A stretch of DNA of 40,653 nucleotides from Vasconcelosia minhoensis LEGE 07310 (GTDB taxonomy: Bacteria > Cyanobacteriota > Cyanobacteriia > Phormidesmidales > Phormidesmidaceae): NCBI RefSeq assembly GCF_015207255.1, contig NZ_JADEXG010000049.1, forward strand, positions 1 through 40,653, in the 5' to 3' direction. The notes under the pieces were generated by a model. The model was given only the letters and a program-made list of their open reading frames with translations, made no database searches and was not told where the DNA came from. A program made the position numbers and the translations under genes. Of this stretch, positions 1 to 40,653 are shown in pieces. The number at the start of each line of letters is the position of its first letter. Position 1 is the stretch's first letter.

Positions 1-1
1 G

Positions 2-121
2 TTCAAGGACGCGATTAACACTTGTATTGAGCAGGCCAATACGACCCACAAAGCATCGCTAGAAACTTTGTTGACCATGAATTTTCAGTCCTTTAAGAAA
101 GTCCAAATATCAGGCGTCTAG
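2..121 (+). pseudogene. 3' end of a gene cut by the window edge, possibly an IS630-like transposase
   Basis: An open frame enters from the left edge and stops with TAG at 119-121, giving 39 residues ending in LLTMNFQSFKKVQISGV. A terminal TL..NFQ.F..V motif is reminiscent of the C-terminus of IS630-family transposases in cyanobacteria. That comparison is from memory and the catalytic DDE residues lie outside the window, so the family call is tentative. If right, the defence island has a mobile element at its left border. Confidence 0.35.
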
Positions 122-122
122 A

Positions 123-338
123 GTATATCTGGACGAAGATCTATTCGACCTTTTACTAAAACCGCCTCTGAGGGAAAGCTTGGTTACAGTCCTAGTTGCG
201 AGATGGTTCCCAGGCCAGCGAGAGCAGGTCAGTGCTATCTCAGCCATTGATGAACTTGATGATACGGATGCCGCACTGGTCAAAATGTATGCAAACTTCT
301 ATGCCCGTAGCGAAGCTCGGCCCATCATTGACAGTTAG
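123..338 (+). pseudogene. Unidentified reading-frame remnant upstream of the HNH gene
   Basis: A frame open from 81 and protein-like from 123 ends with TAG at 336-338, nine bases before the next gene. It would encode about 71 residues beginning VYLDEDLFDLLLKPPLRES and ending ARSEARPIIDS, acidic and leucine-rich with no ATG. It is in a different frame from the transposase-like fragment and I do not recognise it. It may be the 3' end of a gene whose 5' part was lost when the upstream element arrived. Confidence 0.3.
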
Positions 339-347
339 AGGTGACCA

Positions 348-1307
348 ATGCAGTCAGAGTTAGCCTACTATGCCAAGAAGTTTGCCAAGCTACATGTGAA
401 TCGCCACCGCGATCGCGGCCCCGCACCACACAAGCCTATATTACTGCTATCCGTTATAGAGTTGATTGAGCAGGGCAAAATTCAGCGCAACCGGATCTAT
501 CTATCGCCGGAACTGATTGCAACTTTTCTCAAATACTGGACACATTTCGGTTCGGAAAAGCATAGGTCGAATATTGCACTACCCTTCTTTCATCTCCAAG
601 GTGATAAATTCTGGCATCTGATGCCAAATCCTGGATTTGAGGCTACCGTTTCCTCTCAATCAAAGCTGAGCGGCCTGAATTCTCTTAAAGACGCAATTAA
701 GTATGCCTATTTTGACGATGCGCTATTCCATTTGCTCGAAGAAAGTAAGACAAGACAGGAACTGATCGGCATACTCTCTGATGCATGGTTCAAAGACAAG
801 GAACAACAAATTTCCCAACTATTGCAATATGACGAGTTTGAAGACATTCAGCTCAAGCTATTCGATAGCGGTGGTGTTGTTTATAGTACCGAAGAACTCA
901 AGGATGACCAAAGAACGTTTGTTAGAAGCGCTGCTTTTCGAAAAATTGTTGTTTCACTTTATGAGCAACGCTGCGCCCTCTGTCGTCTGAAGATCATTGT
1001 AGGAAATCAGACAATTGTAGACGGTGCCCACATCATGCCGTTTTCAGAGTTTCGAGACGATCGGTTTGACAATGGTTTGGCACTTTGCAAGAACCATCAT
1101 TGGGCGTTCGATCATGGCTGGTTTGGAATTAGCGATCGCTATCAAATCGTAATACCACCAGACCGATTTTATGAAGAGGCCCCTAACGCATTGCAGGGCT
1201 TAGACGAGTTTAATGGAGAGGAGATTTTATTGCCAGTAGATGACAAATGTAAGCCAAGGTTGGAAGCACTGAGCTGGCATCGAAATTTTTGGGAAATCGC
1301 CAGCTAG
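348..1307 (+). CDS. HNH endonuclease with N-terminal sulfur-binding-like domain (putative phosphorothioate-dependent restriction enzyme)
   Basis: This is a 319-residue protein with ATG at 348 behind a GAGGTGA ribosome site. Residues about 1-165 carry the APHKPILLLSVIELI signature at 26-40 plus the PFFHLQGDKFWHL segment, which resemble the sulfur-binding domain of type IV enzymes of the ScoMcrA/SprMcrA kind. Those enzymes bind phosphorothioated DNA and cut nearby. Residues about 205-262 form an HNH_2-type nuclease: CALC at 209-212, DGAHI at 225-229, N242, C247, H250-H251 and FDHG at 254-257. The DNA-cutting chemistry is well supported. The phosphorothioate-reading role rests on the N-terminal signature and on dnd genes a few kb away, so it is inference. 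The frame is intact, unlike several neighbours. The alternative is a general modified-DNA HNH nuclease. Confidence 0.72.
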   Translation: MQSELAYYAKKFAKLHVNRHRDRGPAPHKPILLLSVIELIEQGKIQRNRIYLSPELIATFLKYWTHFGSEKHRSNIALPFFHLQGDKFWHLMPNPGFEATVSSQSKLSGLNSLKDAIKYAYFDDALFHLLEESKTRQELIGILSDAWFKDKEQQISQLLQYDEFEDIQLKLFDSGGVVYSTEELKDDQRTFVRSAAFRKIVVSLYEQRCALCRLKIIVGNQTIVDGAHIMPFSEFRDDRFDNGLALCKNHHWAFDHGWFGISDRYQIVIPPDRFYEEAPNALQGLDEFNGEEILLPVDDKCKPRLEALSWHRNFWEIAS

Positions 1308-1409
1308 TACTACTTTTTAGCTTATGGGTTTCATGCTGGGTCAAGGATGCGCTGCTCTAAGTCAATTTTGGGCAATCTCAAGCATGTACGCCTTATTTCT
1401 TAGGTCTCC

Positions 1410-1997
1410 ATGAATATTGGCTGGGATAAACTCATGCATTTCATCACCGGTCTGGGCACCGGTATAGTTTTTTGGTGGGTGCTCGAACGATATGCTCGTC
1501 TTGGCTCCAGGCTGATTAATCCTATCGCTTTTCTGATTATGCTGATTTGGGGAGCCAGCGGTTTGTTCTTCTTTCGAAAATTAGGTGTTCCCTTGCTTAG
1601 CTATACCTACTTTTACATGGCGTTTCCAGACTGGGATATTCCTTTGTATCAATGGCTTGGCTGGCGACTTCTCAGGCACCGTAGCTGGTTGTTTCATTCG
1701 GCGTTGATTCCGATGGGCGGATTTGCCCTGTGGCTCTGGATCGCTCAAATTACAGCCTTGACTCAACTACAGAGAGCTTTGAACAACCTACTGCGCGACT
1801 GCGCTATGGGGCTTTCTGTCGGAATCTGCGCGCATTTACTCTGGGACGCGCTGCTTTCTTCTACTAAACGTGTTTTTTTTGTGCATGGGTTTAATGCACC
1901 CTCTTCCTATTTGTGGCTGCTGTTTAACTGCACAATTGGCTTGGGTGTACCTTTGCTTATAGCTAAAGGGTTGCAACCGGGAAGTAATTATCGTTGA
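1410..1997 (+). CDS. Multi-pass membrane protein resembling the YdjM/DUF457 metal-dependent hydrolase family
   Basis: The 195-residue protein has about four hydrophobic segments (roughly 13-28, 38-56, 95-113 and 165-185). Between them sit PDWDIP (near 73), HRSWLFHS (near 90) and HLLWD (near 142). Clustered Asp and His residues at membrane boundaries are the hallmark of the LexA-binding, inner-membrane-associated putative hydrolase family (DUF457/YdjM). The reaction and substrate are not established for that family. The gene stands alone between the HNH gene and a gene fragment, with no obvious operon partner. Confidence 0.5.
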   Translation: MNIGWDKLMHFITGLGTGIVFWWVLERYARLGSRLINPIAFLIMLIWGASGLFFFRKLGVPLLSYTYFYMAFPDWDIPLYQWLGWRLLRHRSWLFHSALIPMGGFALWLWIAQITALTQLQRALNNLLRDCAMGLSVGICAHLLWDALLSSTKRVFFVHGFNAPSSYLWLLFNCTIGLGVPLLIAKGLQPGSNYR

Positions 1998-2014
1998 ACC
2001 AACCCGTAGCCTAA

Positions 2015-2206
2015 TTTTGTCAAAATGGACAGGCTACATCCGCGATCGCGGCTACAGAAGTCGCCCTGGAAAACTGGTACTACGCCAACGACGTAGAATA
2101 CATCTGCGGCTTTGGCCAAACCTCTTACCGGCCCAAGTACATTAATCGCATTGCCGACTTCATGGGCGTTGCCGTTATTTTCATTGAGGGACTGGAGGTG
2201 GGGTAG
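2015..2206 (+). pseudogene. 3' remnant of an unidentified enzyme gene
   Basis: A 63-codon frame opens directly after a TAA and ends at TAG 2204-2206. It reads as conserved-looking protein (ENWYYANDVEYICGFGQ followed by YRPKYINRIADFMGVAV), yet has no start codon or ribosome site, so it looks like the C-terminal end of a lost gene. I could not assign the family. A HIP1 site overlaps its beginning. Confidence 0.35.
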
Positions 2207-2281
2207 TGGGTGGAAGGTGGGGTAGCTAGAAAGGCTTGGGTGCATTGGAGCTATATTTGGGGTAATCCGTATTCGATTCGT

Positions 2282-2503
2282 ATGCTAACTATCCAGACCA
2301 AAGCCACAGTTGGCCCCAGCAATACCCTGCGAATACAGCTTCCTGAAGCTTTGCCCGCTGGGGAATATAGCATCGTTTTGGTGATTGACGATGCCCAGCG
2401 GGTCGCTCCGCCGCGAACCGACCTGCGTGACTTTCCGGTCGATGATTATGGTGAACTGCTGAGTGAAGTTTCCCTCAGGCGGGAGGATACGTATGATGAC
2501 TGA
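2282..2503 (+). CDS. Small antitoxin-like beta-strand protein
   Basis: This 73-residue protein starts at the ATG at 2282 (MLTIQTKATVGPSNTLRIQLP). It shows alternating beta-type segments followed by an acidic C-terminal tail (LREDTYDD-like), a layout seen in many small cyanobacterial proteins encoded before toxin-like genes. It overlaps the next gene by 11 bases (ATGATGACTGA), so the two are translationally coupled. A role as partner or antitoxin of the nucleotidyltransferase is inferred from this coupling only. Confidence 0.45.
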   Translation: MLTIQTKATVGPSNTLRIQLPEALPAGEYSIVLVIDDAQRVAPPRTDLRDFPVDDYGELLSEVSLRREDTYDD

Positions 2504-2813
2504 GCGCGATCGCGCCATCCTCAATCAGTTTGCCGCCAAAGTGCGCCAGCAGTTTTCCGATGCTCAGATCTGGGCCTTCGGCTCACGTGCTCGCGGCGAC
2601 GCCCAGCCCGATTCAGATTTAGATATTTGCGTCGTCGTCGAAAAGCTAGATCAAAACATTCGCGAGAAAATTAGCTATATCGCCTGGGAAACCGGCTTTG
2701 ATAACGATCTGCTGATCACAACTGTCAAATTTTCCCGCCAAAAATTCGAAGATAGCCCCTGCTCGACCAGCCCTTTAGTGCGGAACATCCTACGAGAAGG
2801 CGTGCCAGCATGA
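2493..2813 (+). CDS. Minimal nucleotidyltransferase (MNT/MntA-like) 1
   Basis: This 106-residue protein uses ATG 2493 (or 2496) behind GGGAGGA. The polymerase-beta-like core motif GSRARGDAQPDSDLDI lies near residues 31-46, giving the GS...D.D metal site of minimal nucleotidyltransferases. In characterised MntA-HepT pairs such an enzyme adds AMP to the HEPN toxin and silences it. No HEPN gene follows here: the next gene is another MNT that overlaps by ATGA. It is either an orphan antitoxin-like enzyme or acts on a distant partner. Confidence 0.75.
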   Translation: MMTERDRAILNQFAAKVRQQFSDAQIWAFGSRARGDAQPDSDLDICVVVEKLDQNIREKISYIAWETGFDNDLLITTVKFSRQKFEDSPCSTSPLVRNILREGVPA

Positions 2814-3175
2814 ACGTGAATCAGCAAGCCCATCAAACCTTACCGCCTGGACTAGCGGAAGTTTTAGCTCAGCAGTCATCCATTGCCCGACTCTGCCAGC
2901 AAAACGCGGTCTCCCGTCTGGAACTATTTGGGTCAGCTACGGCGTATCACTTTGACCCAGCCACCAGCGATTTTGATTTCCTGGTGGAATTTGCCATCCA
3001 GAATCCCGCAGGAGCCGCCGATCGTTTTTTTAACCTCAGGCAGGGGCTGTCAGAACTGTTAGAAGCCGCCATAGACCTGGTCGAACTCAAGGCCGTCAAA
3101 AACCCCTATTTCCTAGACGCGATCGCGTCAAGCCGAGTCAATATCTTTGGTCGAGTGCCTCATCCCTCAGAATAG
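2810..3175 (+). CDS. Minimal nucleotidyltransferase 2
   Basis: This 121-residue protein overlaps the previous gene by ATGA. Motif GSATAYHFDPATSDFDFLVEF (about residues 42-62) carries the GS and the two catalytic-type aspartates of the SDFDFLV strand. It is a distinct subfamily from its neighbours, of the kind usually encoded beside a DUF86/HepT HEPN toxin. No HEPN gene is present on either side. Translational coupling to the upstream MNT indicates one transcript. Confidence 0.72.
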   Translation: MNVNQQAHQTLPPGLAEVLAQQSSIARLCQQNAVSRLELFGSATAYHFDPATSDFDFLVEFAIQNPAGAADRFFNLRQGLSELLEAAIDLVELKAVKNPYFLDAIASSRVNIFGRVPHPSE

Positions 3176-3187
3176 AAGTAACCAATC

Positions 3188-3601
3188 ATGAAGCAGCGAG
3201 ATTCTAGCGTTCCTGATCAATTTGAGAAAGAACTCCACAGTATGTCCTCTATTGCAAACAATTCAACGAGAGAGAATATTAATGCGAACCGGAACAACAA
3301 TATTCTGACAAGATGTAAGCAAATACTTGCTAAGTATTACAAAAGCCGACTCCAAGCGCTTATTCTGTTTGGCTCAGCTGCCAGACAAGAGTTGACCCCT
3401 AACAGTGATATTGATTTATTAGTAGTTCTTTCCTCACCCTTCGACTACTGCCAGGAACTAACAACCATTGTAGATTTGCTCTATCCCCTCCAGCTAGAAG
3501 CCAGCCACTGGATCTCTGCAAAACCTGCTGAGACATCTGATTTTGAAGCAGGCAAGATTCAGCTTTATCGCAATATTCAACAAGAAGGGATTCTGCTGTG
3601 A
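3188..3601 (+). CDS. Minimal nucleotidyltransferase 3
   Basis: This 137-residue protein has GSAARQELTPNSDIDLLVVL near residues 60-79, a complete MNT motif. ATG 3188 gives an extended N-terminus, and ATG 3242 is an alternative start. It lies 12 bases after the second MNT, so the three probably form one transcript. A short GTG frame begins inside its stop (3598) and ends after 44 codons at 3729. It might be the stump of a HEPN partner, but I see no HEPN catalytic R.xxxH motif in it. Confidence 0.72.
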   Translation: MKQRDSSVPDQFEKELHSMSSIANNSTRENINANRNNNILTRCKQILAKYYKSRLQALILFGSAARQELTPNSDIDLLVVLSSPFDYCQELTTIVDLLYPLQLEASHWISAKPAETSDFEAGKIQLYRNIQQEGILL

Positions 3602-3801
3602 GTCATCCTGAAGAAATTGCTTTAAAGGTGCTAATTAACCACTTGAATTGTTTCCCTTTATCGCTTCAAGTTTGGGGGGTCTCGGATCAAAGTCTCCCAG
3701 CATTGAGGGGATTTAGGGGGCGCATGTAGGATATTTGGTACTTCTCAAACATCCTCTGAAGAGATTCAGGCTAACCTAGCGCTTTGATGAGCTAATAAAA
3801 C

Positions 3802-4017
3802 GTGATCTTTCAAGACCTGACCCTGCAAAACTTTGGCCCCTATCGAGGCCGCCATCACATCAACCTCTTGCCCGAGCCCGACCGACCCATCATCCTTTTT
3901 GGCGGCCTCAACGGCGGTGGCAAAACCACCCTGATGGATGCCATTCGCCTGGTGCTCTACGGTCAGCGCGCCCAGTGCTCCACCCGGGGCAGCCTGGCCT
4001 ATGCCGACCTTGTGTAA
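3802..4017 (+). pseudogene. dndD: dndD 5' remnant (truncated SMC-like ATPase of the Dnd complex)
   Basis: A GTG at 3802 opens 71 codons that match the start of Dnd[17 protein letters not shown], then [20 protein letters not shown] holding the Walker A motif, then LYGQRA. DndD is normally well over 600 residues, with a coiled coil and a C-terminal signature and Walker B half. Here it stops at TAA 4015-4017. Everything past the Walker A region is absent, and the sequence continues immediately into the opposite-strand toxin stub. ATPase function, and so phosphorothioation by this locus, should be lost. Confidence 0.85.
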
Positions 4018-4034
4018 ACCAGTCGCCAGCTCAC
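3999..4034 (-). pseudogene. 5' stub of a YoeB/Txe-like toxin gene
   Basis: On the minus strand a GTG at 4034 overlaps the antitoxin stop (GTGA) and reads [11 protein letters not shown] before a TAG at 4001-3999. The opening matches the usual N-terminus of YoeB/Txe-family ribosome-dependent mRNA interferases, which lie directly downstream of YefM antitoxins with this type of overlap. The remaining 70 or so codons are missing because the sequence switches to dndD. The catalytic C-terminal residues are gone. Confidence 0.6.
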
Positions 4035-4273
4035 CAATCTAGTTCTCCAGCGCAGTCCTCAACCGGCGTGGCTAGCCCGGCCCTAATCGACTCGCGCATT
4101 CCGGGCACTGACAGCAGATAGAGCGTTTCCTGAATGCTAGACCAGTCCTCTTCAGACAGCAAAACCGCGTTGCTGCGAGCACCCTGGATTAGCATGGGCT
4201 GATGGGACTCCGTCACTTCGTCAATTACCTTTTGCAGATTGAGCTGAGCATCGTCAACGGGCAAAGTAGACAT
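4031..4273 (-). CDS. YefM/Phd-family antitoxin, toxin partner deleted
   Basis: This 80-residue protein (MSTLPVDDAQLNLQKVIDEV, then AVLLSEEDWSSIQETLYLL) is a clear YefM/Phd antitoxin: an N-terminal DNA-binding fold, the conserved LLSEEDW.s..ETLYLLS segment, and an acidic C-terminal tail that normally wraps the toxin. In intact pairs it neutralises YoeB and represses its own promoter. Only an 11-codon stub of the toxin follows. The gene sits between the dndD remnant and dndE in the opposite orientation, so the module probably lay within the dnd operon before the deletion. Confidence 0.8.
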   Translation of the reverse strand: MSTLPVDDAQLNLQKVIDEVTESHQPMLIQGARSNAVLLSEEDWSSIQETLYLLSVPGMRESIRAGLATPVEDCAGELDW

Positions 4274-4381
4274 CTTGGCTCTCTAAGCTAGGGAGTAATG
4301 CATTCTCTGCAATTATACAAACGCGCGTTCAGCCTCGTCTCTGTAAAATCCCTTCTAGCACCCCAAAGATGATTATTGCCC

Positions 4382-4786
4382 ATGGAACCGCCCATTGACC
4401 GAATCAAACTCTCCCAACCGGCGAAAGATCAGCTGATTAAGCTTAAGCGCATTAGCAAAATTCAAAACTGGAACGTGCTCTGCCGCTGGGCGCTGTGTCG
4501 CTCCCTGGAAGAAAAATCATCGCCCTCACCGGTGCCCATCCCCAGCGACAGCAATGTTGAAATGACCTGGCAGGTCTTCGGTGGCCCGATTGCCGACCTG
4601 CTGCTGATCGCCCTAAAGCAGCGCTGCCACGATGAGAATCTTGGCACCGAACCCGAAATCCTGGCCGAGCAGCTGCGCCTGCACCTGCATCGCGGCATCG
4701 GCTATCTGGCCGGCGATCCCAAGATTAAATCCTTGGAAGACTTGATCTCACTCGCATCTGAGCCAGCTTTGAGGACAAATCAGTAG
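4382..4786 (+). CDS. dndE: DndE, DNA sulfur modification protein
   Basis: A 134-residue protein from ATG 4382 (a TTG at 4376 would add two residues). It matches the DndE family: PPIDRIKLSQPAKDQLIKLK at the N-terminus, then WNVLCRWALCRSL, EMTWQVFGG and a helical C-terminal half with the family's usual LHLHRGIGYL segment. DndE is a small helical nicked-DNA-binding protein that assembles with DndC and DndD to place sulfur in the DNA backbone. The frame looks complete and of normal length, so it outlives its two broken partners. It is now separated from the dndD stub by the antitoxin gene. Confidence 0.85.
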   Translation: MEPPIDRIKLSQPAKDQLIKLKRISKIQNWNVLCRWALCRSLEEKSSPSPVPIPSDSNVEMTWQVFGGPIADLLLIALKQRCHDENLGTEPEILAEQLRLHLHRGIGYLAGDPKIKSLEDLISLASEPALRTNQ

Positions 4787-4796
4787 TCAGACAAAA

Positions 4797-4821
4797 TTAG
4801 TTATAAATTTTTTATAACTAA
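4797..4821 (+). terminator. AT-rich perfect hairpin just after dndE
   Basis: Ten bases after the dndE stop, TTAGTTATAAA (4797-4807) and its exact complement (4811-4821) flank a TTT loop, an 11-bp stem. It could act as a weak terminator or mRNA-stabilising hairpin, but the stem has few G-C pairs and no separate T-run follows. The rest of 4822-5086 holds only a HIP1-like site and nothing else I recognise. Confidence 0.4.
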
Positions 4822-5086
4822 GAGGCTGAGGTCATGCCGAGTTTATCGAGGCATCTCGCTTAGAAGCATCTGCAATTAAGAGGTTTATTTGAGACCATGC
4901 CATACACCGGCAGCTATCGATTTGGGTTCGCCATCATACAAGCTAGCGTTTGCGGCAAGGCTACAACTAAACTCTGGGTTGTTCAGCGCTGCCGCTGGGT
5001 GTAGGAGTAGGTTTGGAAAAAGAGCGATCGCGCCTTCCCAAAAACCCTTTAAAGTATGAGAACAGCGATTAAAAGGTGTCCTAGCG

Positions 5087-5314
5087 ATGGAACTCCATTC
5101 AGTCGATTCCAGCATGATCCAAGCGGTTGGATACGAGGAAGACAGCCAAACGCTGCTGGTTATCTTCAACTCAGGTAAGACTTACCATTACTTTGAGGTG
5201 CCTAAAGAGACCTACGAGGGGCTATTAGCTGCGGATTCAAAAGGCAGCTATATGCTCAGCTCCGTCATCGACTGCTACCCTTACCAGCTGATAAAAAAGC
5301 GGAAAAGACGATAG
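5087..5314 (+). CDS. KTSC-domain protein
   Basis: This 75-residue protein starts at ATG 5087. The sequence MELHSVDSSMIQAVGYEEDS, the strand pair LLVIFNSGKTYHYFEVP and the segment AADSKGSYM fit the small KTSC domain, which consists of paired beta strands and a helix and often occurs alone in bacteria or attached to phage-related and lysyl-tRNA-synthetase-like proteins. Its biochemical role is not known. It lies between dndE and the Uma2 gene without tight coupling to either. Confidence 0.7.
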   Translation: MELHSVDSSMIQAVGYEEDSQTLLVIFNSGKTYHYFEVPKETYEGLLAADSKGSYMLSSVIDCYPYQLIKKRKRR

Positions 5315-5437
5315 GTTTGGCTTTGAGAATCTCCCGCTTTTGTCATCCTGAGCGAAAAATGAATCACTCTTGAGTAGCGCGCGATCGCGGCCCCTAATGC
5401 TGCGATAAGCTAAGGGATACGAGCCTCAGAATATCCC

Positions 5438-5953
5438 ATGCTTGACCTCAGCCGAATTCAGACCCTTGCGCAGACCTACCATGCTCAAGAAATGATGGCA
5501 GCCTTGGTTTGGCAGCGGCGGTTCAATGAATTTGATGGAGCAGAGGTCATTACGGATTTGGCCAGCTCTCCCGAGCTGTGGGAAAGCTTTCTTTTTACAA
5601 AACCCGTCTATGCCCCCGACCCCAACGGGCTGAGCTTCAACGGCGTTTTAGAAACGCTGCTGGCGATGGCCAACTACCGCCCTATGCCAGAAACCAGCAT
5701 GATTCAGTTCTTTCGCTATCCGGCTGATACGCTCTACTTGCTAGCCGAAAATCAAGACATCACCGTCTCTCGCCTGCTGGACTTTGGCAAAAAGTGGCGA
5801 GCCGATGAGGTCAGCGTCTGTGACGGTGGCCCTGAAGATGAAGAATGGGAATTTCGGGACTATATCCAGCTGCGGCTGAGACAAGCGCTCTGGAGCAACG
5901 ATATGCGTCGTCGTGACCGCAGCGCCGTAGTGATTACCTACTGGTGGGACTGA
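5438..5953 (+). CDS. Hypothetical protein, 171 aa
   Basis: I do not recognise this protein. It is soluble, mixed alpha/beta by eye and rich in aromatics (WQRRFNEFDGAEVI near 25, WESFLFTKPVYAPDP near 49, WWD at the C-terminus), with no signal peptide or membrane segment. ATG 5438 is preceded by a purine-poor region, so the ribosome site is weak. Codon usage and a HIP1 site just upstream match the rest of the region. It may be a cyanobacterial accessory protein, but no role can be assigned. Confidence 0.6.
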   Translation: MLDLSRIQTLAQTYHAQEMMAALVWQRRFNEFDGAEVITDLASSPELWESFLFTKPVYAPDPNGLSFNGVLETLLAMANYRPMPETSMIQFFRYPADTLYLLAENQDITVSRLLDFGKKWRADEVSVCDGGPEDEEWEFRDYIQLRLRQALWSNDMRRRDRSAVVITYWWD

Positions 5954-6059
5954 TGTAGAAAAGCTAACGTTACAATGCAGGGAAATAGCAGAGGGTCAAC
6001 CATGGCTAAGCTTGACAAGCAGACTTTGATAAAGACCAAAAACTGACCCAGGTAAACCG

Positions 6060-6605
6060 ATGACGCAAACGCGAGTCAGGTGGACGGTTGAAGACTACCA
6101 TCGGATGATTGAGGCCGGGATTTTGCGCGATCGCAATGTCGAGCTGCTCTCTGGAGAAATTCATCAAATGGCACCCGAAGGGCCACCCCATACCTACTAT
6201 GGCGGCAGCCTAGCCGATCGGTTTCGCGAACATTTAGCAGGCCAAGCCCTGGTTCGAGAAGCGCGGCCCGTTACCCTAGCGGATTCTGAACCTGAACCGG
6301 ATATCGCTATCGTTCGCGGCAGTTGGGAAGACTATCGCTTTCGCCATCCTATGGGCGAGGAAATATTACTCCTGGTTGAAATCTCAGAAACCAGCCTGAC
6401 CAAAGACCTCGAAGTGAAGCGAAGTATCTATGCGGCAGCGGGTATCGAAGATTACTGGATTTTTAATCTCAGACAGCCTCAGCTAATTGTTCTGCGCAAC
6501 CCCCACAACGGTGACTATCAGTCCGAAGTCAGGCGACAGGAAGGGGCTCTTTCTCCCTTAGCCTTCCCAGACCTGACTCTTTCAGTTGATCAGCTCCTAG
6601 CCTAG
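6060..6605 (+). CDS. Uma2-family putative restriction endonuclease 1
   Basis: A 181-residue Uma2 (DUF820) protein. Motifs in order are DYHRMIEAGIL, NVELLSGEI with HQMAPEGPPH, EPEPDIAIV, ILLLVEISETSLTKDLEVKR and YAAAGIEDYWIF. The spaced D/E residues (PDIAIV, then LLVEIS and K) correspond to the PD-(D/E)xK nuclease fold. Uma2 proteins are hugely expanded in cyanobacteria, and their DNA targets and biology are largely unknown. Its 3' end overlaps that of the converging HARE-HTH gene by 9 bases. Confidence 0.88.
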   Translation: MTQTRVRWTVEDYHRMIEAGILRDRNVELLSGEIHQMAPEGPPHTYYGGSLADRFREHLAGQALVREARPVTLADSEPEPDIAIVRGSWEDYRFRHPMGEEILLLVEISETSLTKDLEVKRSIYAAAGIEDYWIFNLRQPQLIVLRNPHNGDYQSEVRRQEGALSPLAFPDLTLSVDQLLA

Positions 6606-6845
6606 TTCCTTCAGCGCGTAGCGCCCATCCCCGAGCTTTTTGAAGAAAGCGGGCGATCCGGTTTTGCGGCTGCTGCCCTCGCAGCGTCGCTCGATGGCAG
6701 AGCGGACAATCTGGCGGGGATTCTTGGCATTAAACGTGTAGAGGCTTTGATCGATAATTGCCTGGGTCACATCGGCAGCCGTCATCGGAGTCTGGGCTGA
6801 CTTGAGCACCTGGGCTGCAGCCTGAGCAACCGTTTGTTTTGCCAT
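6597..6845 (-). CDS. HARE-HTH domain protein
   Basis: An 82-residue protein whose whole length fits one winged-helix HARE-HTH (HB1/ASXL) domain: AAAQVLKSAQTPMTAADVTQ, then IIDQSLYT, then a C-terminal GDGRYALKEL wing. In bacteria this domain is found with restriction and modification enzymes and has been proposed to sense or bind modified DNA. It is preceded by a GAGAG-type ribosome site and lies 16 bases after the small PIN-partner gene, at the end of the dndC-PIN transcript. A link to phosphorothioation is inference from position. Confidence 0.75.
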   Translation of the reverse strand: MAKQTVAQAAAQVLKSAQTPMTAADVTQAIIDQSLYTFNAKNPRQIVRSAIERRCEGSSRKTGSPAFFKKLGDGRYALKELG

Positions 6846-6861
6846 GCGCGAACTCTCCTTA

Positions 6862-7071
6862 CTAAATCTGATCTGAATCAGCTGTTTGAGAAAGCTTTTT
6901 CATTTCAGCGACAACTTCCTGAACTTTAGGATTGCCTAACCATTGCTCTCTTTCTTTGGTATAGTTGCCGCTACCGCTGTCAAACTGGTGTAAGAAGCGA
7001 ACCATACCTACAAATCCCAGTGCTTGAGTCAAGGCCTCAATACCACGACTTCTAATCTCTACAGGTGTCAT
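6862..7071 (-). CDS. Small partner protein of the PIN-domain gene (putative antitoxin)
   Basis: This 69-residue protein begins MTPVEIRSRGIEALTQALG at ATG 7071; a TTG at 7077 would add two residues. It has helix-turn-helix-like spacing, a central FDSGSGNYTKEREQW segment and a charged tail. It begins five bases after the PIN gene start-stop region, so the two are co-transcribed, with the putative toxin first. I take it as the cognate antitoxin on the basis of position and size; no known antitoxin fold is evident. Confidence 0.55.
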   Translation of the reverse strand: MTPVEIRSRGIEALTQALGFVGMVRFLHQFDSGSGNYTKEREQWLGNPKVQEVVAEMKKLSQTADSDQI

Positions 7072-7073
7072 TT

Positions 7074-7535
7074 TCAAGTTTCCTCATTGCCTAAGATTTC
7101 CATCAGCCAAATTACCGGATTTTCAATTCGCACGCTTAACTCTGACCTAAAACGCTTTGCTCGTTTGAGCAATCTATCATCCGTTGTGAGCATTACGTCT
7201 GCAAAACCTATCTCTGCACATGCTACATGCAAACTATCGTAAGCTTTGAAGCCCATTTCTTGCAGCTCAACAGCTCTGGCCTCGACCTCGGTAGTTAGCT
7301 GAACATTTAGACAAGCCTTTTCCAAGGCTAACCGAACTCTATTTCTATGATCATGATCTGGCATCTTAAAAACTTCAAACTTAATGATCTGACTACTCAG
7401 TAATTGCCACTGTCTTCGAGACTGGCATTGCTCTATGATTGATAGTACTGCCTCGCTCTCAAGCCGAACCCGCTCCTGAGTTTGACTGTCAAAAGGCCTG
7501 CAAAGACAGCAAACGTCCAGATAAATTAATGGCAT
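7074..7535 (-). CDS. PIN-domain protein (VapC-like putative RNase toxin)
   Basis: This 153-residue protein has the acidic PIN triad: D7 in MPLIYLDVCCLCRPFD, E54 in IIKFEVF, D100 in AYDSLHVACAE, and D119-D120 in TTDDRLL. PIN domains are Mg-dependent ribonucleases, often the toxin of VapBC pairs. The start ATG lies three bases from the dndC stop, in the place where dndD would be expected in a standard dnd operon. It is followed by the small putative antitoxin and a HARE-HTH gene. The frame is intact. Confidence 0.8.
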   Translation of the reverse strand: MPLIYLDVCCLCRPFDSQTQERVRLESEAVLSIIEQCQSRRQWQLLSSQIIKFEVFKMPDHDHRNRVRLALEKACLNVQLTTEVEARAVELQEMGFKAYDSLHVACAEIGFADVMLTTDDRLLKRAKRFRSELSVRIENPVIWLMEILGNEET

Positions 7536-7538
7536 AGT

Positions 7539-8772
7539 CTAACAAATATCACTGAATAGCAGCGGCTGAATGCTGCCATCGGAAAGAATCTCAGGTAGCC
7601 AGGTATCACCTCGATACTCGGTACCATCCCATTTCTCAGGCCAAGTATCCGCTGAAATTAGCGCTTCAATTCGAGCTAGCTCTTCGTCATTGATTAAGCT
7701 GATTTCTGGCTGTCGATGCTCCCTAGCCCCGGCATTCACCGCTGCTTCAATCCGCTGTACTTCGCCCAGCATCCAGCAGCGGGCTTCCATCGTCAGCGGA
7801 CCCAGCCTGCCTTGCTTAGCCGCTAGACTGCCGTCCTTACGAGTTTCGCCGTGCTTGCGCAGTCGGTACTGGGGCGACTTAATCTGCCAGTAAAGTCCCC
7901 GCAGCTCCTGCAGCGGAGCTAGATAGGCCCATTTAGGGTTTTGCAAAATCCGCTCTAGCGCTGTGTCCTGCTGGACCAGCGGGCAGCCGATACAGCCGGT
8001 ACGGGCATTCATCGGCTCGGTTTCGCCCAACTCGTCCTGGGGATTATGGCCATAGACTTCGGCCACCTCGTAGGTTGGGTAGCCTAGCTCCACATCCGCC
8101 TGCACTAGCCAATCCCAGACATGGCAAACGCGCCAGTGCAGCAGCGGCGCTAGGGTATCCGCGAAAAGCCTTCGGCATAGCTACGCTTACCGCGCCTGAC
8201 GAAGACTGCTGAAACCAGCCCTGCCCGCATTCGCCGCCATCTTTGCTACAGCTCAGGGCAATCCGCTGATCCCGGGCGGCGCTTTCGCCCATCCGCACGC
8301 CCGTCAGCATCAGCAGCTTTTCGCCACAGGTTTTTCTTACCGCTTCTAGCTCGCGCTCCATGCTCATCACCTTGAGCTTGGGCGTACACCAGCGAAAGGT
8401 GTTGCTTGGCGGCGGCACCCCTCGGCCCAGCATATAGACAAAATAGCGATGGTCCAAGGCGGGCAGCACCACTCGCGTATCGAAGCCCTGAGCCTTCAGC
8501 CGGTCGAGCAGCCTGAGCGCGGCCTGGTGCAGCGGCGGCAGCTCTTGCCGGGTGTCGGCATAGAGGATGGTTAAACTTTTGGGGTGGGGAATCTGGCCCG
8601 TCTCGACCAGATGGGCAACCAGCGTCACCGTAGCTGAAGAATCTTTACCGCCGCTAAACGCGATCGCCCAGTGCTGGTATAACGCACCATAGTGGGTCAA
8701 CGACTCAATCGACAGATCAATGCTGCGCGAAAGCGACAGCCGCTCATCTTCAAATAGGCTGAGGTTTCTCAT
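7539..8772 (-). pseudogene. dndC: dndC disrupted by a short repeat insertion
   Basis: DndC is the ATP-dependent PAPS-reductase-like enzyme that supplies sulfur with a cysteine-ligated Fe-S centre. The 5' frame carries the PP-loop SGGKDS (residues 40-45), FRWCTPK (C129) and CSKDGGECGQGWF (C175, C182). After residue 193 the frame is lost. The 3' frame resumes with DTLAPLLHWRVCHVW and has ARTGCIGCPLV and a normal C-terminus. Removing 31 bases at 8159-8189 restores one continuous frame of 401 codons, ending four bases before the PIN gene. As it stands the product ends prematurely without the last cysteine pair. Confidence 0.88.
8159..8194. repeat. Short dispersed-repeat insertion with 5-bp target duplication inside dndC
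   Basis: CCGCG at 8159-8163 is repeated exactly at 8190-8194. The 26 bases between, starting AAAAGCCTTCGGCATAGC, contain the self-complementary core GCCTTCGGC. Deleting one CCGCG plus the 26 bases restores the dndC frame precisely (SSSG-ADTLAPL). That is the footprint of a small mobile repeat with a target-site duplication. The core resembles small dispersed repeats known from filamentous cyanobacteria, by memory; no second copy was noticed in this window. Confidence 0.8.
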
Positions 8773-8972
8773 CCGTCCTTATCTATCTTTTGGGCAGGCG
8801 CTAGCAATGGGGTAATTGAGACGTCTCCTAAATAAGCAAACGCTATCTATAGAGTTTACCGGATTCTGGCCTAGATAGCCGGCGACTGCAAAAGTTTTGC
8901 GATCGCGTGACTCAAAAGCGCGAATTCCAGTTGGCTCATTCTATTTTAGAACAAATGTATTAATTTGCGGCC

Positions 8973-11069
8973 ATGAACCCTTCCTGCTCTGCGGCTCCAC
9001 TCACGATGCTGTCCCTGCATCAGCTAGCGACGCTCTGTCGGCAGAGCCCCATCGGCAAATGTCTGCCGGGTGCGTTCTATATTCATCACACCGCGCTGAG
9101 TCAGCTCGACCCTCAGCTACAAGCGTATGAAGCGCTGGCCCGTTCCTGGCTAAGCAACGACGTCTCCATCACGCTGGTCAAATTTCACTTTGAGAAACCG
9201 GCGCTGTCCTATTTGTTCTATCCCGACTTTGACTCAATGGCGCACCCAGCTTTAGCAGCCAGCGTTCAGATTGTTTTACCCAACGGTAGAACCGACTATC
9301 GCAGCTATTGCAATCGAGCCAATCCACCGGTGCTGCACCGTAAAGAGACCTTCGTTGCCCCAGACTATCCGGGCTACGAGATATTTGCTAGGCTGACGCA
9401 CCAGCAGGTCGCCTTGGGTCTCCTAGAGAATTCTCGAACTATTGGAACGCGCCTGGGATGGCAAAATCGGTTACAGGCTCATAATTTGATGATTGTCGAT
9501 CATCGGTTGGCCTGTCCGCTAGAGCAGCCTAGCTCGCCCCCGCAGGCTGTTCCCAATATTGAACGGCACAGGGCCGCCATCGTCAGAAATTCGCTGTCCA
9601 AGCCCGTGCGGCTAGCGCTGGAGGCGGGCCTGTTCTCGCCTGAGGCCACGTTTTTTGACTACGGCTGCGGCCATGGCGGCGACGTCAGCCGCCTGCATCG
9701 GCAGGGATATGCCAGCGCCGGGTGGGACCCCTACTATCAGCCGCAAATACCGCTGACCCAGGCCGATATCGTCAATCTGGGCTATGTGCTGAATGTGATC
9801 GAAGACGCCGCCGAGCGTCGTGAGGCTTTGGTCCGCGCTTGGGAATTATCCCAGCAGGCGCTGATTGTCTCAGCCCAGGTACTGATCTGCGATCGCGCCC
9901 AAAACACCCACGCCTATGGTGACGGCATCATCACCAGACGTAATACCTTTCAAAAATACTACGAGCAGGAAGAACTCAAAGCCTATATCGATCAGGTGCT
10001 GGGCGTCGATTCAATCCCGGTGGCTCTGGGAATCTACTTCATTTTTCGGGATGAGGCCCAGGCCGAGAATTTCCGCGCCTCCCGCTTTCGCTCTCGGGCC
10101 GCGATGCCCAGGGTGCGCCTCAGCATTCGGCGATTTGAAGACTGCCGGGAACGCCTACAGCCGCTGATGGATTTCTATACCGACCGGGGACGACTGCCCA
10201 AGGTAGATGAGCTTAGCCCGGAAACACTAAGGCCGCTTCAGGTCGAATTCGGCACCATTCGTCGAGCTTTTGGTGTGATTCTAAAAGCGACCGATGGAGG
10301 AGAGTGGGATGCGATCGCAGACAGACGCCGTCAGGATTTAATGGTCTACCTAGCTCTGAGCCATTTCGGTAGGCGGCCTAAATTCAGGGATCTGTCTCCT
10401 CCAGTGCAGCAGGATGTTAAGGCTCTGTTCGGCAGCTATCAGCAGGCTTGTACCGCCGCTGATCTGATGCTGATGAGCTTAGGGCGGATGGAGATTATTG
10501 AGGAACGCTGTCGTCAGAGCAGCCTTGGCCAGCAGCGCCCTAATTCTCTCTGGGTGCATGTCTCTGCGCTAGACCAGCTCGACCCGCTGCTGCGTCTCTA
10601 TGAAGGCTGCGCCTCCCGCACCATTGGCCGCCCCGAGGAGGCCGCCGTAGTCAAGTTTCACACCAGTACGCCCAAGATCACCTATTTATTCTTTCCGACC
10701 TTTGACACCGAGCCGCATCCAGCCTTGCATACCAGTATGCAGATTGGCCTACGCGATTTGCGTGTTCGTTATCGCGACTACGACCCTGCCGACAATCCGC
10801 CGCTGCTGCATCAGAAAGAGCAGATGATAACGCCAGACTATGCAGGGTACGGCAAGTTTGCTAAGCTCAGCCAGCAGGAGCGAAACTGGGGACTACTCGA
10901 TGACCTGAGTGCGATCTATGACCGTCAGGGCTGGGAAGAGTGCTTAGAAGCTCATTGCGCGGAACTTAAGGGTCATCGAATTGTCTGGCGCAAAGATACC
11001 AATCCCTACCAGATCAAATTGCTTCAAACCGCCCGTCGCCAGAGGTCAATTGCCTCAGAAACAGGATAA
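8973..11069 (+). CDS. DNA phosphorothioation-associated putative methyltransferase with duplicated flanking domain
   Basis: A 698-residue protein of the dnd-associated methyltransferase-like family (TIGR04096-type). A class I SAM-binding motif FFDYGCGHGGD lies near 227-237, followed by LGYVLNVIED near 275. N- and C-terminal regions are clearly related copies. Copy one (about 23-170) has KFHFEKPALSYLFYPDFD, HPAL and APDYPGYEIFARL; copy two (about 513-660) has KFHTSTPKITYLFFPTFD, HPAL and TPDYAGYGKFAKL. The start may also be ATG 9006. It is divergent from dndC across a 200-bp gap, so a shared control region is likely. Members sit next to dnd genes, but their substrate is not known. Confidence 0.8.
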   Translation: MNPSCSAAPLTMLSLHQLATLCRQSPIGKCLPGAFYIHHTALSQLDPQLQAYEALARSWLSNDVSITLVKFHFEKPALSYLFYPDFDSMAHPALAASVQIVLPNGRTDYRSYCNRANPPVLHRKETFVAPDYPGYEIFARLTHQQVALGLLENSRTIGTRLGWQNRLQAHNLMIVDHRLACPLEQPSSPPQAVPNIERHRAAIVRNSLSKPVRLALEAGLFSPEATFFDYGCGHGGDVSRLHRQGYASAGWDPYYQPQIPLTQADIVNLGYVLNVIEDAAERREALVRAWELSQQALIVSAQVLICDRAQNTHAYGDGIITRRNTFQKYYEQEELKAYIDQVLGVDSIPVALGIYFIFRDEAQAENFRASRFRSRAAMPRVRLSIRRFEDCRERLQPLMDFYTDRGRLPKVDELSPETLRPLQVEFGTIRRAFGVILKATDGGEWDAIADRRRQDLMVYLALSHFGRRPKFRDLSPPVQQDVKALFGSYQQACTAADLMLMSLGRMEIIEERCRQSSLGQQRPNSLWVHVSALDQLDPLLRLYEGCASRTIGRPEEAAVVKFHTSTPKITYLFFPTFDTEPHPALHTSMQIGLRDLRVRYRDYDPADNPPLLHQKEQMITPDYAGYGKFAKLSQQERNWGLLDDLSAIYDRQGWEECLEAHCAELKGHRIVWRKDTNPYQIKLLQTARRQRSIASETG

Positions 11070-11288
11070 TTCCTAGTTCGGCATTTGACCCCAAGCGGAT
11101 AGTACCGTCATGCATAGGATGTTGGCTACACTGCGGACGCAGCCATCTGTAGAGCGAGGAGTATTAGGCTGGGCTGTACCGGCAGTGATATGTGTTTAAG
11201 GCGTACTTTGGCGGTCTATGTGAGCTGCCCGTTACAATATTGAGGCTGGCACTATCTCCAAGCCCAAAAGCGGGCCTAAGGAGCGGCT

Positions 11289-12125
11289 TTGTCTGATACA
11301 TCATTCGCCCCACAGCGGGCCAAAACGCTGCACGATCAGACCTATTTGGCATTACGGTCGGCAATTCTCTTTGGCCGGATTCGGGTTGGCGAGCGGTTGG
11401 TTGAGACTCAGCTGGCTCAGCAATTTCAGGTCAGTCGGACCCCGATTAGAGCGGCAGTTTGTCAGCTTCAGCAGACGGGCTTGCTAACGGCGCATGCCGA
11501 CGGCGGTATCTATGTCAGAAAGCTATCACTGCACGATGCAATCAAAATCTACGACTGCCGGATTGTCCTAGAGCAGCTTGCCGTTGCCGGTAGCTGCGAG
11601 CATGCAACAAAGGCTCAGCTCAAAGCCATTGAGCAAACCCTGATTGAGTCGGAGCTAATCGCCCAGCGCGGCGATGCCCATTCTCACAGCATTCAACTGC
11701 TCGACCTGAATATCCGGTTTCACCGGCTGATTGCCCAGAGCTCAGACAATCCCTGGCTGGTGCCCCTGCTGGAGCAGCTTTCTAATCAGGCGACGCTCTC
11801 TCGGGTGCAAACGCTCCAGGCCACGCCCGATGTTTTTAACGTACACCATGAGCATCGGCAAATTTATACCGCGATCGCAAATCACGACGCGGATATGGCG
11901 GTGCAGCAGCTGACTCACCATTTACAATCTAGCCAAAAGCGTATCGCCAAACAGTTCCAGGCAGGCCGTGCAGATGCAAGCCAATCAGCTGGCCAAATGC
12001 AGACCAGCCAGCGCTGTCCAGAATGCGGCTCACCAGAAATCAGCAAAAACGGACGCCGCTCGGGCCGCCAGAACTATATCTGCAAACAGTGCAGACGGCA
12101 ATTTTTGGAAAGGCTGCCAGGCTAA
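11289..12125 (+). CDS. GntR/FCD-family regulator with C-terminal InsA-type zinc ribbon
   Basis: A 278-residue protein starting at TTG 11289 behind AAGGAG. Residues about 14-78 form a GntR winged helix (QFQVSRTPIRAAVCQLQQTGLL) and about 80-225 an FCD effector domain, with the metal-ligand pattern D139, H145 and later His residues (near 187 and 210). The C-terminus carries CPECGSPEISKNGRRSG, then YICKQCRRQF (C243, C246, C265, C268), the zinc ribbon typical of the N-terminus of IS1-type InsA transposase proteins. It is the first gene of the transport cluster and likely controls it, with an effector that is a small acid or nucleobase-derived ligand. The fusion is unusual. Confidence 0.85.
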   Translation: MSDTSFAPQRAKTLHDQTYLALRSAILFGRIRVGERLVETQLAQQFQVSRTPIRAAVCQLQQTGLLTAHADGGIYVRKLSLHDAIKIYDCRIVLEQLAVAGSCEHATKAQLKAIEQTLIESELIAQRGDAHSHSIQLLDLNIRFHRLIAQSSDNPWLVPLLEQLSNQATLSRVQTLQATPDVFNVHHEHRQIYTAIANHDADMAVQQLTHHLQSSQKRIAKQFQAGRADASQSAGQMQTSQRCPECGSPEISKNGRRSGRQNYICKQCRRQFLERLPG

Positions 12126-12400
12126 AGCTTGTTTTCTGGAACACGGCGACGCTTCAGCTGTCGTTGGCCATCTCTGCTACAAAGTTCTCAGAATTGATTG
12201 AAAAAGTGCGTTCGAATACATAACTAATCAGGATGTCCCTGTATACAGGATTCATGTTCTACTTTGAAACCTGTCGGATTAGTGCTTTTGTATCGGCTGT
12301 GAACTTTTGCTGAGGAAACTTGCGAGAGTTTGCTGTCAAACATTGGTCTTGGTCTTCAGTAGGGAAGGCCGTTTGCATCTCACATCGGGGAGAATTGCTC
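12126..12400 (+). promoter_or_regulatory. Control region of the first ABC transporter operon
   Basis: The 275 bases between the regulator and the ATPase gene hold no convincing coding frame. They contain a perfect 12-bp palindrome (listed separately) about 150 bases before the ATPase start. A GGGGAGA ribosome site lies at 12387-12393 in front of ATG 12401. No clear -35/-10 pair could be chosen by eye. Confidence 0.45.
12238..12249. promoter_or_regulatory. Perfect palindrome CCTGTATACAGG, candidate GntR operator
   Basis: This exact inverted repeat has a TGTATACA centre. FadR/FCD-subfamily GntR regulators bind short palindromes of similar form (TGGTATACCA-like), and a regulator of this family is encoded immediately upstream. 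Related palindromes lie at 26386-26397 and 26559-26568. Binding is inferred, not shown. Confidence 0.5.
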
Positions 12401-13540
12401 ATGAATTCGGTAAAGCCGCTCAGCACAGTCGATCGACTTCAGGCTCAGGCTGCTGATCATGCAGGTCACAGTCTCAAGCTTGATCAAATCATGCATCGCT
12501 TTGGCGAAATGGTGGCGCTGCGAGACATTAATCTCGATATTCAGCCGGGAGAATTTGTCTCGCTGTTAGGGCCGAGCGGCTGTGGTAAGACAACGGTACT
12601 CCGCATTATTTCGGGCTTTATCGAGCAGACTGCGGGTAAGGTGCTAATTGACAATCAATCCGTAGCGGGGCTCACCGCGAGTCAGCGCGGGGTTGGGATT
12701 GTCTTTCAGAACTATGCTCTGTTCCCCCACATGACCGTCTGGGATAATGTGGCCTACGGTCTGCGGGCAAAAGGCTTATCTCGGGGCCGAGTTTCTAACA
12801 AAGTGGGTGAAATGCTGGAGCTGGTGCAGCTAGGTCATTTGGCTAAACGTTATCCCAGTGAGCTATCTGGTGGCCAGCAGCAGCGGGTTGCGATTTCCCG
12901 AGCCCTTGCCGTTGAGCCCAAGTTAATGCTGCTGGATGAGCCGTTTAGCGCTTTAGATAAAAACCTGCGGCTGGATATGCAGATCGAGATTCGGCGGCTG
13001 CTGGACGAACAGGGGGTGACTGCCATCCTTGTTACTCACGATCAGGAAGAGGCGATGAGTATGAGCGATCGCATTGCCTTGCTGCTAGACGGTGAAATTC
13101 ACCAGTTCGCTTCCCCCAGCCAGGTTTACGACCATCCCGCTACCCTATTCGTCAGCTCGTTCGTCGGAACTTGCAATCACCTCTCCAGCCAGATAGTCGG
13201 TAGAGAGTCAGGAGCCTACGTGGTGAAAGTTCACGGCGGCGGCCAGGTTAAAGTGGCCCATGAGTCGTCTTTAGCTCCAAATGCTGAAGTTCTGTTTGCC
13301 ATTCGACCTGAAAATTTGCGGGTAGAAACCCATCCCGGCCCCTATCGCATTCCCGGTATCGTAGAAATCTGCATTCCCCTGGGGGCAACAATCACCTACG
13401 AGGTGAGCATTGCACCCGATAAAGCGATTAAAGTGACTCAGCAGCGTATTGCCGGAGCGCGATCGCTTCAAAAGGGAGAGCAGGTCTATCTGGAGCCAGT
13501 GTCTCCTTCTGCCTGCACATTGTTTCCGACCTCCTCGTAA
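12401..13540 (+). CDS. ABC transporter ATPase, PotA/spermidine-iron type
   Basis: A 379-residue ATPase with start ATG 12401 chosen for its GGGGAGA ribosome site; an earlier in-frame codon lacks one. Motifs are GPSGCGKTT (Walker A), the Q-loop in [19 protein letters not shown] (signature), LMLLDEPFSALD (Walker B and D-loop) and VTHDQEEA (H-switch). The C-terminal third is a TOBE-type regulatory domain (AIRPENLRV). It powers import with the three binding proteins and two permeases that follow on the same strand. PotA-like by architecture; the substrate is not determined by sequence. Confidence 0.9.
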   Translation: MNSVKPLSTVDRLQAQAADHAGHSLKLDQIMHRFGEMVALRDINLDIQPGEFVSLLGPSGCGKTTVLRIISGFIEQTAGKVLIDNQSVAGLTASQRGVGIVFQNYALFPHMTVWDNVAYGLRAKGLSRGRVSNKVGEMLELVQLGHLAKRYPSELSGGQQQRVAISRALAVEPKLMLLDEPFSALDKNLRLDMQIEIRRLLDEQGVTAILVTHDQEEAMSMSDRIALLLDGEIHQFASPSQVYDHPATLFVSSFVGTCNHLSSQIVGRESGAYVVKVHGGGQVKVAHESSLAPNAEVLFAIRPENLRVETHPGPYRIPGIVEICIPLGATITYEVSIAPDKAIKVTQQRIAGARSLQKGEQVYLEPVSPSACTLFPTSS

Positions 13541-13570
13541 GCGCAAACTGATTGAGAGAGCTTTTGATCT

Positions 13571-14665
13571 ATGAACTATCGCATGAAGCGTCGCACGTTT
13601 TTAGGCTCTAGCTTTGTTGCGGGGATGGCCTTGACTGGATTGGGAAGCTGCTCCAGCAACTCGCAGAGCGGCTCAGCTCAGGCAGATAGCCTGGTCGCGG
13701 CGACCTATCCTGGCAACTGGGAAGAGGCCCATCGCAAAATATTGGTCCCGGCATTTCAAAAAGCGACCGGCGCTGAGGCAACGCTGACCCCGCTACTAGC
13801 CTTAGACCAGGTGGCTCGACTAGAAGCGTCAGCAAACAACCCACCCTTTGATACCGCCATTCTCGATCCGGGGCCTTATATCACGGCACCGAAAGAAGAT
13901 ATCTTTCAGCCTTTCCCGGCTGATATGGCTAAAAACTTTTCAGAAGTGCTGCCCCGCTATCAAAATGCTGGTGGCCCTGAGGCTTCAGAAAACTGGGGAC
14001 CGATTATCGGCCTTCAGTTTGCGGGCATTGCCTACAATCCCAAAATTATTACCACGTCGCCCACCTCCTGGGCCGACCTCTGGAACCCGGCCTACAAAGG
14101 TCAGGTCGGGATTGCCAATATGGACAGTACGCTAGGCACCGGCTGGATGGTTGAAATATCCAAGATGAACGGCGGCAGCGAGTCCAATCTTGATCCGGCG
14201 TTTGAGGCGCTGCAAGAGCTGTTGCCTAACCTGGCAGGGGTAGCCTCGAATCCGGGGGCGCTTTCTACCATGATCCAGCAGGGAGAAGTCGCGATCGCGC
14301 CTCACAACATCGGCAGCATTGCCGTCCTGCAAGACAAGGGCATAGACGTGGAATGGGTGATTCCCAAAGAGGGCAGCTACGCCTTTGGTACCTCGATGCA
14401 CATTGTTCAAAATCCGGTGTCTGGGACCGAGCTAGCCGCCGCCTATATCGACACGGCCCTCAGCCAGGAAGTGCAGGCCGCCATGGCCGCTGCCCCCTAC
14501 TACATTGCGCCCGTCAACCAAAGCGTACCGCTGGAAGGCGTTTTGGCCGAAAAGATTGCCGCCAGCTACGACGAATACGAGAAGTTCATCTACCAGGACT
14601 GGGCCACCATCAGCAAATACCGACCCGAGTGGATCGAGCGCTTCAGCAAAGCGGTATCGGCCTAG
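13571..14665 (+). CDS. Solute-binding lipoprotein 1, PotD/family-1 type
   Basis: A 364-residue type II periplasmic binding protein. The N-terminus has a twin-arginine motif (MKRRTFLGSSFVAGM) and a lipobox ending GLGSC, so a Tat-exported lipoprotein is predicted. The mature part has ATYPGNWEEAHRKILVPAF, FAGIAYNPK, LWNPAYKGQVGI and the C-terminal WIERF shared with the next two genes. It is the first of three tandem paralogues between the ATPase and the permeases. Ligands of related proteins include polyamines, iron and thiamine; none is favoured here. Confidence 0.88.
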   Translation: MNYRMKRRTFLGSSFVAGMALTGLGSCSSNSQSGSAQADSLVAATYPGNWEEAHRKILVPAFQKATGAEATLTPLLALDQVARLEASANNPPFDTAILDPGPYITAPKEDIFQPFPADMAKNFSEVLPRYQNAGGPEASENWGPIIGLQFAGIAYNPKIITTSPTSWADLWNPAYKGQVGIANMDSTLGTGWMVEISKMNGGSESNLDPAFEALQELLPNLAGVASNPGALSTMIQQGEVAIAPHNIGSIAVLQDKGIDVEWVIPKEGSYAFGTSMHIVQNPVSGTELAAAYIDTALSQEVQAAMAAAPYYIAPVNQSVPLEGVLAEKIAASYDEYEKFIYQDWATISKYRPEWIERFSKAVSA

Positions 14666-14697
14666 CAAAGTTCGGAGTTTACTTTAAAAATTACATT

Positions 14698-15804
14698 ATG
14701 TCTTATCCCAATCTTTCTTCTCGACACCTCCAACACATTTCTCGCCGCTCCATTCTAGGCGCAGGTCTCTTTGCCGGTAGTAGCCTCCTGATCAAAGCCT
14801 GCACAGGCTCATCCCCTTCGGAGAGCGCGGCTGGTGGCGGTGAGCTCATAGCTACAACCTTTGCTGGTAGCTGGGAACAGCTTTACCGTGATGTGCTGGT
14901 ACCGGCTTTTACCGAAGCTAGCGGCGGCAGTGCCAGTTTGGTCCCCATGGTCTCGCTAGAGCAAATCGCCAAGCTCCAAGCCTCGCCGCAAAGCCCGCCC
15001 TTTGACGTGGTTTTGCTCGATGAGGGACCGTTCAATGCTGCGCCCAAAGAGCTTTTTCAAAAGGTGCCCGTAGACCAGCTCTCAAACTATGACGCCGTAC
15101 TGCCAGCGCTCAAAAGCGATGAGGGCTGGGGACCCACGACCGGTGTGCAGGTGATTGGCATTGCCTACAATCCCGAAACGGTGGCTTCGCCGCCGACCTC
15201 TTGGAATGATTTGCTTGACCCCCAATATAAGGGCCGGGTTTCTATGCAGGGGATGCAAACCACTCAGGGCACTTCGGTGATGGTGCAGTTTGCCAAAATG
15301 AACGGCGGCAGCGAAGCGGATATTGAGCCTGCTTTTGCCCTGTTGCAAGAACAGCTCAAGCCCAACCTGACCGGCATTGCAGCTAATTCGGGAGCGCTGG
15401 CCACCCTATTCCAGCAAGGCGAAATTGACCTGGCCCCACATGATTTGAACAATGTCATCTCCCTTCAAGAAAAAGGGCTCAGCGTAGACTGGGTTGCGCC
15501 TCAGGAAGGGGGGATTGCGCTTCGGCCTGCTCAGCAAATTGTTGCCAATACTGAAACCAGTATAGAACTGGCAGCGGCCTTTATTGATGCCGCTCTGAGT
15601 CTAGAGGTCCAGTCCGCGATGGCGGATGCTCCCTACTATTTCTTACCTGCCAATCAGAATGTAGAACTCTCGGGTATTTTGGCCGAAAAGTTAGGCAGCA
15701 ATACCGAGGAAGCTTTAAGCAAGCTCGTCTTACTCGACTGGTCAGAAATCAACCCTCGCCGCACCGAGTGGATTGAGCGCTTTGATAAAGAAGTTCAGGC
15801 TTAG
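14698..15804 (+). CDS. Solute-binding lipoprotein 2, PotD/family-1 type
   Basis: A 368-residue paralogue of the neighbouring binding proteins. ATG 14698 gives a complete signal: SRRSILGAGLFAG with lipobox LLIKAC. A longer in-frame extension to the left runs through the previous gene and is not real. Shared landmarks are ATTFAGSWEQLYRDVLVPAF, PPFDVVLLDEGPF, VIGIAYNPE, LLDPQYKGRV and a WIERFDKEVQA end. It lies 32 bases after protein 1 and 12 bases before protein 3. Divergence from protein 1 in the pocket-forming half suggests a different ligand. Confidence 0.88.
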   Translation: MSYPNLSSRHLQHISRRSILGAGLFAGSSLLIKACTGSSPSESAAGGGELIATTFAGSWEQLYRDVLVPAFTEASGGSASLVPMVSLEQIAKLQASPQSPPFDVVLLDEGPFNAAPKELFQKVPVDQLSNYDAVLPALKSDEGWGPTTGVQVIGIAYNPETVASPPTSWNDLLDPQYKGRVSMQGMQTTQGTSVMVQFAKMNGGSEADIEPAFALLQEQLKPNLTGIAANSGALATLFQQGEIDLAPHDLNNVISLQEKGLSVDWVAPQEGGIALRPAQQIVANTETSIELAAAFIDAALSLEVQSAMADAPYYFLPANQNVELSGILAEKLGSNTEEALSKLVLLDWSEINPRRTEWIERFDKEVQA

Positions 15805-15816
15805 AGGAGAGTGGTC

Positions 15817-16905
15817 ATGACTCGACGTTTTGCTACCCGCATCACCCGCCGCTCTGCTTTGGGAGCTGGCCTATTTGTGGGTACCAGTTTGTTGATTAAA
15901 GCCTGCGGCACGACCTCATCTTCGACTGCGGGCTCTTCGGGCGGTGGAGAAATTCTCGCCACGACTTTCGGCGGAGCCTGGGAAGAAGGGCACCGTACCT
16001 ATCTGGCTGAGGAATTCGGTCAAGCGGCTGGCATAGAAGTCACGATTGTCTCAGAACCTGGCTTAGAAGCGGTGTCCAAAGTGATTGCGGCTCAGCCCAA
16101 TCCGCCCTATGACGTGATTCTAATTCCTGAAGGTCCCATGTTTATGGCCGAGGAAGAAGGCGTGCTGGCGGCATTTCCCCAGGATATGAGCGAGAACTAC
16201 GGGGAGATTCAGCCCCAGTACTATAACGAAGGGCTAGCGCCTATGGTCGCCTCGCAGGTTCTAGGCATTGCCTACAATCCAGAGCGGATAAGCACACCGC
16301 CGACCTCCCTGAGCGACTTCTGGAATCCTGAATATGAGGGACGAGTTGGTATCCCAGCGCTAGAAAGCGGCCTGGGCACAACCTTCTTTGTCGAGCTAGC
16401 CCGCCTGGAAGGAGGAGACGAAAACGATGTGGAAGCCGCTTTTCAGAGAATTAAGCAGCTGCTGCCGAATATCGGTGCGATCGCGCCTAACCCCAGCTCC
16501 CTAGCGACGCTGCTCCAGCAGGGAGAAATTGACATGGCCCCCCACTGGTTTGACTATATCAGCGGCATCAAGGCTAAAGGCGCGACGGTGGACTGGGTCG
16601 CGCCTACGGATAAGGTTGCTTCATCCAGCTCATCGCTGCAGATTGTTAAGAACGCTCAGGCAGACCTGGAGACCGCAGTGTCCTACGTTGACCGGGCGCT
16701 GTCGCTGGAGGTGCAGACGGCAATGTCTAAGCCGCCCTACAACTTTCTTCCCACCCATGCGGAAGCCCCTCTCCCCGAAGAGCTCGCGGCCAAGCTGGGT
16801 AGCAGCGCCGATCTAAAGGATCGGCTGTTCATCCCCAACTGGCAGATCATTAACCAAAACCGCGCCGAGTGGATCGAGCGATTTGACCGAGAAGTTCAGG
16901 CTTAA
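15817..16905 (+). CDS. Solute-binding lipoprotein 3, PotD/family-1 type
   Basis: A 362-residue protein from ATG 15817 (GTG 15811 is in frame but lies in the AGAGGAGA ribosome site). The signal is TRRSALGAGLFVGTSLLIKAC, nearly the same as in protein 2. The mature part is the most divergent of the three at the start (EVTIVSEPGLEAVSKVI), yet it keeps VLGIAYNPE, FWNPEYEGRVGI and a WIERFDREVQA end. The AGAGGAG site implies strong translation. Same operon and presumably the same ATPase and permeases. Confidence 0.88.
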   Translation: MTRRFATRITRRSALGAGLFVGTSLLIKACGTTSSSTAGSSGGGEILATTFGGAWEEGHRTYLAEEFGQAAGIEVTIVSEPGLEAVSKVIAAQPNPPYDVILIPEGPMFMAEEEGVLAAFPQDMSENYGEIQPQYYNEGLAPMVASQVLGIAYNPERISTPPTSLSDFWNPEYEGRVGIPALESGLGTTFFVELARLEGGDENDVEAAFQRIKQLLPNIGAIAPNPSSLATLLQQGEIDMAPHWFDYISGIKAKGATVDWVAPTDKVASSSSSLQIVKNAQADLETAVSYVDRALSLEVQTAMSKPPYNFLPTHAEAPLPEELAAKLGSSADLKDRLFIPNWQIINQNRAEWIERFDREVQA

Positions 16906-16923
16906 CCCGGAGAATAGACTCAA

Positions 16924-17793
16924 ATGAGCGTTGCCAATCTACCGACCCCAAAACGGAAAAAGCTGCCGCTGACTCAGGGACAGCTGGCCCTGCCGCTAGC
17001 GGCCTTTCTAACCCTGTTCTACGTGATTCCGATGGTTGTCTTGCTGGCAGCCAGCTTTCAACCCGCTCGGGGCGGCGGCTTCACCCTGGCGCAGTATGCG
17101 GAGTTTTTTACTGACTCAGCCAATATCAGAGTCCTGACGCTGACCTTTTGGCTGGGTTTACAGGTGACGATAGCCTGTCTAATCTTTGGCTACCCAGTAG
17201 CCTATTTCTATCATCAAGCGACTGCTAGATGGAAAACCATTCTGACTTTTTTAATCCTACTGCCGCTGCTGACCAGCGCGGTCGTGCGGACCTTTGGCTG
17301 GGTCGTCATTCTAGGCAGACAGGGGTTGATTAATTCACTCCTGGTTGGGCTAGGGATGATTGACGAGCCGATCAAGCTGCTGTTTACTCATCTCGGTGTC
17401 GCTATGGCGATGACTCAGATCTGGCTGCCGCTGATGGTGCTCTCCATCATCGCCTCACTTTCGCAAATCGATCCGCGACTGGCGGCAGCTTCTGAAAGCC
17501 TCGGCGGCGGCAAATGGCGGACGTTCTGGCAAATTACCCTGCCGCTTTCTTTGCCTGGGATTATCTCGGGCTGTCTGCTAGTGTTTGCCCTGACGGTCAG
17601 CTCCTTCGTCACGCCGTCAATCATCGGCGGCGGGCAGCTAATGTATATGCCAACGCTGATCTACCAGCAGGGCGTCGTGCTGCTCAACAAGCCCTTTGCC
17701 GCCGCGGTTTCAGCAGTCCTGCTGATCATGGTGCTGATCGTTGTCTTTTTGCTCAGCACGCTAGGCCAGAGAACTCGCAAATATGTTCAATAG
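16924..17793 (+). CDS. ABC transporter permease, PotB type
   Basis: A 289-residue inner-membrane permease with six predicted membrane segments. The cytoplasmic coupling loop (EAA motif) is AAASESLGGGKWRTFWQITL near residues 185-205, followed by LPLSLPGIISGC. The N-terminal arm (LPLTQGQLALPLAAFLTLFY) is typical of the PotB/AfuB side of the translocation pair. It begins 18 bases after binding protein 3 and ends 9 bases before the second permease. Confidence 0.92.
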   Translation: MSVANLPTPKRKKLPLTQGQLALPLAAFLTLFYVIPMVVLLAASFQPARGGGFTLAQYAEFFTDSANIRVLTLTFWLGLQVTIACLIFGYPVAYFYHQATARWKTILTFLILLPLLTSAVVRTFGWVVILGRQGLINSLLVGLGMIDEPIKLLFTHLGVAMAMTQIWLPLMVLSIIASLSQIDPRLAAASESLGGGKWRTFWQITLPLSLPGIISGCLLVFALTVSSFVTPSIIGGGQLMYMPTLIYQQGVVLLNKPFAAAVSAVLLIMVLIVVFLLSTLGQRTRKYVQ

Positions 17794-17802
17794 GAGGGTG
17801 TC

Positions 17803-18660
17803 ATGACCGTCGATTCACCAAGAGCTGCTCACGCCTCAACGGGCGACCTGACTCAGCTCGACCGGATTTCATTCAGCTGGGTAATTACGAGTATCGCGCT
17901 CTTTAGCCTATTTGTCCTAACGCTACCCACGCTGATTGTTCTAATCGCCTCGCTGAGCTCCGCTCAGACTTTACAATTTCCGCCGCCCGGCTTTTCATTC
18001 CAGTGGTATATTTCCCTGTTTAATTATCCAGAGCTGTGGTCAGCGGCGGTTACCAGCCTTCAGGCTGCTGTCGGGACGACTGTGATCTGTGTGGTGCTCG
18101 GCGTTTGTGCCTGTTTGGCAATGGCGGGCAGCCGGGCGAATTGGGTCTCGGCAATGGATGCGCTAGTCATGTCCCCTCTGGCTTTACCGGGTGTCGCCGT
18201 AGGTTTGGGAATTTTGACCTATCTCAGCCTAATGGGCGTCCGCCTTTCGATTTGGACGCTAATGATCGGGCATGTCGTGATCTGCATTCCCTACGTCGTG
18301 CGTACGACCCTTGCTAGCCTAAGCCAGCTCGGCTCGGCCATGAATGAAGCGTCTACGGTCCTCGGCGCTAGCCCGCAGTATACGTTTTTCCATGTGACGC
18401 TGCCCCTGATTCAGCAGGGGGTGATCATCGGGGCCTTTATGACGTTTCTAACCTCGTTTGACAACATTACGGTGTCACTTTTTCTCTCGGATGCTCGCAC
18501 CGAGGTGCTGCCAATCCGCATGTGGTCGATGATTGAGAATGATCTGGACGTGCGGGCGGCGGCTATTTCAGGCATTCTGATTGTGATTACGGCAATTTTT
18601 ATGATTGTGATGGAGCGGGCCTCGGGGCTATCTAAGTCGCTAATGAGCGATCGCGCTTAG
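17803..18660 (+). CDS. ABC transporter permease, PotC type
   Basis: A 285-residue membrane protein with six predicted helices and EAA loop NEASTVLGASPQYTFFHVTL near residues 180-199, then PLIQQGVIIG. It pairs with the preceding permease; AGGAGG precedes its ATG. It is the last gene of the first transporter operon: a 332-base gap follows. HIP1 GCGATCGC sits at its stop. Confidence 0.92.
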   Translation: MTVDSPRAAHASTGDLTQLDRISFSWVITSIALFSLFVLTLPTLIVLIASLSSAQTLQFPPPGFSFQWYISLFNYPELWSAAVTSLQAAVGTTVICVVLGVCACLAMAGSRANWVSAMDALVMSPLALPGVAVGLGILTYLSLMGVRLSIWTLMIGHVVICIPYVVRTTLASLSQLGSAMNEASTVLGASPQYTFFHVTLPLIQQGVIIGAFMTFLTSFDNITVSLFLSDARTEVLPIRMWSMIENDLDVRAAAISGILIVITAIFMIVMERASGLSKSLMSDRA

Positions 18661-18992
18661 TCTGCATCTATAGCAATGTGCCACGCTGTCGGCTCAAAAA
18701 TCTCAGAGTCTCGACTTCTAAAAGCGGGCTATTCCCCTGATTAGCCGTATTGAATGATACATTTACCTATGAGGAGCCACCCTATAATTGAGATTAGATT
18801 GGCTAAGCTTGGCGTGGTTTTAGCTATAGTTAAAGGTGTTTCGGGCACTAGCGCAACATTCCTGAACCCTTTTTTCAAAGGGCCTTTCAGTCTGTTGTCT
18901 CAGGCATTCTGATAGATCAACAGCATAATTGGCCGCTTAAAAGGGATTTCAGCGACTCTATCTTCGAAAACCTCTTTTCGGTGGGTCATGCT
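18661..18992 (+). promoter_or_regulatory. 332-bp leader of the first amidohydrolase gene
   Basis: There is no coding frame of note. It contains a short hairpin, CCCTTT (18867-18872) with AAAGGG (18877-18882) around TTTC, and a GAGGAG stretch near 18772. I compared it by eye with purine and guanidine riboswitch consensus elements and saw no match. It may hold the promoter of the deaminase-like gene. Confidence 0.3.
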
Positions 18993-20537
18993 ATGCCTTC
19001 AACGCTCATACGCGGTAAGCAAGTTATTTGTAAAGTCCTCAACCGCAGCGAGGCGCAGATTATTGAGGACGGTGCTGTCTTCCAGCGGGACGGTAAGATT
19101 GTAGACATTGGCGCTTATCAGGAGCTGTCCAGTAAATATCAGCCCGATACTGTTTTGGGCTCAGCCCATCATGTGGTGATGCCGGGTTTCGTGAATAGCC
19201 ATCACCATGTCGGCTTAACACCCTTCCAGCTAGGGTCTCTGGACTATCCTTTGGAGCTTTGGTTTGCCAGCCGTTTGTCTGCTCGGAAGGTAGATTTTTA
19301 CCTCGATACCCTGTACTCCGCCTTTGAGATGATCGAGTCGGGGATTACCACGGTTCAACATATCCACGGCTGGCTACCGGGACCGGCTCTGAAGTGGCCC
19401 GCGATCGCAGAAAAAATTCTCAAAGCCTACGAAGACATCGGCATGCGAGTCTCTTACTGCTTTGCCGTGCGCACCCAAAATCACTTTGTCTACGAGGACA
19501 ACAGCGACTTCGCGGCTCGCCTACCTGCCAGTATTGCCTCAGATATGGAGGCGTGGCTAAAGGCTCAGGAGATCCCAACGCAGGACTACCTCGATTATTT
19601 TGAACATCTGTGGACCCATTGGGACCAGGATCGCACCGACCGCACCCGGATTCAGCTCGCACCCGCTAACCTGCACTGGTGCTCCGATGACGCTTTGACG
19701 CTCCAGAATGAATACGCTGCCAAATACGATGTTGGGATGCATATGCACCTACTGGAAACGCCCTATCAGAAGGCGTATGCCCAGCGCCGCACGGGCAAGA
19801 CGGCGGTACAGCATCTGCATGATTTGGGACTGCTCGGCCCTCGTTTGACGCTCGGCCATGGCGTTTGGGTCACCGAAGACGACATGGATTTGCTGTCTGA
19901 AACCGGCACGATGGTGTGTCACAACGCCAGCTCAAACCTGCGCTTACAGAGCGGAATTGCTCCCTTGAATTACTACGCCCAGAAAGGCGTCAAAGTCGGC
20001 ATGGGTCTGGATGAGGCCGGAATCAACGATGATCGAGACATGCTCCAGGAGATGCGGCTCGTGCTGAAGCTGCACCGAGTGCCTGGTATTGATTCTTTTG
20101 TGCCCACAGCGGCGCAAGTCTTCCAAATGGCGACGGAGCACGGCGCTCATACCACTCGCTTTGCCGCAGATGTCGGCACGCTGGAACCGGGCAAGGCTGC
20201 CGATCTGGTGCTGATGGACTGGCAGCATATCGCCTATCCTTACCTGGACGAGGAGATCCCGGTATTAGAAGCTGTGCTGCATCGCAGCCGCACCCACGGG
20301 ATTAAGACGGTGATGGTTGCGGGTGAAGTGGTCTATGAAGAAGGAAAATTCACCCGGATTGACAAAGATGCCATGCTGGCCGAGCTAGCGGAGTCTCTGC
20401 AAGTCCCGTTCACCCCAGATGAGCTGCGGCGACGAGAGCTGGCTAAGACGGTCTTTCCCTATGTCAAAAAAGTCTACAACGGCTGGTTCAAGTCAGACGG
20501 TCTCGATTCGTTCTATCACCAAAACTGTCGGCATTGA
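18993..20537 (+). CDS. Amidohydrolase, SsnA/Atz-type aminohydrolase or deaminase
   Basis: A 514-residue metal-dependent hydrolase of the TRZ/ATZ and guanine-deaminase-like group, using ATG 18993. Metal-site motifs in order are GFVNSHHHVG (HxH), HMHLLETP, LGHGVWV and GLDEAGINDDRD. A C-terminal beta-barrel part has LEPGKAADLVLMDW and AGEVVYEEGKF. Family members deaminate cyclic amidines such as guanine, cytosine or triazines. The GLDEAG form of the last motif departs from the more usual GTD and may mark a different substrate. It stands between two ABC transporter operons on the same strand, implying one uptake-and-breakdown unit. Confidence 0.85.
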   Translation: MPSTLIRGKQVICKVLNRSEAQIIEDGAVFQRDGKIVDIGAYQELSSKYQPDTVLGSAHHVVMPGFVNSHHHVGLTPFQLGSLDYPLELWFASRLSARKVDFYLDTLYSAFEMIESGITTVQHIHGWLPGPALKWPAIAEKILKAYEDIGMRVSYCFAVRTQNHFVYEDNSDFAARLPASIASDMEAWLKAQEIPTQDYLDYFEHLWTHWDQDRTDRTRIQLAPANLHWCSDDALTLQNEYAAKYDVGMHMHLLETPYQKAYAQRRTGKTAVQHLHDLGLLGPRLTLGHGVWVTEDDMDLLSETGTMVCHNASSNLRLQSGIAPLNYYAQKGVKVGMGLDEAGINDDRDMLQEMRLVLKLHRVPGIDSFVPTAAQVFQMATEHGAHTTRFAADVGTLEPGKAADLVLMDWQHIAYPYLDEEIPVLEAVLHRSRTHGIKTVMVAGEVVYEEGKFTRIDKDAMLAELAESLQVPFTPDELRRRELAKTVFPYVKKVYNGWFKSDGLDSFYHQNCRH

Positions 20538-20614
20538 TCAGCTGAAGGGGCTGATAGTCCTGGTGAGATGCCTGAAATTTACGCTCAGCTGAAGCTTTTT
20601 AGAGGAAACCTGCT

Positions 20615-21655
20615 ATGTTTCAACCCAATCGTCGTCGTTTTTTAGGGCTTGGCCTGGGGGCTGCCGTAACGCCCGTATTGATGTCTATCCTGAATGCCTG
20701 CCAGAAAACCGGCGGACAGGCCACCGGCGGTGCAGCCGCGCGAGAAATTAAATTCTCCCATGGCACTGGCTTATGTAATATGCCGCTGTTCTACTCGGCA
20801 GAAAAGCAGCTGTTTGAAAAGTATGGCTTTAAAGGATCAGCCGCTCTGACGCCGCTCGCTTCTGATATCGCGGCCCAGCTGGCGACGGGTCAGGTGGAGA
20901 TGTCGGTGATTCCGTTTACAAACGCGATCGCGGCCTATACCCAAGGAGCCTCCTTCCAGATTGTCGCCGGTAGCGGCATTGAAGGCTTAATTTTGGTTGC
21001 CAAACCCGAGATTACCAGCTTTGAGCAGCTGCGGGGCAAGAAGATTGCCACCTTCCAAGCCGATACTCTGGATGTCGTAGTCTACGATTATCTCAAGAAC
21101 GCAGGTATGACCTACGACGATGTCGAGATGGTTTACTTTGGGGATTCGACAGAGCTGCTGAATGCCTATCTTTCGGGGCAGGTCGATGCGGTCAGTCATA
21201 TTGAACCCTACGCGACCAAAGCGCAGACGGAGACCGATGGCAATGTTCTGGGTGACGGCACGGATATCTATGGGCAGGGCTATCCTGACTGTGTTCTAGC
21301 GGCTCGGAATGAGCTAATTGAGCAAGAGCCGGATGTGGTCAAGGACGTGATTCGTACCTTCTTTGAAGCGGAATATGAGATTGAAAATAATTTTGAAGAA
21401 GCAGCGGAAACGACGGTGGGTAAATACTATAAGACTGACTTAGAGAGTGTTCTAGCCGCAGCTCAGGCCCAGCCGCCTGGCGTCGATATCCGCGACAAAC
21501 GCGAGTTTATGTATAGCCGGGCCGAGAGTATGAAAGAGCTGAACTATATTAACAGCAGTCCCGACGAAAACTTTGTCAATTTTGACTTACTCAATGAGGT
21601 CATTGAAGAGAGTCCTGAGCTTTGGGAACGGGTCGATGTCAAGGCTAATGTCTAA
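20615..21655 (+). CDS. NMT1/SsuA-type ABC substrate-binding lipoprotein
   Basis: A 346-residue protein with twin-arginine NRRRFLGLGLGAA and lipobox ILNAC. The body fits the NMT1/THI5-like, nitrate/sulfonate/pyrimidine binding fold: LCNMPLFYSAEKQLFEKYGF, LATGQVEMSVIPFTNAI, GKKIATFQADTLDVVVYDYL, YLSGQVDAVSHIEPYA. Relatives bind taurine, nitrate, thiamine precursors or hydroxymethylpyrimidine. It is the first gene of the second transporter operon, 77 bases after the amidohydrolase; a pyrimidine-like ligand would suit the context. Confidence 0.88.
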   Translation: MFQPNRRRFLGLGLGAAVTPVLMSILNACQKTGGQATGGAAAREIKFSHGTGLCNMPLFYSAEKQLFEKYGFKGSAALTPLASDIAAQLATGQVEMSVIPFTNAIAAYTQGASFQIVAGSGIEGLILVAKPEITSFEQLRGKKIATFQADTLDVVVYDYLKNAGMTYDDVEMVYFGDSTELLNAYLSGQVDAVSHIEPYATKAQTETDGNVLGDGTDIYGQGYPDCVLAARNELIEQEPDVVKDVIRTFFEAEYEIENNFEEAAETTVGKYYKTDLESVLAAAQAQPPGVDIRDKREFMYSRAESMKELNYINSSPDENFVNFDLLNEVIEESPELWERVDVKANV

Positions 21656-21704
21656 GCAGACAAGTTAAAAATTCTCTATCAAAGCCCTGTATCTGCGCAT
21701 CATT

Positions 21705-22604
21705 ATGCAACAAACCCCCGTCCAGGAATCCCAATCCACTGCTCCGCTGCAAAGCAGCAGCCTGAGTGAACGCAAGCGCAAGGCCAGAATTAAAAGCCTG
21801 AAAAGCCTAGTTCAGCAAGTGCTCTGGTGGGTGCTCTCCCTCAGCTTATTTATTGGCCTTTGGGAACTGCTTAGCGCTTTAGGATTGCTGAATACGCTGA
21901 TTTTACCCGCGCCGCATCAGTTTATTGCTGAAATTGCTAACCAGGAGCAGTTCATGTCCCTTAAGGTCGGCGTCGAGCGAACCGGCGCTAACTTCGCTGC
22001 CCTGACGGCAATTGTGGCCACCCTAACGCGGGTCCTGAGCGGGTTGGTTTTAGGCTTCATCGCTGCTCTCTTAGTAGGATGCCTGGCGGCCTATTTCAAA
22101 ATTTTTGGTAACCTCACGCTGCCCGTGATTACGCTGCTGGCCCCGATCGCGCCGATTGCCTGGATTCCCTTTGCGATACTGGCCTTTGGCATCGGAGATG
22201 GAGCCGCTATTTTTGTGGTATTTGTTGGCATTTTCTTCATCCTCACCCTGGCTACCGTCAACACCATTCGCAATGTCGATCAGCTTTACATCAACACGGC
22301 CAGAGTCCTGGGTGCGAGTCGGCGACAGGTGATGTTCAAGATTATTTTGCCTGCTATCATTCCTGACCTATTTGTGATCTTACGAATGAACCTGTTTGCC
22401 GCCTGGATGGCCGTATTAGCAGCCGAAATGGTGGGCGTGAATACCGGACTCGGCGCGATTATCATGGTCGGCCGGCAGATGTTTAACGCTAAGCTGATGT
22501 TCCTCGGTATGGCCATGATTGGCGTGGTGGGGTACTTACTAGACGCTGGGTTCGCACAAATCCAAAAGCGGGTGCTGTGGTGGAAGACCACGGCACAAAT
22601 TTGA
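21705..22604 (+). CDS. ABC transporter permease, SsuC/TauC type
   Basis: A 299-residue inner-membrane protein. It has a charged N-terminal tail, about six helices, and a coupling loop INTARVLGASRRQVMFKIIL near residues 196-215 that continues into PAIIPDLF. The SsuC family normally works as a homodimer with two SsuB ATPases, which fits one permease gene here. It lies 49 bases after the binding protein and two bases before the ATPase start. Confidence 0.92.
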   Translation: MQQTPVQESQSTAPLQSSSLSERKRKARIKSLKSLVQQVLWWVLSLSLFIGLWELLSALGLLNTLILPAPHQFIAEIANQEQFMSLKVGVERTGANFAALTAIVATLTRVLSGLVLGFIAALLVGCLAAYFKIFGNLTLPVITLLAPIAPIAWIPFAILAFGIGDGAAIFVVFVGIFFILTLATVNTIRNVDQLYINTARVLGASRRQVMFKIILPAIIPDLFVILRMNLFAAWMAVLAAEMVGVNTGLGAIIMVGRQMFNAKLMFLGMAMIGVVGYLLDAGFAQIQKRVLWWKTTAQI

Positions 22605-22606
22605 TT

Positions 22607-23410
22607 ATGCATACCATTATTTGTCAAAACGTCAGTAAGGTCTGGGGCCTAGATACGCCAGAGGAAGTGCTGGCAATCGATCGGGTTAGCTTTTCGGTAG
22701 AGCCTGGCGAATTTCTGGTGATTATTGGCCCCAGCGGCTGCGGTAAGAGCACCCTGCTATCGATGATTGCCGGGCTGGAGCCGCCAACTGCGGGAAAGAT
22801 TTTGCACGACGGGGAACCGATTGCCGGTCCGTCGCCTCAGCGATCGATGATTTTTCAGCAGTCGTCGCTGCTGCCCTGGATGTCGGTCATTGACAATGTA
22901 GCTTTCGGCCTGGAGCTCAAGGGAGTTAATCGCAAAGCGCGGCATCAGCGAGCCGAGCATTTTTTGAAAGAGGTGGGACTTCGCAGTTTTGCCCATCGCT
23001 ATCCCCATCAGCTTTCAGGGGGGATGCAGCAGCGGGCCTGTATTGCGCGGGCGCTCTGCTTAGGCACCGACGTATTGCTGATGGATGAGCCCTTTGCGGC
23101 GCTGGACGTGCAGACCCGCTATCAGATGCAGAAGTTTTTACTCGATATCTGGCAGGCGGCGGGCAAGACCGTTGTTTTCGTGACGCATCACATCGATGAG
23201 GCGATCTTTCTCGCCGATCGCGTGATCATCCTCACGGCGCGTCCGGGGCGGCTGTTAGAAAGCGTCACCATTGATATGGCCCGACCTCGCGACGTGATGA
23301 GTTCGGAGTTTGAGCGTCACCGTAACCTGTTCGTAGAGCATATGCGCTCTGAAGTCGTCCGCGCCTTTGAGGAGCAGGAGCTGGTAGAGATGATGGATAC
23401 TCGGGTGTAA
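22607..23410 (+). CDS. ABC transporter ATPase, SsuB/TauB type
   Basis: A 267-residue ATPase with ATG 22607, two bases after the permease stop. Motifs are GPSGCGKST (Walker A), FQQSSLLPWMSV (Q-loop), LSGGMQQR (signature), VLLMDEPFAALD (Walker B) and VTHHIDEA (H-switch). The PWMSV and GGMQQR forms are characteristic of the nitrate/sulfonate/taurine/pyrimidine transporter class. It is followed five bases later by a small TIGR03943-like gene, indicating continued co-transcription. Confidence 0.92.
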   Translation: MHTIICQNVSKVWGLDTPEEVLAIDRVSFSVEPGEFLVIIGPSGCGKSTLLSMIAGLEPPTAGKILHDGEPIAGPSPQRSMIFQQSSLLPWMSVIDNVAFGLELKGVNRKARHQRAEHFLKEVGLRSFAHRYPHQLSGGMQQRACIARALCLGTDVLLMDEPFAALDVQTRYQMQKFLLDIWQAAGKTVVFVTHHIDEAIFLADRVIILTARPGRLLESVTIDMARPRDVMSSEFERHRNLFVEHMRSEVVRAFEEQELVEMMDTRV

Positions 23411-23415
23411 TCGCC

Positions 23416-23901
23416 ATGAAAGGATTAGCCTTTTTACAGGACCTGGCCAACGCCATTACCGGCAGGCCGACGGCTAAAGCATCAGCCGAACCCGCAATTG
23501 ATATCTGGAGCTATGCCGAGCCCGCTGGAGAGGAGCCCGATCCGCTGAAGCGAAATGTCTTGCAGTGGCGTCGCCTGATTTCTGCGGTGCGCGATCCGCT
23601 GGCTACCTTTCCAGGACAGTCCGTCAGTCTGGTTGGATTTGTTCATCGTGCACCCGGTGAAAGCGCGCAGGAGTTTACGCTGGCGCGACGGGTAATCCGC
23701 TGCTGTTTAGCCGATACGGTGCCGCTGGGGTTAGTCATTCATACCGATCGGGCTGAGCAATTTGCACCGGAGACCTGGCTACATATAGAGGGAGAATTTG
23801 TAGCCGCGTCGATTCAGGGAAAGGCCAAACTTGCGATCGCGCCCACCACTATTCATCCCATTCCTGAACCGAAAAAAGCCTATATCAACGGCGTGTTCTA
23901 G
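23416..23901 (+). CDS. TIGR03943/DUF1980-like small protein
   Basis: A 161-residue soluble protein. The C-terminal two thirds hold GFVHRAPGESAQEFTLARRV, IRCCLADTVPLGLVI, WLHIEGEF and a final PIPEPKKAYINGVF, which resembles the C-terminal domain of the TIGR03943 (YcgQ-like) family of putative permease partners. The membrane part of that family is absent, so this is a stand-alone domain. It lies between the SsuB-like ATPase and the amino-acid-type binding protein. Its role is unknown; perhaps a cytoplasmic accessory factor for one of the transporters. Confidence 0.55.
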   Translation: MKGLAFLQDLANAITGRPTAKASAEPAIDIWSYAEPAGEEPDPLKRNVLQWRRLISAVRDPLATFPGQSVSLVGFVHRAPGESAQEFTLARRVIRCCLADTVPLGLVIHTDRAEQFAPETWLHIEGEFVAASIQGKAKLAIAPTTIHPIPEPKKAYINGVF

Positions 23902-23955
23902 CCCATTAGCAGTCTATCCAACCCTGTTATCTTTCTTAAGGAAACCGAACCAACC

Positions 23956-24894
23956 ATGAGCCTCTACTTCAACCGACGCAAATTTCTCTGGTATGGCACC
24001 GCTGGCCTGAGCGCCAGTATGCTGCTCAAAGCCTGCACAAGTCCGTCTGCCGATTCAACCTCGACAGAGACGAGTGCTGCCGACAGCAGTGACGAGGCCG
24101 CTAGCGCGGGGATGTCCGTCGAAGATGTCAAGGCGATGGGTAAGCTGCGAGTCGGCTTAGAGGCCGCCTATCCGCCCTTTGCGATGCGAGACGGCAGCGA
24201 GATTATTGGCTATGACATCGATCTAGGGCAGGCGATGGCCGAAACGCTAGGCGTAGAGTTCGAGCCGGTGGATACGCCCTGGGCGGGCGTCATTCCCTCG
24301 CTGTATGGGGAAAAGTTTGACCTAATTTTTGGCAGCATGAGCTATACGCCGGAACGGGTAGAAAAGGTCGCGTTCAGCATTCCCTATACAGAAGCCTCCC
24401 AGGCAGCGCTGATTCGCGTCGAAGACGAAGGCAGCATTCAGTCTGTCGATGACCTGTCTGGAAAAGTGTTGGGGATTAAGCTGGGTTCTCCAGGCGAGGT
24501 TCTGTCTAAGGAGCTGGAGGAAAAGCTGAAGGCGGAAAAAGGGGAAGGCTTTGCCGAAATTAAAATCTACGACGACCACCCCGCCGCTTATTTGGCCTTG
24601 GGTCAGGGTAAGGTCGATGCCGTCTTGAATACCATTTCGACTTTAGGAATCGTGCTGCGGGATCAGCCGGAGGAGTTTACTGTCGTTCGTGGGTTTGGCC
24701 AAGATAACTGGGCAGGCATTGCCGCCCGCGAGGCAGATACGGCGCTGGTTAGCTTCGTGGATGAAGAACTGAAACGCCTCAAAGCCAACGGTACCCTGGA
24801 CGAACTTCAGGAAAAATGGTTTGGCTTCACAATGAATTTGCCCAATCAAAAGCCGGTTGTTGAAGATGGCGAGCTAGCGTTTGTCGATGCTTGA
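23956..24894 (+). CDS. Polar amino-acid-type ABC substrate-binding lipoprotein
   Basis: A 312-residue family 3 binding protein. Signal NRRKFLWYGTAG with twin arginine and lipobox LLKAC; a Ser/Thr/Ala-rich linker follows to about residue 55. The mature domain has MGKLRVGLEAAYPPFAMRDG, IIGYDIDLGQAMAE and FDLIFGSMSYTPERVEKVAF, the classic start of a His/Gln/Arg-type receptor. LGQGKVDAVLNTIST continues the fold. Its stop overlaps the permease start by 8 bases. Some members bind non-amino-acid nitrogen compounds, which is possible here. Confidence 0.9.
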   Translation: MSLYFNRRKFLWYGTAGLSASMLLKACTSPSADSTSTETSAADSSDEAASAGMSVEDVKAMGKLRVGLEAAYPPFAMRDGSEIIGYDIDLGQAMAETLGVEFEPVDTPWAGVIPSLYGEKFDLIFGSMSYTPERVEKVAFSIPYTEASQAALIRVEDEGSIQSVDDLSGKVLGIKLGSPGEVLSKELEEKLKAEKGEGFAEIKIYDDHPAAYLALGQGKVDAVLNTISTLGIVLRDQPEEFTVVRGFGQDNWAGIAAREADTALVSFVDEELKRLKANGTLDELQEKWFGFTMNLPNQKPVVEDGELAFVDA

Positions 24895-25546
24895 CAATAT
24901 TGATTGGGAAGTTGTTCAACTGGCCCTGCCGCTGCTAACCGAAGGGCTGTGGAACACCGTGCGGATTACGGTTCTGGCGATTGTGATTGGAACCCTAGCG
25001 GGGTTCCTGCTGGGCCTGATGTCCGTCAGTCGGGTCAAAATTTTAGAGTGGGTGATTGCGGCCTATGTAGACTTTGTTCGGGGCACGCCGTTGCTCATTC
25101 AAATCTTCTTAGTCTATTTTGCTTTGCCGGTCATCGGCATTGAAGTCGGAGAATACTGGGCGGGCGTTTTGGCTCTGAGCTTTAATGCGGCTGGCTTCAT
25201 CGCAGAAGTCGTGCGAGCTGGAATTGGCTCCATTGATGTTGGTCAAACGGAAGCAGCCAAGTCGATTGGCATGACCTACCGACAGATTTTAGTGCATATT
25301 TTGCTGCCTCAAATCTATCGTCCGATTCTGCCTCCCTTGACCAATGAGCTGATTACCCTGGTCAAGGGGTCAGCCCTGCTCTCTGTGATTTCCGTCTACG
25401 AGCTAACCCGGGCGGGCCAGGCGGTCATCTCTCAGTATTTTGTACCCCTTGAGATCTATACGCTCCTAGCGCTGTATTATTATGTGCTGATCTCCCTGCT
25501 GACCCGATTGTCTCGCTGGCTGGAAAGAAAAGTTTTGGCCTACTAG
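24887..25546 (+). CDS. ABC transporter permease, HisM/GlnP type
   Basis: A 219-residue membrane protein from ATG 24887; the stop of the upstream gene lies inside its first codons. [20 protein letters not shown] near residue 58 and the coupling loop [20 protein letters not shown] near 122-141 are diagnostic for amino-acid-type permeases. A single gene suggests a homodimer. One base separates it from the ATPase gene. Confidence 0.92.
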
Positions 25547-25547
25547 C

Positions 25548-26351
25548 ATGGCAGTCCTCAGCCCCACTGAAACAGCGCTGAAGCCTCTCCTGCAAGTGAA
25601 GGGGCTGACCAAACGATATGGCCCATCGACGGCGGTTTCTCACTGCTCATTTGGCGTAGATGAAGGGAAAACCGTTGTCATTGTCGGCCCGTCGGGCAGC
25701 GGTAAAACAACCCTCCTACGCTGCATTAACTATTTGGAAATTCCCGATGCGGGTCAGGTCATTCTCAAGGGTGAGGTGATCGGTCAGCGCCAAATTCATA
25801 AGCAGGGCCAGGCCTGGAAGCCAATTTCCGAACGAGCGCTGGCTCGGCAGCGGCAGCGGATTGGCTTTGTCTTTCAGCGCTTCAATTTGTTTGCCCACCT
25901 CAGCGCGCTGGACAATGTAGCAGTTGGCCCCCATCGTGTCCTGGGACTATCGCGATCGGCGGCCCAAGACCTGGCAGCTCGGCAGCTTGAGCGCGTCTTT
26001 TTGAAAGAGCATTCACACAAGCGACCGCACCAGCTTTCCGGGGGACAGCAGCAGCGGGTCGCGATCGCGCGCTGCCTGGCCATGTCTCCTGACCTGATGC
26101 TGTTTGATGAACCCACCTCTGCCCTCGACCCTGAGCTGGTGACAGAAGTTCTGGAAGTCATGCGTGAGCTCGCCCGCGACGGCATGACGATGGTCGTGGT
26201 CAGTCACGAAATGGGCTTCGCGCGCCAGGTGGCCCAGCAGGTCATTTTTATGGACGAGGGTTCGATTGTCGAGCAAGGGGAGCCGGATGCCATTTTCGAT
26301 CGGCCCCAGGAACCGCGCACCCAGCAGTTTCTCTCCAAGGTTCTGGTATAG
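25548..26351 (+). CDS. ABC transporter ATPase, GlnQ/HisP type
   Basis: A 267-residue ATPase with [18 protein letters not shown] (Walker A), [16 protein letters not shown] (Q-loop), [17 protein letters not shown] (signature), [16 protein letters not shown] (Walker B) and VSHEMGFAR (H-switch), all characteristic of polar amino-acid importers. It completes the third ABC transporter of the cluster. A control region of about 280 bases follows before the second amidohydrolase. Confidence 0.93.
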
Positions 26352-26385
26352 CAACTCAAATAAGATACCCCTTGAAACGGGTTAC

Positions 26386-26397
26386 TGTGTATACACA
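26386..26397. promoter_or_regulatory. Perfect palindrome TGTGTATACACA, candidate operator
   Basis: This is an exact 12-bp inverted repeat with the same TGTATACA centre as the palindrome at 12238-12249. It lies 34 bases after the ATPase stop and about 235 bases before the amidohydrolase start. The GntR/FCD regulator at 11289-12125 is a natural candidate to bind it. Function is inferred from form and position. Confidence 0.5.
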
Positions 26398-26440
26398 ACT
26401 GTAAGATAATGGCCGAAAGTATCGATATCCCTTGGGTTCG

Positions 26441-26530
26441 CCCTCATCCTAAATCCTTCTCCCGAGGGGAGAAGGACTTTGATCTCTGGCTCCCCTTCTC
26501 CCCGGGGAGAAGGGGTTGGGGGATGAGGGC
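26441..26530. repeat. REP-like dispersed repeat, copy A
   Basis: This 90-bp element starts with CCCTCATCC and ends with its exact complement GGATGAGGG. Inside are two hairpins: one at about 26455-26475 and a perfect 24-bp palindrome at 26492-26515 (arms CCCCTTCTCCCC). Copy B lies at 28109-28192. Elements of this sort are widespread in cyanobacterial intergenic DNA and may act as transcript ends or RAYT-mobilised repeats. Confidence 0.75.
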
Positions 26531-26558
26531 TGCCGGGATGACGCTTAATTCTCCGACT

Positions 26559-26568
26559 TGTGTACACA
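26559..26568. promoter_or_regulatory. Perfect palindrome TGTGTACACA, candidate operator
   Basis: A 10-bp exact inverted repeat, 63 bases before the amidohydrolase start. It shares TGTGTA and TACACA arms with the palindrome at 26386-26397, lacking only the central TA. Two related sites straddling the REP-like element could allow cooperative binding. The assignment is inference. Confidence 0.42.
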
Positions 26569-26631
26569 CAGGTAGCTTGAAAAGGGGGAGGTTAGAGCCC
26601 AAACCGCAAGATTGTTAGTTTACAATTCCCG

Positions 26632-27981
26632 ATGACTCCACCACTGTTAGAACTTGACCTGGCGATTCAGGGCGTTACTGCTCTGACCGTTGATTCCAAC
26701 CGGCCTGTGATTGAGGAGGCGGTGATTGGGATTCAAGGCGATCGCATTGCCTTGATATCGTCTACGGCGGATGCCCCCGCCTGGACCGCTAAACGGATTC
26801 TCGATTTACCCGGCCATGTCGCCACTCCGGGATTTGTCAATGTCCACACCCACGCCATTCTCAGCATGGTACGCGGCGTTGCGGAAGATTTGGGCTTTGC
26901 CCCAGCCTACACGCCGGGGATTCCCCAAGGGTCTGACGTGACGCCAGCGGAAGCCTATGCGCTATCACGCTTAGGGGCCTTAGAAGCGATGCTGTTTGGC
27001 TCCACCCTAATCAACGACACCTATGTCCATGCCGATGTCACCCTCGGACCGATGGCTGAAGTCGGGCTGCGGGTCTATTCCTGTGGTCGGATTCACGACG
27101 TGGATTTTACCCAAGTTTCTAGGGGCGAGCTAACCTACGACCCGGCAATTGGCGATCGCACCTTAAATGCCGCCTTAGACCTGGCGCAGCAGTGGCACGG
27201 GGCCGCTAACGGTCGAATCGGTGTTCAGCTGGCGGCCCATGCGCCTGATACCTGTACTGCGTCTCTCCTGCGGCGGGTGGCTGAGGCCAGCCAAGCTCAT
27301 AATTTACGGGTCAATACGCATCTTGCCCAGAGCCGTCTAGAGGTCGAGCGGGTGCAGGCGCGGGATGGCATGACCCCAGCGGAACTGCTGGCGGAGACGG
27401 GACTGCTGAATGAGCGACTGACGGCAGCCCACTGTCTCTTTTTGAACAACGCCGATATCCAGCGGGTGGGCCGCGCCCGGATGGCGGTAGCCCATATTCC
27501 CAAAGGCAACGCCACGGGCGGCACCATGGCCCCGACGCCAAAGCTACGCGCGGCGGGGGCTCGTCTGGCCCTGGGCACCGACAACATGCACGCCGATATG
27601 GTGGAAGTGATGCGCTGGGCCATCGCGATCGCGCGGCTTCAAGAGGGCAAAGTCTCCGATGATTGGCAGCCCCATCACGTTTTGGCCATGGCTACCCGAC
27701 AGGGAGCCCAGGCGATGGGCCTAGCAGACAGCATTGGCAGCCTGGAACCTGGCAAAAAGGCCGACTTGGCTATCTTTGACTTTCAGCGTCCTCACCTGAC
27801 GCCCTGCATTAATCCCATTGGCAATCTTGTCCACACGGCCCAAGGTCGAGATGTGCAGTGGGTGATCGTCAACGGCGAGATCGTAGTTGAATCTGGCCAG
27901 GCGACCCAGGTAAATGAAGCCGAAATTCGAGCTGAGGCCGCCCAGGCCGCCCAGCAGCTCTGGCAGCGCTGCTCTAAATAG
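26632..27981 (+). CDS. Amidohydrolase, 5'-methylthioadenosine/SAH deaminase-like or guanine/cytosine deaminase-like
   Basis: A 449-residue metal-dependent deaminase. Motifs in order are GFVNVHTHAILSMVRG (HxH), NTHLAQSRLEVERV, AAHCLFLNNADI, and GTDNMHADMVEVMR with the catalytic Asp. The C-terminal barrel has SLEPGKKADLAIFDFQRPH and VNGEIVVESGQ. It is related to the 18993-20537 enzyme but shorter and with the canonical GTD. Likely substrates are purines, cytosine-like bases or S-adenosylhomocysteine derivatives; sequence alone does not decide. Two palindromes and a repeat precede it. Confidence 0.85.
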   Translation: MTPPLLELDLAIQGVTALTVDSNRPVIEEAVIGIQGDRIALISSTADAPAWTAKRILDLPGHVATPGFVNVHTHAILSMVRGVAEDLGFAPAYTPGIPQGSDVTPAEAYALSRLGALEAMLFGSTLINDTYVHADVTLGPMAEVGLRVYSCGRIHDVDFTQVSRGELTYDPAIGDRTLNAALDLAQQWHGAANGRIGVQLAAHAPDTCTASLLRRVAEASQAHNLRVNTHLAQSRLEVERVQARDGMTPAELLAETGLLNERLTAAHCLFLNNADIQRVGRARMAVAHIPKGNATGGTMAPTPKLRAAGARLALGTDNMHADMVEVMRWAIAIARLQEGKVSDDWQPHHVLAMATRQGAQAMGLADSIGSLEPGKKADLAIFDFQRPHLTPCINPIGNLVHTAQGRDVQWVIVNGEIVVESGQATQVNEAEIRAEAAQAAQQLWQRCSK

Positions 27982-28108
27982 CAGAAAATTGCTCAAAGTC
28001 GTCTCTGCATAGTCAAGTCCATCTTGAATGGTTGAGATGGTTTAATCGCGACCTTGAGCTAAGTAGGTTAGCCCGATTATTTGTAAGACCTGATATACTT
28101 TGGCCTCG

Positions 28109-28192
28109 CCCTCACCCCAAACCCCTCTCGCGCGGGGCGAGGGGCTTTGAGTCCGGCCCCCCTTCTCCCCCGGGGAGAAGGGGCTGGGGGAT
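28109..28192. repeat. REP-like dispersed repeat, copy B
   Basis: It begins CCCTCACCCC and holds, at 28159-28183, two 12-bp complementary arms (CCCCTTCTCCCC) around one central base. It matches copy A at 26441-26530 over most of its length and in the same orientation, but the right end (GGGGGATGTAG) has diverged. It lies between the converging amidohydrolase and flavin reductase genes. The remainder of 27982-28274 shows no gene. Confidence 0.75.
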
Positions 28193-28274
28193 GTAGAGCT
28201 TTGCTCTTCTCGAAGAGTGGCCAACGCTGGTCATCAGGCGCTTAATTAGGTCCACGTACTTAGTGTAAAACTTG

Positions 28275-28922
28275 TCATTTTCTCTGCTTCGATGGCTGCT
28301 TTTTATCCGGCGGGAATCCGTTAGGAATGGTGAAGCAATCGCGAGTATAGCAGTAGTCATGGCCCGCCATCCGGCCTACCGCTGCTAGCTTGTCGGTGTT
28401 GACGCGATCGCGATCGTCTACCAGCTCATCCTGAATAAACAAATGAACCACCTGCCCAATCACGATATTGAACTCTCCGACAGGCACAATTTGTAAGGTG
28501 CGACATTCAAACGCAACGGGCGACTCAGCGATACGAGGGGGACGAACCACTTGACTGGGCGCAGGGGTCAGGTCTAGGTAGTCTAATTCAGATTCGTCGA
28601 AGGGCAGCGGTTCCGAGGCTTCTGCAACCTGTTGAATGTAGGACTCTACGGTCAAATTGATGACATATTCTCCCAGTCCACCTTCGGTAGCAGGTCGAAC
28701 GTTTCTCAGCGTATCTTTGTCAGTTTTGTCTGGCTTTTTGCTAATGCTAAACATCAGGGCTAAAGGCGAATGCCCCACCGCGTTGAAGTAGGAAAAGGGA
28801 GCTAAGTTAACGATGCCTTGAGGTGACAGACTAGACACAAAAGCAATCGGACGAGGAACAACGCTGCCGATGAGTAACTTGTAGCGAGTGGCAGGCTCAA
28901 GGCTTTTAGGGTCAAGCTCCAT
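28275..28922 (-). CDS. Flavin reductase-like FMN-binding protein (DIM6/NTAB family)
   Basis: This 215-residue protein uses ATG 28922; a TTG one codon earlier is less likely. SVVPRPIAFVSSLSPQGIVN, LAPFSYFNAVGHSPLALMF and the later IVIGQVVHLFIQDEL are the flavin reductase-like split-barrel signatures: FMN-binding strand, PFSYF loop and dimer strand. Members supply reduced flavin to monooxygenases or reduce quinone-like substrates. No partner monooxygenase is seen. It is the only minus-strand gene within the transport cluster and is divergent from the CodB permease. Confidence 0.88.
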   Translation of the reverse strand: MELDPKSLEPATRYKLLIGSVVPRPIAFVSSLSPQGIVNLAPFSYFNAVGHSPLALMFSISKKPDKTDKDTLRNVRPATEGGLGEYVINLTVESYIQQVAEASEPLPFDESELDYLDLTPAPSQVVRPPRIAESPVAFECRTLQIVPVGEFNIVIGQVVHLFIQDELVDDRDRVNTDKLAAVGRMAGHDYCYTRDCFTIPNGFPPDKKQPSKQRK

Positions 28923-29175
28923 CAATAAACTCCATATTCTTGGATTGAAAAATCCTATCAGCTTATTCGGAGGACCTCAAAATGTTTCAAGATATCTTTA
29001 TTAGCCTGTTTGTGACATTTCTTAATGTGAATAGAGCCAATCTATCAGCCTTTTAAGCTTTTTTCTCAAAAGCCTCTTTCGGTAGCTTTAAATACGAAAG
29101 ATTGCTTTAGAACGCTAAATAATATTGCCAAACTTCCGACGCTGATATCTGCGTCAGACACAACCATTATCCACC

Positions 29176-30465
29176 ATGAGTACAGCTCCACCCAAACTAA
29201 AAACTGTTAGCCAGGCCCAAGCAGCCCAGGACTTTCCTCTCGCTGCTGTGCCCATAGAAGCCCGCAAGCCCATTTGGTCGCTGGCTCCCCTACTGATGGG
29301 ATTCACGCTGGTCTCGACGACGTTAATCGCGGGGGGAATGATCGGCCCGGCCTTTGGATTTACGGATTTGCTCTGGGTTGTCCTGATTGGCAACGCCATT
29401 CTGGGCATCTACTGCACCATCTTGAGCTACATTGCTGCGAAAAGCGGCCTGAGCACCGTCTTGATGGCCCGCTTCAGCTTCGGCAACTTGGGATCTCGCT
29501 GGGTCGATTTTATCCTGGGGTTTACGCAAGTCGGCTGGTACGCGGTGACCAATGCTTTTATTGCAGATGCGTTATTTAACCTGTTGGGGCTACCGGCTGG
29601 GCTCAAGTGGCTAGCGATTGTTTTCTTCACCTATGCCTTTTGCGTGACTGCTTATATGGGCTATCGGGCGATGGACTGGCTGAGCCGCTTGGCCGTTCCG
29701 GCGATGCTGATTTTGATTGGGCTGAGTCTTACCTTAGGCTTTCGAGATGCCGGTGATTTGTTTGCGATCGCGCCTACCGAACCCATGTCACTGACCGCCG
29801 GTATTGCCGTCGCGGTGGGCACCTTCATCTCAGGCGGCACTCAAGCCACCAACTGGAGCCGCTTTGCCGATTCGACCGGCAGCGCGGTGGGCAGTACGCT
29901 GCTGGCTTTTTTGGGCGTTAACGGGCTGCTCATTTTTACCGGCGCTTTTTGTACGCTGGTGTATGGCACCGAGGATCTGATTCAGGCCATGGCCCAGCAG
30001 GGCATCCTGGTTGGTGGCGTTGTGCTGTTGATCTTGAATGTTTGGACGACGCAAGACAATACGATTTATGCGTTCTCACTAGCTGGCAGCAATTTCTTCC
30101 GCACGAACAAGCGCCATGCCCTTGTGTTAGGCGGTGCGACCTTCGCTCTGGCTTTAGCGCTGGGGGGCATTTACGAAAATCTGATTCCCTATCTGATTTT
30201 GCTGGGGGCGGTGATTCCGCCGGTGGGAGGCATCATCATGGCTGACTTTTGGCTCCGACACAATGGCCGATTTCCGGCCCTGAATACGCCTCTACCCGCC
30301 TTTAACTGGGCGGGTGTGATCGCCTACATTTTTGCCTCTCTAGTGGCCTATATCTCATCGCAAAACGACTTTGGCATTGCCCCTTTAAACGGCATTATCG
30401 TTGCTGCGATCGCCTACGCCCTCTTAGTTCGCTTACTACAGCCCCTCTCCCATGCCTCCCGATAG
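29176..30465 (+). CDS. CodB-type cytosine/purine permease (NCS1 family)
   Basis: A 429-residue integral membrane protein with about 12 hydrophobic segments. MGFTLVSTTLIAGGMIGPAF, ILSYIAAKSGLSTVLMARFS, GWYAVTNAFIADAL and GGTQATNWSRFA are features of NCS1 nucleobase-proton or nucleobase-sodium symporters. TWTQDN-type residues appear as NVWTTQDNTIY near 289, matching the substrate-site helix region in CodB. It provides a secondary route for nucleobase uptake and is the strongest clue to what the cluster handles. Its 3' end overlaps the converging coiled-coil gene by 30 bases. Confidence 0.9.
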   Translation: MSTAPPKLKTVSQAQAAQDFPLAAVPIEARKPIWSLAPLLMGFTLVSTTLIAGGMIGPAFGFTDLLWVVLIGNAILGIYCTILSYIAAKSGLSTVLMARFSFGNLGSRWVDFILGFTQVGWYAVTNAFIADALFNLLGLPAGLKWLAIVFFTYAFCVTAYMGYRAMDWLSRLAVPAMLILIGLSLTLGFRDAGDLFAIAPTEPMSLTAGIAVAVGTFISGGTQATNWSRFADSTGSAVGSTLLAFLGVNGLLIFTGAFCTLVYGTEDLIQAMAQQGILVGGVVLLILNVWTTQDNTIYAFSLAGSNFFRTNKRHALVLGGATFALALALGGIYENLIPYLILLGAVIPPVGGIIMADFWLRHNGRFPALNTPLPAFNWAGVIAYIFASLVAYISSQNDFGIAPLNGIIVAAIAYALLVRLLQPLSHASR

Positions 30466-30894
30466 TCTTTCAAATCTACGCCTGAATTCGTCCCGATCAG
30501 CTCTAGCTTCTTCGAGCAAAGTGCTAAAGCGTTCATCATTAACCCGTATCCGAGCCATAAAATCAGAGTGCTCTTTGGCATTTTGTAAGGCCAAATCGAT
30601 CAGCTGGCTCATTCGCTCGGTCATATCGGCTAGCTGTCCGTCTAACCGCTCAAAAAAATCGACAACAGCATCATCAACCTGACCGATCTTGGTACCGAGC
30701 TGGGCAATTGCTTCGGAATTGGCCTCAACAGAGCGAGCATTGCTATCACAACGCTTTCGCAGTTCTTCCAATCCAGCTTGAGTTTGCTGCCAGCCCTCAT
30801 CAATACTGCGCTTGAAGTCAGCAGCATCTGCTCGCATCTCAGCAATAGAGCTAGCGTTGCTGGCTATTAAGCTTCTCAGCTCTTCGTCCGTCAT
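30436..30894 (-). CDS. Coiled-coil hypothetical protein
   Basis: A 152-residue hydrophilic protein starting MTDEELRSLIASNASSIAEM at ATG 30894; an in-frame start 60 bases earlier is weaker. Heptad-like spacing runs through most of the length (SIAEMRADAADFKRSIDE, NARSVEANSEAIAQLG), so it is probably a long coiled coil. Proteins of this type are common in cyanobacteria and have no known role. It ends inside codB. Confidence 0.65.
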   Translation of the reverse strand: MTDEELRSLIASNASSIAEMRADAADFKRSIDEGWQQTQAGLEELRKRCDSNARSVEANSEAIAQLGTKIGQVDDAVVDFFERLDGQLADMTERMSQLIDLALQNAKEHSDFMARIRVNDERFSTLLEEARADRDEFRRRFERLSGGMGEGL

Positions 30895-31032
30895 GACAAA
30901 CCTCAGTACAAATTTATTATACTTATGAAGGGCTGGCTGTGCAAAATTGGCCACTCGGCTTGACCTATTCCCTGTTGCTCGATTCGTATCACGGAGTACA
31001 TTCGTTACTGAACCGTTTCAGTACGGTAGGAC

Positions 31033-31410
31033 ATGGTACGTATTCTGAAAAGGCTAAAGCAAAACCCGATGGCACGTAAGAAAGGGAATCAGGTATTCAG
31101 TATTGTCTTTGCGGTGACCTGGGGCGTGATTACGGGCGTCCTGTGGGCCTATGCAAACCCGATTCAGCTGGTGCCTGGCGTCATCCAGTGGCGGAGCTTT
31201 GCCTTTCTGCCGCCGGTGATCGGGATTTTGTTTGGTCCGATCTCGGGCTTTATTTCTGGGTACCTGGGCTCTGTCGTCTGGGGGCTGCTGCTACGCGCTC
31301 TCCCAGATCGTGAGCAAAGGCGACGATTGAAATATGATAGTGCTGAGGGTATCTACGAATTTGCTGATCCATGGCCAACTATCGCATTCTTCAGTTCTGC
31401 TACCTACTAG
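31033..31410 (+). pseudogene. Truncated ECF-type transporter S component
   Basis: The first 90 or so residues form a membrane-protein N-terminus: VFSIVFAVTWGVITGVLWAY, then WRSFAFLPPVIGILFGPISG and FISGYLGSVVWGLL. The proline/glycine-rich membrane core resembles substrate-specific S components of energy-coupling-factor importers. After about 31310 the frame turns into unrelated sequence and ends at 31410, inside the beginning of the helicase pseudogene. A 3' loss joined to the helicase is the simplest reading. Substrate unknown. Confidence 0.55.
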
Positions 31411-34400
31411 AAGCTCACCTGACATTCAATCTTGATGAAGCGCTCGAAAAAGGGCTATCTGGGCGCATTCTCAGAGACTCACCGCGACCAGATCTCCCCT
31501 GGAACCCTGTCTCCGAAAGCCATAAATCCCAGCCAGGGCAGAGAATGTCCCATACCGGTAGCGGCAAATATCAGATCTATTTTGGCCTTTTCCAAACCTC
31601 AGAAATATTTGCCTTCTGGAAAAATCAGCTCAGCAGCGGAGCTCTTTCCTGAACTGCTCATGGAGGAAGATCAGCTTACTTGTTATGGCTCCTTCTGTGT
31701 AAGTGCCAGCGGGCAGCTCGTCAAAGATAGCCTGCAGTTGTCTGGAGCACCTCTATTTTTAGGCCAAGTTGCTGCTCAGTCCGTGAAGGGGATAGCACTG
31801 TCATGGAACCTTAATTCATGTTTTCAGAAGTATTGGAGCTCAGCCAATCGTTTTTTTTGAATCACAGGTGCAAGTGCTTTTTGAAACTCGATCTGTTGTT
31901 TCGAAAAAAGTTTTGACTACAATTATTGACTATGTTATTCATGAGTGCGGTATCTGGCTGCCTAACGAATTCCGAGAACTAGGCTATTGGGTCAAGTTAA
32001 CGACCGGAATGCGGCCTGACCCCATTTTTAATAGCTTCTATATGAGCGATCTGGAACGGGTCGCAAAGCAGCTCAATCGAAGCTGTGATGTCGGCGCGGC
32101 GCTCAAAAACTACCTGAGCGAATTGATCCCTGAGCGAATCGACCTAGACCAGCGATCGGTTCAACAGCAGGTTCTTTCACCTCGATTTCTGCCACTTGGA
32201 CGCTGGCCAACAAATCCAGACTACCAGCTCTCGCTCCAGCAGCAATGCGCAGTCAACTTAGCTGCCCTTCAGCTTTCTGAATCAGGTCTATTCTCTGTTA
32301 ATGGGCCGCCGGGAACCGGAAAAACAACTATGCTTCGGGACATCGTAGCTCACATTGTCGTAGAGCGCGCTGCCCAAATGGCGACCTACGACAATCCTAG
32401 CCGAGCATTTACGCACGCTGAGGCTGGCAGGAGCGCAACATCGAAGGTCTCTCCCTACTGCCTCGACAAAAAACTAACTGGCTATGAAATAGTTGTGGCT
32501 TCTAGTAACAATGGAGCGGTAGAAAATATCTCAAAGGAAATTCCTAGCGGTAGCGCGATCGCAGACGAGTACAAATCTGTAGCCGCTTACTTTCAAGATG
32601 TTGCTTGCGCAGTAGCAAACCAATCCGATGCCTGGGGGATTTTAGCAGCAGCGCTAGGGAGCAAAAAAAACTGTAGAAAATTTGCAGAGTCATTTCGAGA
32701 TAAGTTCAGCGCTGCTTTAGATAGCCCCTCTAGAGTCAGCTGGACAGAAGCAAGACAATCCTTCAGCAGTCTTGTCAGAACCGTCGAAGCTCTGATCGAA
32801 GAGCGAAAGGACTATGAAGCTCTAGTCAGTAGCTACAAACAAATACGTCAAAATCTGCCTAAGATAAAAACACAGCTTGCTGAAGCTGAAAATCTGCTGA
32901 CGCGCTTTCAACAGCAGCGGTGGCAGTTTCAAGAGCACTTGAGAGATAGTGAAAGCCGGCTAGCCAGGCAGAAGTTGACGGCTGAAGCCATCATGAGCAA
33001 TAAACCTCATCTGATATTGCGCATCCTGTCATTCATCTGGAAACATTCCAGTATCAAGAACTAACGACAGCGTGTAAACCGGGCTCAGTCAGAGCTAGTA
33101 CAACTTCAGATTCAGCAGCGAGAGGATAGATCCAAGCTTAGCAGGCTTGATGGGAAAATCAGGCAAGGCCAAATCAGCGTAGAAAAGTTTGAAAAAGTAC
33201 TGCTGCAAAATCAAAACCAGTACGAAGCCATGGCTGGAGAACTGGCGAGAGGTCATCAGCGACTCGGCAAGGCTTTTGCTGACGAGATCTGGTGGGAACG
33301 TCCCGATGCAGTCATAGAAATGAGCACACCTTGGGTTGATAGAGAATTAGATGATGCCCGCTCTCAGCTTTTTATCGCTGCACTACGAGTTCATCAGGCT
33401 TTTATCGAGCAGTCTGCTGACAAACTTCGCAGAAATATTGAGCTGTGGCTAGACCTAATTCAAACTGGCAAATTTCTCGGTCAGACCCAAAAGCGTACGC
33501 TCATCCTATGGCAGACAGCATTTCTAGTAATTCCGGTCATCTCAACCACGTTTGCCTCCATTGCCAGGTTGTTCAAGCAATTGGATCGAGAAACACTAGG
33601 ATGGCTGTTGGTGGACGAGGCAGGACAGGCCGTTCCTCAAGCAGCAATTGGAGCTCTGTGGCGAGCCAAACGTGCGGTTGTCGTCGGAGATCCCTTGCAG
33701 CTTGAGCCTATCTTTACGCCTCACCCTAATCTAGTAGAAGGGCTGCGTCACCATTTCCAGCTAGAAGATTGCTGGAATCCTCATTCCTACTCTGCTCAAG
33801 GGCTAGCCGACCGGATCAATCCTTTTGGTACGGAGCTAAGGCAGCGAGACAAGCCGCTCTGGGTTGGCTGCCCGCTTCGGGTACACCGTCGCTGTATTGA
33901 GCCTATGTTTTCGCTGTCGAACGAGATCGCTTACGGCGGTAAAATGGTACTCGCGACAAAACCGCCCGAAGGAATTCTCTTCCCAGCAGGTGTAAGCCGT
34001 TGGATCCATACGAGCGGAGAATGCGAGGGAAAACACTGGGTTCCTAACCAGGGTGAGCAGGTGCTACATTTGCTCGCACAGATCACTTCGCAGAGCGCTG
34101 AGCTATCTGAAGTGTTCATCATTAGTCCTTTTCGAGAAGTTAGTAACGCCCTCAAAAGGGTACTCAGTCAAAGGACTAGTGAGTGGGCACCTCCACGGCT
34201 AAATGTTAGGCAAAAACAAACCTGGTTGGATAAATCGGTAGGAACTATACATACATTCCAAGGTAGGTAGGCAGATATTGTGATTCTCATGCTCGGATTA
34301 GATAAAACAAGACATGGTGCGGCGCAGTGGGCATCGCAAAAAGCAAATCTTCTCAACGTAGCTGCTACTCGCGCTCGATATCGTCTATACGTGCTAGGTG

Positions 34401-34459
34401 ATAGAGAGCTATGGGCAGATTATAACTACTTCGATACAGCCTTGGGACTTTTAACCTGA
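31371..34459 (+). pseudogene. UPF1-like SF1 helicase pseudogene
   Basis: Successive frames, which together would form one protein of about 1,000 residues, carry NGPPGTGKTTMLRDIVAH (Walker A, near 32300), a coiled-coil middle, WLLVDEAGQAVPQAAIGALW (Walker B, DEAG type), VVVGDPLQLEPIF, VGTIHTFQGR and NVAATRARYRLYVLGD, the AAA_11/AAA_12 helicase motifs. Breaks are a frameshift near 31600-31650, one at the T8 run 31851-31858, a nonsense TAA at 33062-33064 with the same frame open after it, and a TAG at 34268-34270 where the family has Glu (FQGRE). DNA/RNA helicases of this sort occur in defence and RNA-quality-control settings. Confidence 0.85.
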
Positions 34460-34466
34460 ATGGGTT

Positions 34467-35003
34467 TTGCGCAGCTTGGAACTTCCAAATGGGAGACTAC
34501 AGCTTTATGGCAATGTGTTTGCTGATGACCGTTGGGCTTATCTTCTGGCAGGAGGCATTGAGAGCGTGATGGTAGACAGTGGAAAACCCTATCGAGCGAG
34601 GTTTATTCCCAAAGGCGTTTGCCCCGACACAGCGCCTCCCTATACCGATACCTACCCAGTTCTGCTGCGGGATGGCAGCCGCTGAAAATTGCCGTTCCAG
34701 CCTTTTCCAGTTGGGAAAATGGCGATCGCGCTACTAATGTCGAATCAAACCCCCTTTGAAGTCGAACAGGGTTTAACTCCCTTACTGACTGAGCTGGCCC
34801 GCGAGGCTGCACCAGAAGCGATTGTTGGCGTTCCCACCCTGGGATTAGACTATGCTCGGCAGGTGGCGCGATCGCTAAATTTTCCGCACTACGTCGCTTT
34901 GGGAAACTCTCGCAAGTTTTGGTACGACGACTCGCTCTCAGTGCCGGTGGAGTCCGTCACCAGCCCCGGCGATCTGCAACCCGTCGTGTTTGGGATCGTC
35001 TAA
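34467..35003 (+). pseudogene. Broken phosphoribosyltransferase gene
   Basis: Two pieces lie in one frame on either side of a TGA at 34683-34685: an N-terminal domain (NGRLQLYGNVFADDRW, TDTYPVLLRDGSR) and the phosphoribosyltransferase half (LPFQPFPVGKMAIALL, EAIVGVPTLGLDYARQVARS, NFPHYVALGNSRKFWYDD). The frame then ends at 35003 before the pyrophosphate-binding VDD segment that family members have, so the C-terminal third is missing. It may have salvaged adenine or a related base, fitting the nearby nucleobase genes, but it is now inactive by this reading. Confidence 0.65.
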
Positions 35004-35058
35004 GAGCACTATGTCCCATACTGCGGGCGGCAGCAGTACCCGCTGATAAGGTCCGCGT

Positions 35059-35583
35059 TCAGCGCCGCTGGGTCATGGCGATCGCGGCTTCTACAGTCAG
35101 CTCTAGGATATTGCCAAGCGTTGGCAGTACATCGGCTCCAGAATAGACAATAGGCAGTTCGCGGTCTTGCCAAACCCAGACTTGCTGCCGCTGGATATCA
35201 ATCAGCCAGGCCAGCTGAGTACCTTGGTCAAGGCAGTGCAGAATTTTATGCTGTAAATCCAGGATATTTTGATCTGGTGAACGAATTTCAACCAACCAGT
35301 CGGGAGGTCCCTGCAATGGCTCATCAGCGTCTGGGAGTCGATCTGTTTTGACCACGGCAATGTCCGACACCGGCGAAAACGGGGGCACAATGCACCGCAG
35401 TTCTTGAATAGCTTCGTATGCCTCGCTTTGACGGTCAATAGTATTGACCAGATTGCGCTGGAGGCGCGAATGAAACAGCGTTGGCATTGGCTTTTGCTGA
35501 GCCCGACCGTTGATCAACTCCCAGGCCGGCGAAGCTTCAATGTTGGGTCGCTGGAGAAAAGCGTCTAAGGGGCTAGTAGTCAT
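35059..35583 (-). CDS. Uma2-family putative restriction endonuclease 2
   Basis: This protein has 174 residues from ATG 35583 (ATG 35595 would add four). Motifs are PAWELINGRAQQKPMPT, VSDIAVV, PDWLVEIRSPDQNILDLQHK and CLDQGTQLAWLIDIQRQQVWVW, the PD-(D/E)xK core of Uma2. It overlaps the dead phosphoribosyltransferase region only beyond that gene's stop. It is a separate lineage from the gene at 35929-36561. Confidence 0.88.
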   Translation of the reverse strand: MTTSPLDAFLQRPNIEASPAWELINGRAQQKPMPTLFHSRLQRNLVNTIDRQSEAYEAIQELRCIVPPFSPVSDIAVVKTDRLPDADEPLQGPPDWLVEIRSPDQNILDLQHKILHCLDQGTQLAWLIDIQRQQVWVWQDRELPIVYSGADVLPTLGNILELTVEAAIAMTQRR

Positions 35584-35928
35584 AGGAGATGGCATAGTGG
35601 CCTACGAGCACCAAAGGCAGAACATACTGATGTCCCTATCATAAAACCTATTCCAGGGATCGCAGTTAAAGACGCGGATGATGATTCCAGCTGCAAAACG
35701 GGTTTCCAAAACTGACGCGCACGTTCGAATCGCGCCGGTCGTGTTGATGCCAGCTCCCTGTCCGTAAGTTTAATCATTTCTTTGCCTTGATTTATCTAAG
35801 CTTTATAGATTTTTCGATGAAGGTTGAACTATCGTTTCATTGTGTTTCCGCAACACCCCTATACCGAAAGACCTATACTTAACCGCCCCGGCAGAAATGT
35901 CGGGGTTAATTTTTGGTTTCGCTATCAA
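35584..35928. other. Non-coding gap between the two Uma2 genes, with one hairpin
   Basis: There is no convincing gene. At 35886-35892 and 35899-35905, CCCCGGC and GTCGGGG form a 7-bp stem around AGAAAT, followed by TTAATTTTT. This looks like a plus-strand terminator, although no plus-strand gene ends here, so it may mark a lost gene. A GTTCGAATC stretch near 35722 looks like a tRNA T-loop but is not part of a cloverleaf. Confidence 0.35.
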
Positions 35929-36561
35929 TCATTTCGTTAGCTGCTGACGGAGCGATCGCAGGGCCGCCCCGCTTCCCTGTTCCGGCGCGCTTTGGAAGAT
36001 CTGGGCAACTAAAGCGGGCAGATCCGTCTCGGGGAAAAAGCGGCTGGACGGCTGCGGCTGGTAGGCTTCTCCTTGCAAACTGTAAATCTTCAGCCCGCTT
36101 TTCTTGAATAGCCAAACTTCCGGCACCCGATAAGGCGCGTAGTCCTCAGCCGCCGTATAGGTCGTGACGTCGATTTCGATTACCAAATCGGGTGGCGGAT
36201 CGGTTTGCCAGTCAATCCGGTCTTTGCCGACCGCTGACTGCCAGTTATTGATATAGAAGCAGTAGTCTGGCTCAATCCCTCTCGCTTCAGGAATGTCCAT
36301 GGTAATAGGCGTAAAGGCTTCATAGTTGCGGTCATCGCTATCCAGCAGAATTTCTACAACTCTAGCCAGTACATGAGCTTCCCGACCGTGGCGGGGCATA
36401 GGACTCATGAGTAGAATTTCACCATCGCGAAACTTAATGCGGGGAATAGAGCCATCACCTCGACTATCGCGCAGGGCGCAGTAATCTTCCCAAGTGCCGG
36501 GCATCCGCACGACCGTTCCGGCAGGAAGCTGAATTTTCTCACGGGAAATTACGGCGTACAT
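35929..36561 (-). CDS. Uma2-family putative restriction endonuclease 3
   Basis: This protein has 210 residues from ATG 36561. Domain order is TWEDYCALRDSRGDGSIPRI, FRDGEILLMSPMPRHGREAH, IEPDYCFYINNW, PPPDLVIEIDVTTY, and APYRVPEVWLFKKSGLKIYS. It is longer at the C-terminus than the other two Uma2 proteins here. The catalytic-type residues (EPD, then VIEI) are present. No partner gene is coupled to it. Confidence 0.88.
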   Translation of the reverse strand: MYAVISREKIQLPAGTVVRMPGTWEDYCALRDSRGDGSIPRIKFRDGEILLMSPMPRHGREAHVLARVVEILLDSDDRNYEAFTPITMDIPEARGIEPDYCFYINNWQSAVGKDRIDWQTDPPPDLVIEIDVTTYTAAEDYAPYRVPEVWLFKKSGLKIYSLQGEAYQPQPSSRFFPETDLPALVAQIFQSAPEQGSGAALRSLRQQLTK

Positions 36562-36701
36562 CGACGGCAACCAGAATAGCTTCTTTCTTATTCTGGCAGA
36601 CTATTGCACTGAGGCAGATTAACTCAGTGGGTCGAGTTTGCCGCTTAAATCCCTGGACTTGCTAAACGTCCTTTTGGCTTAAAGGCTGGAAAACTTACAA
36701 A

Positions 36702-36858
36702 CTAACCAGTCAGGGGATCAACCAATTCTATGTTGGCAATCCATTCGAAGTCGGCAGTATTATGGGTGACAAGGGATAGCTCCCTGATTAGGGCCGTTCC
36801 AGAAAGGCTCGTGTTCGGGTTGAGCCGCATAGATAATTATGTTGCTGTCCAGAAGCAC
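36702..36858 (-). pseudogene. VapC-like PIN toxin with internal deletion
   Basis: GTG 36858 overlaps the antitoxin stop by one base and starts VLLDSNIIIYAAQPEHEPFW, a PIN N-terminus with the first catalytic Asp. After that the frame goes off, and a second frame at the end reads LVTHNTADFEWIANIELVDP, the usual PIN C-terminus. The middle of roughly 80 codons with the other acidic residues is gone. What is left is a scar of about 157 bases. Confidence 0.7.
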
Positions 36859-37115
36859 TAGGCTTCTCGACCCGGTAATGAGCGATCTTGACGATTTTTT
36901 TTCTGCCATTCGACCGGATCGAGGCCATGAAAGGGGCTTAGCTGAGCGAGTTTGCGCAAGCTAGTGGCCATCTCGCTTCCCTGATGAGATAGCGCAGAGA
37001 CCGAGACGGGTTTGAGTACCGTGATATGAACTTCTGCATCTTCGGATAGCTGAGGAGGGCTGTCTAGCCAGATAACTTGAGTACCTCTGAGAATGGCCCG
37101 ATGTGTTTGCAGCAT
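36858..37115 (-). CDS. VapB-like antitoxin left without a functional toxin
   Basis: This protein has 85 residues from ATG 37115 (MLQTHRAILRGTQVIWLDSP, then AEVHITVLKPVSV). It consists of an N-terminal beta-strand DNA-binding-like segment and a C-terminal tail with helical, charged PVEWQKKNRQDRS. This pattern is common for cyanobacterial antitoxins encoded just before a PIN toxin. A longer in-frame extension to 37190 has no ribosome site. Its toxin has an internal deletion. Confidence 0.65.
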   Translation of the reverse strand: MLQTHRAILRGTQVIWLDSPPQLSEDAEVHITVLKPVSVSALSHQGSEMATSLRKLAQLSPFHGLDPVEWQKKNRQDRSLPGREA

Positions 37116-37331
37116 TAGATAGCAGAGTAGAGTTACGCCTATTTTAGCCTTCAGCGATTGGCTGAGTGCAGACGCGAGGTATCTGGGCAAATACAGTCTT
37201 CAGGGCTAGGATAACATCGCAATCAGCCCCCTACTCGCAATCAATCCCCTACTATGAATGCTGCATGGAGTTCGCGATACATGGCATCCTTAAGCTGGGC
37301 AGTCTAGAAGGGTGATCGCGAAGGGAAAACG

Positions 37332-37634
37332 ATGGATGATTCACAGGCGGGGCGGGTCGTACTGACCCATTCGACCCATATTCCGGGGCTGATTCCGATT
37401 TTAGAAAAGCTGGCGCTGCATCCCCAGGTGAAGACGCTGACGCCAGCGGTAATCGGGCCGGTGCGATCGCATTCTCCCAAACTCCAGCTGCGGGTTTCCG
37501 TCCCCATTCAGGGCGGCTTCAAGCTGATTGCCCGCAAAGGCAAGACGGCACAGGAAGTTTTTGCGATTACCGGGCTGAGTCAGGACCAGCTCAAGGCTGA
37601 GATTGCGACATTGTTGAAATCGAGCCGACGATGA
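37332..37634 (+). CDS. DUF2103 family protein
   Basis: A 100-residue protein: GRVVLTHSTHIPGLIPILEK, then LHPQVKTLTPAVIGPV and the basic LQLRVSVPIQGGFKLIARKG with QEVFAITG. This fits DUF2103, a small domain of predicted metal-binding proteins found in archaea and cyanobacteria. It overlaps trm1 by ATGA, so the two are translationally coupled, hinting at an RNA-related job. The function is not established. Confidence 0.8.
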   Translation: MDDSQAGRVVLTHSTHIPGLIPILEKLALHPQVKTLTPAVIGPVRSHSPKLQLRVSVPIQGGFKLIARKGKTAQEVFAITGLSQDQLKAEIATLLKSSRR

Positions 37635-38752
37635 GCCCGCCAGCAGACTGGCTGTGGGAAGGCAAGGCGACCTTTGACCCCGGCTCAGCCTTCTACCGCC
37701 CCAAGAGCAAAGTCGGGCGCGACCTGGCGGTGCTGGCGGCGGCGGTCTACCGGCAGCAGCGAGGCCAGCTGCGGGTGCTGGATGCAATGACCGGCTGCGG
37801 CGTGCGGGCGCTGCGCTACCAGCTGGAGGCCGGGGCCGAGTGGGTCTGGGTGAATGAGGCCAATGCCGAACTGAACCCGGTGATTACGGCTAACCTGGCG
37901 GCGGGGATGCGATCGCGCACCTACCGCATTACCCACCAGGACGCTAACCCGCTATTCTTTAGCTGCTACCAGCAGCGCGATTTCTACGATTTAATCGACG
38001 TCGATAGCTTTGGCAGCCCCATGCCGTTTGTCAACACGGCCCTGTGGGCGGCTAAGCTGGGCGGCCTGCTCTACTTCACCAGCACCGACGGCCGCACCAC
38101 CGGCGGCCACGCACCGGACAAAAGCCTCCAGGTTTACGGAGCCTATGCCCGGGCTCACCCCGCCGTACATGAGCAGGGGCTGCGGCTGCTGATTGGCGTG
38201 ATTGTGCAGCAGGCGGCGGCGCGGGGCTTGCAGATTCAGCCTATATTCTCTTTGTTTAATGGCGAAATTCATCGGGTGATGGTGCGGCTGGTCAGCCAGC
38301 TAGACTGGGATTCTGACCAGTACGGCTTTTTGGCCTACTGCCATGACTGCGGCCAGTACCAGACGGCGAGCTGGCGGCAGCTAGGCCGGGTCGATTGTCG
38401 CTGCGGTCAGACACCGGTGCTGAGCGGACCGCTGTGGCTGGGGCCGCTGCACAATATCGAGATGCTGCGGACAATGCGGCAGCTGGCGCTGGAGTGGGAC
38501 TGGCCCCAGTGCGCTAGCCTGCTCACCCTAATGGGCCATGAAGCCGAGATGCCGCCCTACTGCTATCCGCTAGGCGAAATCGGGCGGCGGGGACAGATGG
38601 ATATTCCCCAACGCGACCGGCTGCTGGCGGGGCTGCGCGTTCGCGACTTCCGGGCCTGCCGCACCCACCTCGACGCCCAGGCGATTAAGACCGACGCGCC
38701 GATGGCGATCTGCCTGGAAGTGGCTAGAAAGGCCAACTTTGAGGCAAAATAA
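37631..38752 (+). CDS. trm1: tRNA (guanine-26-N2)-dimethyltransferase Trm1
   Basis: A 373-residue SAM-dependent methyltransferase that dimethylates guanine 26 of tRNA in archaea, eukaryotes and some bacteria including cyanobacteria. The N-terminus has EGKATFDPGSAFYRPKSKVG, then VLDAMTGCGVRALRYQLEAG (SAM motif I), WVNEANAELNPVI and LIDVDSFGSPMPFVNTALWA (motif IV). A C-terminal Trm1-specific part has four cysteines (CHDCGQ, CRCGQ), probably a zinc knuckle. Length matches the family. It is coupled to DUF2103. Confidence 0.92.
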   Translation: MSPPADWLWEGKATFDPGSAFYRPKSKVGRDLAVLAAAVYRQQRGQLRVLDAMTGCGVRALRYQLEAGAEWVWVNEANAELNPVITANLAAGMRSRTYRITHQDANPLFFSCYQQRDFYDLIDVDSFGSPMPFVNTALWAAKLGGLLYFTSTDGRTTGGHAPDKSLQVYGAYARAHPAVHEQGLRLLIGVIVQQAAARGLQIQPIFSLFNGEIHRVMVRLVSQLDWDSDQYGFLAYCHDCGQYQTASWRQLGRVDCRCGQTPVLSGPLWLGPLHNIEMLRTMRQLALEWDWPQCASLLTLMGHEAEMPPYCYPLGEIGRRGQMDIPQRDRLLAGLRVRDFRACRTHLDAQAIKTDAPMAICLEVARKANFEAK

Positions 38753-38780
38753 AAGCGCCAGTCTGAGTTTGGAGATCGCC

Positions 38781-39524
38781 GTGAAGCGCATATTGGTTGG
38801 CTTAGCAATCGTTTCTGCTGCGATCGGCGGCAGCGTCGCCTACTACTGGAATCGGGCTACGGCCCTGCCGGACTGGTATACGGAAGCGCCGGGTGAGACC
38901 CGCTTTGCCCTGGCTCCCCTGGCTCAGGTGCCGACTGAGACCAGTCAGACTGAGCAGATTGATGAAACGGTGACGGTAGAAAGCATTCTGAACCAAAATC
39001 TGACGGCGGACCCGGTTGCCGAAGGCAGAGTTCCCTTAGAAGTCACCCTGAGTGAAGCCGATCTAAATCAGGTGATGGCCACCGCGATCGCGCAGGAGCC
39101 CCAGGCGGGCCGCCTACTGGCATCGGCTAAAGGCGTGCAGACGACGATTGAGGGCGATCGTATCCAGAGCGGCGCGGTGATGAACCTATCGGAAATTCCT
39201 GCCAGCGCTCTGCCGCGCGAGGGTCAGCAGGCGCTGACGCAGCTGACCGAGCGCTTTCCTCGACTGTCTAACCGAGATATCTACGTGGGCATTGAGGGTA
39301 GCCCGCAGCTCAAGGGAGACCGGCTGTCGCTGGGCGATGATGCCGTCATTCGGATTGGCCGGATGTCCCTAGCGGTGGATGACATAGCCTATCAGCTGGG
39401 GATTTCTCAGGCCGAGCTAGAGCGTCAGCTGTCGGCGCTGCTCACTCAGCAGGGGCTAACCCCCGAGCGAGTACAGATTGTCGATGGCCAGCTGGTGATT
39501 AGCGGCACAGTTCCAGCCCAGTAA
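38781..39524 (+). CDS. Membrane-anchored hypothetical protein
   Basis: This protein has 247 residues from GTG 38781, which has GGAGA upstream; ATG 38739 is in frame but lies within trm1. An N-terminal membrane anchor (LVGLAIVSAAIGGSVAYYW) is followed by a soluble part of about 220 residues with ALPDWYTEAP and a repeated beta/helix pattern (LEVTLSEADLNQVMATAIAQ, EIPASALPREGQQALTQL). I do not recognise the family. It probably faces the periplasm or thylakoid lumen. Confidence 0.75.
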   Translation: MKRILVGLAIVSAAIGGSVAYYWNRATALPDWYTEAPGETRFALAPLAQVPTETSQTEQIDETVTVESILNQNLTADPVAEGRVPLEVTLSEADLNQVMATAIAQEPQAGRLLASAKGVQTTIEGDRIQSGAVMNLSEIPASALPREGQQALTQLTERFPRLSNRDIYVGIEGSPQLKGDRLSLGDDAVIRIGRMSLAVDDIAYQLGISQAELERQLSALLTQQGLTPERVQIVDGQLVISGTVPAQ

Positions 39525-39622
39525 GCCGCCGTCGATAGGTCGTCAGGTGAGCTATCTTGACTATGATTGGTCGCTGAATCGACAGTGACCCTGAGAGAAA
39601 GTAGCGATCGGAGCGCCTTGTT

Positions 39623-40306
39623 TTGCAGGATTTTTATGCCCGCAGTCGGCTAATTTTGCTGACGCGCTATCCTGAGGCCGGAAAGACCAAGACTCGGCTA
39701 ATTCCCCATCTGGGAGCAGAGCCAGCCGCTCGCCTACAGCAGCAGATGACCGAGCATATTGTGGCTGAGATCCAGCAGTTCCAAAGCTGCTACGCGGCCT
39801 CACTAGAAGTTCACTTTGCCGGCAGCAGCCGGGCTCAGATGGCCACCTGGCTGGGCAATCACCTGAGGTATCGACCCCAGCCGTCGGGAGGCTTAGGCAC
39901 GCGGCTTTCGCAGGCGTTCTGCCAGGGGTTCCGCGACGGCATGGACCGGGTTGTTGCGATTGGCGCCGACTGTCCTCAGATCACTGTCCACCTTCTAACC
40001 CAGGCGTTTCAAAGGCTGCGCAATCACGATCTGGTGCTCGGCCCCGCCCTAGATGGCGGCTACTATCTGATTGGCCTAAGCAAGACCTGCGACGCAGCTC
40101 ACGCAGCGCTATTTCAAGGAATCGACTGGGGGACTGCGCAGGTATTCGATCAAACGGTCGCGATCGCGCATCGCCAAGCCCTAACCCTGGCTACCCTCGC
40201 GCCCCTCAGTGACATTGACCGCCCCGAAGACCTGGCAATTTGGCAAAACAGGATCAAAATATCGTCTGAAAGCAAGTCCCAAGCGACTAGCGGGACTTCA
40301 GGCTGA
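39623..40306 (+). CDS. TIGR04282-family glycosyltransferase (DUF2064)
   Basis: This protein has 227 residues from TTG 39623; no ATG or GTG start was found in frame. LILLTRYPEAGKTKTRLIPH is the nucleotide-sugar-binding signature, QPSGGLGTRLSQAF and AIGADCPQITVHLLTQA (with D and P at the metal site) follow, and LGPALDGGYYLIGLSKTC is the third motif. The family (arsenosugar/rSAM-selenodomain-associated glycosyltransferase 1) is thought to transfer sugar to small molecules. It overlaps the 3' end of the converging EamA gene by 20 bases. Confidence 0.85.
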   Translation: MQDFYARSRLILLTRYPEAGKTKTRLIPHLGAEPAARLQQQMTEHIVAEIQQFQSCYAASLEVHFAGSSRAQMATWLGNHLRYRPQPSGGLGTRLSQAFCQGFRDGMDRVVAIGADCPQITVHLLTQAFQRLRNHDLVLGPALDGGYYLIGLSKTCDAAHAALFQGIDWGTAQVFDQTVAIAHRQALTLATLAPLSDIDRPEDLAIWQNRIKISSESKSQATSGTSG

Positions 40307-40653
40307 GAGCAGCGATACCCAAGGCAGTGAGGACGACGCCAGCCATTTGGGGAAGCTGTAGCATCTCCTGCAAAGCGAGCCAGGCAAACAGCGCCGTGAG
40401 AATTGGCGTTCCCGAACTGACCAACGCCGTGAGGGTAGCGCCGATTAGCCTCAGACCGTAGTTGTTCAACAAATAGGCACCCAAGGTTAGAAAGACCGAG
40501 AGGACGCTGATCAGAATCACCATCGGCCAGGCCGCTGCGGAAATGTCCACTGGGCCAGTAAACAGCAGCAGCGCGGTTGAGAAGCAGACTACGGTGATAA
40601 AGGTAATCAGTGAAAATGGGATGGGATGCAGGGCGGGGCGGGCGGGATAGCGC
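40287..40653 (-). CDS. EamA/DMT-family transporter, C-terminal part (partial)
   Basis: The frame stays open to the right edge, so the 5' part is missing. About 121 residues carry hydrophobic helices: PFSLITFITVVCFSTALLLF, AAAWPMVILISVLSVFLTLG, TLTALVSSGTPILTALFAWL and VVLTALGIAALSLKSR. SSGTPILTALFAWLALQE is the usual C-terminal EamA repeat signature. EamA proteins export amino acids, drugs or nucleotide sugars; the substrate is unknown. Confidence 0.85.
   Translation of the reverse strand, partial: RYPARPALHPIPFSLITFITVVCFSTALLLFTGPVDISAAAWPMVILISVLSVFLTLGAYLLNNYGLRLIGATLTALVSSGTPILTALFAWLALQEMLQLPQMAGVVLTALGIAALSLKSR

Follow-up and report, generated by a model that had tools for sequence, protein, structure and literature searches.

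A 25-nt SDR5-like repeat in a HIP1 octamer probably disabled a DndC-like gene within an apparently decaying dnd island

Introduction

What broke the reading frame of a dnd-type gene in this cyanobacterial genome, and can the break have silenced DNA phosphorothioation? The window, by which we mean the whole stretch of 40,653 nucleotides that was analysed, is contig C2 of a 5.26 Mb genome in 161 contigs. Within it, a minus-strand reading frame is broken at an inserted segment; both halves are open and lie one base apart. An earlier note had read the gene as dndC and the break as the work of a 26-bp mobile element that made an exact 5-bp target duplication and knocked out the phosphorothioation writer. 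We consider it very probable that, instead, an SDR5-like 25-nt repeat in HIP1 broke a DndC-like gene, likely causing a recent loss of function, within a dnd island that appears to be in decay. HIP1 is a cyanobacterial palindrome and a favoured landing site.

Results

A 25-nt insertion splits a HIP1 octamer

Two CCGCG words are present at 8159-8163 and 8190-8194, and excision of 31 bases across this span (8159-8194) restores a frame of 401 codons (400 aa and a stop), both as the earlier note had described. Alignment of the site with relatives, however, gave a net insertion of 25 nt, not 31, at 8166-8190 on the minus strand (coding strand GTAAGCGTAGCTATGCCGAAGGCTT). Excision of these 25 nt yields a protein of 402 aa in which the site reads A-F-A-D-T-L-A-P, and excision of 31 bases leaves A-D-T-L-A-P. 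The corresponding residues in the relatives are A-[V/I]-[A/S]-D-x-L-A-P, and the longer excision removes two codons that are conserved among them.

The element sits between bases 3 and 4 of HIP1, GCG|ATCGC, with a single A to T change. The first half of the octamer, GCG on the coding strand, is found at 8191-8193 and the second half, which reads TTCGC on that strand where intact HIP1 has ATCGC, at 8161-8165; taking out the window copy leaves GCGTTCGC. What had been described as a 26-bp element between duplicated target bases is thus a 25-nt insert in a HIP1 octamer that requires no duplication of host bases, unlike IS/MITE-type transposition with a 5-bp target duplication, and the repeated CGCG consists of the split HIP1 halves plus neighbouring bases.

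The element was absent from all 56 relatives with a readable site. In eight of them (L125, L127, L132, L138, L139, L142, L143 and L171), the intact octamer GCGATCGC stands exactly at the site. The expected empty site in relatives was found as far as absence of the element is concerned, but what these eight show is HIP1 and not the target of a duplication. The flanks in L138, TCAGGCGCG|ATCGCGGATA, equal those in the window except for the A to T change; the empty-site relatives belong to other genera, and we infer the pre-insertion base at that position. HIP1 octamers number 37 in the 40.7 kb of the window (1-40653).

Copies elsewhere in the genome keep the frame

Four good copies of the repeat were found in the genome, the window copy included, together with one degenerate copy at C49:60601. 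The other three good copies, at L021 (G000:C67), L022 (G000:C107) and L023 (G000:C54), are 24 nt long and in frame, and each adds 8 residues to its host protein. One lies in the dehydratase domain of a polyketide synthase, one at the end of a protein of the tRNA-nucleotidyltransferase type and one in a Uma2 protein; at the polyketide synthase copy, the relative L077 has an 8-residue gap at the same place. Excision of each 24-nt copy leaves a perfect HIP1 without duplicated host bases, and the prediction of many copies, each flanked by a 5-bp duplication, was not borne out. Among the four good copies, only the 25-nt window copy shifts a frame. That a tiny dispersed repeat broke the frame of the gene was, on the other hand, upheld by its absence from relatives and by its copies elsewhere in the genome.

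Chance does not account for the element: besides its three further good copies in the genome, its pattern had no match in 100 shuffles of the window, and reversed-pattern controls gave zero in every genome searched. A 27-base pattern with up to three mismatches was present in 28 of 390 genomes of the class. Related repeats reach 39 to 241 copies per genome in G293, G381 and G154 (L032, L059, L034 and L038); the copies that were read there have right flanks of the TTTACGC type and no HIP1 half. Outside this genome, HIP1-type copies are mostly of the 25-nt form; among copies found by patterns that left out the right side, the right flank is mostly ATCGC. In three genomes the 25-nt repeat lies within an IS1-type transposase frame (L053 in G020, L055 in G012 and L056 in G004), at codons that read G-D-[R/H]-S in related copies; G004 also has a related transposase with the site but without the insert. 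The IS1-type insert occupies the same place in two genera, which could reflect inheritance, spread with the insertion sequence or independent hits on a conserved HIP1-like site.

These copies bear on the possibility that the frame is broken only by an assembly or sequencing error, with one T too many in TTTT and a true insert of the in-frame 24-nt form. We regard such an error as unlikely: the genome's remaining three good copies have the 24-nt form and keep the frame, but other genomes usually have the 25-nt form, the L056 copy shares both the TTCGC half and the GGCTTTTCGC end with the window copy, and four T in a row make a short run for a sequencing slip.

The repeat resembles SDR5

Where PMC4390886 deals with its target site, SDR5, a small dispersed repeat (SDR) of Nostoc, is stated to insert exactly between the third and fourth nucleotides of HIP1. 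The repeat described here is likewise very small (24-25 nt) and lies between the same two nucleotides; unlike SDR5 of Nostoc, it occurs in a Leptolyngbya-type genome, in just four good copies. It appears to behave like SDR5, a family assignment that follows from target rule and size.

Elhai and colleagues are said to have given, in 2008, a length range of 21-27 nt for SDRs, which reportedly share a hairpin secondary structure. The window copy of 25 nt and the three others of 24 nt lie within that range. On folding, the two 25-nt consensus copies formed a stem of 9 bp, with z values of -1.6 and -2.0; the window copy did no better than its shuffles (z 0.1), and the 24-nt copies folded differently. 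A search for known structured RNAs at the site returned none, apart from one sub-threshold chance match.

Rickettsia palindromic elements are small repeats too, which insert within reading frames and so lengthen the product by a short peptide. The 24-nt copies resemble these in adding 8 aa within reading frames, but they are much shorter, HIP1-targeted and carried by an unrelated host, and the two are likened by description only.

The disrupted gene and its two halves

The N-terminal part of the gene (8166-8772, minus strand) encodes a PAPS-reductase/PP-loop domain with the motif SGGKDS; it is in frame through the insert and 78-84% identical to intact relatives. The C-terminal part (7539-8165, minus strand) carries the cysteine motif TGCIGCP, is shifted by one base without an internal stop, and is 68-84% identical to the relatives. 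Since three does not divide 25, the insert moves the frame by one and translation stops early, after 242 codons.

The gene resembles that for DndC, the DNA phosphorothioation sulfurtransferase (TIGR03183), in its PAPS-reductase/PP-loop domain, its SGGKDS and cysteine motifs, and its occurrence in dnd-type islands. It differs from canonical dndC in being shorter (about 400 aa), and its intact relatives, which match PAPS_reduct (Pfam), score 133-138 bits with TIGR03183, below the cut-off of 290. Two genomes, G006 and G013, have the DndC-like gene plus a canonical DndC at 677-682 bits. Judged by these profile scores, the window gene is a DndC-like paralogue and not dndC itself, as the earlier note had named it.

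Mean identity of the C-terminal half minus that of the N-terminal half was -0.076 for the window gene versus -0.089 among the relatives. The C-terminal half is thus no more diverged from the relatives than the N-terminal half predicts, which fits a recent insertion or, with lower probability, continued use of the gene. Both halves are conserved as in the relatives and give no independent sign of decay.

Continued function could come about by a ribosomal +1 shift at UUU-C (GCU UUU CGC, at the end of the insert) or from two separate chains, with a full-length or a split protein as the product. Inspection of the sequence suggests that a +1 shift there would bring the two frames together at the cost of a short insert, and the C-terminal half is free of stops and shows the conservation that the N-terminal half leads one to expect. 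No frameshift stimulator was identified at UUU-C, though, the downstream frame of 188 aa would have to start at a GTG within the conserved domain, and a recent insertion accounts for the C-terminal conservation equally well; we therefore think it quite improbable that the gene still works. Least tenable, and very improbable, is a mobile element of 26 bp flanked by an exact CCGCG duplication of 5 bp, with the implied empty site GCGCGGATACC. This reading draws on the CCGCG pair 31 bases apart and on the open frame after 31-base excision but would sacrifice the two conserved codons; the HIP1 empty sites of relatives largely refute it, and it does not agree with the clean excision of the other three genome copies.

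The dnd island is incomplete

An intact gene for a phosphorothioation-associated putative methyltransferase (TIGR04096; 840 bits, cut-off 150) is the divergent neighbour of the DndC-like gene, at 8973-11069 on the plus strand. Further away on the same strand lie a dndD remnant of 71 codons (3802-4017), which covers profile positions 1-70 of 650, and an intact dndE (4376-4786; TIGR03184, 123.2 bits, cut-off 71.85). The remnant is the genome's sole match to DndD. A search of the genome with TIGR03183 revealed no canonical or second DndC elsewhere. Between the shortened dndD and dndE (window 3802-4786), a Phd/YefM-type antitoxin gene lies on the opposite strand.

DndC, DndD and DndE are reported to be essential for phosphorothioate modification (PMC8569181). 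A functional set is not complete here: the genome has an intact DndE, a DndD stub of 71 codons and no canonical DndC. The insertion cannot be what silenced phosphorothioation, because DndD is missing, even if the DndC-like protein acts as DndC. The proposed knock-out of a phosphorothioation writer does not follow in such a genome, and neither "dated" nor "reversible-looking", as the knock-out had been called, finds support in the present data. By its gene content, the locus appears to be a decaying dnd island.

Discussion

We propose that a 25-nt SDR5-like repeat entered the DndC-like gene of a Leptolyngbya/Nodosilinea-type cyanobacterium, where it split a HIP1 octamer, GCG|ATCGC, between its bases 3 and 4, and that the resulting one-base shift leads to the early stop after 242 codons. 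The repeat probably moved by an SDR5-like route, and the DndC-like gene has most likely become a recent loss-of-function allele, as its reading frame suggests. The insertion is an ordinary event of the known SDR5-like kind and not a clean switch-off of phosphorothioation.

The locus documents clearly, for a Leptolyngbya-type genome, a HIP1-targeted mini-repeat together with its empty site, and the one genome holds copies that keep the frame as well as one that breaks it. It also permits a supposed target duplication to be reread as a split HIP1. A further idea, which we put forward as speculative and rather doubtful, is that HIP1-targeted repeats are tolerated in the 24-nt form, as an 8-residue insert, and break frames in the 25-nt form, and that the DndC-like gene may be read by a +1 shift at UUU-C. 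If true, a single base of repeat length would decide between decorating a gene and disabling it.

In many cyanobacterial relatives, the DndC-like gene adjoins the TIGR04096 methyltransferase gene and dndE. It adjoins intact dndE and dndD in G001, where no canonical DndC scores over the cut-off; the DndC-like protein may, judging from this gene order, serve as DndC there. In the window, a cyanobacterial dnd island is found in pieces, and the DndC-like and TIGR04096 methyltransferase genes outlast DndD in several relatives: DndD is fragmentary in G002, G015 and G033 (L071, L073 and L074), which retain the DndC-like gene and the methyltransferase gene along with a whole or partial dndE. The tail of the DndC-like protein at L074 resembles a HARE-HTH frame at 6606-6764 of the window. 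A 55-bp scrap with 89% identity to the DndC-like PP-loop region lies between unrelated genes at 1501-1555 of L019 (G000:C152).
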